Shown: positions 1 through 64,000 of the stretch, piece by piece
How the letters are laid out: the number at the start of each line of letters is the position of its first letter
Position numbering within the stretch: position 1 is the stretch's first letter
Assembly: GCA_026004975.1 (NCBI GenBank)
Contig: BPKE01000002.1
Location: forward strand, 248,001 to 312,000
Source of the DNA: Gammaproteobacteria bacterium
GTDB lineage: Bacteria; Pseudomonadota; Gammaproteobacteria; HTCC5015
Length of the DNA: 64,000 nucleotides
Direction: 5' to 3'
Position numbers and translations under genes: made by a program
The notes under the pieces: model-generated
Database searches by the model: none
What the model saw: only the letters and a program-made list of their open reading frames with translations
What the model was told of the DNA's origin: nothing

Positions 1-502
1 CGCCGCCGAGCGGCTCGGCAAGCGCGTGCGCGTGGCCGAGGTGCTGGCCGTCCGCCAGGACTACCAGCACCAGCAGCTCGTCATCGACAAGGGCGCCGCC
101 GACGGCGTCCATGTCGGCCAGGCGGTGCTCGACGCCGAGGGCGTCATGGGCCAGGTGATCGGCGTCGCCGACCACAGCGCCACGGTGCTGCTCATCTCCG
201 ACCCGGAGCACCGGATTCCCGTGCAGAACATCCGCAACGGCGTGCGCAGCCTCGCCCAGGGCAAGGGTGACCCGCGCGAGCTCGACCTGCTTTACGTGAC
301 CCCGCACACCGATCTGCGCCCCGGCGACCTGCTGGTCACTTCGGGCCTGGGGGGGCGTTTCCCGGCGAATTACCCGGTGGCCCGGGTGGACCGTTTCGAG
401 GCGGTCCCCGGCGATCCCTATGCGCGGGTGACCGCCCGCCCGCTGGCCGGCCTGGACCGCAGCCGCGAGGTGATCCTGGTGTGGCCGGAGACGCGCCGAT
501 GA
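1..502 (+). CDS. mreC: Rod shape-determining protein MreC, C-terminal part
   Basis: This is the 3' part of mreC; the frame is open to the left edge of the window, so the N-terminal membrane anchor and coiled coil are missing. MreC is a periplasmic scaffold of the elongasome that links MreB and MreD to cell-wall synthases. The visible part shows the MreC beta-domain pattern: VIDKGAADGVHVGQAV, the MGQV turn, and LLVTSGLGGRFPANYPVARV near the end. The stop overlaps the mreD start (ATGA), as expected for an mreBCD operon. Identification is confident; only the length is incomplete. Confidence 0.95.
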   Translation, partial: AAERLGKRVRVAEVLAVRQDYQHQQLVIDKGAADGVHVGQAVLDAEGVMGQVIGVADHSATVLLISDPEHRIPVQNIRNGVRSLAQGKGDPRELDLLYVTPHTDLRPGDLLVTSGLGGRFPANYPVARVDRFEAVPGDPYARVTARPLAGLDRSREVILVWPETRR

Positions 503-972
503 ACACCCCGGCCGGCCGCATCCTGCGTCTGCACGGCAGCCTGCTGCTGGCCCTGCTGCTCACCCTGACACCGCTGCCGGGCAGTGGTCTGGGCATGTGG
601 CCGGAGTGGCCGGCGCTGGTGCTGGCCTGGTGGTGCGCCCACCATCCCGGCCGGGTCGGGCTGGGCACGGCGCTGGCCTGGGGTTTGCTGCTGGACCTCG
701 CCCTGGGCACGCTGCTCGGCCAGCACGCCCTCGGGCTGCTGTGGATCGCCTACGTGGTGCTGCGCCAGCACAGCCGCTTCCGGCTCTATCCGCTGCTGCA
801 ACAGGCGCTCGTCGTCGCCGCCCTGGTCGCGGTCGAACGGCTGGTGTTCCTGTGGCTCTACGGCATCGCCGACCGGCCGGTGCAACAGCTCGGCCCTTAC
901 GCCCTGCCGGTGCTGAGCAGCGCCCTCGTCTGGCCGCTGATCGACGGGAGCCTGCGACGCTGGACACGGTGA
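499..972 (+). CDS. mreD: Rod shape-determining protein MreD
   Basis: MreD is a small inner-membrane partner of MreC in lateral cell-wall elongation. The 157-residue product is almost wholly hydrophobic, with about five membrane segments and the family-like stretch LGQHALGLLWIAYVVLRQHSR. The ATG at 499 overlaps the mreC stop, so it is preferred to the in-frame GTG at 481, which lies inside mreC. The 3' end overlaps the GTG start of rsmJ. The penicillin-binding protein and RodA genes that often follow mreD are not found here. Confidence 0.93.
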   Translation: MNTPAGRILRLHGSLLLALLLTLTPLPGSGLGMWPEWPALVLAWWCAHHPGRVGLGTALAWGLLLDLALGTLLGQHALGLLWIAYVVLRQHSRFRLYPLLQQALVVAALVAVERLVFLWLYGIADRPVQQLGPYALPVLSSALVWPLIDGSLRRWTR

Positions 973-1727
973 ACGCGATCGGCGTGTACTGCGCCGCCGC
1001 CGACCGGCGCGAGGCCGCCGCGGGACTGGCCGCGCGCTGGGGCTTGCCCTGGCTGACCGCGCCACCGGCCGCGCCCCACCTGTGCTACGACGCGGCGGGC
1101 CTGGCCCTGGCCGGCGGGCCGGACGATCCCCCGCCGCTGCGCCTGGACTTCGACGCCCTGGCCCGCCGCCGCCGCGGCGCCGAACCCTTGTTGCGGGCGG
1201 TGGGCGCGCGTCCCGGCCTGACGGTGCTCGACGCCACCGCCGGTCTGGCCCGGGACGCGTTCCTGCTCGCCCGGGCCGGCTGCCGGGTGACCGCCGTCGA
1301 GCGCCTCGCGGCGCTGCTGGCGCTGGTCGACGAGGCCCTGGCGCGCTGCCGCGAACAGACCGCGGCCGCGGCACGCCTGCGGCTGCTGGCCGGCGACGCC
1401 ATGGACCGGCTGCGCCGCTGGCACGGCGCCCCACCGGCGGTCGTCTACCTCGATCCCATGTACGAACCGGACACCGCCCGGCGCGGGGCGGTGAAAAAGG
1501 ACGCGCAGTGGTTGCGCCGCCTGGCCGGCGAGGAGGCGGCGCCGGCAGCCTGGCTCGGGGCGGCGCTCGAGCTGGCGGCCGAGCGCGTGGTGGTCAAGCG
1601 CCACCGGAACGCGCCGCCGCTGGGCGGGCGGCCGCCGGACTGGCGGGTCGGCGGACGGCGCACCCGTTTCGACGTCTACCGCGTCCGGAGGACGACGACA
1701 TGCACCGCAGAATCGAACGCGCGATGA
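969..1727 (+). CDS. rsmJ: 16S rRNA (guanine1516-N2)-methyltransferase RsmJ
   Basis: RsmJ methylates N2 of G1516 in 16S rRNA using S-adenosylmethionine. The protein is 252 residues, close to the usual 250. A Rossmann SAM site is visible as VLDATAGLARDAFLLARAG, followed by the catalytic-type motif YLDPMYEPD and the family hallmark VVVKRHRNAPPLGG near the C-terminus. The GTG start at 969 overlaps the mreD stop (GTGA), so the gene is probably translated from the mre transcript. Its 3' end overlaps the next gene. Confidence 0.93.
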   Translation: MNAIGVYCAAADRREAAAGLAARWGLPWLTAPPAAPHLCYDAAGLALAGGPDDPPPLRLDFDALARRRRGAEPLLRAVGARPGLTVLDATAGLARDAFLLARAGCRVTAVERLAALLALVDEALARCREQTAAAARLRLLAGDAMDRLRRWHGAPPAVVYLDPMYEPDTARRGAVKKDAQWLRRLAGEEAAPAAWLGAALELAAERVVVKRHRNAPPLGGRPPDWRVGGRRTRFDVYRVRRTTTCTAESNAR

Positions 1728-2119
1728 TCGTCTACGCCGGCGTCGCCGGCGCCCTGGGCGTCATCGCCCTGGCCGTCGGCGCGCACGCCCCGCCGGGATG
1801 GCTGCCGCCGCCGCGCCTGGACGCCTGGCGCCAGGCGGCGCTGCTGCAGGTCCTGCACGCCCCCGCCCTGCTCGCCGTCGCGGCCCTGAGCGGGCGCCTG
1901 CACCCGACCTTAGGCCGCTTGGCGCAATGGGGCTTCGCCCTCGGCCTGCCGCTGTTCTGCCTGCCCGTCTACGGCTGGGCGGCGACGGGCTGGCGGGCGG
2001 CGGCGCGCGCCGCACCCCTGGGCGGGCTCACCTTGATCGCCGCCTGGTCGCTGCTGGCGGTCGCCGGCGCGCTCGGGACGGGGCGGGCCGGGCCGCCGGA
2101 CGCCGACGGGCCGCAGTGA
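1700..2119 (+). CDS. DUF423 family small membrane protein
   Basis: This 139-residue protein has four hydrophobic segments and resembles the DUF423 (YgdD-type) family. The early motif LAVGAH matches the family GAFGAH, a central LLQVLHAPALLAV matches the YQAFHTLAIL position, and APLGGLTLIAAWSLLAVAGA matches the last helix. The ATG at 1700 has a GGAGG about 8 bases upstream inside rsmJ; an in-frame ATG at 1724 is less likely. The function of the family is unknown. The overlap with rsmJ suggests co-transcription. Confidence 0.8.
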   Translation: MHRRIERAMIVYAGVAGALGVIALAVGAHAPPGWLPPPRLDAWRQAALLQVLHAPALLAVAALSGRLHPTLGRLAQWGFALGLPLFCLPVYGWAATGWRAAARAAPLGGLTLIAAWSLLAVAGALGTGRAGPPDADGPQ

Positions 2120-2126
2120 GCGGCCC

Positions 2127-2435
2127 TCAGCGCGGCTCGACCTCGCCCAGCTCGGCGGCGTCTTCTTTGGGACGCGGGGCGCCGGCGCGCGCCTTCGAGC
2201 CCTTGGCGATGGCGTCGATCAGCTCGGCCTTGTTCATCCGCCGCCCGGCGTCGGGACCGGCAGGGGCGGTCGGCCGTGCACCGGGCGTCGGCGACGACCC
2301 GCTCGGCTCGGACGCGTGCGCCCCCTGGTGCTCACCACTGCCCAGGACCGAATCGATCAGCGCTTCGGCGGCGACACCACCGCTGGCCAATCCCGCGGCG
2401 AGCAAGACACCCAGACACTTGGCTTTCTTCGACAT
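2127..2435 (-). CDS. Small exported protein with an HU-like N-terminal motif at its C-terminal end
   Basis: No family is recognised. The 102-residue product starts MSKKAKCLGVLLAAGLASGG, which looks like a signal peptide, and continues with a low-complexity Ser/Pro/Gly region. It then has MNKAELIDAIAKGSK near residue 68, which reads like the first helix of a histone-like HU protein. The rest of HU is absent; the protein ends about 20 residues later. An AGAGGAG ribosome site lies 6 bases before the ATG at 2435, supporting a real gene. It converges on the DUF423 gene. Confidence 0.6.
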   Translation of the reverse strand: MSKKAKCLGVLLAAGLASGGVAAEALIDSVLGSGEHQGAHASEPSGSSPTPGARPTAPAGPDAGRRMNKAELIDAIAKGSKARAGAPRPKEDAAELGEVEPR

Positions 2436-2567
2436 GACGGTCTCCTCTCTCGATCCTCGACGGCGAAACGGCCGTGCGCCGGGTAGGTCGCCGGCGGACT
2501 CCGAACGGTTCACCTCTTGCACGGGCGGACCGCCGTCCCCATGCTGAAGCGGCGCAGGAGACCGCCC

Positions 2568-2768
2568 ATGCAAAAAGCGCTGTTGATCCTCGGCCTGCTG
2601 TGCCTGCTGCTGGCGGCCTTGTGGCCGTGGCTCGGCAAGCTGCCGCTCGGCCGCCTGCCGGGCGACATCGTCATCGACCGCCCCGGCCTGAAAATCTACA
2701 TCCCCGTCACCAGCATGGCGCTGGTGAGCCTGCTGTTGTCCCTGCTCTTCTCCCTCTGGCGGCGCTGA
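2568..2768 (+). CDS. DUF2905 family small membrane protein
   Basis: This 66-residue protein matches the DUF2905 family end to end. It has an N-terminal membrane helix, the conserved LGKLPLGRLPGDIVIDRPG centre, then KIYIPVTSMALVSLLLSLL as a second helix and a short basic tail. The ATG at 2568 follows an AGGAG about 8 bases upstream. Function is unknown for the family. It is divergent from the small exported protein and converges on the reductase gene at 2770. Confidence 0.88.
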   Translation: MQKALLILGLLCLLLAALWPWLGKLPLGRLPGDIVIDRPGLKIYIPVTSMALVSLLLSLLFSLWRR

Positions 2769-2769
2769 G

Positions 2770-3777
2770 TCAACCTCGAGGGGCGGCGCCGACGGCGATC
2801 ACGTAGCGCCCGTCGACGGCGCCCGCCCGCAGGCGCTCGGCGGCGGCCGGCACCGCGTCGAGGCCGATCACCCCGGCCACCATCCGGTCCAGCCCCGAAG
2901 GCCGCCAGGGCCCGGCGAGCTGCTGCCACAACCACCGCCGCAGATCGGCCGCGGTCGCCGAGGAATCGACCCCCAGCAGGGCGACGCCGCGCAGGATGAA
3001 CGGCATGACCGTCGTCTTCAGCTCACTGCCGGCCGCAAGCCCCACCGCGACGACGTTGCCGCGCCGGCACAGGCAACGGGTGATCCAGGCGAGATAGGGG
3101 CCGCCGAGGTTGTCGATCGCGCCGCCCCAGCGGCCGCTGAGCAGCGGCCGCTCGTCGTCCAGTTCGGCGACGGCGCGGTCGACGATCTCGATCGCACCCA
3201 GCGCGCGCAGGCGCGCCGCGGCGGTCGGCTTGCCGGTCATCGCCGTCACGGCGAAGCCCTGGTCGGCGAGCAAGTTGACGGCGAAACCACCGACCCCGCC
3301 GCTCGCCCCGGTGACCAGCATGGGGCCGCGCTCGGGCCGCTGGTCATTGTCGAGCAGGCGCTTGTAGGCCAGCGCCGCGGTGAAGCCCGCGGTGCCCAGC
3401 GCCATCGCCTGGAAGGTGTCCAGGCCGGGCGGCAGGGGCACCACCCAGTCCGCCGGCACCACCAGGCCGGTGCACCAGCCGCCGTCGTGGGTCTGCCCGA
3501 GCTCGTAGCCGGTGACCAGCACTTTCTGACCGGGGACGAAATCGGGACTGGCCGACTCGACCACCTCCCCGGCCGCATCGATGCCGCCGACCAGCGGCAC
3601 GCGCTTGACGACGCCCGGGTGGCCGGCCAGGGCGAGCGCGTCCTTGTAGTTCAGGCTGGAATATTCGACGGCGATCGCCACCTCGCCGGGCGCAGGCGCG
3701 CGCGGCGGCCGCTCGACCAACGCCACCCGCGGCGCCGGCGCCAGGGCCTGGATTTCCAGGGCGCGCCAGGGGCGCAT
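2770..3777 (-). CDS. acuI: Acrylyl-CoA reductase (NADPH), AcuI/YhdH family
   Basis: This is a zinc-free medium-chain dehydrogenase/reductase of 335 residues. AcuI/YhdH proteins reduce acrylyl-CoA to propionyl-CoA with NADPH and protect cells from toxic acrylyl-CoA. Family features seen are SSLNYKDALALAG near residue 40, the GIDAAGEVV segment, the nucleotide-binding MLVTGASGGVGGFAVNLLA, and AIDNLGGPYLAWI where other quinone oxidoreductases differ. It begins 4 bases after the slipin stop, so it is probably the last gene of an nfeD-slipin-acuI operon. Confidence 0.88.
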   Translation of the reverse strand: MRPWRALEIQALAPAPRVALVERPPRAPAPGEVAIAVEYSSLNYKDALALAGHPGVVKRVPLVGGIDAAGEVVESASPDFVPGQKVLVTGYELGQTHDGGWCTGLVVPADWVVPLPPGLDTFQAMALGTAGFTAALAYKRLLDNDQRPERGPMLVTGASGGVGGFAVNLLADQGFAVTAMTGKPTAAARLRALGAIEIVDRAVAELDDERPLLSGRWGGAIDNLGGPYLAWITRCLCRRGNVVAVGLAAGSELKTTVMPFILRGVALLGVDSSATAADLRRWLWQQLAGPWRPSGLDRMVAGVIGLDAVPAAAERLRAGAVDGRYVIAVGAAPRG

Positions 3778-3781
3778 CGCC

Positions 3782-4540
3782 TCAGGCGCCCTCGCGCAGG
3801 CTGTCGCGCAACAAGGGCTTGATCAGGTCGATGGGCAGCGGGAAGACGATCGTCGAGGACGCCTCGCTGCTCATGTCGTTGAGCGTCTGCAAATAACGCA
3901 GCGTCAAGGCCTGCGGCTGCTGGGCGATCACGGCCGCCGCCTTGGCGAGCATTTCCGAGGCCTGCAGTTCGCCCTCGGCGTGGATGATCTTGGCGCGGCG
4001 CTCGCGCTCGGCCTCGGCCTGGCGGGCGATGGCGCGGATCATGCTCTCGTTGAGGTCGATGTGCTTGATCTCGACGTTGGAGACCTTGATGCCCCAGGCG
4101 TCGGTGTGCTGGTCCACGCTCTCCTGGATGTCCAGGTTCAACTTCTCGCGCTCGGCGAGCATCTCGTCCAGATCGTGTTTGCCGAGCACCGCGCGCAGCG
4201 TGGTCTGGGCGAGCTGGCTGGTCGCCGCGTAGTAGTTTTCCACGTTGATGATCGCCTTCTGCGGATCGACCACCCGGAAGTACAACACGGCGTTGACCTT
4301 CACCGTGACGTTGTCGCGGGAGATCACGTCCTGGGGCGGCACGTCCATCACCACCGTGCGCAGGTCGACCCGCACCATTTGTTGCACCACGGGCAGCACG
4401 ATCTTCAGCCCCGGCTCATAGACGGACTGGAAACGGCCGAGGAAGAACACCACGCCGCGCTCGTACTCGGGGATCACGCGCAGCGACGAGAGAACGACGA
4501 TCAGGATGATCGCCGCGGGAACGATGATGCCGGTCACCAT
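3782..4540 (-). CDS. Slipin (stomatin/SPFH family) membrane protein
   Basis: The 252-residue protein has one N-terminal membrane helix followed by an SPFH/band-7 domain. Typical stomatin words are [37 protein letters not shown], and a charged coiled-coil with [19 protein letters not shown]. Slipins form oligomeric membrane scaffolds. Partnership with NfeD-type proteins is known from paired genes, and the long NfeD gene lies just 12 bases upstream here. A GAGGAGG ribosome site precedes the ATG at 4540. Confidence 0.93.
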
Positions 4541-4552
4541 GGTTCTGCCTCC

Positions 4553-5992
4553 TCAGGAAGAAAACGACGGATCGGGCGCCGCGCCGTCGGCGAGGGGCTC
4601 GACCTCGAGCCGCAGCCCGTCGACGCGGGTCACGCGCAGGCGCTGCCCGCGCCGGACCGGAGACGCGCTGCGGGCCTTCCACAACTCGCCGCGGACGCGC
4701 ACGTAACCTTCCCCTTCGAAATCGCCCTCGGCCACCACCTCGGCGCCGACCAGCTCCTCGCGTCCGGCCAGCGGCGGGCGGCGGCGCAGGCGGATGAGCA
4801 TGCCCACCACCCAGCCGAACAGCAGCAGGGCGGCGAGCGCATTGCCGAGGATCAGCGGCAGCGAGACGGCGTATCCTTCCTCGTCGAGCAGGATCACCGA
4901 GCCGATCGTGAAGGCCACCACGCCGCCCAGGCCGAGAATGCCGAAACTGGGGGCGAAGGCCTCGCCGACCATGAAAGCGATGCCGAGCAGCATCAGAGCC
5001 AGGCCGGCGTAGTTCACCGGCAGCACCTGCAGGGCATACAGCCCGAGCAGCAGACAGATGCCGCCGATGACGCCGGGCACGATCATGCCGGGATTGATGA
5101 ATTCGTAGATCAAGCCGTACAGGCCGAGCATCATCAGCATGTAGGCCACGTTCGGGTCGGTCAGCACCGACAACAGGCGGATCCGCCAATCGGGCTCGAC
5201 CGTCACACGCGGCGCCCCGGCCAGCGCCAGGACGACCTCCCGGCCGCCGTCGAGCCGCACCCGGCGGCCGTCGAGCGCCGCGAGCAGGGCGTCCAGGTCC
5301 GGAGCGATGAGGTCGATCACGCCCATCGCCGCGGCCTGCTCGGCCGACAGGCTGGCCGCTTCGCGCACCGCCTTATCCGCCCATTCGGCGTTGCGGCCGC
5401 GCAGTTCGGCCAGGGCCCGCAGGTAGGCTGCCGCATCGTTGACCGCCTTGCGCTCGAGCGCGCCGCCCGCTTCGGCGACGGGCCGCCCCGCCCGGCCCTT
5501 TTCCCGATCGTCGGCTTTCCCGCCCTCGGCCGCCCCATGCGGCTCGGGCGCACCGGGCCGCTCCGGCGGCTTGGGCGGTTCGCCGAGCTGCACCGGGGTC
5601 GCCGCACCCAGGTTGGTCGCCGGCGCCATCGCCGCGATGTGGGCCGCGTACAACAAATACGTGCCGGCGCTCGCGGCGCGGGCGCCTTGCGGCGCCACGT
5701 AGACCGCCACCGGCACCGGCGAACCCAGCACGGCGCGGATGATGTCGCGCATCGCCGAGTCCAGCCCGCCGGGCGTGTCGAGCTGGATCACCATTAGGGC
5801 GGCACCGGCCGCCGCCGCATCGGCCAGGCCGTCGCGCAGGAACTCGGCGGTCGCCGGCCCGATCGCGCCCTTGACCGTGAGCACCCACACGGCCCCCGCG
5901 CCCGGCGCCCCGGTGTTGCCGGCCGGCGAGCCGAACGACGCGCCGAGCGCCAACCCCAACCCCAGTAGAAACCCGCTCCATACCCGGCGCAT
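4553..5992 (-). CDS. Long-form NfeD: membrane-bound ClpP-class serine protease
   Basis: The 479-residue product has a signal peptide and a ClpP/crotonase-like protease domain: VLTVKGAIGPATAEFL, then MVIQLDTPGGL, and AASAGTYLLYAA with the presumed nucleophile Ser. About four membrane helices follow, then a C-terminal OB-fold (NfeD) domain with ELVGAEVVAEGDF and GYVRVRGELW. Such 1510-N type proteases are known to work with the adjacent stomatin. A charged insert of about 50 residues after the NLGAATPV segment (Pro/Glu/Gly rich) is variable in the family. The start at 5992 gives a clean signal peptide. Confidence 0.9.
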   Translation of the reverse strand: MRRVWSGFLLGLGLALGASFGSPAGNTGAPGAGAVWVLTVKGAIGPATAEFLRDGLADAAAAGAALMVIQLDTPGGLDSAMRDIIRAVLGSPVPVAVYVAPQGARAASAGTYLLYAAHIAAMAPATNLGAATPVQLGEPPKPPERPGAPEPHGAAEGGKADDREKGRAGRPVAEAGGALERKAVNDAAAYLRALAELRGRNAEWADKAVREAASLSAEQAAAMGVIDLIAPDLDALLAALDGRRVRLDGGREVVLALAGAPRVTVEPDWRIRLLSVLTDPNVAYMLMMLGLYGLIYEFINPGMIVPGVIGGICLLLGLYALQVLPVNYAGLALMLLGIAFMVGEAFAPSFGILGLGGVVAFTIGSVILLDEEGYAVSLPLILGNALAALLLFGWVVGMLIRLRRRPPLAGREELVGAEVVAEGDFEGEGYVRVRGELWKARSASPVRRGQRLRVTRVDGLRLEVEPLADGAAPDPSFSS

Positions 5993-6100
5993 CGTCCTGC
6001 CCCGTTCGCCATGGGTTCGCCGCCATTGTACGCGCTTGCCGGGGCAAGGGAACCCGGCGACAATGCCGGCGTCACAAGGCGCGATGCGAGGTCGAGTGGA

Positions 6101-6541
6101 ATGGACGCTCTGCAGCCGATTCTGCGCCGCGAGCTGACGGCCGCCGCGCCGCCGCGCCTGCTGATCGGCGGGCCGCTGCAGCCCTTGGCCGGCGCCGACG
6201 ACCGCTGCTGCGATCCCGAAGCGGCGCTGACCGAGCCCTTCACCCGGCGCTACGATCTCGGCGTGTTCTGGGACGAGGGCCGCCTGGCGCCGGGCGAGAC
6301 GCGCCGGCTGCTGGCGCGCCTGCGCGACCTGTACTGTGCACGGGTGCTGGCGGTCGCCGGCCCCGGTGCGGCGCTCGTCGACGCGAACGAGTGGCGCGCC
6401 CTGGGCTACGCGCGAGAGACCCGCCTGGCGGGGGAGACGGCCTTGTACGTCTTCGACGTCCGGCACTACAAACCGGTGCCCGACTGGTTCAACCCGAAAA
6501 ACTGGGCGCACCCGGAGCTGTGGGACAAATACCGCTGGTGA
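6101..6541 (+). CDS. DUF6231-like conserved protein
   Basis: The 146-residue protein resembles the DUF6231 family known from Pseudomonas and relatives, which are uncharacterised. It has an alpha/beta N-terminal part with YDLGVFWDEGRL and ARVLAVAGPGAAL, and an aromatic C-terminal signature PDWFNPKNWAHPELWDKYRW. The ATG at 6101 is preceded by GAGTGG. Its stop overlaps the start of the ATPase gene (TGATG), so the two are probably co-translated. Function is not known. Confidence 0.65.
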   Translation: MDALQPILRRELTAAAPPRLLIGGPLQPLAGADDRCCDPEAALTEPFTRRYDLGVFWDEGRLAPGETRRLLARLRDLYCARVLAVAGPGAALVDANEWRALGYARETRLAGETALYVFDVRHYKPVPDWFNPKNWAHPELWDKYRW

Positions 6542-7398
6542 TGAGCGACCTGCGCCGCCGCATGGCGGAATTCGGCTTCGAGTCGAACGAACGCTACGAC
6601 TACGTGGTGCGCTGCCTGACCAGCGCGCCGGGCCCGGCCCTGCGCTGCCTGAACATCGAGGGCGAAGGCGGCCGGCGCAAGACGGCCTTCGCCACCGCCC
6701 TGGCGCACGCCCTGGAGCCGAGCCACGTCGTCTACCACGATTTCTCCCAGAGCGAGCCGGAACCGGCGCCGGAGCCGGCGTCCCCCGAGGGCGGCCCGCG
6801 CCAGCCGCCCGTCGGGCGCCTCGACCGGGCGATGAGCGACGTGTGCGCCTTCAGCGAGGCGGACAAGACCGTGCTCATCCTCGACCAGTTGCACCAGGCC
6901 GAATTCAAGACCCACATCCGCCTGTGGCGCTTCCTGGTCAGCCACGAGTGGCGTTACGGCGACGCGGTGTTCTACGCCAACCGCAACAACCTGTTCGTGT
7001 TCTTGATCTCCGAGGAGCCGCTCTACCACGCCCTGCAGAAGAACAGCTTCAAGGTGTGGGTGGCCGGCGGCAACACGGCGCGCAGCCCGTACACGCCGGA
7101 GGAGCTCGGCCTGCCGCCCCAGGCCGCGCCCCTGCTCGAGGCCCTGCACGAGGCCTTCGAAACGTTGGGGGCCTTTCCCACCGAATCCGAATACCGCAAA
7201 ATCCTGCACGACATCGAGCGCAACGTGCGCTCCATCGACGACCTGAAGCAGTCGATCTACGGCTGGACCGAGAGCGTCGACCGCGAGCGCCTGAACGGCG
7301 ACGCCCCGCGCGAAGCGCTGGCGGCGGTCATGCGCTGCATCGAGGACTACCTGGGGGTCGAAGAGGTGGAACTCGGTCCAGCGCCCGAAGGCGAATGA
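6541..7398 (+). CDS. ATPase-like protein with a degenerate P-loop
   Basis: The 285-residue protein looks like a P-loop NTPase with an altered Walker A, GEGGRRKT, in which Arg replaces the last Gly of GxxxxGKT. A Walker-B-like TVLILDQLHQ, a KTHIRLWRFLVSHEW segment and a possible sensor FLISEEPLYHAL follow. A Pro/Glu/Ala-rich insertion lies near residues 65-90. The gene overlaps the DUF6231-like gene upstream and ends just before the BolA gene, forming a compact trio. I do not recognise a named function; a loader or regulator role would be guesswork. Confidence 0.6.
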   Translation: MSDLRRRMAEFGFESNERYDYVVRCLTSAPGPALRCLNIEGEGGRRKTAFATALAHALEPSHVVYHDFSQSEPEPAPEPASPEGGPRQPPVGRLDRAMSDVCAFSEADKTVLILDQLHQAEFKTHIRLWRFLVSHEWRYGDAVFYANRNNLFVFLISEEPLYHALQKNSFKVWVAGGNTARSPYTPEELGLPPQAAPLLEALHEAFETLGAFPTESEYRKILHDIERNVRSIDDLKQSIYGWTESVDRERLNGDAPREALAAVMRCIEDYLGVEEVELGPAPEGE

Positions 7399-8045
7399 AG
7401 GAGGGCAGCGACGGCATGAGCGCCGTGGACGACGACGAACTGCGCCGGCGGCTCGCGGCCGCCTTTCCCGATGCGCGCATCGAGGTCGAAGGGGACGGCT
7501 ACCATTACCGGCTGCGCATCGTCGACGCCGGCTTCGAGGGCCAGAACAGCGTCGCCCGCCACCGCCGCGTGTACGCGCCGCTGGCCGAGCTCATCGCCGA
7601 CGGCCGCCTGCACGCGCTGCACATCACCGCCCTCACCCCGCAGGAAGCCGGCGACGCCTAGGACGGTCAACGCCGCCACGCCCAGCGCCGCCGCCCGCAG
7701 GCTCCGGCGCAGCCCGCGCAGGCGCAACAGCAGGCGGTATTCGCGGTACAAACGGTCGTGCGCCGCCGCGCCCGCCCGCGCCAGGGCCCGCCAGGGCGCG
7801 GCGCCGGCATCGCCCAACACCGCCTGCCCCGCCAGGCGCCGCGCGCTGCTGCGCGCAAGCACCGCGTCCAGGCGTTCGAGGCGCGCGCGGCAACCATCCA
7901 AGGCGCGCAACGCCGCCTCCGACCGCATGCCGCCGAACAGCGCGCGCCGCCGGCCGCGGCCGAACACGGCCGCGTGGATGCGGCGGATGTCGCGGCGCAC
8001 ACGGCGGTAACGCGACAACAAACGGTCGGCCGGAACGGCGCCCAT
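7347..8045 (-). CDS. Hypothetical Arg-rich protein with one membrane helix, 3' end doubtful
   Basis: No family is recognised. The ATG at 8045 has a strong AGGAGAG ribosome site 8 bases upstream, which supports a real gene. The first about 125 residues are basic and helical (RYRRVRRDIRRIHAAVFGR and LYREYRLLLRLRGLRRSL), followed by a membrane helix AAALGVAALTVLGVAGF. After that the frame runs antisense through bolA and into the end of the ATPase gene, which is unlikely to be native. A frameshift near 7665-7710 would end the protein near 7667. Only the part above about 7665 should be trusted. Confidence 0.4.
   Translation of the reverse strand: MGAVPADRLLSRYRRVRRDIRRIHAAVFGRGRRRALFGGMRSEAALRALDGCRARLERLDAVLARSSARRLAGQAVLGDAGAAPWRALARAGAAAHDRLYREYRLLLRLRGLRRSLRAAALGVAALTVLGVAGFLRGEGGDVQRVQAAVGDELGQRRVHAAVAGDAVLALEAGVDDAQPVMVAVPFDLDARIGKGGREPPAQFVVVHGAHAVAALLHSPSGAGPSSTSSTPR
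7416..7661 (+). CDS. ibaG: BolA/IbaG family protein
   Basis: The 81-residue product matches BolA-like IbaG (YrbA) proteins: RIEVEGDGYHYRLRIVDAGF, the RHRRVYAPL segment, and IADGRLHALHITALTP at the end. These proteins pair with monothiol glutaredoxins and handle [2Fe-2S] clusters. The start at ATG 7416 has a GGAGG upstream; an earlier ATG at 7395 lacks one. Unlike many genomes, it is not next to murA but follows the odd ATPase gene. Assignment to IbaG rather than BolA is based on the ITALTP ending. Confidence 0.85.
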   Translation: MSAVDDDELRRRLAAAFPDARIEVEGDGYHYRLRIVDAGFEGQNSVARHRRVYAPLAELIADGRLHALHITALTPQEAGDA

Positions 8046-8144
8046 GGCGTCTCTCCTCGCGTTGAGGTGCCCGCAAGTACAACAGGGCCCGGTCGGCCGC
8101 GCCATCGTCCATTCGGGGGAACCCGTATCCGCAAGGGCGGCGGC

Positions 8145-8173
8145 TTGCCGCCGCCGCCCCCAGCCACTAGGCT
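8145..8173 (+). promoter_or_regulatory. Candidate sigma-70 promoter for the cfa-like gene
   Basis: TTGCCG at 8145-8150 and TAGGCT at 8168-8173 are separated by 17 bases and lie about 60 bases before the methyltransferase start. The -35 hexamer overlaps a GC-rich inverted repeat (GGCGGCGGC / GCCGCCGCC, about 8137-8158). It is a by-eye match only. Confidence 0.35.
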
Positions 8174-8235
8174 AGCGACCGTAGCGGCCCGCCCGGGCCG
8201 GAAACGAGCCAGGCCGAAACGAGGGGGATCCGACG

Positions 8236-9513
8236 ATGAGCCAAACGGCCAGCGAGATCGAGCGCGGCGCGGCGCCGGCCCCGGAACCGCCGGTGCGCGG
8301 CCGCAGCCGTCCCTGGGACCGGCGCCTGCTGCGCGCCGCCCTGGACCGCCTCGGTCGGCCGCCGCTGGCGGTGCGCCTGTGGGACGGCCACTGGGAGGCG
8401 GGCGAGGCGGGCACCGAACCGCGCCTGCGCCTGGCGATCGCCGACCGGGCCGCCCTGCTCGGCGTGCTCCTCGACCCCGAGGACCGCTTCGGCGATCTGT
8501 ACAGCGAGGGGCGCATCGAGCTCGTCGAAGGCGAGCTGGTCGACCTGCTGACCACCCTGTACCGGCACGCCCCGCCGGACGCCGCCTGGCGCAAGCCGCG
8601 CCGCCACCTGCGCCGGTGGCTGCGCAGCGCCAACGGCCTGCGGCAGGCGCGCCGCAACATCCACCACCACTACGACATCGGCAACCGCTTCTACGCGCTC
8701 TGGCTCGACCCCCACATGCAGTACACCTGCGCCTATTTCCCGGAGCCGGGCATGAGCCTGGAGCAGGCGCAGGTCGCGAAGATGGAGCACATCTGCCGCA
8801 AGCTGCAGCTTTGTCCCGGCGACCGCGTCGTCGAGGCGGGCTGCGGCTGGGGCGGCCTGGCGCGCTACATGGCCAAGCACTACGGCGTGCACGTCACCGC
8901 CTACAACATCTCCCACGAACAGGTCCAGTACGCCCGCCAGCGGGCCCTGCAGGAAGGGCTGGCCGACCGCGTGCACTACGTCGAGGACGACTACCGCAAC
9001 ATCCAGGGCGAGTACGACGTCTTCGTCTCAGTGGGCATGCTCGAACACGTCGGCCCCAAGAACTACCCCACCCTCGGCGCGGTGATCGACCGTTGCCTGA
9101 CGCCCGAGGGCCGCGGGCTGATCCACAGCATCGGGCGCAACCGGCCGCGGCCCATGAACAGCTGGATCGAGCGGCGCATCTTCCCCGGCGCCCATCCGCC
9201 GGCGCTGCGCGAGATGATGGCGATCTTCGAAAGCGGCGGGCTGTCCGTGCTGGACGTCGAGAACCTCCGACTGCACTACGAGGAAACCCTGAGACACTGG
9301 CTGGCCCGCTTCGAGGCCAACGTGCTGGAAGTGCGGAGCCTCTACGACGAAGCCTTCGTGCGCGCCTGGCGCGTGTACCTGAGCGGTTCGATCGCCGCCT
9401 TCCACTGCGGCGAGCTGCAGCTCTTCCAGGTGGTCTTCGCGCGCGCGACCAACAACCGGCTGCCGCGCAACCGCGCCCACCTCTACCGCGACCCGCTGCC
9501 GCAGGACGCCTGA
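8236..9513 (+). CDS. Cyclopropane-fatty-acyl-phospholipid synthase-like methyltransferase
   Basis: The 425-residue protein is a SAM-dependent fatty-acyl methyltransferase of the Cfa family, acting on unsaturated chains of membrane phospholipids. Seen are NIHHHYDIGNRFYALWLD, MQYTCAYF, the SAM site VVEAGCGWGGLARYMAK, GMLEHVGPKNY and HSIG. The catalytic positions known from E. coli Cfa are kept as Cys (YTC), Glu (EHVG), His (HSIG) and Tyr (HYEET). The late Cys of NAC AGAF (Cys354) is Ser385 here (SGSIAAF). A flavoprotein gene starts 2 bases after the stop, so the final product may be something other than a cyclopropane ring. Confidence 0.85.
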   Translation: MSQTASEIERGAAPAPEPPVRGRSRPWDRRLLRAALDRLGRPPLAVRLWDGHWEAGEAGTEPRLRLAIADRAALLGVLLDPEDRFGDLYSEGRIELVEGELVDLLTTLYRHAPPDAAWRKPRRHLRRWLRSANGLRQARRNIHHHYDIGNRFYALWLDPHMQYTCAYFPEPGMSLEQAQVAKMEHICRKLQLCPGDRVVEAGCGWGGLARYMAKHYGVHVTAYNISHEQVQYARQRALQEGLADRVHYVEDDYRNIQGEYDVFVSVGMLEHVGPKNYPTLGAVIDRCLTPEGRGLIHSIGRNRPRPMNSWIERRIFPGAHPPALREMMAIFESGGLSVLDVENLRLHYEETLRHWLARFEANVLEVRSLYDEAFVRAWRVYLSGSIAAFHCGELQLFQVVFARATNNRLPRNRAHLYRDPLPQDA

Positions 9514-9515
9514 GC

Positions 9516-10628
9516 ATGGAACGCTGCGACGCGCTGATCGTCGGCGGCGGCCCGGCCGGCTCCACCCTGGCCCGCGCCCTGAGCCGCGCCGGCCGGGACG
9601 TGGTGATCATCGACCGCGCCCGCTTCCCGCGCGACAAGACCTGCGCCGGCTGGATCACCCCGGCGGTGGCCGAGGCGCTGGCGCTGGATGCGGCCGACTA
9701 CCGCGCCGGCGGGCGCGTCTGGCAACCGATCGACGCCTTCGCCGTCGGCCTGGAGGGCGAGCGCCCCTGCCGGGTGGACTACCCCGAGCCGGTGAGCTAC
9801 GGCATCCGCCGCTGCGAATTCGACCACTATCTGCTCGCGCGCTGCGGCGCGCGCCTCGAACACGGCGTCGGACTCGAGCGCCTGGAACGGCGCGGCGAGA
9901 CCTGGATCGTCAACGACCGCTGGCAAACGCCGCTCGTCGTCGGCGCCGGCGGCCACTTCTGCCCGGTCGCCCGGGCCCTCGGCGCGGTCGCCGAGCGCGA
10001 GACGGTGGTGGCGGCCAAAGAAGTGGAATTCGAGCTCGACGCGGCTCAGGCCGCCGCCTGCCCGGTGGACGGGGCCTGCCCGGAACTGTACTTCTGCCGT
10101 GACCTGAAAGGCTACGGCTGGGTGTTCCGCAAGGGGCCGGTGCTGAACATCGGCCTGGGGCGGGAAGACCCGCGCGGCCTCGGGCCGCGGCTCGACGCCT
10201 TCTGCCGTGCGCTGGCCGCCGCCGATCGGATCCCCGCCGCGCTGCCGCGCTTCAAGGGCCACGCCTACCTGTTGTGGGGGCACCAGCGGCGCCCGCCGGT
10301 GCACGACGGCGCGCTGCTGATCGGCGACGCCGCCGGGCTCGCCTACCCGCAAAGCGGCGAAGGCATCCGCCCGGCGGTCGAATCGGCCCTGCTCGCCGCC
10401 CGCGTCCTGCTCGCCGCCGACGGCCGTTACACGCGCGAACGGCTGGCGCCCTACGAACGGGCCCTGGCCGAGCGCTTCGGTCCGCCGCGCGGACCGGCAC
10501 CCGCCTGGCTGGGTGTGCTGCGGCGGCCGCTCGCCCGCCTGCTCCTCACCCGGCCGGCCTTCGTGCGCCGCGTGGTGCTCGACCGCTGGTTCCTGCACCG
10601 CGACCAGGCGCCGCTGGCGGCCGCCTGA
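9516..10628 (+). CDS. Geranylgeranyl-reductase-like FAD oxidoreductase
   Basis: The 370-residue protein has the FAD dinucleotide motif LIVGGGPAGSTLARALSRAG, the PRDKTCAGWI segment typical of the geranylgeranyl reductase group (PHBH fold), and the second FAD motif GALLIGDAAGLAYPQSGEGI. Family members reduce isoprenoid or other lipid double bonds, or hydroxylate aromatics. It starts 2 bases after the Cfa-like gene, suggesting one transcript and linked lipid chemistry. The substrate cannot be told from sequence. A terminator hairpin follows at 10651. Confidence 0.75.
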   Translation: MERCDALIVGGGPAGSTLARALSRAGRDVVIIDRARFPRDKTCAGWITPAVAEALALDAADYRAGGRVWQPIDAFAVGLEGERPCRVDYPEPVSYGIRRCEFDHYLLARCGARLEHGVGLERLERRGETWIVNDRWQTPLVVGAGGHFCPVARALGAVAERETVVAAKEVEFELDAAQAAACPVDGACPELYFCRDLKGYGWVFRKGPVLNIGLGREDPRGLGPRLDAFCRALAAADRIPAALPRFKGHAYLLWGHQRRPPVHDGALLIGDAAGLAYPQSGEGIRPAVESALLAARVLLAADGRYTRERLAPYERALAERFGPPRGPAPAWLGVLRRPLARLLLTRPAFVRRVVLDRWFLHRDQAPLAAA

Positions 10629-10650
10629 TCGCCGCGGCCGTAAACGAAAA

Positions 10651-10679
10651 CGCGGGCCTTGCGGCCCGCGTTGTCTTTT
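10651..10679. terminator. Bidirectional Rho-independent terminator
   Basis: An 8-bp stem CGCGGGCC / GGCCCGCG with loop TTGC is followed on the plus strand by TTGTCTTTT and, read on the minus strand, by TTTTCGTTT. It lies between the flavoprotein gene and the convergent membrane-protein gene and can serve both. Confidence 0.85.
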
Positions 10680-10698
10680 ACGACCAACCGTCCCGGCG

Positions 10699-11070
10699 TC
10701 AGAACCACCAGGTGGTGGGGTTCGCCACCGGCTTGTCGTCGCTGAGCGCGAGCAGGCCCTTGATGCAGCGCACGATCCACCAGATCAGCGCGAACAGCAG
10801 CATCAGGTACCCGATCACGACGACGGCGAGCAGCGCGCCGACGAAGAAATACAGCAGGCTGATCCAGAAGGTGCGGATCTGGAAGCGGAAATGGCTCTGC
10901 AGCCACTCCGGCGCCTCGTTCTTGCTCAGGTAGGCGAGCACCAGCCCGATCAGCGTGGGCACGCCGGCGAACAGCAGGCCCGCCAGGTACAGGACGTAGA
11001 CGATCAGCGCCTTCTGCTTGGTTTTGGCTTCGCCCGTGTCGGTGGTCGTTTCGATCGCCGCTTCGTTCAT
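10699..11070 (-). CDS. DUF4870/COG3671-like membrane protein
   Basis: The 123-residue protein has three to four membrane helices and the signature SHFRFQIRTFWISLL, typical of uncharacterised COG3671/DUF4870-type proteins. A short acidic N-terminus (MNEAAIETTTDTGEAKTKQK) is cytoplasmic. The ATG at 11070 follows AAGGGAG by a normal distance; an ATG 24 bases earlier has none. Function is unknown. Confidence 0.75.
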   Translation of the reverse strand: MNEAAIETTTDTGEAKTKQKALIVYVLYLAGLLFAGVPTLIGLVLAYLSKNEAPEWLQSHFRFQIRTFWISLLYFFVGALLAVVVIGYLMLLFALIWWIVRCIKGLLALSDDKPVANPTTWWF

Positions 11071-11160
11071 GCTTCGGTCTCCCTTCGCGTGCACGGCCGC
11101 CCGGAGGCGGGCGGTCGCCCTCGTTTACTACGAAGACACACCGCCGTCAACCGGGCGGGC

Positions 11161-11574
11161 TCACATCGGGAACCGGTCGGCGTACTTCTCGATCCATTCG
11201 CGGGCGGCCTCCTCGCCGCTGAGACGGCGCCGCTCGTGCTTGAGGATTTCCCGCCGGTAATGCTCGATGTAGCAGATCTGTTCGACCAGGCGCAGGGTGT
11301 AGCGGGCGTGCTCGTCGAGGAAACGCACGCCGGTCTCGTAGGGCGGCTGACTGCGACTCCAGACGACCACCGCCTCGGCGCGGAACGGCGGCCGGGCGAC
11401 GGGGATCTCGACCTCGATGCGCTGGCCGGGCAACAGCGGCCGATCGGCGACGAAGCACAGACCGCCGCGACTGACGTTCTTCAGCACGCGGTCGCCCGAG
11501 ACGCCGTCCTGGACCCGGTAGCGGATCGGCAGGTCGGACGGGTGGCGGATGTAGGCGCGGGCCGTTTCGCTCAT
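11161..11574 (-). CDS. PilZ domain protein
   Basis: The 137-residue protein is a single PilZ domain with a helical tail. PilZ domains bind cyclic-di-GMP. The N-terminal Arg motif appears as YIRHPSDLPIRYRV and the second motif as NVSRGGLCFV, where Asn replaces the usual Asp of DxSxxG. The body has VEIPVARPPFRAEAVVVW and ETGVRFLDE. The C-terminal about 45 residues (IEHYRREILKHERRRLSGEE) form charged helices. A CAGGAGG site precedes the ATG. The altered Asp may weaken ligand binding. Confidence 0.85.
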   Translation of the reverse strand: MSETARAYIRHPSDLPIRYRVQDGVSGDRVLKNVSRGGLCFVADRPLLPGQRIEVEIPVARPPFRAEAVVVWSRSQPPYETGVRFLDEHARYTLRLVEQICYIEHYRREILKHERRRLSGEEAAREWIEKYADRFPM

Positions 11575-11659
11575 GGTCCCTCCTGGTCGGCGACCCCGGC
11601 GGCACTCCGGCCGCCGGTCTTGGACTATAGCACATCCGTGCACACCCGTAGGTGCGCGC

Positions 11660-12934
11660 TCAGCCGACCCAGGCCAGGCTCAGCGCCGGCCAGTAGGTGA
11701 CCAGCAGCACCACGGCCAGCAACACCAGGAAAAACGGCAGGGTGCTGCGGTAGACGGTCCACAGATCGGCCTGGAAGCGGTGGGCGGCGATGAACAGGTT
11801 CAGGCCCACCGGCGGGGTGAGATAGCCGAGCTGCAGATTCGCGAGCATGATCACCCCCAAATGCAAGGGGTCCACCCCGTAGGCCAGGGCCACCGGCAGG
11901 ATCAGGGGCACCATCAGCACCAGTGCCGAGAAGATGTCCAGCAACATGCCCAGGGCGAGCAGGAACAGGTTCAGCAGGATCAGGAAACTCAAGGCCCCGT
12001 CGACGTGGGTGCGGATCCAGGCGAACAGGCGCATCGGCAGGCCGGCGTCGATGACGTAGTTGGTGGAGGCCAGCGACACGCCGAGCACCAGCAGGATGGC
12101 GCCGACCATGGTCATCGATTCGCGCGCCAACCCCGGCAGGCGGCGCCAGGACACTTCGCGGCGGACCAGCACGGTGATCAGCAGGACGTAGGCGGCGGTC
12201 AGCGCCGCCGCCTCGGAGACGGCGATGTAGCCGCCGTAGATGCCGCCCAGCACCAGCAGCGGCAGCGGCAGTTCCCAGGCGGCGCCGCGCAGCGCGGCGG
12301 CCAGGGGCGGGCGCGGCCCCGGCTCGGGCCGGTGGTGGGCGCCGGGGCGCACGCACCAGGCCCACAGCACGAGGATCATCGAGAGGCCCGGCAGCAGGCC
12401 GGCGAGGAACATGTCCTCGATGCGCAGGCTCAGGCCCAGGTCGAGCTGCTGGGCGATCACCGCGTAGAGGATCAGGGGCACGGCCGGGGCGAACAACAGC
12501 CCCAGGCTGCCGGAGGTGGTCACCAGGCCGAGCGCGAAGCGCCGCGGGTAGCCGAGGCGTTCGAGGGCCGGCAGCAACAAGGCCCCGAGGGCGACGATGG
12601 TGACGCCCGAGGCGCCCGTGAACGCCGTGAACAAGGCGCTGGCGGCCAGGGCGACGAGCACGAAGCCGCCCGGCAGCCAGCCGAACAGCGCCTGGCACAG
12701 GTCGACCAGCCGGCGCGGCGCGCCGCTCTCGCCCAGTAGGTAGCCGGCGAAGGTGAACAGGGGGATGGCGGTCAGCACCGGCATGTCGGCCAGGCGCATC
12801 AGTTCGATGCCGAGCACCGCACCGTCCACGCCCTGCCGGGCGAAACCGGCGAGCGCCCCGGCGGCGATGACGGCGAACAGGGGCACGCCGAGCAGGGCGA
12901 GCAACAGCAAAAGCGCGCCGAGCAGCACGCTCAT
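11660..12934 (-). CDS. dctM: TRAP transporter large permease DctM
   Basis: The 424-residue protein has about 12 membrane helices and is the large, ion-coupled channel subunit of a tripartite TRAP transporter. Family features include FTAFTGASGVTIVALGALLLPAL, AVPLILYAVIAQQ, the ALGMLLDIFSALVLMVPLILPVA loop and NLQLGYLTPPVGLNLFIA near the end. The start overlaps the dctQ stop (ATGA). It is the last gene of the maeB-tatT-dctPQM cluster. Confidence 0.93.
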   Translation of the reverse strand: MSVLLGALLLLLALLGVPLFAVIAAGALAGFARQGVDGAVLGIELMRLADMPVLTAIPLFTFAGYLLGESGAPRRLVDLCQALFGWLPGGFVLVALAASALFTAFTGASGVTIVALGALLLPALERLGYPRRFALGLVTTSGSLGLLFAPAVPLILYAVIAQQLDLGLSLRIEDMFLAGLLPGLSMILVLWAWCVRPGAHHRPEPGPRPPLAAALRGAAWELPLPLLVLGGIYGGYIAVSEAAALTAAYVLLITVLVRREVSWRRLPGLARESMTMVGAILLVLGVSLASTNYVIDAGLPMRLFAWIRTHVDGALSFLILLNLFLLALGMLLDIFSALVLMVPLILPVALAYGVDPLHLGVIMLANLQLGYLTPPVGLNLFIAAHRFQADLWTVYRSTLPFFLVLLAVVLLVTYWPALSLAWVG

Positions 12935-13386
12935 GCGCCCTCCCGCCAGGCGCGCCGGGCGCGCCGGATCTCGATCCAGGTCAGGGCCGTGAAGGCCAGG
13001 GGCATGGCGGCCGCGGCCAGGCCGGTGGGCACGCCCGCCAGCCGACCGCCGTAACGCCATTCGTCGAGCGCGAAGCGGCCCGTGTACCAGGCCAGCACGG
13101 CGCAGGCCAGGGCGGTGGCCAGGGCGGCGAGCAGTTGCACCCGCCGCCGCCAGGGCGGCGCCAGGGCGCGGGCCAGCACATCCACGGCCAACTGGCGGCC
13201 GTCGGCGCCCGCGGCCACCGCCGCGGCCAGCGCCAGCCAGAACAGCAGCAGGCGCTGGGCCGGTTCGGCCCACACCAGGCCGCTGTCGAACAGGTTGCGC
13301 AGCAGGATCTGCACCAGGCCGAGCAGCAACAGGGCGCCGAGCAGCACGGCCAGCAGCAGCCCTTCCAGGGTGCGCAGGCGGCGCAT
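12931..13386 (-). CDS. dctQ: TRAP transporter small permease DctQ
   Basis: The 151-residue four-helix protein is the small membrane subunit of the TRAP transporter and bridges the binding protein and DctM. The DctQ pattern is seen as LRNLFDSGLVWAEPAQRLLLFWLALAAAVAAGADGRQLAVDVL, where a Trp-Ala-Glu pair and a following Asp are conserved. It overlaps dctM and starts 8 bases after the dctP stop. Confidence 0.9.
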   Translation of the reverse strand: MRRLRTLEGLLLAVLLGALLLLGLVQILLRNLFDSGLVWAEPAQRLLLFWLALAAAVAAGADGRQLAVDVLARALAPPWRRRVQLLAALATALACAVLAWYTGRFALDEWRYGGRLAGVPTGLAAAAMPLAFTALTWIEIRRARRAWREGA

Positions 13387-13394
13387 GCCGGTAC

Positions 13395-14396
13395 TCAGGG
13401 TGCGCGGCGCGCCGCCGCCAGGGCGTCGAGAACCCGCTGCAAGCGCGCCGGGCTGTAGACCTTTTCCTCGGCCAGGGCCTGCCAGGCGCGCTCGGCCAAG
13501 GCCCGCCAGCGCGCGCGTTCGGCCGGACCGGGCGTCCAGAAACGCAGGCCGGCCGCCGCCAGGGCCTCGCGCGCGGCGGCGTCGTCACGGGCGTTGAGAC
13601 GGTCGAGCTCGGCGAAGGCGTCGGCGACGGCCCGGCGCAGCAGCGCCTGATCGGCTTCCTCCAGCCGACCGAAGGCGCGGGCGTCGACCACCAGGAAACC
13701 GACCACGAAGGCCAGCGGTGCGTCGGTGAAATGCTCGAGCTGGCTGTGCCACTGGAAGGCGATCAGGCTGGTCGGCGTGGTGACCACGGCATCCAGCAGC
13801 CCCGTCTGCAATGCGGTGTAGACCTCCGGCAGGGGCAGCGGCACCGGGGTGATGCCGGCGACCTGGAACATCGCCGTGCCGACCCGGTCGCCCTGCGGCA
13901 CCCAGACGCGCTGGCGCTTGAGGGCCTCGATGTCGGGGGCCGGTTCGCGGCTGGCGACGTAGGCGAAGCCGCCGCTGGACACGCCGAGCAACTCCAGGCC
14001 GGCGCGGCGGGCGTCGGCCTGGAGCAAGGGATCGAGGACGCGGCGCACCACGGCGGCCTCCTCCCAGGTCTCGAACAACAGCGGCAGGCCGTAAATCTGG
14101 GCGTCGGGCAGACGGTCGGCGAGCGCCCCGGCGGTCAGCGCGCCGCCGTGCAACTGGCCGACGCGCAGTTTGCGCAGCACCGCCTGGTCGTTGCCCATCA
14201 CGCCGCCCGGGTAGAACTTCAGGCGCACCCGCCCGTCGCTCTCGCGCTCGACGCGGGCGGCGGCGGCGCGCAACTGCTTCATCCAGGCGGTGCCTTCCGG
14301 CGCCAGGGTGGCGATCTTCAGTTCCACGGCGCCGGCGGCCCAGGCCCCGAGCAGACCCAGGGCCGCGACGAGGGTGCGGCGGTCAAAAATACGCAT
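13395..14396 (-). CDS. dctP: TRAP transporter substrate-binding protein DctP
   Basis: The 333-residue periplasmic binding protein starts with a signal peptide (RRTLVAALGLLGAWAAGAVE) and shows the DctP fold words LKIATLAPEGTAWMKQLR, LKFYPGGVMGNDQAVLRKLRVGQL and VYTALQTGLLDAVVTTPTSL. The ligand-binding Arg region is KRQRVWVPQGDR. Pairing with TatT places it in the DctP-TatT class; known substrates of TRAP systems are organic acids. It overlaps tatT by 14 bases. Its substrate is inferred below from the neighbour maeB. Confidence 0.9.
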   Translation of the reverse strand: MRIFDRRTLVAALGLLGAWAAGAVELKIATLAPEGTAWMKQLRAAAARVERESDGRVRLKFYPGGVMGNDQAVLRKLRVGQLHGGALTAGALADRLPDAQIYGLPLLFETWEEAAVVRRVLDPLLQADARRAGLELLGVSSGGFAYVASREPAPDIEALKRQRVWVPQGDRVGTAMFQVAGITPVPLPLPEVYTALQTGLLDAVVTTPTSLIAFQWHSQLEHFTDAPLAFVVGFLVVDARAFGRLEEADQALLRRAVADAFAELDRLNARDDAAAREALAAAGLRFWTPGPAERARWRALAERAWQALAEEKVYSPARLQRVLDALAAARRAP

Positions 14397-15212
14397 CGGC
14401 TTCCTCCAACAAGCGGCGCGCCCGCTGCTGCGCCAAGCGGTTGGACAAGGTCAGGCCCGGCGCCTCGGCCTCGGCCGCCAGCACCTCCTCGAGCAGGCGT
14501 TCGTAGCGCGCCCGGTCGAACAGCAGGCGGGCGCAGTATTCTGCATACAACACCTTGGCCAGCAAATGACGGCCGTCGGACAGTTCGATGGCGCGCTCGA
14601 AATGGGCGACGCCACGCTCGGGCGCGCCGCCCAGGGCGGCCGGCCGCAGGCAGTCGAGCACGCCGAGGTAGAGATGGGCGGCGCCGTGATCGACGGTTTC
14701 GTCCAGCTCGACGACGCGCTCGAAGGTGGCCTGCACCTTGGGCAGATCGACCAGTGCCCGCCAGTCGTCGCGCTTGGCTTGCAGGTGGCCGGCCCAGGCC
14801 GCCCCCCACACCAGCAGCCACTCGGCGTCCTTCCGGCCCAGCGCCTTCAGGCGCGCGCGATACGCCGCGGGCGGCCCGGCCGCGGCGGCGCACAGGGGCG
14901 CGTCGCGGCGGCAGGCGGCGCGCCGCGCGTAATCCAGAGCCCGGCCGGCGAGCAGGACGCGGCGTTCGGGCGCCTCGACGAACTGGCCGTAGGCGTTGTA
15001 CAGCTTCGCGCCGAGCAGCAAGCGCCCGGCGTCGTCCGGGTCGGCGGCGATCAGGCCGTCGGCGAGCAACAGGTAAGCCGGCAGGCCGGCACGCGCGGTT
15101 TCCGGGTCGGGCTGATCGAGCAGGGCCTGGGCCAGGCCGTCGGTCAGCCGCCCCATGCAACCGCTCAGACCGGCGGCGGCCAGGCACAGCCACAGGCACC
15201 AGCGTTTCGGGG

Positions 15213-15216
<4 letters not shown>
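14383..15216 (-). CDS. tatT: TRAP-associated TatT-family lipoprotein
   Basis: The 277-residue protein has a lipoprotein signal ending LSGC and helical TPR-like repeats. It matches the TRAP T-component (TatT) family, described from Treponema as a trimeric partner of the binding protein with pores that may pass ligand. Words seen are YLLLADGLIAADPDDAGRLL, AKLYNAYGQFVE and HLYLGVLDCLRP. It overlaps the maeB stop (ATGA) and the dctP start, as in other TatPT systems. It is probably anchored in the outer or inner membrane on the periplasmic side. Confidence 0.85.
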
Positions 15217-17497
<2,281 letters not shown>

Positions 17498-17516
<19 letters not shown>

Positions 17517-18517
17517 TCCAGGGCGGTGTCCACGGGGCGGCAGCGGCAGGCCGGCTCGAGGGCGGCCCCGTCGAAGCGCAGCAGGCCGACGGCGCCCTCG
17601 TCTTCCTCGGGCACGGCCCACTCGAGCAGCCACAGTGCGCCGTCCCAGCGCAGCCAGGCCGGCGGCGGCGCGGCACAGGCGCGGCGGCCTTCGAAATAGG
17701 CGTCGAACACCGGTCCGGCGAGCAGCGTCCGGCCGGCCTCGCCGTCGTCCCGATAGACGGCCATGCGCAAACAGCCCTCGGCGTCGCGGCCCGTCAACCA
17801 CCAATCGGCGCCGCCGTCGCCGTCCAGGTCCAGGCGGCGCCGCTCGAGGCGCCCGCCGGTTTCGCGCAGCAACAGCGCCAGGCTCGGCGTGGCGCCGGCG
17901 GCCGCCGCGAGCTCGGCGGTGTCGGCGCCGACGGCCTCGGCCGGTCCGGCGGCATCGAGCAGGCGCGCCAGCGCCGCGAGGTCGCCCAGATCCCAAGCCG
18001 CGAGCAGGCCGCACGGATCCCCGGCCTGCGGGTACAGCACGCGCCAGACCCGCGGCGGCGGCGGGGCCGGCGCGGCCAGCAGCCGTTCGATGTAGCGGCG
18101 GTAGGCCTTGACCTGGATCTCGCGGTCGCGGGCCGCGCCGCCCCGGGCGTGCCGCGCGCCGTACAGGTCGCCCAGTCCCAGGTACGCCTGCGGCAGCCCG
18201 GGATCGATCTCGATGGCGCGCTTGTAGGCGACGGCGGCGTCCTCGAAGCGGCCGTCGAGCCGCGCCAGGTAACCGGCATAGGCGGCCAGCGCCGCGGCGA
18301 TCGCCCGCCGCTGGGCGGCCGGCGGCGGCGCGCCGCGCAGCCACAGGTCCACGCCGGCCTCCTCGAGCACCCGCGCCGCCCCGGCGGCGTCGCCGACGCG
18401 CTGCGCCACCCGCTCGGCGACGGCCAGCGCCTCGCGCAGGGCGGCCGCATCCGGCGGCGTGCGCGCAGCGGCGGCCGCACAGAACACGATCAGGGCGACG
18501 GCGCAAGCACTTCTCAT
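17498..18517 (-). CDS. Exported TPR-like protein of unknown function
   Basis: The 339-residue protein starts with a signal peptide (MRSACAVALIVFCAAAAART). Residues about 70-125 form a TPR-like unit (YAGYLARLDGRFEDAAVAYKRAIEIDPGLPQAYLGLGDLY). The second half contains RLDLDGDGGADWWLTGRDAEG, an Asp-rich turn like a calcium or FG-GAP-type repeat, and ends with several Cys. It is the first gene of the run leading to maeB and the TRAP transporter and overlaps maeB. No named family is recognised; a periplasmic role is inferred from the signal peptide. Confidence 0.7.
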
Positions 18518-18597
18518 CGGCGGCGGCCCGGCGCGAACGGCGCTGCGATCATAGCAAATTCCCTCCGGCCGGACCGCGCGACCGATCACGCCGCGGT

Positions 18598-19860
18598 TCA
18601 GCCCTGGCCGGCTTCCAGCGTTTCCTGCAGCATCGGCCGCTCCAGGCGCGAGCTCGGCTCGGCGATCAGATAACCCTGGATGAAATCGACGCCGAGCTCG
18701 TAGAGCACCGGCAACACCTCGGCGTTCTCCACCTGGCTGGCGACCACTTTCAAACCGTTGGCGCGCGCCTTCTCGACGATCCGTTTGACGCCTTCCTTGA
18801 CGCGCGGATCGCGCGCCAGCGGCTGGACGACGCTGCGCGCGAGCTTGATGTAATCGAGGGAGATGTGCTTGAGATAATTGAGCTGGTTGTCGCTCGGCTC
18901 GTAATGGTCGAGGGCGAACTCGAGCTGCAGCTTCTTGACGTGCTGGTTGAGCGCCTTGACCTTCTGCAAGCGGGCGAGCACGGTCTTCTTGTCCACCTCG
19001 ACGACGAAGCTGCCGGGCGGCAGCTTGGCCTGGACCATTTCGGTGACGATCTCGTTGAGGATCGCCGCCTCGACCAGCGAGTGCCCCGACAGGTTCACGA
19101 AGAACGTCAACCGGCGCGACTCGCCGCGCAGCTTGCGCACCTCACACTCGGCCTTGAAGCGCTTGACGGCGTTGCGCACCACCCAACGGTCGATGGCGGG
19201 CATCAAGCCGTACTGTTCGGCGGCCGGCAGGAACGCCCACGGCTCGCCGTACCGGTCGCCGCGGCGGATGCGCAGGAACAGTTCGTAGCGGTCCACGCCG
19301 TCGTCTTCGACGGCCAGGATCGGCTGGAACAACAACTCGAACTGGTTGTTGCGCAAGGCCTCGTCGATGAGCTTGACTTCGGCGGCCAGGTCCGGGCGCT
19401 CGGCGCGCGTCTCGAAGGCCGATTCGTCGACGATCTGGCTGGCCTTGATGCGCTCGATGGCCGCCTCGAGACTGCGCCGCAGACGGACCGAGGCGAGCTC
19501 ACGGCGCACGACGAAGGCGAACTGGGCCGGCAGGCCGGCGTGGATCACGTCACTGGCCTGCCAGTTCGCCGCCTGCACGTAGTCGCGCGCGCCGGGCTGG
19601 TCGGCGACCAGCACCAGGACCGCCGGCGGATCGCGATCGGCCAGGGCCTCGACCACGACCTGCGGTTCGGGCACGCCGCGCTGGTGCCAGTACAGCACCA
19701 GGTCCACCGGCTGGGCCAACGCCGCGGTGAGCGCGGCGGCGTCGCTCACCGCCTCCCAGCGGATCTGCCCGCCGAGCTCGTCGAGCAGCCGGCCGAAGCG
19801 CCCGCAGTCGGCGGGCTTGTCGATCACCAGCAGCACCCGGGACGGCGTCTCGCCGGCCAC
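18598..19860 (-). CDS. Degenerate receiver-EAL protein downstream of the MSHA operon
   Basis: The 420-residue protein has a receiver-like N-terminus (residues 1-125) that lacks the phospho-acceptor Asp (DLVLYWHQR) and an EAL-like domain (155-415). The catalytic motif is ELF at 193-195, the DDFG motif is DHYE (318-321) and the Glu of AEGVE is Ser375, so two metal ligands are lost. VNLS, YLKHISLDYIK and QGYL remain. Enzyme activity is unlikely; c-di-GMP or protein binding is possible, as in FimX or LapD. The GTG at 19860 follows the mshP stop by 2 bases, placing it in the pilus operon. Confidence 0.8.
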   Translation of the reverse strand: MAGETPSRVLLVIDKPADCGRFGRLLDELGGQIRWEAVSDAAALTAALAQPVDLVLYWHQRGVPEPQVVVEALADRDPPAVLVLVADQPGARDYVQAANWQASDVIHAGLPAQFAFVVRRELASVRLRRSLEAAIERIKASQIVDESAFETRAERPDLAAEVKLIDEALRNNQFELLFQPILAVEDDGVDRYELFLRIRRGDRYGEPWAFLPAAEQYGLMPAIDRWVVRNAVKRFKAECEVRKLRGESRRLTFFVNLSGHSLVEAAILNEIVTEMVQAKLPPGSFVVEVDKKTVLARLQKVKALNQHVKKLQLEFALDHYEPSDNQLNYLKHISLDYIKLARSVVQPLARDPRVKEGVKRIVEKARANGLKVVASQVENAEVLPVLYELGVDFIQGYLIAEPSSRLERPMLQETLEAGQG

Positions 19861-19862
19861 CC

Positions 19863-20276
19863 TCAGCGCCTCACCAGCACGGTGACGCGGCGCTCCACGG
19901 CGTCGGGGAAAGCAAAGCCGCCGCGGCTGGCCACCGCGGTGATGCGGTACACGGTGTAACGCTGCGGCGTGCCTTCGTCGTAGGGACCGGCGACCGGCGC
20001 GCAGCTCACGGCGACCGTGTGGCCGGCGAGCGCCAGCGTGCCGCCGGCGCAGCCGGGCGGATTCTGCAACAGGCGGCGCACGCCCCAGGCGGCGCCGCCG
20101 CGGGCGGCGAAATAGGCGCGCGCCCCCTGCTCCGCCCACAGCCCGGCGACGCCGGCGTCGCCCGTCAAGCGCAGCAGGGTTGCGGCGAGCAGCGCGACGA
20201 CCACCAGCAAAAACAGCGCCAGCACGATGCCGAAGCCGCGCTGGGGCACCTTGGGTATGAACGTTCGCGACCTCAT
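19863..20276 (-). CDS. mshP: MSHA pilus biogenesis protein MshP
   Basis: The 137-residue PilX-like minor pilin begins with a basic leader and GFGIVLALFLLVVVALLAATLLRL, which resembles the MshP membrane start, and continues with GARAYFAARGGAAWGVRRLL. It overlaps the mshO stop by 4 bases. The product sits in the inner membrane and is thought to take part in priming pilus assembly. The MshQ adhesin gene that follows mshP in Vibrio is absent here; the degenerate EAL gene follows instead. Confidence 0.8.
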   Translation of the reverse strand: MRSRTFIPKVPQRGFGIVLALFLLVVVALLAATLLRLTGDAGVAGLWAEQGARAYFAARGGAAWGVRRLLQNPPGCAGGTLALAGHTVAVSCAPVAGPYDEGTPQRYTVYRITAVASRGGFAFPDAVERRVTVLVRR

Positions 20277-21118
20277 GGCATGTTCAGCACGTGCACCTGG
20301 TAGACCAACCGCACCGTCTCACCCGCGTCCGTCAGCGACAGGTCGAGCGTCACCAGGCCGCGGCGCGCCGCCGGGCCGCCGTCCTGGTAGCTGAACGCGC
20401 AGCCGCTGACGCGGTCGGCGAGCAGCGCCCCCCCGCCCGGCGGCGGCAGGGGTTGCGGATCGGCGATCGCATAGCCGGCATAGCGGCGCAGGGTGCCCGC
20501 GGTTGAATCGCACACGTAGCTCACCGGCCCGCGCACGACGAAAAAGCGCTGTCCCTGGTCGGCCGGGATCGGGAACGGCCAGCTCCAGGGCGCGCCGTTG
20601 TCCAGGCTCATCACCCCCCCGGCGAAGGCGGTGATCGAGGCGACGTTGTCGCGCCGGTAGGCGGAAAAATGCCCGGGGCCGGTGCCGGTGTTGTAGATCA
20701 CCAGGCAGTCGCCCCCGCCGGGGGTGCCGCAGGCGCCGGCCGGTCCCGGAACGGGCGCGGCGGCCAGGTCGCCCAGCACGTCGAAGCTGTCGGGCAACAC
20801 CGGGGCGAGCGGATCGCCGCTGCCGTCGGATTCCGGCCGGGCGCGGTAGCGCCCGCCGGCGGTGGTCTGCAGGAATTCCAGCGCGACCAGGCCGCCAGAG
20901 GTGGCCACGCGCACGCTGTTGGGCAGGGCGTGGCGCAACTCGCGGCTGATCCGCCCGAGGGCCAGGTCGGCGACATCGACCAGGGCGGCGCGCCGCGCCT
21001 GGTCGCCGAAGGCCTGCACGGGCTTGAGCACCAGCAGCCCGCCGAGGGCGGCGAGCACCCCGACCAGCACCGCGACCAGCAACAGCTCGATGAGGGTGAA
21101 ACCGGCCGCGCGCTTCAT
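20273..21118 (-). CDS. mshO: MSHA pseudopilin MshO
   Basis: The 281-residue protein has the prepilin leader KRAAGFTLIELLLVAVLVG, cleaved before Phe, with Glu at +5. MshO-type words are LALGRISRELRHALPNSVRV and CLVIYNTG. It is a minor (pseudo)pilin of the MSHA system processed by a prepilin peptidase not encoded here. Overlaps of 4 bases with mshD and mshP show co-translation. Confidence 0.88.
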   Translation of the reverse strand: MKRAAGFTLIELLLVAVLVGVLAALGGLLVLKPVQAFGDQARRAALVDVADLALGRISRELRHALPNSVRVATSGGLVALEFLQTTAGGRYRARPESDGSGDPLAPVLPDSFDVLGDLAAAPVPGPAGACGTPGGGDCLVIYNTGTGPGHFSAYRRDNVASITAFAGGVMSLDNGAPWSWPFPIPADQGQRFFVVRGPVSYVCDSTAGTLRRYAGYAIADPQPLPPPGGGALLADRVSGCAFSYQDGGPAARRGLVTLDLSLTDAGETVRLVYQVHVLNMP

Positions 21119-21552
21119 CGCCAGCCCTCCAGCACCACGCGCAGGTCGCCGCGGCGCACGGTCACGGTGATCCGCTGCATGCTCTCGCCGGCGACCGTCT
21201 CCGGCGCCACCGCCACGTCCACGCGGTAATCCCCCAGGCCGGGCATGGCGGCGCCGAACTGATCGGTGGGCGGCGCATCGACGATGCAGGCGTAATCGGC
21301 CACATCGTCGTAGGCGGCGCGCGCGGCCTCCTCGCAGCCGCTTTCCGGCCCGTCCGGGTCGGCCGGCGGCTGCAGCAGGATTTCCTCGAGATAGGCCTGG
21401 GCGATGGCCAGCGCCTGCATGCGCAGCATCGGGTCGACGCTGCGCAGCACGCCCGCGGCGAGCGCCCCGTACAGCCCGGCGGCGAGCAGCGCCACCACCA
21501 CCAGGCCGATCAGCAACTCGATCAGCGTGAAGCCGCGTTCACTCGTGCACAT
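21115..21552 (-). CDS. mshD: MSHA pseudopilin MshD
   Basis: The 145-residue minor pilin has the leader SERGFTLIELLIGLVVVALLAAG and the MshD-like segment RMQALAIAQAYLEEILLQ. Paired cysteines near the middle (SGCEEAAR and DYACIVDAP) could form a disulfide. It overlaps mshC by 14 bases and mshO by 4. Confidence 0.88.
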   Translation of the reverse strand: MCTSERGFTLIELLIGLVVVALLAAGLYGALAAGVLRSVDPMLRMQALAIAQAYLEEILLQPPADPDGPESGCEEAARAAYDDVADYACIVDAPPTDQFGAAMPGLGDYRVDVAVAPETVAGESMQRITVTVRRGDLRVVLEGWR

Positions 21553-22000
21553 AGCCGGTTTCGGCCTCGACGGTCAGCGTGCGCCCGTCGATGGTGGCGC
21601 TGCCGCCCGCATCCGGCCGGCCGGCGGCGTCGAATACCACCGCCAGGGGTCCGGTCACGTCCACGCCGGCGGGCGCCTGGCCGCCGAACACCCCGCCCCC
21701 CGGCCGGTTCAGCGGCCGGGTGAAGGGACCGGCGGCGGCGGCGCAGCCGGGCACGGCCGCGTCGCTGCGCAGGAACACATCGTAACGGTCGGCGGCGGCG
21801 TCGAGCCGCCACTGCACCTGGCAGCCGGAGAGCAGCGCGAACTTCTGGGCGCTGCGCGCCGCCTGCTTGGCCTCCTCGACGAAGGCCGCGCGGGCGAACG
21901 GCGCCACGTCGAGCCGCGCCAGCACGACCACGCCGAGGATGCCGAGCAACAGCAACACCACCACCAGCTCGACCAGGGTCACCCCCGGCGCGGGGCGCAC
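21539..22000 (-). CDS. mshC: MSHA pseudopilin MshC
   Basis: The prepilin motif is PAPG|VTLVELVVVLLLLGILG, followed by EEAKQAARSAQKFALLSGCQVQW. Two starts are possible. An ATG at 22081 would give a 33-residue leader running through a perfect palindrome. A GTG at 22000 gives MRPAPG as leader, the usual length for this family, and is preferred, giving 153 residues. Neither start has an obvious ribosome site. The gene follows mshA on the minus strand and overlaps mshD. Confidence 0.8.
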   Translation of the reverse strand: MRPAPGVTLVELVVVLLLLGILGVVVLARLDVAPFARAAFVEEAKQAARSAQKFALLSGCQVQWRLDAAADRYDVFLRSDAAVPGCAAAAGPFTRPLNRPGGGVFGGQAPAGVDVTGPLAVVFDAAGRPDAGGSATIDGRTLTVEAETGYVHE

Positions 22001-22003
22001 AGA

Positions 22004-22029
22004 ACGAAGGGGGCCGCGGCCCCCTTCGT
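22004..22029. repeat. Perfect 26-bp palindrome between mshA and mshC
   Basis: The left arm is ACGAAGGGGGCCG and the right arm is its exact reverse complement. On the minus strand it lies 55 bases after the mshA stop and ends 3 bases before the GTG proposed for mshC, followed by TTCT rather than a full T-run. It is a candidate attenuator or mRNA-stabilising hairpin that would keep pilin levels above those of the downstream minor pilins. Confidence 0.8.
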
Positions 22030-22085
22030 GGATCGGCCCGCCGGGGCGGACCGGCGGGGCGCCGGCTGCGCCCGAAGACATCGCC

Positions 22086-22484
22086 TCAACCGGTGCAGTA
22101 GAGCGTCGCGGTGGCGTTCGTGGTCGTGCCGTCGGCATGGGTCACCGTGCAGGTACCGGTGGTGCCGGCGCCCGAACTGCAATTGACCGTGCCGGTGACG
22201 GTCACGTTCGCCGGCAAGGCACCGGTCTGAAGCAGGTTCGGCGCGACGGTCGCGCAGTCCACGGCGGCACCGCTGATCGTCACGGCCGGCGAACCACCGG
22301 CGGCGGCGACCGCGTAGTTGATCGCCGAGCCCGAGGTCAGCTCGGCGGCGACGCCTTGCTCGACCGCGTCGGCGGCCTGGGCGGCGAGGTTCTGGAAGCG
22401 CGCGGTGGCGACGGCGCCGAGAATGCCGAGCAGCACGATCACCACCACCAGTTCGATCAAGGTGAAACCACGGGCATTGCGCAT
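22086..22484 (-). CDS. mshA: MSHA major pilin MshA
   Basis: The 132-residue type IVa pilin has a five-residue leader before the cleavage site: RNARG|FTLIELVVVIVLLGILG, with the +5 Glu. A helix (ARFQNLAAQAADAVEQGVAAEL) follows, then a Thr/Gly/Ala-rich globular part and cysteines near residues 76, 101, 111 and 130 that can form disulfides. The ATG has AGAGGAG upstream. It probably has its own promoter (22612) and is separated from mshC by a large palindrome, as expected for the most abundant subunit. Confidence 0.92.
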   Translation of the reverse strand: MRNARGFTLIELVVVIVLLGILGAVATARFQNLAAQAADAVEQGVAAELTSGSAINYAVAAAGGSPAVTISGAAVDCATVAPNLLQTGALPANVTVTGTVNCSSGAGTTGTCTVTHADGTTTNATATLYCTG

Positions 22485-22587
22485 GGGGACACACTCCTCT
22501 TGCGGTGAGGGGAACGATCCGGCGGGCGCACCCGCCTCGCGACGGCCTCCGGGCGCGGCTGCGACCGCCCCGACGTCCTCCGCCGCC

Positions 22588-22605
22588 GTCCCGCCGCGGC
22601 GGGAC
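22588..22605. repeat. Perfect 18-bp palindrome in the mshA leader
   Basis: GTCCCGCCG CGGCGGGAC is fully self-complementary and lies just downstream (minus strand) of the TATAAT proposed for mshA. It would form a hairpin at the very start of the transcript or mark an operator. Confidence 0.7.
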
Positions 22606-22611
22606 CGGCTG

Positions 22612-22617
22612 ATTATA
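22612..22617 (-). promoter_or_regulatory. Candidate -10 element of the mshA promoter
   Basis: The minus strand reads TATAAT exactly, rare in such GC-rich sequence, about 130 bases upstream of mshA and after the end of the upstream membrane-protein gene. A weak -35 (TTCAAG, 19 bases upstream) is the best available. It would give mshA a private promoter inside the operon. Confidence 0.5.
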
Positions 22618-22653
22618 GCGGCAACGGCGCCGCGCGCTTGAACGCGCCGCGCT

Positions 22654-23181
22654 TCAACCCGCCCACAGCAGTGACAGGATCAGCACCGCGGCGGCCAGCA
22701 CGATGGCGCCGAACAGCCGGGTGTGGGCGGCAACCCAGCGTTCCAGTATATCGCTCTCGCGGTCCAGCGCCGCGGTCGGCAGCTCGATCCAGCGGTTGGA
22801 CCAGCGCTCCAGGGGCTTCAAGGCGCTCGGCCGCAGCAGCACGACCAGGCCGACGGTCAGGCCCAGCACCGCGGCCAGGGCGCCGCCGGCGAGCAGCGCC
22901 TCGCGCCAGCCGGCCGGCAGCGGCGCGCCGGGCAGGCGCCGGACCACGGCCCAGAGCAGATAAGCCCCGGCGGCGAGCAGCAGCGCCCCGGCCAGGCGGT
23001 TGCGACGGTACAACCAGCGTTCGACCCGAATTGGGCGGTCCAGCCAGTCCAGCGGCAACGACACTTTTTCGGCGCTGCGCCGGTTCCAACGCAGCAGGGC
23101 CGCCGGCCACAACAAGGCCACCAGGCCGACCCCGGCGAGCAGGGCCGCGATCGCGGCGAACAGTATGCGGCTGTCGATCAT
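22654..23181 (-). CDS. Membrane protein with internal duplication in the mshB position
   Basis: No family is recognised. The 175-residue protein has four membrane helices and two related halves. LLWPAALLRWNRR...DRPIRVERWLYRRNRLAGALLLAA in the first half matches LLRPSALKPLERW...DRESDILERWVAAHTRLFGAIVLAA in the second. The ATG at 23181 overlaps the mshF stop (ATGA), so it belongs to the operon. In Vibrio the gene between mshF and mshA is the minor pilin mshB, but this product has no prepilin motif. Confidence 0.75.
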   Translation of the reverse strand: MIDSRILFAAIAALLAGVGLVALLWPAALLRWNRRSAEKVSLPLDWLDRPIRVERWLYRRNRLAGALLLAAGAYLLWAVVRRLPGAPLPAGWREALLAGGALAAVLGLTVGLVVLLRPSALKPLERWSNRWIELPTAALDRESDILERWVAAHTRLFGAIVLAAAVLILSLLWAG

Positions 23182-23621
23182 CCTCCCCCCTCCTCGAGCG
23201 CTTCCAAACGCAGATGCGGCGGGCCGGCCGGCCGAAAGACCAGCCGCCAGCGCCGCGGCGGCCGGCCGGCCGCCGGGCAGTACCACAGGGTCCCCTCCGC
23301 CGGTCGATAGTACCAGCGCCGCGGCGCCGGGCACACCGCCGCCTCGAGGCGGCCGGCGTAGTCGGCCGGCGGCGGGTCGAACAGCGCCATGGGATCGGCG
23401 CCGGCGAGCCCGGCCAGGGCCTCGACGCGGCCGGCGGCCACGGCGGTGAGCTCGGCCACCCGCAGCGCCGCGCCGATCTGGGCGAGGGTGTACTCCACCC
23501 GACGGTCCTCCACCGGCCGCGCCAGGCGCTCGACCCACAGGTAAAACATCGCCATGGCCAGACAGGCGATGAGGAAATACAACGCCGATTCGAACTGCCG
23601 CCGGCCGCCGCGATTGCGCAT
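23178..23621 (-). CDS. mshF: MSHA biogenesis protein MshF
   Basis: The 147-residue protein has a basic N-terminus and one membrane helix (SALYFLIACLAMAMFYLWVERL), then a periplasmic domain with VEYTLAQIGAALRVAELTAVA and ending WRLVFRPAGPPHLRLEAL. This layout and its place directly after mshG fit MshF, whose exact role is unknown. It lies 4 bases after mshG and overlaps the next gene. Confidence 0.72.
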   Translation of the reverse strand: MRNRGGRRQFESALYFLIACLAMAMFYLWVERLARPVEDRRVEYTLAQIGAALRVAELTAVAAGRVEALAGLAGADPMALFDPPPADYAGRLEAAVCPAPRRWYYRPAEGTLWYCPAAGRPPRRWRLVFRPAGPPHLRLEALEEGGG

Positions 23622-23625
23622 CGCG

Positions 23626-24849
23626 TCAACGCCCGACCAGCTCGGTGACGTTCCACATCGGCAGGAAAATGCCGAGCATGAGCAGCAGCACGACGCCGGC
23701 CAGGGCCACGGTGAGCAGCGGCTCGATGGCGGCGTTGAGGTTCTCGACGTCGTAATCGACCTCGCGCTCGTAGAAGCCGGCCACCTCGCCGAGCATCTCC
23801 TCGATGCGGCCGCTCTCTTCGCCCACGGCGATCATCTGCAACACGACCGGAGTGAACACGCCCTGCCGGGCGGCGGCGCGCAGCAGGCTTTCACCGCGCT
23901 CGATGTGCTCGCGCATGTCCTGGACTTTGCCGCCGAGAAAGACGTTGCCGAGCGCCTGGGCGGTGACGTGCACCGCCTGCAGCACCGGCACGCCGGCGCC
24001 CAGGGCCATGGCCAGGGTGCGGCAGAAGCGGGCCAGGGTGGCGCGCAAGGCGATGTCGCCGACGATGGGCAGGCGCAGCTTGTGCTCGTCCCACCACAAC
24101 CGCCCTTGGGCGGTCTGCAGCCACTGCCGCCAGCCCAGGGCCGCGACGGCGGCGGCGCCGAGGATCAACCACCAGTAGGCGGCGCAGAAGCCGGCCACCG
24201 CCATGATGATGCGGGTCGGCAGCGGCAGGGTCAGGTGGTTGGCCTGGTAGAAGGCGGCGAACTTGGGGATGACGAAGGTCATCAGGATGAACACGGCGAT
24301 GACGATCGCCGCCAGCACGAAGGCCGGATAACGGAACGCCGCCTTGATCTGCTTGCGCGTCTCGCGGTCGCGGCGCAGGTACTGGTAGAGGTGGGCGAAG
24401 GCCTCGTCCAGACGGCCGGAGGTTTCGCCCACCCGGACCATGTTGACGTACAAGGGACTGAACACGTCCGGGTGCCGGGCCAGGGCGACCGACAGTTCCA
24501 GACCGCTTTCCAGGTCGTCGCTGATCGCCTCGATGACGCGTGCGAAGACCGGGTCGCGCGAAGAATCGGCGAGCAGCCGCAAGCCGCGGATGATCGGCAC
24601 ACCGGCGCGCAGCAGGGCGTGGCACTGGCGGCTGAACAGGATCAGGGTGTCCGGGTGCGGCCTGTCGCGGCCGAACCAGGCGCGCACGCCGCCCCAGGGC
24701 CGATCTTCGGCGGCCTGCTCGTCGAGGGCGAGCGGAATCAGCCCGCCGTCGAGCAACTGGCCGGCGGCGGCGTCCAGGTCGGCGGCCTCGATCACGCCCT
24801 CGACGGGCGCGCCGTCGGCGCGGCGGGCGCGGTAGCGATAGCGCGGCAT
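23626..24849 (-). CDS. mshG: MSHA platform protein MshG (GspF/PilC family)
   Basis: The 407-residue inner-membrane platform protein has two GspF repeats. The first has LFSRQCHALLRAGVPIIRGL and GETSGRLDEAFAHLYQYL, the second has ARFCRTLAMALGAGVPVLQAV and GEESGRIEEMLGEVAGFYE, with membrane helices after each. It contacts the ATPase MshE. The ATG at 24849 overlaps the mshE stop (ATGA). Confidence 0.93.
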   Translation of the reverse strand: MPRYRYRARRADGAPVEGVIEAADLDAAAGQLLDGGLIPLALDEQAAEDRPWGGVRAWFGRDRPHPDTLILFSRQCHALLRAGVPIIRGLRLLADSSRDPVFARVIEAISDDLESGLELSVALARHPDVFSPLYVNMVRVGETSGRLDEAFAHLYQYLRRDRETRKQIKAAFRYPAFVLAAIVIAVFILMTFVIPKFAAFYQANHLTLPLPTRIIMAVAGFCAAYWWLILGAAAVAALGWRQWLQTAQGRLWWDEHKLRLPIVGDIALRATLARFCRTLAMALGAGVPVLQAVHVTAQALGNVFLGGKVQDMREHIERGESLLRAAARQGVFTPVVLQMIAVGEESGRIEEMLGEVAGFYEREVDYDVENLNAAIEPLLTVALAGVVLLLMLGIFLPMWNVTELVGR

Positions 24850-26573
24850 CACTCGTCCTCGACGCGCTGGGCGCTGATGCGCATGATTTCCTCGATCGTC
24901 GTGATCCCGGCGCGCACCCAGCCCAGGCCCTGGTGGTGCATCGGCTTGAAGCGGGTGTTGGCGCGCGCCGCGGCGGCGAAGGCCAGGGCGTCGCCGGCGC
25001 GCAAGGCGTCGATCATCGCTTCGTCCGGCTCGAGCAGTTCGTAGACGCCGATGCGGCCGCGGTAGCCGGTGTGGTTGCAGCGCGCGCAACCGGCCCCGCG
25101 GCGCTGTTCGATGTCGCGGGCGTCGACGCCGCAGACCGCCAGCGCCCAGGCGCGTTCGCGTTCACTGGCTTGGACCGGGCGCGCGCAACTCTCGCACACC
25201 CGCCGCACCAGGCGCTGCGCGACCACCGCCCGCAGGCTGGCGGCGATCAGAAAACCCTCGGCGCCCATGTCGAGCAGCCGGTCGGCGGTGTGCACGGCGT
25301 CGTTGGTGTGCAGGGTGGAGAGCACCAGGTGGCCGGTCATGGCCGCGCGCAGGCCGATTTCGACGGTTTCCCGGTCGCGCATTTCGCCCACGAGGATGAT
25401 GTCCGGGTCCTGGCGCAAGGCGGCGCGCAGGATCTCGACGAAACCCAGGCCGATCTTGGGTTTGACCTGCACCTGGTTGATGCGCGGCAGGCGGTATTCC
25501 ACCGGGTCCTCGGCGGTGATGATCTTCTTGTCCGGTTCGTTGAGCTCCTGCAGGGCGGCGTAAAGGGTGGTGGTCTTGCCGCTGCCGGTCGGCCCGGTGA
25601 CCAGAATCAGCCCGTGCGGCGCGCGGATGATGCGGCGGAACGCCGCCAGCACGTCCGGCGGCATGCCCAGCCCGTCCAGGTCGAGCAGCCCGCCGGACTG
25701 GTCGAGCAGGCGCATCACCACCGATTCGCCGTGCTCGACGGGCATCGTCGACAGGCGCACGTCGATCTGCCGGCCGCGCACGCGGATGTTGAAACGGCCG
25801 TCCTGCGGCAGGCGCTTCTCGGCGATGTCCAGGCCGGCGGTGATCTTCAAGCGGAGCACCAGCGCCGGGGCGATCTGCTTCTCTTTCATCACCTGCTCGT
25901 GGAGCACACCGTCGACGCGCTGGCGGATGCGCAGCACGTCCTCGTCGGGCTCGATGTGGATGTCCGAGGCGCGCATCGCCACGGCGTCCTCGAAAATCGA
26001 TTTGAGCAACCGCGCCACCGGCACGTCTTCGTCGGTGGTCACCTGCAGCAACTCGGCCAGGTCGTCGCCGGCCTCGCTGAGCGCCTGGCCGAGGGCCTCG
26101 GCCAGGTCCTGGATTTCGTCGGTGCGGCGGTAGACGCGGTCGAAGACCTCCAGCAGGTCCCCCTCGCGCACCACCGCCGGTTTCACCGGCCGGTTCAGCC
26201 GGCGGGCGAGATCGTCCAGGGCGAACAGATCGGTCGGGTCGGCCATGCCCACCAGGTAGCCCTCAGGGGTATCCTCGATGAGCACGGCGCGGTGCCGGCG
26301 GGCGACCGTTTCCGGCAGCCGCCGCACCAGTTCCGGGTCGAGTTCACGCTGGCGCAGATCCACCAGCGGCAGCTTGAGCTGCTCGGCGAGAATGCGCAGC
26401 AACCGGTCCTCGTCGATGTAACCGAGCGCGACCAGGGTCTGGCCGAGCTTGCGGCCGAGGCGGCGCTGCTGGGCCAGGGCCTGCTGCAACTGTTCGGCGC
26501 TGATCGCGCCTTGCGCGACGAGCAGGTCGCCGAGGCGGATGCGCCGCGGCGCGGCGGGGGTGGTGTCGCTCAC
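24849..26573 (-). CDS. mshE: MSHA extension ATPase MshE with c-di-GMP-binding MshEN domain
   Basis: The 574-residue GspE/PilB-family ATPase drives MSHA extension. Two tandem MshEN motifs open the protein: RLGDLLVAQGAISAEQLQQ and KLGQTLVALGYIDEDRLLR. This domain is established as a c-di-GMP receptor in Vibrio MshE. The ATPase has Walker A GPTGSGKTTTLYAALQ, Asp box ITAEDPVEY, Walker B DPDIILVGEMRDRET, His box LSTLHTNDA, and a zinc tetracysteine CESC...CARC. The GTG at 26573 overlaps the end of mshN. No PilT-like retraction ATPase is present. Confidence 0.95.
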   Translation of the reverse strand: MSDTTPAAPRRIRLGDLLVAQGAISAEQLQQALAQQRRLGRKLGQTLVALGYIDEDRLLRILAEQLKLPLVDLRQRELDPELVRRLPETVARRHRAVLIEDTPEGYLVGMADPTDLFALDDLARRLNRPVKPAVVREGDLLEVFDRVYRRTDEIQDLAEALGQALSEAGDDLAELLQVTTDEDVPVARLLKSIFEDAVAMRASDIHIEPDEDVLRIRQRVDGVLHEQVMKEKQIAPALVLRLKITAGLDIAEKRLPQDGRFNIRVRGRQIDVRLSTMPVEHGESVVMRLLDQSGGLLDLDGLGMPPDVLAAFRRIIRAPHGLILVTGPTGSGKTTTLYAALQELNEPDKKIITAEDPVEYRLPRINQVQVKPKIGLGFVEILRAALRQDPDIILVGEMRDRETVEIGLRAAMTGHLVLSTLHTNDAVHTADRLLDMGAEGFLIAASLRAVVAQRLVRRVCESCARPVQASERERAWALAVCGVDARDIEQRRGAGCARCNHTGYRGRIGVYELLEPDEAMIDALRAGDALAFAAAARANTRFKPMHHQGLGWVRAGITTIEEIMRISAQRVEDE

Positions 26574-27708
26574 GGGGTGTCCTCCAGGCTGCGCAGCCGG
26601 CCGGCGGCCCAGGTCCGCAGCTCGGCGGTCAGATCTTGGCACGCCAGGCCCTTGCGATAGGCTTCGGCGGCGGCCCGGCGACGCTGCAGCTGCTCCAGCG
26701 ACCAGCCCAGCGCCAACCACCAGGCGCCGCGCGCCGGCTCGGCTTCGACGGCCAACAATTGATGGCGCACCGCCTCGGGCCATTCGCCGAGGCGCTGCAA
26801 CACCGCGGCGTAATACGCGTGCAGGGCCGGGTCGGCCGACGCCATGACGCGCTCGAGCACGCGGCGCGCGGCGGCCGCGTCGCCGCGGTCGAGCTGCCAC
26901 TGGGCGAGCAGCCGGGCATAGGGCAGATGATCCGGCGCCAGGGCCAGGCCCTCGTCGACCAGCCGTTCGGCCTCGGCGATCCGGCCGCGGCGCAGGGCCA
27001 CCGCGATCAGGGCCTCGCGGGCGGCATGAAAATCCGGCTTGGCGGCCAGCGCCGCGGCCAGGTCCGCCGCGGCCGCCTGCTCGCGGCCGGCGGCCAGCGC
27101 CGCCTGGGCGCGGCGGTACAAGGTCTCGGGGCGCGGACGCGCCACCGCCGGCCGATCCTGGGCCGGAGCCGACGGGCGCACATCGTCCGCGGCGGTCTCC
27201 ACAGCGCGTGGCCCGGACGTGCCGGAGACCTCGACCGAGGACTCGCGGGCGGCGGCCGCCCGTCGGGCTTCACCGCCCGCTGCCTGCGCGGCTTCGGGGG
27301 CGGCGTCCGGAGCGACGCCGGCATCCCCGGCCGTGGCGGCGGGCTTCGCGGCGGACGACGGCGCGGGGCCGTGGATCCCACCGCAGCGCCTTTCCGGACT
27401 TCCCCTGCGGCCGCCTGCGGCGCGCCGACCGCGCCCGCCGGACCTGCGTCGGGCGACGGGACGGAGGCAACGACGGCAGCCGATACCGGGCGCGGTGCTG
27501 CGGACGGTCTGCCGCCCTGGGAGGCCGGCAGACCGAGCCGCCACCAGTAAACCAGCCAGCCGAGCACGACGGCGCAGACGAGCAACCATGCCCAAGGGCC
27601 GGCCCGGCCGTCGCCGCCAGGCTCGACCGCCCGCCAGGCCGCCGCCGGCCGCCCGCCCGGGGTCTGGCGGCGCTGCAGGTCGCGCAGCATCTGGTTGATC
27701 ACGCTCAC
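26570..27708 (-). CDS. mshN: MSHA biogenesis protein MshN, frame broken as sequenced
   Basis: The N-terminus MSVINQMLRDLQRRQ and a single membrane helix (WLLVCAVVLGWLVYWW) are in one frame. The TPR part, from about GPAPSSAAKPAATAGD through ALAAKPDFHAAREALIAVALR to LRSLEDTP, is in another frame. The switch lies near 27365-27400 and corresponds to one missing base (or two extra). Joined, it makes an MshN of normal layout. The GTG at 27708 overlaps the mshM stop. MshN is a periplasmic TPR protein of the pilus complex. A sequencing error is more likely than a real mutation because the rest of the operon is intact. Confidence 0.8.
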
Positions 27709-28601
27709 AGCCGGCTCCACATCCACCACACGCCCAACACGGCGCCGGCCAAGCCCAGCGCCCAGCCGACGCGGCGCCACGGCCCCGCCGGCACCTCGAC
27801 GCCCTCGGTGTCGGCGGCGGCCTGGCGGGCCAGCGCCGCATCCACCCGCCAGACGCCCTTGCCGTAGGCGAGCAGCAGGCTCTTGTTGGCGAGGATGTTC
27901 ACCAGCCGCGGGATGCCGCCGCTGGCGCGATGGATGCATTCCACGGCGGCGGGCGTGAACAACGGTTCTCCGCGGTAACCGGCCACCCGCAGGCGGTGCT
28001 CGAGGTAGTGGCCGACCTGGCCCCGGTCCAACGGCGCCAGCCGGTAGGCGTGGACGATGCGCTGACGCAGTTGCCGGTTGCGCGGCCGGGCGAGTTTCTC
28101 GTCCAGCTCCGGCTGGCCGAACAAGACCAGGTGCAGCAGCTTGCCCTTCTCGGTTTCCAGGTTGGACAACAACCGCAGGGCCTCGAGGGTCTGGTCGGGC
28201 ATGGCCTGGACCTCGTCGAGCAACACCACCACCGGCCGGCCGGCGGCGTTGAGCGCGATCAGCCGCTCGGTGAGCCGCTTGAGCAGGGCGTGCTCGTCTT
28301 GGCCGACCGAGTCGATGCCCAGTTCCTCGGCCAGGGCGCGGCGCAGGCCGGCCGGGCTGAGATAAGGATTCGGCAGGTAGGCGGTCTCATAGTCGGCCGC
28401 CAGGCGCTCGAGCAAGGCGCGGCACAGCAGGGTCTTGCCGGTGCCGACCTCGCCGGTGATCTTGACGAAGCCTTCACCCAGGGCGAGGGCCACCAGCACG
28501 ACGTTCAGCGCTTCCTGCTGACCGCGGTGGCAGTACAGGTACGCCGGGTCCGGCGCCAGCGTGAAGGGCAGCTCGTCGAGGCCGAAATGCGCCTGATACA
28601 C
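27705..28601 (-). CDS. mshM: MSHA ATPase MshM (ExeA family)
   Basis: The 298-residue AAA ATPase starts MYQAHFGLDELPFTLAPDP, the classic ExeA/MshM opening. It has Walker A ITGEVGTGKTLLCRALL, Walker B VVVLLDEVQAMP and GQPELDEKLARPRNRQLRQRI. A C-terminal membrane helix (WALGLAGAVLGVWWMW) anchors it. In ExeA this family helps place the secretin. It overlaps mshN and lies 15 bases after mshL. Confidence 0.92.
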   Translation of the reverse strand: MYQAHFGLDELPFTLAPDPAYLYCHRGQQEALNVVLVALALGEGFVKITGEVGTGKTLLCRALLERLAADYETAYLPNPYLSPAGLRRALAEELGIDSVGQDEHALLKRLTERLIALNAAGRPVVVLLDEVQAMPDQTLEALRLLSNLETEKGKLLHLVLFGQPELDEKLARPRNRQLRQRIVHAYRLAPLDRGQVGHYLEHRLRVAGYRGEPLFTPAAVECIHRASGGIPRLVNILANKSLLLAYGKGVWRVDAALARQAAADTEGVEVPAGPWRRVGWALGLAGAVLGVWWMWSRL

Positions 28602-28616
28602 CGCCCCTCCCCGCCC

Positions 28617-30263
28617 TCAGGGCAAGCGCTCACCGATGCGACGCAGCGCCTCGCGCCACGGGGCGTCGTCGTCGGCCGGCACGACCGTCGGCTTGAGCAG
28701 GATGACCAGCTCGCTGCGGCGGTTGTTGCGCTGGGTCTGCTTGAACAAGCTGCCGAGCAGCGGAATGCGGCTCAGTCCCGGCAGACCGCCTCGAACGTCG
28801 CGACTCTGGTTCTGCATCAGCCCGCCGATGACGATCACCTGGCCGCTGCGCGCGCGGACGATGGCGTCGGCCTCGCGCACCGTGCTGAAGGCCAGCGGCA
28901 ACGATTGCGCCTCGCCGCCGACCGTCAGCTCCTTGACCTGGTCGGTGACCTCGCTGATCGAAGGATGGATGTGCAACACCACCTCGCCCCGCTCGTTGAT
29001 CTGCGGGGTGACGTCCAGGGCGATGCCGGAGAAGAACGGCGTGAGCACGATCTGCGGCGTGGTGGTGGTCGTGGTGCCGGTGGTGGTGGTGCTGGCGACC
29101 TCGGTGACGAAAAACTCGTCCGAGCCGACCTTGATCACCGCTTTCTGGTTGTTCACCGTGGACACCCGCGGACTCGACAACACCTTCACGTCGCCCTGGC
29201 GGTTGAGCAGCCGCAGGATGTAGGCGAAATCGTCGGTCACCGTGCCCAGCGCGAACAGGTTGCCGAAACCGCGCTGCAAGTCGGTGCCGGTCAGCCCCGA
29301 GACGGTGAAGCGCCCATCCGGACCGACCAGCTCCGAGCGCCCGTCGAACAGTTGCAGTTGCGCGCCGAAATCGCCCTCGCGGGCCGCCTCCTGGTTGAGC
29401 TTGGCCCAGTTGATGCCCGCCTGGAACTCGTCGTCCAGGCTCACCTCGATGACCTTGGCCTCGATGATCACCTGGCGGTTGAGGCTGGCCTCGGCGCGCT
29501 CGAGGAAGGCTTCCACGTCACGCAGCTCGCCGGGCATGGCGCGCACCACCACCAGTCCCGCCTGCGGGCTGACCACCACGCTGCGGCCCTCGCCCGGCCC
29601 GATGAGGGTTTCGACGGTGGTCTTCAGGTCCGCCCAGAAGTCCGCTTGCGCCTTGGTGACGATCTGGCTGGAGGCCAGCGCCTTGCGCTGGCCGCCGCGC
29701 GGATAGGTTTCGCCGGCCTGGCGCCCGGTTTCGGTGTCGGCGAGCTGCCCGGAGGTGACGCGCACGTTCGATTCGCCGCCGCGCGCGACGTTGAGATAAG
29801 AGACGTCGAAGATCCGCGACTGCAGGCGGGCCGGCAACACGTAGTAACCGGCGGCGGTCTTCTGGTACTCGTAACCGTAGACGTCGCGGGTGATGTTCAA
29901 GACGTCCTCGATGGTGACGTTCTTCAGGTCCAGGCTGATGCGCCCGGTGACCTCCGGGTGCACCACCAGGTTCACGGGCGTGTCGCGCACCAGGCTCATG
30001 AAGAAGGTGCGGGCGTCCATGCGGTGCACGTTGACGTCGAAGCGCTCCTCGGCCGCGGCCGGCGCCGCCGACGGCCGGTAGTCGGGCAGCAACGCCTTTT
30101 CCAGGGCCGGCGGCGGCGCGGCGGGTGCGGCCTCGGGGGCCTGGACGGCCTGCTGCAGCTCGTCCTGGATGCGCGCGAGGGTGTCGTCGTGGCGCGCCGG
30201 GCGCGGGCCGGCGCAGGCCGCCAACAACAGCGGCAAAGCCAAGACGGCGATCGTTTTCTTCAT
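28617..30263 (-). CDS. mshL: MSHA outer-membrane secretin MshL
   Basis: The 548-residue secretin is a lipoprotein (LLLAACAG). N-domains with [18 protein letters not shown] and [21 protein letters not shown] precede the secretin core with [46 protein letters not shown] and [14 protein letters not shown] Thr-rich loop (TTTTGTTTTTT) lies in the gate region. It forms the outer-membrane channel for the pilus. The ATG is preceded by an AAGGAG. Confidence 0.93.
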
Positions 30264-30287
30264 GCTCGTTCTCCTTGCCTTCGGCCC

Positions 30288-30599
30288 TCAACGGCGCACG
30301 GACTCGACGGTGCGCAAGACGATGCGGCGGCCGCCGCGCTCCAGCTCCACGGCCCGCTCGGCGATGCGAAGCAGGCGCGCGCCGGCGATGCGCTCGCCCT
30401 CGCGCAGCACCCGGCCGTTGATCACCGCCAGGCGCCGACCGGGCGACACCAGCACCGCCTGCAGGCGCAACGCTGCGGCGCCCGCGGCGGACGGCGCCGC
30501 GGCGCCGTCCGGCCGCATCGGATCGACCAGTGTCTCGGCCGCCGCAACGGTGGCGGACAACGCGGCGCTGAGCAGCAGAACGCCTCTTTTTTCAAACAC
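30288..30599 (-). CDS. mshK: MSHA biogenesis protein MshK
   Basis: The 103-residue protein has a signal peptide and the short MshK/PilP-like pattern ETLVDPMRP, LRLQAVLVSPGRRLAVINGRVLREGERI. It is probably a periplasmic link between the inner-membrane complex and the secretin. It overlaps mshJ by 8 bases. Confidence 0.85.
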   Translation of the reverse strand: MFEKRGVLLLSAALSATVAAAETLVDPMRPDGAAAPSAAGAAALRLQAVLVSPGRRLAVINGRVLREGERIAGARLLRIAERAVELERGGRRIVLRTVESVRR

Positions 30600-31266
30600 C
30601 GAGCCATTCCTCCGCGACGCTCAGGGTCTCGAGGCGCAGGCGCACGCGCACGCGCGGCGCGCCGTCCTCCAGGGCATCGATCTGCAGGCTGTGCCAGCGG
30701 AATTTCCACGGCAGGCGCTCCAGGCGCCGCACGTATTCGAGCGCACCCAGATAATCCCCGTCGAACTCGAGCACCACCGGGTGCAGCCAGACGCCGGAGG
30801 GTTCGGCCGGCGGGCGCCCGCCCTCGGCGGGGGCGAGCGGATCGACCGGCGGCAGGCTCTCCAGCCGGCGCAGAACCAGGCCGTGGCGCTGCTCGAACAT
30901 GCCCCCCAGCACCCGCAGCATCTCTTCGGGCGCGACGAAAGCGAGGGTCTGTTCGCCCAGCGCGCGCTCGACCTCGGCCAGTTCTCGCCGCCGTCGTTCG
31001 AGGCGCGCCTGCAAGGCGGCGTCCGGCGCCTCGGACAGCGCGCGCTCGAAGGCGTTGCGCTGCGCCTCGAGCGCGGTGATCTGGGCCTGCAAGGTGGCGT
31101 GTTGCGCCTCGGCGGCCCGCAGCCGCGACTGCAGCGGCCGCCAGAACACGGCGTCCCAGGCCGCCCACAGGGCGACGAACAGGGTGACGGTGAGGATCAC
31201 CCGCTCGCGCCCGCTGAGCGCATCGAAACGCTCGGCGAGCCGCCGGAGGTGCTGCGCCGCTTTCAT
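30592..31266 (-). CDS. mshJ: MSHA biogenesis protein MshJ (PilO-like)
   Basis: The 224-residue protein has a short cytoplasmic start (FDALSGRERVILTVTLFVALWAAW contains the membrane helix), a long coiled coil (RAAEAQHATLQAQITALEAQ) and a ferredoxin-like C-terminus with FDGDYLGALEYVRRLERLPWKF. This is the PilO/MshJ layout. It overlaps mshI2 by 4 bases. Confidence 0.88.
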   Translation of the reverse strand: MKAAQHLRRLAERFDALSGRERVILTVTLFVALWAAWDAVFWRPLQSRLRAAEAQHATLQAQITALEAQRNAFERALSEAPDAALQARLERRRRELAEVERALGEQTLAFVAPEEMLRVLGGMFEQRHGLVLRRLESLPPVDPLAPAEGGRPPAEPSGVWLHPVVLEFDGDYLGALEYVRRLERLPWKFRWHSLQIDALEDGAPRVRVRLRLETLSVAEEWLGV

Positions 31267-31892
31267 CGACGACCCGCCCCCGGCCGCCCGGCCGCGACCG
31301 GCTCGCCCAGCGTGGCGAGCACGAAGTCCAAGGGCCCTTCGGCCGCCTCGCTGTCCATGCTGACCCGACGGAAGCGCCGGCCGTCATAGGCCGGCTCCTC
31401 GCCCAGGCCGTTCAGCCAGCGCACCAACAGCGCCGGGTCGTGGGTGCGGCCGGCGAGCAGCAGTGCGGCACCGCCGTCCTCGATCCACAACTGGGTCAAC
31501 CACAGCCCCCGCACCGGCCGGCGCGCCGGCCCGGCGAGCAACTCCGAGAACGGCGCCGCCGCCGGCGCACCGGCGGCGGCCACCCAGTCCAGCACCCGTT
31601 TGCGTGCCGCCAGCGCCCGCTCGGTGTCGGCCAAGGCCCGCTCCAGGGCCGGGTCGGGGCGGCGGTTCTCGACCCGCGGGCGCAAGGCATCCACCTCGGC
31701 CTGCAGCCGGTCACGGGCGGCCTGCGCGACCGCCGCCGCGGCCTCGGCGCGCCCGGCGCGCCAGCCTTGCAGCCCGGCCAGGAGGGCAAACAGCACCGCG
31801 GCGGCGAGCAGGGCCGGGAACACCCGCCGCGCCGGCCAGGACACCCGCCGCGGCCGGAACCGCGGATCGTACAGATCGACCACCTGCTTCAT
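31263..31892 (-). CDS. mshI2: MSHA biogenesis protein MshI2 (PilN-like)
   Basis: The 209-residue protein starts KQVVDLYDPRFRPRR, close to the conserved PilN/MshI2 opening, then one membrane helix and a periplasmic domain with LWLTQLWIEDGGAALLLAGRTHDPALLVRWLNGL. It overlaps both mshI (4 bases) and mshJ. Confidence 0.82.
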   Translation of the reverse strand: MKQVVDLYDPRFRPRRVSWPARRVFPALLAAAVLFALLAGLQGWRAGRAEAAAAVAQAARDRLQAEVDALRPRVENRRPDPALERALADTERALAARKRVLDWVAAAGAPAAAPFSELLAGPARRPVRGLWLTQLWIEDGGAALLLAGRTHDPALLVRWLNGLGEEPAYDGRRFRRVSMDSEAAEGPLDFVLATLGEPVAAGRPGAGRR

Positions 31893-32803
31893 CGTCGCCC
31901 CGCCTCTCGGCGCGCGCGCAGCGCCGCGCCCACCGCATACAATCCGCGGCCGTCGGCCGCTTCTTCCACGTCGACGCGAACCTCGGGCAGGCGCTCGGGC
32001 AGCAACGGTTCGACGGCAAGGCTCAGTTGCGCGTTCAGGTACATCAAGGCTTCGCCGCTCAGCCGGTCCCCGGGATACACCAGCAAGCGCGCCGGCAGCG
32101 GCTGCAGGACGTGACGCTCGTAGTAGTCCAGGGAACGCTGCACTTCCAACACCACCCGGTCCCAGGTCGCCTCGTCGCCGTCGGCCAGCGCCGCCCAGCC
32201 CAGTTCCAGGCGGCGGGCGAGATAGAACCATTCCCCACGGTAGACGCCGAGCAGGCCGTCCTCGCCGTGCAGGGCGAGCACCGCCACCCCTTGCGCCTCG
32301 GCGTCGAACACCGCCGCCACCTCGCGCAAGGCGAGCTCGGCGATGTCGATGGCGACGAGGTCCAAGCCCGCATCGCGCACGGCCCGCACCAGACGGCCGA
32401 CGTCGCCGGCGCGCGCCACCACCGCCCACAGCGCCCGTTCGCCGCCGCGCTGCGCCGCCTCGGGCAACTCGAACGCGTCCACCACCGCCTCGTCCAGCGG
32501 AAAATCGATCAGCTCGCGGACCTTGAAGCGCGCCGCTTCGCGCAGCTCCTCGGCCGGCAGCGGCGGCAGGTGCAAGGGAAAGAGCTGATAGCGCTCCGGC
32601 GGCATCACCAGCACCGCGGCGGCGCCCTCCAGCTTCTCGCGCTCGGCCAGGTCGGCGAGGGCCCGCTCGGCGCCGCCGCCGGCCGCGCGCAGGCGCAGCC
32701 GCCCGTCGGCGCCCCAGGCCGCGACCAAGACTTCGTCGCCTTCGATCTCGATGCCGACGCCCGGCCGGCGACGGCCGAACGCGGCGCCCAAACCCCCGAA
32801 CAT
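31889..32803 (-). CDS. mshI: MSHA biogenesis protein MshI (PilM-like)
   Basis: The 304-residue cytoplasmic protein resembles PilM/MshI actin-like ATPases: GVGIEIEGDEVLVAAWG, VMPPERYQLFPLHLPPLPAEELREAARFKVRELIDFPLDEAVVDAF and LDYYERHVLQPLPARLLV. The ATG at 32803 has GAAGAGGG upstream and gives the usual MF start; ATGs at 32839 and 32872 are less likely. It is the first gene of the pilus operon, 90 bases after the GGDEF gene. Confidence 0.85.
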   Translation of the reverse strand: MFGGLGAAFGRRRPGVGIEIEGDEVLVAAWGADGRLRLRAAGGGAERALADLAEREKLEGAAAVLVMPPERYQLFPLHLPPLPAEELREAARFKVRELIDFPLDEAVVDAFELPEAAQRGGERALWAVVARAGDVGRLVRAVRDAGLDLVAIDIAELALREVAAVFDAEAQGVAVLALHGEDGLLGVYRGEWFYLARRLELGWAALADGDEATWDRVVLEVQRSLDYYERHVLQPLPARLLVYPGDRLSGEALMYLNAQLSLAVEPLLPERLPEVRVDVEEAADGRGLYAVGAALRARREAGRR

Positions 32804-32893
32804 GTGTGCCCTCTTCCCGGCCTCGACGCCCCGACTCATCGGCCGCGCGAGGCGATTCTTGAAACGGTCCAAGTCGAAACCGCGCGACCCGGT

Positions 32894-33628
32894 TCAAAAT
32901 GCCGTCGAATCCCCGACCGCGTCGCACACGACGATGCAACCGCCGCCGCGCCGTTTGGCTTCGGCCACCGCGTCGGTGGCGGCGGCGAGCAAGGCGTCCA
33001 GCGACACGCCTTCACCTTCGGCCGTCTTCACACCGATCGAGGCGGAAAACCGGATCTCCTCACCGCCGTATGCGACGACCGTCTCTTCGAGCGCATCGAG
33101 CAGGCGGCTGGCGAACGCCACCAGGTCGATCTTGTCCGATTCGGGCAGCAAGCACATGAACTCGGCGCCGCCCATGCGCGCGACGATGTCCATCGCCCGC
33201 AGCTCGTTCAGGCAGGTGTTGGCGACCGCCTGCAGGACGGCGTCGCCGGCGCGTTGGCCGTGCCGCTCGTTGATGTGCTTGAGCCCATCGACGGTGACCG
33301 CCACCAGCGCGAAGGGCGTGCCGTAACGCTGCGCCTTGGCCAACTCGCGCTCGGCCTGCTCGAGGAAGAACCTGCGGTTGTAGACATCCGTCAGGTCGTC
33401 GACGATGGACAAGGCACGCAGCTTCTCGGCCGCGCGGTCCTGGCGTCGCGCGCGCAGCAACAGCGCCGCCACGATGCCGGCCCCGAGCAGCGCGGCGAGC
33501 CCCGCCGCCAGCATCGGCGACGCGCCCGCCGCGGCGTACACCGCGGCGGCCAGGACGAGCGCCGTGAGCGGCACCGGCCAGAACCAGGCCCAGGCGCGGA
33601 TGCGCAAACCGTCAGGCAAGCCGCTCAT
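32894..33628 (-). CDS. Degenerate GGDEF protein with intact inhibitory site
   Basis: The 244-residue protein has two membrane helices and a GGDEF domain. The signature is GGAEF (153-157), so the metal-binding third residue is Ala. The first Asp of DxD is Thr112 and the ND pair is NE (120-121), so diguanylate cyclase activity is not expected. The inhibitory site RAMD (144-147) is intact and spaced normally, which suggests c-di-GMP binding. It lies directly upstream of the MSHA operon, where MshH (itself a degenerate GGDEF-EAL protein) sits in Vibrio. It overlaps the end of yihY. Confidence 0.88.
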   Translation of the reverse strand: MSGLPDGLRIRAWAWFWPVPLTALVLAAAVYAAAGASPMLAAGLAALLGAGIVAALLLRARRQDRAAEKLRALSIVDDLTDVYNRRFFLEQAERELAKAQRYGTPFALVAVTVDGLKHINERHGQRAGDAVLQAVANTCLNELRAMDIVARMGGAEFMCLLPESDKIDLVAFASRLLDALEETVVAYGGEEIRFSASIGVKTAEGEGVSLDALLAAATDAVAEAKRRGGGCIVVCDAVGDSTAF

Positions 33629-34947
33629 CGTCGCCTCGGATCCCCTTCGAAGTGTCCATGGCCGCGGCCGCGTCTTCCCCTTGCGCCAGATCGCGCAAGC
33701 TTAACCGAGACAGGCATTCGTGCAAACACTGATCGTAGCGTGCGCGCAATGCGCGCACGACCGCCGCTTCCGGCGCGCGCGCCGCGTGCACGGCGCGGTA
33801 CAACTCGAGGGCGTCGTGCCGCTCGGGCGGTGACAGCGGCAGGAACACGCCCGGGGCCTCCACCCGCTCGTCCAGCCAACCCGTCCGGCTCAACAGGGCC
33901 AGCGCGTCCTCGACCTGCTGTTCATCCAGGTCCAGCTCCAGGGCCAGCACGGTGGCGGCCGCGCCGCCGCGGTCGGCGTACCAGGCGCGGGCGACGGCGG
34001 CGTACACCGCCAGCGCCGTCCATTCGTCCACCCAGACCGGCGCGGCGACCTGCGGCGGCCGCCGCAAGCGCCGCGGGTGTTGCACGAAGTAGGCGAACTG
34101 CGCGCCGATCAACAGGATCAACCAGTTGAGGTAGATCCACAGCATGCCGAGGATGAGCACGGCGAAGCCCGAATAGATGGCCGTGTAACGCCCCGCCTGG
34201 CCGACGAAGGTGGTGAACACCCAACCCGCACTCTGCCAGAGCAGGCCCGCGGCCAGACCGCCCGCCAGCGCGGCGCGCCAGCGCACCGCCGTGTTCGGCA
34301 AAAACACGTAGAGGAACGTGAACGCGGCGATCACCAGCAGGTAGGGCAGCAGGAACAGCAGGGTGCGGTAGAGGGCGCCGATCGGCGCCAGCGCCAACAG
34401 CCCCTCCGCCCCGGCGCCGCGCAAGCAGCGTCGCGCTCAGCCCCACGGCCGTGAACAGCAACACCGGGCCGACGAACAGCACGCTCAGATAATCGGCCAT
34501 GCGCCGCAGCAAGGCGCGGCGGCGGCGCAGACGCCAGATGTCGTTGAACGCCGCTTCGATCTTCTGCAGCAAGGACAGGACGCCGTAGAACAGCAACAAC
34601 ACCCCGGCCGAGCCCAGCACGCCGACGCGCACGTTGTCGACGAAGGCGATGATGCGCCCGACCAGCGCTTCGCGCGCCTCGCCCAGCGGCGCCAGCCACT
34701 GCAGCAGCAACGGCCGCACCATGTCGTGCGCGCCCAGGCCCTTGAGCACCGAGAAGCTCACCGCGAGCAGCGGCACGATGGCCAGCAAGGTGGTGAAGGC
34801 CAGCCCGGCGGCGCGCAGCCCCAGGCCGCCGTGGCCGATTTCATGGCCCAGATGCACGGCGAGGCGCAAGGCCCCGAGCAGGCGCGGCCGGCGGCGCAGC
34901 GCCGGCGGCGGGCGTTCCCACAAGCCCTCGGTCAGCCCCACGCGCAT
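33612..34947 (-). CDS. yihY: YihY/BrkB family inner-membrane protein, frame broken as sequenced
   Basis: The N-terminal half (LGLRAAGLAFTTLLAIVPLLAV, FYGVLSLLQKIEAAFNDIWRL, LLFTAVGLSATLLA) and the C-terminal half (YRTLLFLLPYLLVIAAFTFLYVFLPNT, QAGRYTAIYSGFAVLILGMLWIYLNWLILLIGAQFAY) are in different frames. The switch lies near 34405-34425. Together they form a six-helix YihY/BrkB protein. A cytoplasmic C-terminal extension of about 140 residues looks like a winged-helix domain. The ATG at 34947 overlaps the DUF815 stop. Function is unknown; the old RNase BN label does not apply. Confidence 0.82.
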
Positions 34948-35741
34948 CACCACGCGGCGCCGCGGCGCCGCAGGAAACGCCGCGCGACCCGACCGCTGTG
35001 TGCGCCGGCCAGGCGCGCGAAGTCGAGGGCCTGCCGGTGCAAGGCGTCCCGCGCCGCCTCGTCGGGCGCGGGCGCGAGGTGGTCGATCAGGGCCAGGTAC
35101 TGACGCTGGCTGAACGGGTAGAAACCGAGACGCAGACCGAAACGGTCGGCCAGCGCCAGGCGGTCCTCGACGGCGTCGCCGGGGTGGATCTCGTCGTCCA
35201 CGGTGCGCGGCGCGGCCCGGTTGTCGGCCATCGGCTCGGGCACGAGGTGGCGCCGGTTGCTGGTCGCGTAGAGCCGCACGTTGTCCGGGGCGCACTCGAT
35301 GCCGCCCTCGAGCGCGCGCTTGAGGGCGCGCGCCGCCCGCTCCTCGCCGCCGAAGCCGATGTCGTCGCAGAAGACGATGAAGGCATGGGGGGCCTCGGCC
35401 AGGGCGTCGAACACTTCGGGCAGCATGTCCAGCGCCTCGTCGTCGATCTGCACCAGGCGCAAGGGGGTGTCGGCAAGGGCGTTGAACACCGCCTTGACCA
35501 GCGACGACTTGCCGGTGCCGCGCGCCCCCCAGAGCAACGCGTGCTCGGCCCCGCGACCCTCCAGCAAGCGGCGGGTATTGTCGAACAGGGCGTCGCGCTG
35601 CGCGTCGAGGCCGTACAGATCCGCCGGGCGCACCGGGTCGATGCGCGTCACGGGCCGCCACAGGCCGCTCCACGGACGCCACACCGCGGCGCGGTGGGCG
35701 GCCCAGTCGAACGCTTCGAGCGTCTTCACGCCGGACTCCAT
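34947..35741 (-). CDS. DUF815 family AAA ATPase
   Basis: The 264-residue ATPase has a clear Walker A, LLWGARGTGKSSLVKAVF, Walker B-like HAFIVFCDDIGF, and the family words RLYATSNRRHLVPEPMADN and RFGLRLGFYPFSQRQYL. This matches DUF815, whose function is unknown. It overlaps the SAM hydrolase gene by 16 bases upstream and yihY downstream, so the three are probably co-transcribed. Confidence 0.88.
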   Translation of the reverse strand: MESGVKTLEAFDWAAHRAAVWRPWSGLWRPVTRIDPVRPADLYGLDAQRDALFDNTRRLLEGRGAEHALLWGARGTGKSSLVKAVFNALADTPLRLVQIDDEALDMLPEVFDALAEAPHAFIVFCDDIGFGGEERAARALKRALEGGIECAPDNVRLYATSNRRHLVPEPMADNRAAPRTVDDEIHPGDAVEDRLALADRFGLRLGFYPFSQRQYLALIDHLAPAPDEAARDALHRQALDFARLAGAHSGRVARRFLRRRGAAW

Positions 35742-36517
35742 CGCACCGTTTCCCCGCGACCGATGCCCAGGCGGCGCGCCAGGTCGCCCTGGACCTCGGC
35801 CAGCTCCAGCATGCCGAAAGAATCGATCAGGGCCACCGCCTCGCCCGCGGCCGCCTCCCCGTAGGTGCGCACCCGGCGGAAGCTGCGTCCGGCGCAGCGC
35901 ACCACCCCCTCGGGCGCCGGCGGCAGATCGGCCGCGCGCAGCGTGGTGATGCAATTGCCGAAACGGTCCACACTCACCACCCAGCCCTCGATCGCCTCGC
36001 CGAGCGCACGCCGCCAGGGCCGCCCCGGCGGCGGCAGCGGCCGCGCCTGCGGACCCAGGTCGGCGAAATCGAGCCGGCCCGCGGCCAAGGCCGCCGCCAC
36101 CGGCGCGAACACGTCGCGGCCGTGGAAGGTGGCCGACGGCTCCGGTAAATCCAAAGCCCGCTGCAAGGCCGCCAGATCCAGGGTCCGGTAGACCGCCGCC
36201 CACCCATCCAGGGCCCGCGGCAACAAGCCGTTGTCCGGGGCGAGCAGGCAATGTGCGCCGCAGCGGGCGGCGAGGATGCGCCGCGCGGTACCGACGCCCG
36301 GATCGACGACGGCGGCGACCACCGCCCCCTCCGGCAAATACGGCAGGGCGGCTTGTAACCAGAACGCCCCTTCCTCGATGTCGAAGGGGGTCACGCCGTG
36401 GTGCACGTCGAGCACGCGCGCCTCGGGCGCGCGGCGCAGCACGACCGCTTTCATCACGCCCACGAACGGCGAGTCACTGCCGAAATCGGTCAGGAGTGCG
36501 ACGCAGGGTGCGCTCAT
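35726..36517 (-). CDS. S-adenosyl-L-methionine hydroxide adenosyltransferase (SAM hydrolase)
   Basis: The 263-residue protein belongs to the DUF62/SAM hydroxide adenosyltransferase family, which splits SAM into adenosine and methionine using water. Family motifs are LLTDFGSDSPFVGVMK, VVDPGVGTARRILAARC, LLAPDNGLLPRALD, TFHGRDVFAPVAAALAAG and SVDRFGNCITTL. The last two carry the known substrate-binding Asp and Asn. The ATG at 36517 has GAGGG upstream at a slightly long spacing. Confidence 0.9.
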   Translation of the reverse strand: MSAPCVALLTDFGSDSPFVGVMKAVVLRRAPEARVLDVHHGVTPFDIEEGAFWLQAALPYLPEGAVVAAVVDPGVGTARRILAARCGAHCLLAPDNGLLPRALDGWAAVYRTLDLAALQRALDLPEPSATFHGRDVFAPVAAALAAGRLDFADLGPQARPLPPPGRPWRRALGEAIEGWVVSVDRFGNCITTLRAADLPPAPEGVVRCAGRSFRRVRTYGEAAAGEAVALIDSFGMLELAEVQGDLARRLGIGRGETVRWSPA

Positions 36518-36566
36518 CGGCGAAAAGCCCTCGATGCGCAGCGAACATAGCCCATGGATCGGTCGC

Positions 36567-37184
36567 TCACAACACGCCGCGGTGCTCGAGCGCGGCCACG
36601 AGCGCTTCCGGGCCGGTGAAGTGCACGGTCTGGAAACCGAGCCGCGCCGCCGCCGCGACGTTCTCGGCCACATCGTCGATGAACAGGCAGGCCTCGGCCG
36701 GCTCGCCGAGCCGTGCCAGCAGGCGCCGATAAATGACCGGGTCGGGCTTGACGCACTTTTCCTCCCCGGACAGCACGATCGGATCGAGCCGAGCCAGGAA
36801 ATCGTAGCGGGCGCGCGCGAGCGGGAAGGTCTGCGCCGACCAGTTGCTCAGCGCCGCGAGGCGCTGGCGGCCGCGCCGGGCCAACGCTTCGAGCACGGCG
36901 ACCGTGCCCTCGATCGGCCCGCGCAACATGTCCCCCCAGCGCGTCCAATACGCCTCGATGGCGTCGGCGTAGTCGGGGAAGCGGGCGACGCGCTCGGCGA
37001 CCGCGGTCGGGAAATCGGCCCCGGCGTCGAGCAGCCGGTTCCACTCCGGCGGGCAGACCACCGTCAGAAAACGTTCCAACTCGGCCGGGTCATCGAACCA
37101 GTCGCCGTACAAATAGCGCGGATCCCAGTCGAGCAACACCCCACCGAGGTCGAAGACGATCACGCGCGGGCGGTCCGCGGACAT
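36567..37184 (-). CDS. HAD-superfamily hydrolase (YihX-like phosphatase)
   Basis: The 205-residue protein shows HAD motif I VIVFDLGGVLLDWDP, motif II LAALSNWSAQTF, motif III Lys in EKCVKPDPVIY and motif IV CLFIDDVAENVAAA. The DLGGVL form fits the YihX sugar-phosphatase type. The substrate is unknown. The ATG at 37184 is preceded by GGAGG. It is transcribed away from the arsenic genes. Confidence 0.88.
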   Translation of the reverse strand: MSADRPRVIVFDLGGVLLDWDPRYLYGDWFDDPAELERFLTVVCPPEWNRLLDAGADFPTAVAERVARFPDYADAIEAYWTRWGDMLRGPIEGTVAVLEALARRGRQRLAALSNWSAQTFPLARARYDFLARLDPIVLSGEEKCVKPDPVIYRRLLARLGEPAEACLFIDDVAENVAAAARLGFQTVHFTGPEALVAALEHRGVL

Positions 37185-37241
37185 GGAAGGCCTCCAGGAC
37201 AGGCGGCGCGCCACCCTAGCACAAAGCCGGGCTGGCTTTCA

Positions 37242-37267
37242 TTTCGATATTTCGGGAAAATACGAAA
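37242..37267 (+). promoter_or_regulatory. ArsR operator overlapping the presumed ars promoter
   Basis: An imperfect inverted repeat TTTCGATATTT (37242-37252) and AAAATACGAAA (37257-37267), 9 of 11 matching, is separated by CGGG. It ends one base before the arsR-arsC ATG. It is the only AT-rich patch nearby and so probably contains the -10 region as well. The location and shape fit an ArsR-family operator. Confidence 0.75.
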
Positions 37268-37268
37268 C

Positions 37269-38110
37269 ATGATCGACAAAGCCGTCACCGCGCTCGGGGC
37301 GCTGGCCCACCCGCTGCGGCTGCAGGTGTTCCGCCTGCTCGCCCACCACGGTGCCGGCGGCCTGCCCGCCGGCGACATCGCCGCCCGGCTCGCCTGCCCC
37401 ACCTCGACCCTGTCGGCGCATCTGGCCCGCCTGCAGACCGCCGGGCTGATCCGCAGCGAACGCCGCGGCCGCCAGATCCGCTACGCCGTCGATGCCGTCG
37501 GCACCCGCGCCCTGTTGCGGGTGTTGCTCCAGGACTGCTGCGGCGGCCGGCCCGAGCTGTGCGGCGCCACCTTCGTCCATTGCCCACCCCAGGAGTGTTC
37601 CACCGTGTACCACGTGCTCTTTCTCTGCACCGGCAACTCGGCGCGCAGCATCCTCGCCGAGGCCCTGCTCAACCACCTGGGCGAAGGCCGCTTCTGCGCC
37701 TACAGCGCCGGCAGCCACCCCAAAGGCGAAGTGCATCCCCAGGCCCTGGCGCTGCTCGAACGCAAGGGCCTGCCCACCGCCGGGCTGCGCTCCAAGTCCT
37801 GGGACGAATTCACCGCGCCGGGCGCACCGACCATGGATTTCATCTTCACCGTCTGCGACAACGCCGCCGGCGAGACCTGCCCGGTCTGGCCCGGGCGGCC
37901 GGTCACCGCCCACTGGGGGATCCCCGACCCGGCCGCCGCCGAAGGCGGGCCCGCCGAGCAGGCCCTGGCCTTCGCCCGCGCCTACGAACAGCTCCGCCGG
38001 CGCATCGAGGCCTTCATCAACCTGCCGATCGCGGCGCTCGACGAATTGGCCCTGCGCGAGCGGCTGACGGCGATCGCCCGCGAGGCCGAAGCCGAGGAGG
38101 CCGCGGCGCG

Positions 38111-38114
<4 letters not shown>
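37269..38114 (+). CDS. arsC: ArsR repressor-arsenate reductase (ArsC) fusion protein
   Basis: Residues 1-105 are an ArsR winged-helix repressor (LGALAHPLRLQVFRLL, PTSTLSAHLARLQTAGLI) with a CC...C arsenite site at Cys90, Cys91 and Cys98. Residues 113-265 are a low-molecular-weight-phosphatase-type arsenate reductase with CX5R (CTGNSAR, 120-126) and redox cysteines in VCDNAAGETCP, the thioredoxin-coupled type. The joint is short (about ten residues). The operator abuts the ATG and no ribosome site is visible, so translation may be leaderless. The stop overlaps the acr3 start (ATGA). Confidence 0.92.
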
Positions 38115-39142
<1,028 letters not shown>

Positions 39143-39285
39143 ACCAGCGGCCGAGCTGGCCGCCCCCGCACGCTTGTGGCAAGCTCGAAGCGCGCCCCGT
39201 GCGGGCCGCGCGCCGCCTACAGCCGGGCGCGCCGCCGCCGATCTCCCGCCCGGGGCATCCCGTTCCGGTGCAGAGGAGTCGCCAC

Positions 39286-39876
39286 ATGTCCGATTGGATC
39301 GTTCCCGGCCTGCTCGCCGCCCTGGCGGTGTACCTGGTCTACGTCTACAACCACCTGGTGACGCTGAAAAACCGCTACCGCAACGCCTTCGCCCAGATCG
39401 ACGTCCAGCTCAAACGCCGGCACGACCTGATCCCCAACCTGATCGAGACGGCCAAGGCCTATCTGAAACACGAGCGCGAGACCCTCGAGCGGGTCACCGA
39501 AGCCCGCAACGCCGCCGCCGCGCAATTGCGCCGCGCCGAGGGCAACCCCGGCGCCGCCGCCGTGATGGCCGAGCTGGCCGGCGCCGAGGCCGCCCTCGGC
39601 GAGGCGCTCGGCCGCTTCCAGGTGGTCGTCGAGGCCTACCCCGAGCTCAAGGCCGACCAGAACATGCGCCAGCTCTTCGAAGAACTGACCAGCACCGAGA
39701 ACCGCATCGCCTTCGCCCGCCAGGCCTACAACGACGCGGTCATGCTGTTCAACACCTTCCGGCAGAGTTTCCCGCCGGTGCTGTTCGCCGGGCTTTTCGG
39801 CTTCCGCGAAGACGCGGCGCCGCTGGAATTCGCCGACCGCGAAGCCATCCAGGCCGCTCCGCAAGTGCGCTTCTGA
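39286..39876 (+). CDS. lemA: LemA family protein
   Basis: The 196-residue protein has one N-terminal membrane helix (VPGLLAALAVYLVYVYN) and the LemA helical domain: NAFAQIDVQLKRRHDLIPNL, AYPELKADQNMRQLFEELTSTENRI and YNDAVMLFNTFRQSFP. The ATG follows GAGGAG. It is paired with the M48 protease gene 16 bases downstream, a common LemA arrangement. Function is not established. Confidence 0.93.
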   Translation: MSDWIVPGLLAALAVYLVYVYNHLVTLKNRYRNAFAQIDVQLKRRHDLIPNLIETAKAYLKHERETLERVTEARNAAAAQLRRAEGNPGAAAVMAELAGAEAALGEALGRFQVVVEAYPELKADQNMRQLFEELTSTENRIAFARQAYNDAVMLFNTFRQSFPPVLFAGLFGFREDAAPLEFADREAIQAAPQVRF

Positions 39877-39892
39877 GGCGCCGCCGGCGTCC

Positions 39893-41652
39893 ATGGACGT
39901 CTTCGCCCTGCAAGACCGGGCCCGGCGCTCCAGCCGGCTGCTGGTGGCGCTGTACCTGCTGCTGGTCGTGGCCCTGATCGCCGCCGTCGATCAGCTCCTG
40001 CGCCTCGCGATCGGCGTCGAGCCCGGCCCGGCGCTGCGCGGGGCGATCGCCGGCGGCCTCGCCCTGCTCATCCTCGGCGGCAGCCTCTGGCGGCTGCAAC
40101 AGTTGCGGCGCTGGGGCGGCGCCGGCGTGCTCACCGCCCTGGGCGCGCGGCGCGTCACCGCCGCCGACCCCGACCCGCTGCTCAAACGCCTGCACAACGT
40201 CGTCGAGGAGATGGCCATCGCCGCCGGCCTGCCGGTGCCGGCCGTGTACCTCATCGACGACTCGGCCATCAACGCGCTGGCCGCCGGCTTCGGCCCGCAG
40301 GACGCCGCCATCGGCGTGACCCGCGGCGCCCTCGAACTGCTGGACCGCGACGAACTGCAGGGCGTGGTCGCCCACGAGTTCGCCCACATCCTCAACGGCG
40401 ACATGCGCCTGAACCTGCGCCTGATCGGCCTGCAGCACGGCCTGCTCATGCTGCAACTGCTCGGCCGCCATCTCGCCCTCGCCGCGCCGCGGGCGCGCCG
40501 GCAAGCCGCCGGCCTGTACGCGCTCGGCTTTGCGCTGCAAACCCTCGGCCTGCTCGGGGCGATCGCCGGCGGCCTGCTGCGCGCCGCCGTCTCCCGCCAG
40601 CGCGAATTCCTGGCCGACGCCGCCGCCGTCCAGTTCACCCGCCAACCGCAAGGCATCGCCGGCGCGCTGAAGAAAATCGGCGGCTGGGTCGTCGGCTCCC
40701 GCCTCGGCGTCCCCGGCGCCCAGGCCCTCGCCCATTGCTTCATCGCCGAAGCGGTCGGGCGCTTGTCCAGCGGCCTGCTCGCCACCCATCCGCCCCTGTC
40801 CAGGCGCATCCGCCGCCTGGATCCGCACTGGGACGGCCGTTACCCCAGCGTCCAGCGCGAACCCCGTCGGGCCGCCGCGGCCCCCGCCGCCGGCCGCCGC
40901 CACGCCGCCCCGCCCGCGCCTGGAGGCGGTCGCCGCCGCCCTGGCCGGCGGCGCCTTCGGCGCCGAGCATCTGGACGCGGCGCGCCGACTGCTGGCGGCC
41001 TTGCCCGAAACGTTGCTCGCCGCCGCCCACGACCCCCTCGACGCCCGGGCGGTGATCCTGGCGCTGGCCGCCGGTCCCGGCGCCGCCGGCGGCGACCCGC
41101 TGGAACGCGCCGTCGCCACGCTCGAGCCCCGCCTGCGCCTGCCCTTGCTGGATCTCTGCCTGCATACGCTGCGCGATGCCGCGCCGGAAATCCGGGCCGC
41201 GCTGCTCGCCCGCGTCGCGGAACGGATCCGCGCCGACGGCCGCATCGAGCCCTGGGAATGGGCCCTGCACCGGCTCGTTGAACTCGCGGTGGACAAGCCC
41301 GCACCCCCCGCCGGGCCGCCGCTGCGGCTCGCCCGCTGCCGCGCGGCGGTGCAGGCCCTCGTCGCCGCCGTGGCGCTCGCGCCGCCGACCGACCCGCAAG
41401 CGGCCGCCGCCGCCCAGGCCGCCGCCTGCCGGCGGCTGGGCCTGGAACCGGGCCCGCTGACCGCGGACGCCGGGCGCTTCAAGGCGGCGCTGAACGCCCT
41501 GCGCCGGCTGCACCCGCTGGACAAGCCCCGCCTGCTGCACGCCCTGGCCACCGCCGCCGCGGGCCCCCGACGGCACGCTGGACTGGCGCAAGGCCGAACT
41601 GCTGCGCGCCATCGCCGAAACCCTGGACTGCCCGGCCCCGCCCCTCGGCTGA
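39893..41652 (+). CDS. M48 family (HtpX-like) membrane metallopeptidase with C-terminal extension, frame broken twice
   Basis: Two N-terminal membrane helices are followed by the zinc motif HEFAH (161-165) in VVAHEFAHILNGD and the third ligand in REFLADAAAVQ. After HPPLSRRIRRLDPHW the frame changes between about 40860 and 40910. It continues as PRLEAVAAALAGGAFGAEHLDAARRLL... and RIRADGRIEPWEWALHRLVE, a TerB-like helical extension. A second change sits at the C5 run 41564-41568, after which the protein ends DCPAPPLG at 41650-41652. Both shifts look like sequencing errors. The protease acts at the inner membrane; substrates are unknown. Confidence 0.8.
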
Positions 41653-41664
41653 GCCGCGCACGGC

Positions 41665-43089
41665 CTAGAACGCCGCCAGGCAGGCCTCGAGCAAACCGCC
41701 CGGCCAGACCCCGAGCGCCAGCACGCCGGCGGCGTTGGCGGCGGCCAGCCAGCTCGCCGGGCGGTCGCGCGCCGCCGGCGCCGCGGCCGCCGCCGGCGGG
41801 TCGAAGACCATGCGCGCCACCACTTTGAGCGGGTAATAGGCGCCGATCGCCGAGAGCACCAGGGCGTACACCGCCAGCCCTGTCCAGCCCCGCTCGAGCA
41901 GCGCCTGGATCACCCACCACTTGCCGTGAAAACCGGCGAGCGGCGGCAGGCCCGCCAGCGACAGCAGGCACAGGCTCATCGCCGCCGCGGCCCCCGGCCG
42001 GGAGGCCGCCAGGCCCGCCCAGGCGTCGAGTGCGGCGGCCTCGCGGCCGTGCCGCGACACCGCCAGCAACACCGCCAAGGCCCCCAGGGTCGCCAGCGCA
42101 TAGACGAGCACGTAGAACAAGGCCGCGGCCGGGGCGCCGGCGGCCAGGGCCAGCGCCGCGTAACCGAGCTGGGCGACGGCCGAATAGCCGAGCATGCGCT
42201 TGAGATCGTCCTGCCAGAGGGCGAGCAGATTGCCCACCGCCAGGGCAATCACCGCCAGCGCCACCAGCAGGCGCAGGGCGTCGGCGGCGAAGCCGCCCCC
42301 GCCCTCGACCAGCAGGCGCAGGGCGAGCAGCAGAGCCGCGACCTTCGGCGCGCCGGCCAGGAAGGCGGTCACCGGCGCCGGTGCGCCCTGGTAGGCGTCC
42401 GGCAGCCACCAGTGGAACGGCGCCAGGCCGAGCTTGAACGCGACCCCGGCGACGATCAGCGCCAGCCCCAGGTGCTGCAGGCCCAGGCCGTCCGGCGTCG
42501 CCGCGCCGGCGGCGAACGCCGTGAGATACAGGCCGCCGCTGGCGCCGTACCAGAGCGACAGGCCGTAGAGCAACAGGGCCGAGGCCAGCGCCCCCAGCAC
42601 GAAGAATTTCATGGCCGCCTCGGCGGCGGCGACCGAGCCGCGCCGCAGCGCCACCAAGGCGTAGGCCGACACGCCGTAGACCTCCAGCGCCAGGTACAGC
42701 ACCAGCACGTGCCCGGCCGAGCACAACACGCACAGGCCCAGCGTCGCCAACAGGCACAAGGCCCAGTAGGCGCCGCCCAGACCCGGCGCGCGGGCCGCGG
42801 CGCGGCGCGCATAGAGGAACACCGCGGCGGTGAACAGCAGCAACGCCGGCTTGGCCAGGCGCGCGGCGCCGTCGAGCAGGAACTGGCCGCCGAACGCCGT
42901 CGCGCCCGGCGGCGTCACCGCGACCGCCGCGGCGGCGGCCAGGACCGTGATCAGGGCGAGGTGGCCGAGCCAGGGCGCGTGGCGGCGGACGGAGAAGGCG
43001 TCGGCGAGCAGCACCGCGCAGGCGCCACCCAGCAACACCAACTCCGGCAGGACGAGCGGCCACAGCTCGGACCAAGGGGGCAGATTCAT
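41665..43089 (-). CDS. nuoN: NADH-quinone oxidoreductase subunit N
   Basis: The 474-residue protein is one of the three antiporter-like proton-pumping subunits of complex I, with about 14 helices. Seen are LVLYLALEVYGVSAYALVALRR, AGVAFKLGLAPFHWWLPDAYQGAPAPVTAFL and AFHGKWWV-type C-terminal words (LAGFHGKWWVIQALL). The ATG at 43089 overlaps the nuoM stop. It is the last gene of the nuo operon and converges with the M48 gene. Confidence 0.95.
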   Translation of the reverse strand: MNLPPWSELWPLVLPELVLLGGACAVLLADAFSVRRHAPWLGHLALITVLAAAAAVAVTPPGATAFGGQFLLDGAARLAKPALLLFTAAVFLYARRAAARAPGLGGAYWALCLLATLGLCVLCSAGHVLVLYLALEVYGVSAYALVALRRGSVAAAEAAMKFFVLGALASALLLYGLSLWYGASGGLYLTAFAAGAATPDGLGLQHLGLALIVAGVAFKLGLAPFHWWLPDAYQGAPAPVTAFLAGAPKVAALLLALRLLVEGGGGFAADALRLLVALAVIALAVGNLLALWQDDLKRMLGYSAVAQLGYAALALAAGAPAAALFYVLVYALATLGALAVLLAVSRHGREAAALDAWAGLAASRPGAAAAMSLCLLSLAGLPPLAGFHGKWWVIQALLERGWTGLAVYALVLSAIGAYYPLKVVARMVFDPPAAAAAPAARDRPASWLAAANAAGVLALGVWPGGLLEACLAAF

Positions 43090-44576
43090 GGCGCGGACAT
43101 CCCTTCGACGAGGCCGGACAAACTCGGGCCGATCAACGCGAGCAAGGGCTGCGGCCACAGGCCGAGGATCAGCACCGCCGCCGCCAGCGCCGCCAGCACC
43201 ACCGTCTCGGCGCGGTCCAGCGGCGCGAGCGGCGCGGCCGCCGCGGGCACCGGCCCGAACACCACCCGGCGCAGCATCCACAAGGTGTAGGCCGCCGACA
43301 GCAGCAGGGTCGAACCGGCGATCGCCGCCCACCACGGCACCAGGCGCCAGCTGCCGAGCAGCACCAGGAATTCACCGACGAAACCGGAGGTGCCGGGCAC
43401 CGCGGTGTTGGCCAGCGCGAATAGGGTGAACAGCGCCGCGAACAGCGGCAGCCGCGCCGCCAGGCCGCCGTAGGCGTCGATGGCGCGGCTGTGGGTGCGC
43501 CGGTACAGCACGCCGACCCCCACGAACAGCGCCGCCGACACCAGGCCGTGCGAGATCATCTGCACGAACGCCCCCTGCAGGCCGAGCAGGGCGGCCTGCG
43601 GATCCGGCGCGCCCGCCGCGGCGCTCGCCGGCCCGAGGAACAGGCCGAGGGTGACGAAGCCCATGTGGGCGATCGAGGAATAGGCGACGAGCTTTTTCAG
43701 GTCGCGCTGCACCAGGGCGAGCAGGCCGACGTAGACCACGGCCGCCAGCGACAGGGCCACCACGGGCACGGCGAACTCCGCGCAGGCCAGCGGCGTGATG
43801 GGCAGGGCGAAGCGCAAGAACCCCCAGGCGCCGATCTTCAGCGTGATCGCCGCCAGGATCACCGAGCCGCCGGTCGGCGCCTCGACGTGCGCCTCCGGCA
43901 GCCAGGTGTGCAAGGGCAGCATCGGCACCTTGACGGCGAAGGCGAGGAAGAAGGCGCCGAACAACCAGGCCTGCTCGATCGGGTCGAGCGCCACGGCGCC
44001 GAAAGCGGCCAGGTCGAAGCCCCCGGCACGGCGCGCCAGATACAACACCGCGGCCAGGAACAACACCGAGCCGGCGAAGGTGTAGAGGAAAAACTTCAAG
44101 GCCGCCCGGCGGCGCGCCGGTCCGCCCCACACGCCGATGATCACCAGCATCGGCAGCAGCATGGCCTCGAAAAAGGCGTAGAACAGCAACGCGTCCTGGG
44201 CGGCGAACACGCCGATGAGCAGCCCTTCGAGGACCAGGAAGGCGGCGAGATACGCCACCGTCCCGCCCAGCAGCACCACCACCAGGGTCATGGCCGCGGT
44301 CAGCAGGATCAAGGCCAGCGCCGGCCCGTCCACCGCCACGGCCCAGTGCACGCCGAAAGCCTCGATCCACGGCCGTCGCTCGGCCCACTGCAGGCCGGCC
44401 GCCGGGTCGAAGCCGGCCGCCAGCGGCCAGGCGGCGAGCAGCACCGTGGCGGCGGCGCACAGCACGGCGAGCGGCCCAGCGAGCCGGGCGCGCGCCTCGC
44501 CCAGGGCGAGCAACACGCCGCCGGCGGCCACCGGCAGGCCGATCAGGCAGGACAGCCACGGCCAGGGGGCGGTCAC
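43086..44576 (-). CDS. nuoM: NADH-quinone oxidoreductase subunit M
   Basis: The 496-residue pump subunit carries YAFFEAMLLPMLVIIGVWGG, FFLAFAVKVPMLPLHTWLPEAHVEAPTGGSVILA and the YSSIAHMGFVTLG helix. Charged residues for proton transfer (Glu in EAMLLP, Lys in VKVPM) are kept. The GTG at 44576 overlaps the nuoL stop (GTGA). Confidence 0.95.
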   Translation of the reverse strand: MTAPWPWLSCLIGLPVAAGGVLLALGEARARLAGPLAVLCAAATVLLAAWPLAAGFDPAAGLQWAERRPWIEAFGVHWAVAVDGPALALILLTAAMTLVVVLLGGTVAYLAAFLVLEGLLIGVFAAQDALLFYAFFEAMLLPMLVIIGVWGGPARRRAALKFFLYTFAGSVLFLAAVLYLARRAGGFDLAAFGAVALDPIEQAWLFGAFFLAFAVKVPMLPLHTWLPEAHVEAPTGGSVILAAITLKIGAWGFLRFALPITPLACAEFAVPVVALSLAAVVYVGLLALVQRDLKKLVAYSSIAHMGFVTLGLFLGPASAAAGAPDPQAALLGLQGAFVQMISHGLVSAALFVGVGVLYRRTHSRAIDAYGGLAARLPLFAALFTLFALANTAVPGTSGFVGEFLVLLGSWRLVPWWAAIAGSTLLLSAAYTLWMLRRVVFGPVPAAAAPLAPLDRAETVVLAALAAAVLILGLWPQPLLALIGPSLSGLVEGMSAP

Positions 44577-46456
44577 GACCACAGCCACAGCAGCAACACT
44601 CCGACGATCGTGCCGAGCGCATAGGCGTCCAGCCGCCCGGCGTGCCAGCGGCGCAGCCCGGCGCCCAGCCACAGCACCAGGCGCGCCGTGCCGTGCACCA
44701 GGGTCTCATCGATCACCGCCGCCTCCAGCCGCCGGGCCAGGCCGCGGCCGCAGGCCAACACCGCGCGCGGCACGAGGCGCTCGTAGAAGGCGTCGAAACC
44801 GTAACCGGCGCGCAACCAGGCGAGCCAGCGGGCGCGCTCGAAGGCCGCCGGGCCGGGCCGGCGCCCCCAGAGATAGAACGCCGCGACCGCGGCGGCGAGC
44901 ATCGTCCACGGCGCCGGTGTCGCCAGGCCGTGGCGCAATGCCGCGGCGGCGCCGTGCATGCCTTCGGGCGCCGGCAGCGCCCACAGTGCGGACAAACCCG
45001 CGCCGATCGGCGCCACCGTCGAGGCCCCGACGAACAGCGACGGCACGGCCAGCACCAGCAAGGGCACCGTCACCACCGCGCCGGGCTCGGTCGCCGCCGC
45101 GGCCTGCGGACTGCGCGGCGCACCATGGAAGACGAGCAGGAACAGGCGCAGGCTGTACAGGGCGGTCACCGCCACGCCGAGCTGCAGGCAGGCCGCCGCG
45201 AAGCCGCCCGCCGCGCCGCCCGCGCCGCCCACCGCGGCGAGGATCGCCTCCTTGGAGAAATAGCCGGAGGTGCCCGGCACGCCCATCAGCGCCGCCACGC
45301 CGGCCAGGGCCGTCCAATAAGTGAGCGGCAGGCGGCGGCGCAGGCCGCCCATGGCGGCCAGGTCCTGGGCGTGGTGCATGGCGAGGATCACCGAACCGGC
45401 GGCGAGGAACAACAGGGCCTTGAAGAAGGCATGCGTGAACAGGTGGAAGATCGCCGCCGCGTAGGCCGAGGCGCCCAGCGCCGCGACCATATAGCCCAGT
45501 TGCGAGAGGGTCGAGAAGGCGATCACCCGCTTGATGTCGCGCTCGACCAGGCCGAGCAGGCCGGTGGCCAGCGCGGTGAGCGCACCGATCAGCAACAGCG
45601 CCGTGCGCACCGCCGGCGCCTGCTCGAACAGCGGGGCGAGCCGCGCCACCAGGTACACCCCGGCGGTGACCATGGTGGCCGCGTGGATCAGGGCCGAGAT
45701 CGGCGTCGGGCCCTCCATGGAATCCGGCAACCAGGCGTGCAGCGGCATCTGCGCCGACTTGGCGGCCACGCCGAACAAAAACAGCGCGCAACCGACGGTG
45801 GCCGCCGACAGGCCGCCCACCGCCGGCGTCCCGCCCAGCCGTTCGGCGGCGGCGAACAGGCTCGGGTAATCCAGGGCGCCGGCCGCGGCGGCGAGCACGG
45901 CGATGCCCAGCACCATCCCGAGGTCGCCGACCCGATTGAGCAGGAAGGCCTTGAGCGCGGCGGCGCCGGCGCGCGGCCGCGTGAACCAGAAGCCGATCAA
46001 CAGATACGACGCCAGGCCGACCCCTTCCCAGCCGACGAACAACAGCAGCAGGCCGTCGGCCAGAACCAGGGCGAGCATCGCCCAGGTGAAAAAGGCGATG
46101 TAGGCGAAAAAGCGGTTGTAACCCGGGTCGCCGCGCATGTAGCCGATGCTGTAGACGTGCACCAGCAGGGACACGCCGGTCACCGTGGCCGCCATCAGCG
46201 CGCTGAGCCGGTCGACCAACAGGCCGATGCGCAACACCAGGCCGTCGCTGGCCGCCCAGGTGTAGAGCGGATGGTGGAACACCCGGCCGGCGACCCAGGT
46301 GTCCCACACCGCCCACCAGGACAGCAGGCAGGAGACGCCCACCGCGGCGATGGTCACGCCGTGGGCCGCGGCCGGCGCCAACCGCCGGCATCCCAGCCCG
46401 GCGACCAGCGCGCCGGCCAGGGGCGCCGTCCACAGGGTCACGTGCCAGCCGAGCAT
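44573..46456 (-). CDS. nuoL: NADH-quinone oxidoreductase subunit L
   Basis: The 627-residue pump subunit includes the membrane core (GVGLASYLLIGFWFTRPRAG, GVAAKSAQMPLHAWLPDSMEGPTPISALIHAATMV, FHLFTHAFFKALLFLAAGSVI) and a C-terminal region for the lateral amphipathic helix (SLRLFLLVFHG onward). Length is normal. It starts 4 bases after nuoK ends. Confidence 0.95.
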   Translation of the reverse strand: MLGWHVTLWTAPLAGALVAGLGCRRLAPAAAHGVTIAAVGVSCLLSWWAVWDTWVAGRVFHHPLYTWAASDGLVLRIGLLVDRLSALMAATVTGVSLLVHVYSIGYMRGDPGYNRFFAYIAFFTWAMLALVLADGLLLLFVGWEGVGLASYLLIGFWFTRPRAGAAALKAFLLNRVGDLGMVLGIAVLAAAAGALDYPSLFAAAERLGGTPAVGGLSAATVGCALFLFGVAAKSAQMPLHAWLPDSMEGPTPISALIHAATMVTAGVYLVARLAPLFEQAPAVRTALLLIGALTALATGLLGLVERDIKRVIAFSTLSQLGYMVAALGASAYAAAIFHLFTHAFFKALLFLAAGSVILAMHHAQDLAAMGGLRRRLPLTYWTALAGVAALMGVPGTSGYFSKEAILAAVGGAGGAAGGFAAACLQLGVAVTALYSLRLFLLVFHGAPRSPQAAAATEPGAVVTVPLLVLAVPSLFVGASTVAPIGAGLSALWALPAPEGMHGAAAALRHGLATPAPWTMLAAAVAAFYLWGRRPGPAAFERARWLAWLRAGYGFDAFYERLVPRAVLACGRGLARRLEAAVIDETLVHGTARLVLWLGAGLRRWHAGRLDAYALGTIVGVLLLWLWS

Positions 46457-46460
46457 CGCC

Positions 46461-46772
46461 TCACCCCTCGAGCCGGTCCAGGCGTTCGGCGTCGATCGCG
46501 CCGCGCCGCCGGAACACCACCACCAGGATGGCCAGCCCGACCGCCGACTCGGCCGCGGCCACCGTCAGGTTGAAGAACACGAACACCGCGCCGCCCGGGT
46601 CGTCCAGGAAGCGGGCGAACGCGACGAAGTTCGTGTTCACCGCGAGCAGCATCAGCTCGATGCTGATCAACACCACGATCAGGTTGCGCCGGTTCGCGAT
46701 CAGGCCGAACACGCCGATGCCGAACAACAGCGCCGCCAGCGCCAGGTAATGCCCCAGGCCGACCGGCGTCAT
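46461..46772 (-). CDS. nuoK: NADH-quinone oxidoreductase subunit K
   Basis: The 103-residue three-helix subunit shows [42 protein letters not shown] with the conserved Glu, and [19 protein letters not shown] with the second Glu. These residues belong to the proton path of complex I. It overlaps nuoJ by 4 bases. Confidence 0.96.
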
Positions 46773-47377
46773 CGCCGCCGCTCCCCGCCAAGATCGCGCA
46801 GCAGGCGCAACCGCTCGGCCGGCCGCACCGCCGCCTGCGCCGCCGGATCCTGCCGCTTGACGTCGCGGCGGCGGTGGCGGGCGAGGGCGATGGCGGCGAC
46901 GATCGCGACCAGCAACAGGACACCGGCCAACTCGAAGGCGAGCAGGTGCTCGCCGAAGAGGGCCTGGGCCAACGCCAGGGTGTCGCTGTAGGCGTCGCCG
47001 CGTGCCGGCGGCGCCGGCCACAGGGCCGCATCGAGCCGCCACGGGCCGACCCCGCGCAGCAACGGCCAGGCCACCAGCGCCGCCCCCAGCACCGCCAGCG
47101 GCAAGTGCCGCACGAACCCCCGGCGCAGGGCCGCGGCATCGACATCGAGCATCATCACCACGAACAGGAACAACACCACCACCGCGCCCACGTACACCAG
47201 CACCAGCACCAGGGCGAGGAACTCGGCTTCCAGGAGCAGCCACAGCCCGGCGCTGGCCACCAGGCAGGCGGCGAGATACAGCACCGCGTGCACCGGATGG
47301 CGGGTGCCGACCGCGCCGAGGGCCGTGACCAGCGCCAGCGCCGCGAGGGCGTAGAACAGGACGGCGGGGATGTGCAT
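46769..47377 (-). CDS. nuoJ: NADH-quinone oxidoreductase subunit J
   Basis: The 202-residue membrane subunit has the NuoJ words NPVHAVLYL-like [52 protein letters not shown], written here in part only as its conserved core. It sits between nuoI and nuoK with overlaps or gaps of a few bases. The C-terminal tail is charged and variable. Confidence 0.95.
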
Positions 47378-47383
47378 CGGCGG

Positions 47384-47863
47384 TTACCGGTAGGGGGCCT
47401 CGGCGGCGCGGTCGGCGGCGATCTCCTCTTCCAGGCGGTCACCCAGCGCGAGCAGCTGGGCCTTGTCGATCACCTGGTCGCCACGGCGTTCGAAATGGAA
47501 CTCGTCGTAACGGGTCATGACGATCGCATCCACCGGGCAGGCCTCCTCGCAGAAACCGCAGTACACGCATTTGAACAGGTCGATGTCGTAACGGGTGGTG
47601 CGCCGGGTGCCGTCGGCGCGCGGCGCGGTGTCGATGGTGATCGCCAGCGCCGGGCACACCACCTCGCACAGCTTGCAGCCGATGCAGCGCTCCTCGCCGT
47701 TCGGGTAGCGGCGCAGGGCGTGCAGCCCGCGGTAGCGGCGCGATTTGGGCGTGCGCTCCTCCGGGTACTGCACCGTCACCTTGGCCGCGAGCATGCGCCG
47801 GAAGGTGAGCAGCAGGCCGCCCCACAACTCCCACAGCAGAACGTCTCTCAGGAAGCGCCGCAT
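47384..47863 (-). CDS. nuoI: NADH-quinone oxidoreductase subunit I
   Basis: The 159-residue iron-sulfur subunit holds two [4Fe-4S] clusters (N6a and N6b): [12 protein letters not shown] and [15 protein letters not shown]. They pass electrons towards NuoB. The ATG at 47863 has GAGGGGG at good spacing; a GTG 6 bases upstream is too close to it. The gene lies 10 bases after nuoH. Confidence 0.96.
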
Positions 47864-47873
47864 CGCCACCCCC

Positions 47874-48947
47874 TCAATCGAACCACGGCGGCAACCGCCA
47901 CCATACCGCCGCCGCGATCAGCGGCAACCACAACAGCGTCAGCGGCAGGAACACCTTCCAGCCCAGGCGCATGATCTGGTCGTAACGGTAACGCGGAAAG
48001 GTGGCGCGGAACCAGAGGAAGGCGAACAACAACAGTGCCGTCTTCAGGTACAACCAGTGCGCGCCGTGGTCGAGCACGGCGCCGAGCAACGGCCACTCCA
48101 ACCACGCCGCCGGCACGCCCTCGAAGGGCGAGCGCCAGCCGCCCATGAACAACAGCGCGTTGAGCAGGCTCACCAGGATCATGTTCGCGTACTCGGCGAG
48201 GAAGAACAGCGCGAACGCGATCCCCGAGTACTCGACGTGGAAACCGGCGACGATTTCCGACTCCCCCTCGGCGACGTCGAACGGCGCGCGGTTGGTCTCC
48301 ATCACCCCCGACAGGAAGGCGACGACGGCCAGCGGCGCCATCGGCCACAGATACCAGCACCACGGCCCGCCCGCCTGCGCCTCGACGATGCGCGAAAGGT
48401 TCAGGCTGCCGGCGGCCATCAGCACCCCGACCAGCGCGAAACCCAGCGCCACCTCGTAGGCGATCATCTGCGCCGCGGCGCGCATCGCCCCGAGCAGGGC
48501 GTACTTGGAGTTGGCCGCCCAGCCGGCCAGGATCACGCCGTAGATGCCCAGGGCCGCCACCGCCAGCAAGTAGAGCAGGCCGGCGTCCGGCGCCGCGGCC
48601 GCACCGCCGGCGGACACCGGCACCACCGCCCACACGGCGAAGGCCGGCACCAGCACCAGCACCGGCGCGGCGAGGTACAGCGGCCGGTCGGCGCGCACCG
48701 GGACGATCACTTCCTTGAGCAGCAGCTTGATCACGTCGGCGAAGGGTTGCAGCAGGCCGCGCGGGCCGACCCGGTTCGGCCCGATGCGCGACTGGATCCA
48801 GCCGATGACCTTGCGCTCGGCCAGGGTCAGGAAGGCCACCGCCAGGATCAAGGGCAAGAACACCGCCAGCGCCGCCAGCACGGCCGGCAGCACCGCCGGC
48901 CACGGCGGCGGCAGCCCCTCGAGCCAGCGCGCCAGCGCCTCGCTCAT
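47874..48947 (-). CDS. nuoH: NADH-quinone oxidoreductase subunit H
   Basis: The 357-residue membrane subunit contributes to the quinone chamber. Family words are [36 protein letters not shown] (shown only in part as [14 protein letters not shown]), [21 protein letters not shown] and [20 protein letters not shown]. It overlaps the end of nuoG by 4 bases. Confidence 0.95.
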
Positions 48948-51244
48948 CCGCCCGCCTCCAGCCGCACCGGCCCGACCGCGGGCCCGAGCGGCGGCCGCTC
49001 GTGCTCGCCCCAGCCGGTGACCACGCAACCCGGCGCCACGCGCGCATCGAGGCGCAGCTCGCCGCGCCAGGCGTGGCCGTCCTGCTCGAGGCGCACCCGG
49101 GCGCCGGCCTCCAGGCCGAGCTCGGCGGCGGTCTGCGGGTTGAGGTGGAAGGCCCGCGCCCAGCGCCCCTCGGCGGTGGCCTGCAAGGGCGCGGCGCGGC
49201 GCAGCACCGCGTCCCAGGCGTAGGGCGACGGTGCGGCGACACGCAGCAATCCGCCGGCCGCGGCCGCCGGCGCCGCGGCCGGCGGGGGCTCGCCGCCGGC
49301 CGGGGCCGTCGCCACCGCCGCCGCGGCGGCCGCGGCCAGATCCTCGAAACGCTCGAAGGCCAGCGCCGGGCGCTCCAGGCGCGCCGCCAGGGCCGCCAGC
49401 ACCCGCCAGCCTTCGCGGGCCGCCCCGGGCGGCGGCGCGCCGGCCTCGGCGCGCGCCAGGCGGCCCTCGATGTTCAACCAACTGCCGGGCGTCTCGTAGG
49501 GCGCCGCGATCGGCAGGATGAGATCGGCGTAGCGCCGCATGGCCGGCCCGGCATAGGCCACGGCGGCGATCACCGTGTCGCTGCGGGCAAGGTGGTCGAC
49601 GGCCCCGGCGGCGTCCCAGGCCTCGTACTCCGGCTCCACCCCCCACAGCCACACCAACCGCCGCGGTGCGGCCAGCGCCCGGCGCGCGTCCAGCCGCCCC
49701 GCCTCCGGCCGCAGGCCGGCCAGCCAGGCCCCGCGCGCGTTGCCGCCCGGGCCCAACACCGCCAGCGGGGCGTCCAGGCGCCGGGCGAGGCGGGCGAGCG
49801 CGGCGTGCAGCGCGCCGCGGTTCGGCCAGCCGACCGCCCCCGCGCCCAGCGCCAGCCACGGCCGCCGCGCCTCGGCCAGGCGCGCCGCCAGCTCGGCCAG
49901 CGGCGCCGGCAGGCGCTTCTTTTGTTGCCGCCGGCGAGGGCGGCCTCCACGGCGAGCAGATCGCGCAGCAGCGCGTCGGGCGCCGCCCAATGCCCCTGCC
50001 CCAAGGGCATGTGCCCATCGTCACCGCAGGCGTGCCAGGCGGCGACCCAGGCCCCGGCGCGGGCCGCGCGCCGCAAGCGCAGGGCGATCAGGGGTGCCTC
50101 CAGGCGCAGGCGGCCGCCGACCAGCCAGGCGAAATCCACCTTTTCGAGCTCGGCGAGCGTGCAGCCCAAACCCGGCGGCGGCGCCCAGGCGTCGTCGCTG
50201 AAATCGGCCTGCGCCAGGCGGTGATCCAGGCCCGCGGCATCGAGGGCCCGCGCCAGGGCGGAAAGCAGGTGCAGCCTCCTCGAGCGGCGCGGCCGGCGAA
50301 CCGAGCACCACGGCCTCGCCGTGCGCCGCCGCCAGGGCCCGCGCCGCCTCGTCCAGGGCCGTCTCCCAGTCCAGCGGCCGCCAGCGCTCGCCGTCGCGGA
50401 TCAGCGGCTCGGTGACCCGCTCGGCATGGGCCAGGCCGTGGCAGGCGTAACGGTCGCGGTCGGCCAGCCAGACCTCGTTCACCGCCTCGTTGCGCCGCGG
50501 CACGGCGCGCAGGATCTCACCGCGCAGGCTGTGCAGATACAAATGGGCGCCGGTGGCGTCGTGGGCCGACACCGCCGGCCGCGCCACCATCTCCCAGGCC
50601 CGCGCACGCATGCGGAACGGCTTGTTGTTCAGGGCGCCGACCGGGCAGACGTCGATGACGTTGCCGGACAACTCCGATTCGAGCGCCCGCCCGGCGAAGG
50701 TGCCGATGCGCAAGCGGTCGCCGCGGCCGGTCGCCCCGAGCTCGTGCACGCCGGCGATCTCGTCGAGCACCCGGATGCAGCGCGTGCAATGGATGCAGCG
50801 GGTCATGTCGGTCGACACCAGCGGCCCCAGATCCTCGTCGGCCACCGCGCGCTTGGCCTCCAGGTAATCGCCGGTGCCGGCGCCGTAGCACAGCGCCAGA
50901 TCCTGCAGCTCGCACTCGCCGCCCTGGTCGCACACCGGGCAGTCCAGCGGATGGTTGATCAGCAAGAAGCGCATCACCCCCTGCTGGGCGCGGCGCGCCA
51001 GCGGCGAGCGGGTGTACACGCGCATGCCGTCGCTGACCGGCGTGGCGCAGGCCGGCAGGGGCTTGGGCGATTTCTCGACCTCGACCAGGCACATGCGGCA
51101 ATTGGCGACCACCGACAGCTTCTCGTGGTAGCAGAACCGCGGGATGTACACACCGGCCGCGTCGGCGACCTGGATGATGGTCTGCCCCGGCGTCGCGCTC
51201 AGCGTCCGCCCGTCGATGATCACGCTCAGTCGATCGCTGGCCAT
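48944..51244 (-). CDS. nuoG: NADH-quinone oxidoreductase subunit G, frame broken twice
   Basis: The N-terminal part has the [2Fe-2S] motif ([16 protein letters not shown]), [24 protein letters not shown] and [11 protein letters not shown] for further clusters. The frame changes near 50277-50282 (after SPAAPLEE) and continues [17 protein letters not shown] through [19 protein letters not shown]. It changes again at the A-run 49918-49924 ([11 protein letters not shown]), then runs to the stop. Joined, it is a normal NuoG with a molybdopterin-like C-terminal domain. The ATG at 51244 has GAGGGCAGGG upstream. Sequencing error is the likely cause. Confidence 0.88.
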
Positions 51245-51255
51245 CTGCCCTGCCC

Positions 51256-52557
51256 TCATGCCGGCTCGGCGGCGCCGTCCACCCGGCTGCGGCCGTGCTC
51301 GATGTAGTAGGCGAACTCGTCGCGGAAGTGCGCGAGGAAGCTCTGCACGGGCATGGCCGCGGCGTCGGCCAGCGCACAGATGGTGCGGCCGGCCATGTCG
51401 CCGGCGATGCGCTCCAGCCGCTCCAGGTCCTCGGGACGGCCGCGGCCGGCGCGGATGCGCTGCAAGGTCCGGTACAACCAGCCCGTGCCCTCGCGGCAGG
51501 GCGTGCACTGGCCGCAGCGACTCGTGCGCGGTAGAATGCGTCGCGATGCGCGAGCACGCGCACCATGCCGGTGTCTCGTCCATGACGATCACCGCGCCGG
51601 CCCAGCAGCGAGCCGGCCTCGGCCGAGCGACTGGCGTATCCATGCGCAGCGGCATGATCACCTCGGCGCGCAGACCGGCACCGTGGAGCCCGCCCGGGAT
51701 CACGGCCTTGAGCTCGCCGCCCCGCCGACGCCGCCGGCCCGCGCTCAGCAGCTCGGCGAAGAGGGATCCCCGTCGGGCACTCGTAGTTGCCGGGCCGCTC
51801 GACGTGGCCCGATGACCGAGAACACCTTGGTGCCCCGGCGTCTTCTCGACGCCCATCGCCGCGTACCAGTCCGGGCCGCGGCGGACGATGGCCGGCATCG
51901 ACGCCAGCGTCTCGACGTTGTTGATCGTGGTCGGGCAGCCGCCAGAGCCGCGCTGCGGCCGGGAACGGCGGCTTGAAGCGCGGGTAGGCCCGCTTGCCCT
52001 CCAGCGCTCTCCAGCAGCGCGGTCTCCTCGCCGCAGATGTAGGCGCCGGCGCCGTAGACGGCGTGGATGTCCAGATCGACGCCGCTGCCGAGCACGTCGC
52101 GGCCGAGCAGGCCGGCCTCGTAGGCTTCGGCGAGCGCCGCCTCGAAGCGTTCGCCGGGCTCGTGGCGGAACTCGCCACGCAGGTAACAGTAGGCCACCTG
52201 GGCGCCGATCGCGTAGGCCATCAGCGCCATGCCTTCGAGCACCGCGTGCGGGTTGAAGCGCAGCAGGTCGCGGTCCTTGCAGGTGCCCGGTTCGCTCTCG
52301 TCGGCGTTGCACACCAGGTAATTGGGCCGCGCGCCGTCGCGCGGCATGAAGCCGGCCTTGACGCCGGTCGGGAAACCCGCGCCGCCGCGGCCGCGCAGCT
52401 TCGAGGCCTTGAGCGCTTCGACCAGCGCCGCCGGGTCGCGGCGCTCGCCGAGCACCGTTTCCCAGGCCGTCCAGCCGCCGACGCGCCGGTAGCTGTCCAG
52501 CGACCACGGCGGATCGAGATCGAAGGTGGCGGTGACCACCCGCGGTGCGTCGCTCAC
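51256..52557 (-). CDS. nuoF: NADH-quinone oxidoreductase subunit F, frame broken many times
   Basis: The GTG start at 52557 overlaps the nuoE stop. From there the FMN/NADH-binding part reads cleanly (KLRGRGGAGFPTGVKAGFM, LVCNADESEPGTCKDRD, YGAGAYICGEETALLES) to about 52015. From 52015 to about 51480 the frame switches repeatedly. Fragments such as LEGKRAYPRFKPPFP, TINNVETLASMPAIVRRGPDWYAAMGVEKTPG, LKAVIPGG and IVMDE appear in different frames. The last piece (RTLQRIRAGRGRPEDLERL to AEPA) reads cleanly to 51256. The Cys-rich N3 cluster loop falls in the damaged part. Sequence error is the likely cause. Confidence 0.88.
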
Positions 52558-53069
52558 CGGCCGGCCTCCCGTTCGATGTCGTCGAGGATGGCGTCGACCG
52601 CCTCGGGCGTGAGCCGCTCGTGATAGCGGTGGTCGATCTGCATCACCGGCGCCGCGCAGCAGGCGGCCAGGCACTCCTCTTCGCGCTTCAGGTACCAGAA
52701 CCCGTCGGGCGTGCTCTGGCCGAGGCGCACCCCCAGCCGGCGCTCGAGGTGGGCGACGATCGCCTCGGCGCCGCGCAGCATGCACGACAGGTTGGTGCAC
52801 ACCGCGATGCAATGCCGACCGACCGGCTCGGTCTCCAGCATCGAATAGAAGCCCGCCACCTCGTACACCGCCACCGGCGGCATGCCGAGCACCTCGGCGA
52901 CCGCGTCCATCAACGGCACCGTCAGATGCCCGCCGTTGTGCTCCTGGACGGCCGTCAAGGCTTCCAGCACCGCGCTCTGCCGCCAGCCCGGTGGAAACTT
53001 GGCGGCGGCGCGCTCGATGCGCTCGACCACCGCCGGCGGCAACGCCGCCTGCACGGTTTCAGATGCCAT
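52554..53069 (-). CDS. nuoE: NADH-quinone oxidoreductase subunit E
   Basis: The 171-residue subunit carries the N1a [2Fe-2S] cluster with ligands in CTNLSC and CLAACC. Other family words are [27 protein letters not shown] and [16 protein letters not shown]. It overlaps the nuoF start (GTGA) and begins 9 bases after nuoD. Confidence 0.95.
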
Positions 53070-53078
53070 GCTCCACCC

Positions 53079-54333
53079 TCACCGGTCGATCTCGCCGAAA
53101 ACGATGTCCAAGGTCGCGAGCACCGCCACCACGTCGGCCAGCATGTGGCCGCGCACCATTTCGTTCAGCGCCGCCAGGTGCGGGAAACCGGCGGCGCGCA
53201 GCTTCAGGCGGTACGGCTTGTTGGCGCCGTCCGACACCAGATACACGCCGAACTCGCCCTTGGGGTGCTCGATGGCCGCGTACACCTCCCCCTCGGGCAG
53301 GCAGTAACCCTCGCTGAACAGTTTGAAGTGGTGGATCAGCGACTCCATGTCCGCCTTCATGCGCTCGCGCGGCGGCGGCGTCACTTTCGGATCGTCGCAA
53401 CGCACCGGCCCCGGGTTGGCGCGCAGCCACTGGACGCACTGCTTGACGATGCGCGCCGACTGGCGCATTTCGGCCACCCGCACCAGGTAGCGGTCGTAGC
53501 AGTCGCCGTTGCGGCCGATCGGAACCTCGAAATCGAGACGGTCGTAGACCGCGTAGGGCTGTGTCTTGCGCAGGTCCCAGGCGACCCCCGAGCCGCGCAG
53601 CATCGGGCCGCTGAAGCCCCAGGCCAGGGCCTGCTCCGGCGACACCACGCCGATGCCGACCGTGCGCTGCTTCCAGATGCGGTTGTCGGTGAGCAGCGTT
53701 TCGTATTCGTCCCACCTTGGAAGGGAAGTCGTCGATGAAGGCCTCGATGTAATCGAGCAGGCTGCCCGAGCGGGCCTCGTTCAAGCGATCGACTTCGGCC
53801 TGGCTCTTCCACTTGGACGGCGCGTACTTGGGCATCGACTCGGGCAGGTCGCGATAGACCCCGCCCGGCCGGTAATAGGTCGCGTGCATGCGCGCGCCGG
53901 AGACCGCCTCGTAGGCGTCGAAGATCGCCTCGCGCTCGCGGAAGCAGTACAGAAAGACGCTCATCGCCCCCAGGTCCAGCGCGTGGGCCCCCAGCCACAG
54001 CAAGTGGTTGAGGATGCGCGTGAGCTCGTCGAACATGACGCGGATGTACTGGGCGCGTAACGGCACCTCGATGCCGGCGAGTTTCTCGATCGCCAGCACG
54101 TAGGCGTGCTCGTTGCACATCATCGACACGTAGTCGAGCCGGTCCATGTAGCCGATGCTGTGGTTGTAGGGCTTGGACTCGGCGAGCTTTTCCGTGGCCC
54201 GGTGCAAAAGGCCGATGTGCGGGTCGGCGCGCAGCACGACCTCGCCGTCCATCTCCAGCACCAGGCGCAACACCCCGTGCGCCGAAGGGTGCTGCGGCCC
54301 GAAGTTGAGCGTGTAGTTGCGCAGCTCGGGCAC
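53079..54333 (-). CDS. nuoD: NADH-quinone oxidoreductase subunit D, frame broken once
   Basis: This 49-kDa subunit shapes the quinone site. The N-terminal part ([43 protein letters not shown]) reads to FIDDFPSKV. The expected continuation [29 protein letters not shown] lies in another frame; only its start (DEYETLLTD) is quoted as evidence. An extra G in the run at 53711-53713 explains the shift. The C-terminal part to VFGEIDR is clean. nuoC and nuoD are separate genes here, not fused. Confidence 0.92.
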
Positions 54334-54336
54334 CGC

Positions 54337-55029
54337 TCAGCCCTCCTCCCGCGACGCCGGACCGGGCAAGGGGAAATCCTCGCGGATCACCCGCGGCGCG
54401 AGCACCCGCGGTTCGATGTCCACCGGTTCGTGGACGATGCGCCGCTCGATCGGGTCGTAGCGCAGCGCCTCGCGCCCGACCAGCGGGAAGTCCTTGCGGA
54501 AGGGATGGCCGATGAAGCCGTAGTCGGTGAGGATGCGCCGCAGGTCCGGATGGCCTTCGAAGACGATGCCGAACAGGTCGAAGGCTTCGCGTTCGTACCA
54601 GTTCGCCGACGGCCACACCGGCACCAGCGAGTCCAGCCGCGGGTCGGCGTCGTCCTCGACCCAGGTCTTGAGCATCAAGCGCTGGTTGCGCGACACCGAC
54701 AGCAACTGGCAGACCACCGCGAAGCGCCGCGGCACCGGCCGCGCAGGCGGCGGCGGTTCGCCGGTGAAGCGCGCGCCGGCGCGCGCGTCCACGCCGCGCG
54801 AGAAGCCGCCGGCGGTGGCCGCGTGGGTGGTCCACTCGGTCTGCCCGTAGTGCAGATGATCCACCGCCGCCAGGTCCATGAGCTGCTCGAAATCGAACGG
54901 CGCCTCGCGGCGCAGGGCCTCGGCGGTCGGCCGCCATTCGGCGGCCGGCACGGTCAGGCACCAGCCGGCGGCGTGCCGCGCCGGCTCGGCGTTCGGAAAG
55001 CGCGCGCGCAGGGCCTCGGCCAGGGTCAT
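54337..55029 (-). CDS. nuoC: NADH-quinone oxidoreductase subunit C
   Basis: The 230-residue 30-kDa subunit has [27 protein letters not shown] and the conserved [29 protein letters not shown], of which [11 protein letters not shown] and [13 protein letters not shown] are diagnostic. A short Gly/Ala-rich insertion lies near residue 75. It overlaps nuoB by 4 bases and starts the peripheral arm pair with nuoD. Confidence 0.95.
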
Positions 55030-55577
55030 GCCGCCCCCCCCAGCGCGAAGCGCCCGAAGCGCGCCCGCCGCCGGCGGATCTTCTTCTGCAGTTGCAGCAC
55101 GCCGTAGAGCAGTTGCTCGGCGGTCGGCGGGCAGCCGGGCACGTAGATGTCCACCGGAACGATGCGGTCACAGCCGCGCACCACCGAGTACGAATAATGG
55201 TAGTAGCCGCCGCCGTTGGCGCAGGAGCCCATGGAGATCACCCACTTGGGTTCGGGCATCTGGTCGTAGACCTTGCGCAGGGCGGGGGCCATTTTGTTGC
55301 ACAAGGTCCCGGCCACGATCATCACGTCCGACTGGCGCGGGCTGGGCCGGAACACCACCCCGAAGCGGTCCAGGTCGTAGCGGCTCGCCCCGGCGTGCAT
55401 CATTTCCACCGCGCAGCAGGCCAAGCCGAAGGTCACCGGCCACAAGGAGCCAGTGCGGGCCCAGTTGATCAGGGCATCGGCGGTGGTCGTCACCCAGCCG
55501 CGGTCGTAGAGCGCGTCGTCGAGCTCGACGCCCTCTTCGAGCCAGGGAAAGCGCACCGCTTCGCCGCTCAGTCCCAT
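55026..55577 (-). CDS. nuoB: NADH-quinone oxidoreductase subunit B
   Basis: The 183-residue subunit holds cluster N2, the last before quinone. Ligands are in GLACCAVEM (double Cys), [10 protein letters not shown] and [15 protein letters not shown]. The start at 55577 overlaps the nuoA stop by 10 bases. Confidence 0.96.
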
Positions 55578-55924
55578 TCCAGCGCCCCCTTGCGCCACTC
55601 GTAGACGAAACCGACGCCGAGCACCGCCAGGAACAGGCCGGCGGCGACGAAGGCGGCGGCCGGCAGCTGCTTGGCCGCCACCGCCCAGGGAAAGAGGAAG
55701 GCGATCTCCAGATCGAAGACGATGAACAGGATGGCGACCAGGTAGTAGCGCACGTCGAACTTCAAGCGCGCGTCGCCGAAAGGTTCGAAGCCGCATTCGT
55801 AGGGCCCGTCCTTGGCCGGGTCGGGGCGGCGCGGCCCGAGCAGCAGGCCGGCGGCGAGCAGCCCCAGACCGAGCGCCGCGGCGACCAAGAGGAACACCAG
55901 GGCCGGCAAGTAAGCGTCGAGCAT
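55568..55924 (-). CDS. nuoA: NADH-quinone oxidoreductase subunit A
   Basis: The 118-residue three-helix subunit has [21 protein letters not shown] with the conserved Cys loop and [21 protein letters not shown]. The ATG at 55924 gives the usual short N-terminus. It is the first gene of the nuo operon, downstream of a terminator that ends the tRNA/secG transcript. Confidence 0.95.
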
Positions 55925-55969
55925 CGACCACCCCCCGACGGGATCGCGTCCTGCGCCTCGATGCACTCA

Positions 55970-55999
55970 ATACTGGAGGAAAACCGCCGGGCAAGTCAA
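55970..55999 (-). promoter_or_regulatory. Weak candidate promoter for the nuo operon
   Basis: On the minus strand TTGACT (55994-55999) and CAGTAT (55970-55975) are 18 bases apart, about 46 bases before nuoA. The -10 match is poor, so this is only the best candidate in the gap between the terminator and nuoA. Confidence 0.3.
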
Positions 56000-56015
56000 A
56001 ACCCCGGCGGCGCGC

Positions 56016-56050
56016 AAAAAAGCGAACCCCGGCGCCGGGCCGGGGTTCGC
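56016..56050 (-). terminator. Rho-independent terminator after tRNA-Leu
   Basis: On the minus strand an 11-bp stem GCGAACCCCGG / CCGGGGTTCGC (56040-56050 with 56022-56032) is followed by TTTTTT (56016-56021). It lies 8 bases after the tRNA 3' end and separates the secG-tRNA transcript from nuoA. Confidence 0.9.
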
Positions 56051-56058
56051 TCTCGTTT

Positions 56059-56143
56059 TGGTGCCGATGGCCGGATTCGAACCGGCACGGCTTGCGCCAC
56101 TGCCCCCTCAAGACAGCGTGTCTACCAATTCCACCACATCGGC
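56059..56143 (-). tRNA. leuU: tRNA-Leu (anticodon GAG)
   Basis: The 85-base gene has acceptor stem GCCGATG/CATCGGC, the D-arm GGTGGAATTGGTAGACAC, an anticodon loop with CTTGAGG (anticodon GAG, reading CUC/CUU), a long variable arm typical of class II leucine tRNAs, the T-arm GGTTCGAATCC and an encoded CCA. Its place between secG and nuoA is the usual one in many gammaproteobacteria. Confidence 0.96.
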
Positions 56144-56151
56144 ATGCGGAT

Positions 56152-56571
56152 TCAGGACGAAGGTTCGACGGGCGCCGCGCCCTCCGGTTCCCCCTCGGCA
56201 CTCGGCGCGGTTGCGGCCGGCGCGGGCGGCGCCTCGCCGTCGGCCGGGGCCACCGGCGCTTCGGCGTCGGCCGCGGGCTCGGCCGGCGCGGCCGCGGCCT
56301 CCTGCTGGTAGGCGCGCTCGACCAGGCTCGGTTGCTCGGACTGGTGGGCCGAAAGATAGGCCAGGGCGAGGCTGTTGGCGAAGAAGGCGAAGGCCAGGCC
56401 CGTGGTCAGCTTGGTGAGGAAGCTCGCCGAACCGCGCGCACCGAACACGGTCGCGGAGGCCCCGCTGCCGAAGGCGGCCCCGGCGTCGGCGCCGCGGCCG
56501 TGCTGGATCAGCACCAGGCCGATCAGGGCCAGGGCGAGCAGGACGTGGATGGCGAGCAGGAACACGTGCAT
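56152..56571 (-). CDS. secG: Preprotein translocase subunit SecG
   Basis: The 139-residue protein has two membrane helices around the SecG core [41 protein letters not shown], of which [18 protein letters not shown] is diagnostic. The C-terminal about 65 residues form an Ala/Pro/Glu-rich acidic tail, longer than in E. coli (110 residues in total). It works with SecYE in protein export. It sits between tpiA and the tRNA. Confidence 0.93.
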
Positions 56572-56581
56572 GGGCGCTGCC

Positions 56582-57334
56582 TCAAGCCGCCGCGCGGCAG
56601 ATGGTGAGGAATTCCTCGGCCTTCAGGGAGGCCCCGCCGATCAGTCCGCCGTCGATGTCCGGCTGCGCGAACAGCTCGGCGGCGTTGGCGCCCTTGACGC
56701 TGCCGCCGTAGAGGATGCGCACGGCCTCGGCGACGGCGGCGCCGGCCCGCGCGCGCAGCCAGTCGCGGACGAAGGCGTGCACGGCCTGGGCCTGTTCGGG
56801 GCTGGCGGTCTTGCCGGTGCCGATCGCCCACACCGGCTCGTAGGCGATGACGCCCTCGGCGAACGCCGCGGCGCCGTTGTGCTCGGCCACCGCCGCCAGT
56901 TGCCGCTCGACGACCTGCTCGGTGCGGCCGGCCTCGCGCTCCTCGAGCGTTTCGCCGACGCACAGGATCGGCGTCAGGCCGGCGCGGCGGGCGGCGGCGA
57001 ACTTGGCGGCCACCAGGGCGTCGCTCTCGGCGTAGTACTGGCGGCGCTCGGAATGGCCGACGATCACCCAGTTGCAACCGCTCTCGGCCAGCATCGGGCC
57101 GGAGACTTCGCCGGTGAAAGCGCCTTCGTCGCGGTCGCAGACGTCCTGCGCGCCCAGTCCGATCGGACCGCCGGCCAGCGCGGCGCGGACCTGGTCGAGG
57201 AACACGTAGGCGGGACAGACGACGACCTCGGCGGTCACGCCGTCGATGCCGGCCTTGATGCCATCGACGAGCGCGGCCACGCTGCTGCGCGTGCCGTTCA
57301 TCTTCCAGTTGCCCGCGACCAAGGGCCGGCGCAT
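56582..57334 (-). CDS. tpiA: Triosephosphate isomerase
   Basis: The 250-residue glycolytic enzyme interconverts dihydroxyacetone phosphate and glyceraldehyde 3-phosphate. Catalytic residues are visible: Lys in GNWKMNG, His in VIVGHSERRQYY, Glu in AYEPVWAIGTGK, and the phosphate loop LYGGSVKGANA. The ATG at 57334 gives the normal MRRPLVAGNWK start. It lies 10 bases before secG. Confidence 0.95.
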   Translation of the reverse strand: MRRPLVAGNWKMNGTRSSVAALVDGIKAGIDGVTAEVVVCPAYVFLDQVRAALAGGPIGLGAQDVCDRDEGAFTGEVSGPMLAESGCNWVIVGHSERRQYYAESDALVAAKFAAARRAGLTPILCVGETLEEREAGRTEQVVERQLAAVAEHNGAAAFAEGVIAYEPVWAIGTGKTASPEQAQAVHAFVRDWLRARAGAAVAEAVRILYGGSVKGANAAELFAQPDIDGGLIGGASLKAEEFLTICRAAA

Positions 57335-57382
57335 CGGCGATCCTCCTCTGGCAGGTCCGTGAAAAGGCGGCAAATGGTACCT

Positions 57383-57412
57383 GCGGCCGGCCGCGAAATC
57401 AACGGCCGGCCG
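57383..57412. repeat. Twin GCGGCCGGCCGC palindromes between the cellulase gene and tpiA
   Basis: GCGGCCGGCCGC (57383-57394) and CGGCCGGCCG (57403-57412) are separated by GAAATCAA. Each is self-complementary and the two can also pair with each other to make one long hairpin. There is no T-run, so it is not a classical terminator. It marks the boundary of the inserted GH9 gene. Confidence 0.65.
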
Positions 57413-57418
57413 CGGCGG

Positions 57419-59338
57419 TCACGGCGCCGGGTCGAGCGCCAGGCGGTAAGCCATGGCCCAGACCAGGGCCGCGTTCCAGTTGATCGCCACCTCGTTGGTC
57501 GACCAAGAGCCGTGGTCGTCGATGAAACAGGTCTGCGGCCGGTCCACACAGTCGGCGAGCTCGGCCTGGGCGACCGGATCCTGCAGGCCGTTGTTGGCGC
57601 CGCCGGCGAGCGCCCCGGGCGGCGCCCAGGGATAACTCGGGTCGAGGGCGCCGGCCCAGTGCCGGTGGTGCGGTTGGGTCACGACTTGGTCGCCGTGGCC
57701 GGTGACATAGGAGAGGGACAAGGCGTTGCGCCCGAACAGGTAATCCAGGCCGCGCTCGAAGGCCGCCCGGTAGCGGTCCTCGCCGGTGAAATCGTGGGCC
57801 AGCGCGAACAGGCTCAAGCGGTGGATGAGGAAATTGTTCGACCCCCACGGAAAATCGCTCGACCCCAGCGGGATGTCGTAGCCGCTCGCCTCGGCCGCGG
57901 CCAAACGCTGGTCGGCGAGCGCGATCAGGCGCGTGCGCGCCGCCTCGCGCAGGGCGGCGGTGTGGTCGGCCGCGACGACGGCGAGGGAGATCGCGCCGGG
58001 GATTTCCGTGTCGGGCCAGGCGTAATCGCTGCGCGTGTAGGCATGCGCCGCGGCCTCGTCGCAGTACTCGGCCGCGGCGGTGGTCAGGCACAGCTCGGCG
58101 GCGGCCCAGAAGAACTCGTCGTCGACGTTCGAGTCGCCGTATCCGCCACCGCCGCTGTCGCACTGCAAGGCGTTGCCGTTCTCGTCCTGAAGCGCGGGAC
58201 AGTTCGCGGGGTCGTGCAAACGGCTCGGGTTGGCCTTGGCGGCGTCCCAGGCGCGCTCGGCGGCGGCAAGACAGCGGTCGGCGAAGGCCGCGTCGAAATC
58301 GCGCCAGACGCGCGCGCACTGGGCGGCGGCCGCGGCGAGGTTCAAGGTCGCGGCGGTGGTCGGCGGAATCAGATAGCGCTGGCGCGGGTCTTCGTGCGGC
58401 GCGAGCGGCGCCCCGGTCCAGCGGTCGTCGTGCATCTTGTGGTGCGCCATGCCGGCCAGTGGCTGGCCCTCCGGCACCTGCATGGCGAGCAGGAATTCCA
58501 GTTCCCAGCGCGCCTCGTCGAGCAGGTCGGGCACGCCGTTGCCGCTCTCGGGCAGGTTGAGGTCGTCGGCGCCGAGGGCGCCGGCGGCGCCGTCGATGTG
58601 CACGGCGCGCTCGTAGGCGTTCAGCAGTTTCCATACCGAGATGCCGCCGTTGACCACGTATTTGCCGTGGTCGCCGGCGTCGTACCAGCCCTTGGGCACG
58701 TCCAGGATGTAATCGCACGTGCCGGGCCAGCACGGCACGTCGTTGTCGCCCCGGTTGGGCGGGACGTTGACGTGACCGGCCGGCCGCGCCCAGGCGGCAT
58801 CCGGCGCGTAAGACCCTTTGCCGCCGCCGGTGTACTGTGTTTCGATCTCGATGCCGCTGCGGTTGTGATAGAAGTAGCGCAGGGCGTCGTAGTAGACCGG
58901 CGCCAGCAGCCCGCGGCCGATGGCGAAGGGGTGGCTGCGCCGCTCGCCCACGGCGAGCACGAAATCCTCGCCCTCGGTGGTGACGGCGGAAAAATCGATG
59001 CGGTGCACGGCCGCGCCGGCCGTGTCGTCGAAGCCGATCACCTCGGTCTGGCCGGAGGCGATCTCGTTCTCGCCTTGGTAGAGCACCCAGGTCAAGGGTT
59101 GGGCGTCGTCCGCACGCAGGGTGGCGAATTTCGGTCCTTCGACGCGGTAGCCGACCTGGTTGACGGCCGGATTGCCGGTCTCGGGCTGCGCCGCTTGCGA
59201 GGAGGAAGAAGACGCGCTCGAAGCGGCACCGCCGGACGAGGACGCACCGCCGCCGGACGAGCCGTTGCCGGCGCAGGCGACGAGCAAGGCCGCCATGAGC
59301 GACCAGGCGCAAGAACGCATCGGAACGAATGTCATCAT
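57419..59338 (-). CDS. GH9 family cellulase (endoglucanase) lipoprotein
   Basis: The 639-residue protein has a lipobox (LVAC, Cys22), a Ser/Gly linker (23-50), an Ig-like CelD-N domain ([13 protein letters not shown] onward) and a GH9 catalytic domain. The nucleophile-side motif [11 protein letters not shown] has Asp220 and Asp223; HHRHWAG and [16 protein letters not shown] supply the other conserved His and the acid Glu. GH9 enzymes cut beta-1,4-glucans. It should sit on the periplasmic or outer face. The ATG at 59338 overlaps the glmM stop and has GGAG upstream, so it is translated with glmM, an unusual place for a cellulase. Confidence 0.92.
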
Positions 59339-60696
59339 GCCGTCTCCTGGGTCTCGGTTTCCGTCGCCGCCCGGGCGCGCTCGACGAGTTGCTCGGCGAG
59401 CGCGCCGAGGCGGTCTTCTTCTTCGCCTTCGAGCAGGATGCGCAGCACCGGCTCGGTGCCCGAGGGCCGCAGCAGCACCCGGCCGCGACCGGCCAGGGCC
59501 CGCTCGGTTTCGGCGACGGCGGCGGCCAGCTCGGGCAACCGCGCCGGATCGGTGCCGCGCGGCCAGGGCACGTTGCGCTGCACCTGCGGGCAGGGCGCCC
59601 AGTCGTGCAACAGCGCATGCAAGGCGCACCCGCTGCGCCGCATCACCTCCAGCACCTGCAGCGCGGCGACGATGCCGTCGCCGCAAGGGGCCTTGTCGCG
59701 CACGATCAAGTGGCCGGAGGTCTCGCCGCCGAGCATCCACCCGCGCCGTTTGAGTTCTTCCATCACGTGGCGGTCACCCACGGCGGTGCGCACGAAGGGG
59801 ATGCCGAGCGCCGCCAGCGCCTGCTCCAGCGCCAGATTGCTCATCACCGTGCCGACCACGCCGCCGAGCGGCAAGCCGCGGGCCCGGCGGTCCCGGGCGA
59901 GCAGATACAGCAAGGCGTCGCCGTCGCGGATGCGCCCTTGGGCGTCGACCATGATCAAGCGGTCGCCGTCCCCGTCCAGGGCGATGCCGGCGTCGGCGCC
60001 GCAGGCCCGGACCCGCTCGGCCAGCGCCTGCGGCGCGGTGGCGCCGCAGCCGGCGTTGATGTTCAAACCGTTGGGCGCCACGCCGATGGCCTCGACCTCG
60101 GCGCCCAACTCGGCGAACACCGCCGGCGCGCAGTGATAGGCGGCGCCGTGGGCGCAATCCACCACCAGCTTCAGGCCGCGCAGGTCGAGATCGTCGGCGA
60201 AGCGGCTCTTGCACCACTCGATGTAGCGGCCGCGGGCGTCGACCAGGCGGCGCGCGCGCCCCAGCGCGTCGGCCGGCTGGCACACCAGCGGCGCATCGAG
60301 CAGGGCCTCGATGCGCGCTTCCATTTCGTCGGAGAGCTTGTCGCCGCCGGCGGCGAGGAACTTGATGCCGTTGTCGTAGTACGGATTGTGTGAAGCGCTG
60401 ATCACGACACCGCCGCAGGCGCCCAGGGTGCGGGTGAGATAGGCGATGCCGGGGGTTGGCAGCGGGCCGAGCAACAGGATGTCCACGCCGGCGGCGCTCA
60501 GGCCGGCTTCCAGGGCCGATTCGAACAGGTAGCCGGAAATGCGCGTGTCCTTGCCGATCAGGACCGGACGCCCCCCGCAACGCTCGGCGAACACGCGGCC
60601 GGCCGCCCAGCCGAGCTTCAGGGCGAATTCGGGCGTGAGCAACGAGGCCCCGACGCGGCCCCGGACCCCGTCCGTGCCGAAATATTTCCGTGCCAT
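59335..60696 (-). CDS. glmM: Phosphoglucosamine mutase
   Basis: GlmM converts glucosamine-6-phosphate to glucosamine-1-phosphate for peptidoglycan and lipopolysaccharide. The 453-residue protein opens [11 protein letters not shown], has the phosphoserine loop [15 protein letters not shown] (Ser102), the metal loop [13 protein letters not shown] and the sugar loop GGETSGH, ending with RPSGTEP. It follows folP by 10 bases and overlaps the cellulase gene. Confidence 0.96.
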
Positions 60697-60706
60697 GGTC
60701 TTCCCC

Positions 60707-61610
60707 TCAGCAGGTCCCGCTCGCAGATTCTACAGGCGTGCCGCCGGCCGGCGTCAACTCGGACAGCGCTTCGTAGAGCAACAGCGCCTGGCGCGTCTCG
60801 GCCGGATCGTGCACCCGCAGCAGGCGGGCGCCGGCCGTCGCGGCCAGCACCGCGGCGCCGAGGCTGGCCGCCAGGCGCGCCTCGGGCGGCGGCGCTTCGG
60901 CCAGGCCGAGGCGCGCCGCGGCCAGTTGGCCGAGCATCGACTTGCGCGACACGCCGACCAGCACCGGCAGGCCGGTGGCGACGAAACGCGGCAAGGCGGC
61001 GAACAGGGCCAAGTTGTGCGCCAACGTCTTGCCGAAACCGAAACCCGGATCGAGGATCAGGCGCGCACGCGGCAGGCCGGCGGCGACGGCGGCGGCGACC
61101 CGTTCCTGCAGAAAACCGAGCACTTCGCCCACCACGTCCCGGTACCGGGGTCGCTGCTGCATGGTCGCCGGTTCACCCTGCATGTGCATCAGGCACACCG
61201 GCACGCCCAAGGCCGCGGCGGTCTCGAGCGCGCCGGGCAGGCGCAGGGCGCGCACGTCGTTGATCATGCCGGCGCCGGCGGCGACGGCGGCCCGCATGAC
61301 CGCGGGTTTGCTGGTGTCCACGGACAGGGGAACGGGCAGGCGCGGGGCGAGATGCTCGATGACCGGCACGACGCGGGCGATTTCCTCCTCGTCGGACACC
61401 GGCGCCGCCCCGGGCCTCGTCGATTCGCCGCCGACGTCGATGAGGTCGGCGCCGCCCTCGACCAGCGCCTCGGCGCGGGCCAGGGCGGCGTCCAGACGGT
61501 GATAACGCCCGCCGTCGTAGAACGAGTCCGGGGTGACGTTGAGGATCGCCATCACCCGCGGCCGGTCCAGGACCAGCCGCTTGCCGGCGCAATCCAGGAC
61601 CGGTTCGGCC

Positions 61611-61633
<23 letters not shown>
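60707..61633 (-). CDS. folP: Dihydropteroate synthase
   Basis: FolP joins p-aminobenzoate to the pterin in folate synthesis and is the sulfonamide target. Signatures are [54 protein letters not shown] and [14 protein letters not shown]. The conserved N-terminal strand [15 protein letters not shown] lies upstream of the first in-frame ATG. The best start is therefore a GTG at 61633, inside the end of ftsH, giving 308 residues; its ribosome site is weak and the start is uncertain. Confidence 0.9.
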
Positions 61634-63587
<1,954 letters not shown>

Positions 63588-63711
63588 GGTACGCCCTCTT
63601 CGGCCGGCCGGCGCCGGCCCTTCCGTTACGTCTGCGACACCGCCCGCCGCCGGGCGGCCGTGGCCGCACCGGCCCCGCGCGGCGGCCAGGGATTAGACCA
63701 CTCTAGCACAT

Positions 63712-64000
63712 TCAGTTCCCGCCGCGGCGCCCCTCGGCCAGGACGTAGACCTCGCGGCTGCGGTCGCGCGAGGCCTCGGGCTTGAGCACGCGCACGCTCG
63801 CGAAGTCGGCCCGCAACGCAGCGAGAAAGGCGTCGCTGCCCGAGCCCTGGAACAGCTTGCACAGAAACGCGCCGCCCGGCCGCAGCACCCGCCGCGCCAG
63901 GTCGTGGGCCAGCTCGACCAGGTGCAGGGCGCGCGGGATGTCCACCGCGGCCACCCCCGACAGGTCGGGCGCCATGTCCGAAAGCACCACGTCCACCGGC
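63712..64000 (-). CDS. rlmE: 23S rRNA (uridine2552-2'-O)-methyltransferase RlmE, C-terminal part
   Basis: The reading frame enters from the right edge, so the N-terminal half is missing. The visible part has [14 protein letters not shown] with the catalytic Asp, FLCKLFQG with the catalytic Lys and [10 protein letters not shown] with the Glu of the K-D-K-E set. RlmE (RrmJ) methylates U2552 in the 50S subunit. It lies 124 bases upstream of ftsH on the same strand, the usual rlmE-ftsH order. Confidence 0.94.

Follow-up and report, generated by a model that had tools for sequence, protein, structure and literature searches.

The question raised by this locus is what a membrane protein whose GGDEF domain has lost its catalytic residues and kept its inhibitory site is doing directly upstream of the genes for an MSHA pilus. 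The gene lies in a window of 64,000 nucleotides, which is the whole stretch of DNA analyzed and the one to which positions refer unless another locus is named. The explanation that we favor, though only as an even bet, is that its product (P0001) is an inner-membrane pseudo-diguanylate cyclase serving as a c-di-GMP receptor of the type represented by YdaK, PelD, and CdgA.

Catalytic losses and retained residues in P0001

The open reading frame, strand, and extent given in a first-pass annotation of this DNA were right, and the two membrane helices that it described are present in both the hydropathy profile and an AlphaFold model. Base composition by codon position is coding-like (GC 0.71/0.49/0.90), and GGDEF is the sole Pfam domain (residues 75-229, 1.7e-33, 116 bits). 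The model has a mean pLDDT of 90.7 and contains helices at residues 18-33 and 38-75, the second of which extends past the membrane as a stalk up to residue 75 and runs unbroken from the membrane into the GGDEF domain. The structures closest to the model come from GGDEF proteins, among them SiaD and PleD, and some have c-di-GMP bound; by Pfam, model, and PDB matches, the GGDEF fold is complete with high confidence. A reading of the gene as decaying or as a pseudogene is disfavored by the intact reading frame, the coding-like base composition, and the high-confidence fold.

P0001 was aligned to 35 related domains, of which almost all belong to the same class, and the residues singled out in the first-pass annotation (Thr112, the NE pair at 120-121, RAMD at 144-147, and GGAEF at 153-157) were all exact. 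Across the 35 domains, Asp is almost invariant at position 112, as is Asp or Glu at position 155. P0001 deviates at near-invariant positions 112, 121, 125, 155, 218, and 222, most of which surround the active site, and is without the C-terminal Tyr and the usual Gly-Arg-Asn. Retained in the same alignment are Arg144, Asp147, Asn120, and Asp129, and Lys117 is kept as well. Thr112 occupies the position of D327 in PleD, and Arg175 corresponds in its spacing to R390 in the secondary inhibitory site of PleD. The RxxD motif stands five residues before GGAEF, the arrangement of receptor-type proteins; in place of the metal-binding Asp and GG(D/E)EF of a diguanylate cyclase, P0001 has Thr112 and GGAEF (Table 1). 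With neither metal ligand in place and the C-terminal phosphate Arg and Tyr absent, P0001 is very probably not an active cyclase.

Table 1. Positions in the window of the P0001 gene, its diagnostic residues, and the neighboring genes discussed in the text
Feature	Position	Strand	Basis
Gene for P0001, membrane protein with catalytically degenerate GGDEF domain	32894..33628	-	Open reading frame, 244 aa
Two membrane helices of P0001 (residues 18-33 and 38 to ~59)	33452..33577	-	Hydropathy, AlphaFold model
Thr112, replacing the first metal-binding Asp	33293..33295	-	Alignment
Asn120-Glu121 (guanine-contact Asn kept, Asp replaced by Glu)	33266..33271	-	Alignment
RAMD (144-147), primary inhibitory site, putatively c-di-GMP-binding	33188..33199	-	Alignment
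GGAEF (153-157), Ala155 replacing the second metal ligand	33158..33172	-	Alignment
Arg175, equivalent of the secondary inhibitory-site Arg	33104..33106	-	Spacing
mshI-like (PilM-like) gene, first core MSHA operon gene	31889..32839	-	Domain/profile matches
mshL secretin gene	28617..30263	-	NCBIfam TIGR02519, 277 bits, cut-off 250.2
mshE ATPase gene	24849..26900	-	NF053729, 71.3 bits, cut-off 38
Last operon gene, receiver-like N-terminus and degenerate FimX-like EAL	18598..19860	-	Sequence and structure matches
yihY/BrkB-type gene upstream, two overlapping frames (N-part 33922-34830, C-part 33612-34424)	33612..34830	-	Pfam

Position beside the MSHA operon

The operon is assigned to MSHA because mshL exceeds the curated cut-off of its family, and its gene order is mshI, two small assembly genes, mshK, mshL, mshM, mshN, mshE, mshG, and pilins. 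The first-pass annotation placed the P0001 gene at the head of this operon, which is right to the extent that the gene lies directly 5' of mshI in the same direction, with a gap of 21-54 nt depending on the start. Its other side is less clear-cut. The yihY-type gene, which has the same orientation, has a 17-nt overlap at its 3' end with the P0001 gene, and the surrounding DNA yielded no promoter-like site, so the operon may start further upstream. The two frames of the yihY-type gene point to a frameshift or an assembly indel. No RNA family was found near the P0001 gene.

The first-pass annotation had also proposed a check against homologues upstream of other msh operons, and this went against it. 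Among 45 sampled msh heads with a recognizable mshI, only the one in this window has a GGDEF neighbor in the same direction, and a GGDEF gene adjoining mshI is absent from the 44 others of the class, including that of a genome from the same family (G001); the genus contributes one genome to the comparison set. With about 13 GGDEF genes in a genome whose size suggests some 1,600 genes in all, a single such neighbor in 45 loci is within chance. The proposal of a membrane sensor that reports to the pilus thus divides into two parts. The sensor part is backed by the dead cyclase, the two intact inhibitory sites, and the sister protein described below, whereas the link to the MSHA pilus is a weak one that rests on unconserved adjacency in one genome, and we regard action of P0001 on the pilus as doubtful, if conceivable. 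As a separate observation, GGDEF or GGDEF-EAL genes occur near msh operons on the opposite strand in a few other genomes (L101 and L135, 12.3-13.5 kb; L120, 9357-12860).

A sister protein and the weight of the RxxD motif

A further premise of the first-pass annotation, that a lost GGDEF motif with a kept RxxD marks a receptor, did not survive a count. In a pooled sample that is biased toward domains resembling P0001, 7 of the 10 dead domains carry RxxD, compared with 38 of the 45 live ones (Fisher p = 0.37); dead domains retain the motif no more often than live ones, and RxxD alone is uninformative as a receptor marker. Within the host genome it occurs in five of seven non-canonical GGDEF domains. 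Three such domains (L012, L013, and L014), with ETDRL, SESDRF, and EGTAL in place of the signature, keep RxxD, and one of the three is fused to a receiver domain. More broadly, RxxD occurs in about 53% of all GGDEF domains, and the signature motif is degenerate in about 24% (PMC3974145). In Vibrio cholerae, a screen for binding scored 3 of 11 RxxD proteins, and CdgG, which the annotation had offered as an example of a receptor, was negative there, in a screen whose authors warn of false negatives (PMC4624772).

More telling than the motif itself is a sister protein, L188, which a class-wide search recovered from a genome of another family of the same class (G122). L188 has the same layout of two transmembrane helices and a GGDEF domain, has lost catalytic residues at the same positions (Ala in place of the first Asp, GGAEL, and NE), and retains RPID and the secondary Arg. 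The two GGDEF domains are identical at 60 of 153 residues (39%). Their catalytic positions have diverged (T/A at 112, F/L at 157, and A/R at 222), whereas Arg144, Asp147, and Arg175 are the same in both; Lys117 is Gln in L188. Both metal ligands are kept in about 30 other nearest relatives checked. P0001 and L188 group as sisters with a UFBoot of 97 and an SH-like value of 0.974, which is 0.74 with the active-site columns masked. Since an earlier, smaller masked tree left the two proteins ungrouped, catalysis may have been lost independently in each. The pattern suits a binding site that was selected after catalysis was lost, as far as two sequences can suggest this: the inhibitory site is kept without catalysis in L188, the sole sister found (n = 2). 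A phylum-level profile search with both dead members found no third member of the lineage, a scan of the genome collection with P0001 gave three distant matches and nothing else, and an order-level search with P0001 returned paralogues only. The pair provides a simple test for selection on the inhibitory site after loss of catalysis. In G122 the L188 gene is located away from msh and adjoins a gene for a Sel1-repeat protein; it directly follows this large gene in the same direction (L195, 5932-10180, plus strand), and the Sel1-repeat protein is a possible partner.

A candidate receptor, its rivals, and other candidate c-di-GMP binders

Known systems provide several points of comparison for P0001. 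The nearest working model is YdaK from Bacillus subtilis, which is likewise a membrane-bound degenerate GGDEF protein with RxxD; its gene lies within the operon whose product YdaK activates, and the R and D of its inhibitory site are required (PMC5422440). YdaK differs in having four transmembrane helices, an SDERI motif, an exopolysaccharide synthase as its target, and a Gram-positive host. PelD from Pseudomonas aeruginosa is also membrane-integrated and degenerate and binds c-di-GMP through RxxD (PMC10333796), but it acts on the Pel polysaccharide, has more transmembrane helices, and carries a GAF domain before its GGDEF domain; Pfam and the model show the transmembrane hairpin of P0001 joined directly to GGDEF. 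CdgA from Bdellovibrio is an inactive protein with the motif GVNEF, an RxxD five residues upstream, and a Kd for c-di-GMP of about 2 uM (PMC3271064). It differs from P0001 in its degenerate motif and in its association with the prey-interacting cell pole, and the available part of its report gives no msh context.

If P0001 works as a receptor, it would be unable to make c-di-GMP, with the metal ligands, phosphate Arg, and Tyr gone, and it probably binds the nucleotide, judging from the residues it keeps. An intercalated c-di-GMP dimer would sit on the RAMD of one subunit and Arg175 of its neighbor and would lock the GGDEF dimers as in feedback-inhibited cyclases. The model suggests that a locked dimer could twist or hold the 38-75 helix that leads into membrane helix 2. 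More speculatively, the tethered domain might then act on a partner, most plausibly the MSHA base (MshI, MshG, or MshE), and so place a second layer atop the control that c-di-GMP already exerts on MshE. The pattern of kept and lost residues, the complete fold, the sister L188, the presence of MshE and an EAL protein in the operon, and the YdaK and CdgA precedents all argue for a receptor. The commonness of RxxD in live domains, the unconserved adjacency, the location of the sister gene away from msh, and a lineage of two members weaken the case.

Alternatives concern both what the domain does and where it acts. A dead GGDEF domain could be a protein-protein module, either a scaffold or a partner that forms a heterodimer with an active cyclase and so silences or tethers it, in which case c-di-GMP is not sensed and RxxD is an inherited remnant. 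Most dead domains of the host genome do keep RxxD whatever their type, and the degenerate GGDEF domain of CdpA is used without a need for c-di-GMP (PMC3974145); the retention of Arg144, Asp147, and Arg175 in L188 at 39% identity, where catalytic positions differ, leads us to consider such a module unlikely, though worth serious attention. The guanine-contact residues Asn120 and Asp129, along with Lys117, would also suit a degenerate site for GTP whose signal passes through the membrane helices, and there are known cases in which a degenerate GGDEF domain activates an EAL partner by binding GTP (PMC10333796). A GTP sensor is nonetheless very improbable here given the loss of both metal ligands and the Gln at position 117 of L188. 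Even less credence is due to residual c-di-GMP synthesis despite GGAEF: the AGDEF and SGDEF proteins that remain active (PMC3974145) are altered in the first motif residue only, whereas P0001 has lost both metal ligands and is also changed at other conserved active-site residues.

The remaining alternatives dispute the connection to the pilus or the identity of the protein. P0001 could be a receptor or scaffold that has nothing to do with the pilus and is a passenger beside msh, its gene being part of the yihY transcription unit; this is compatible with c-di-GMP reception and disputes the pilus step only. The 17-nt overlap with yihY on the same strand, the 44 other msh heads that have no such neighbor, and the location of the sister gene elsewhere make this a real possibility, if one that falls somewhat short of even; the gap to mshI of just 21-54 nt, the shared direction, and two further candidate c-di-GMP binders in the same operon speak against it. 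Finally, P0001 might replace MshH/CsrD and act on RNA decay. A degenerate GGDEF-EAL protein of this type (PMC10333796) heads the msh operons of Vibrio and Shewanella (for Shewanella, PMC7439477), so the place beside mshI and the degeneracy are shared, and no CsrD equivalog exceeds the cut-off in the host genome, which at 63.9% completeness is weak evidence. MshH/CsrD, however, combines GGDEF and EAL with a HAMP domain and acts on CsrB/C RNA decay, and the forms from E. coli and Vibrio are classed among proteins that do not bind c-di-GMP (PMC10333796). P0001 has no EAL domain and scores 33 bits against a CsrD cut-off of 663; we reject this identity and see hardly any prospect for the functional replacement.

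A c-di-GMP receptor at this locus would have company. MshE contains both 24-residue c-di-GMP-binding motifs described for this ATPase (PMC5013675), the second of which starts with KLG rather than RLG. The last operon gene begins about two bases past the preceding stop and encodes 415 aa, with a receiver-like N-terminus modeled at low confidence and an EAL domain whose motifs are altered (YELFLR, DHYEPSDN in loop 6, and KLAR for KID). Its best sequence and fold matches are the EAL domains of FimX and RbdA (PA0861), and like a FimX-type degenerate EAL it keeps E-x-x-x-R while its catalytic motifs are changed. A search of 369 genomes of the class gave no orthologue above 39% identity. In FimX, the EAL domain is the part that binds c-di-GMP, and the protein promotes the assembly of pili by way of the motor ATPase (PMC5595344). 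FimX is a degenerate c-di-GMP receptor for type IV pili, as the proteins of the present system may be, but it is a single REC-PAS-GGDEF-EAL chain, whereas here the head GGDEF and the tail REC-like/EAL parts are encoded by separate genes, and the tail protein has the receiver-like part and EAL only. P0001, MshE, and the tail protein are therefore three candidate c-di-GMP binders at one locus, and the tail protein makes a dedicated c-di-GMP input to the MSHA pilus more plausible than the P0001 gene alone would. That the three form a built-in set, in which head and tail pseudoenzymes read different c-di-GMP levels and act on the same motor as a split counterpart of FimX for MSHA, is an improbable extension.

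Were the receptor reading to hold, a pilus-associated case would join the few membrane-bound dead GGDEF receptors that are encoded within operons, which are known so far mainly from exopolysaccharide systems, and MSHA pili, for which direct binding of c-di-GMP to MshE is the presumed means of control, could have extra dedicated receptors. The host genome is a two-contig assembly of 63.9% estimated completeness in which at least two genes look frame-shifted (the yihY-type gene and a FimX-like gene), which suggests residual indels, and absences from it are weak evidence for these reasons. The FimX-like gene belongs to a separate locus on contig C1 (L155, 5429-7784, plus strand) that encodes REC-PAS-degenerate GGDEF followed by a degenerate EAL with YEVF; a frame change divides this locus, another hint of indel errors in the assembly. 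About 7 kb past the end of the msh operon, the window also encodes a PilZ-domain protein (11161-11643, minus strand) that is a possible further c-di-GMP receptor.
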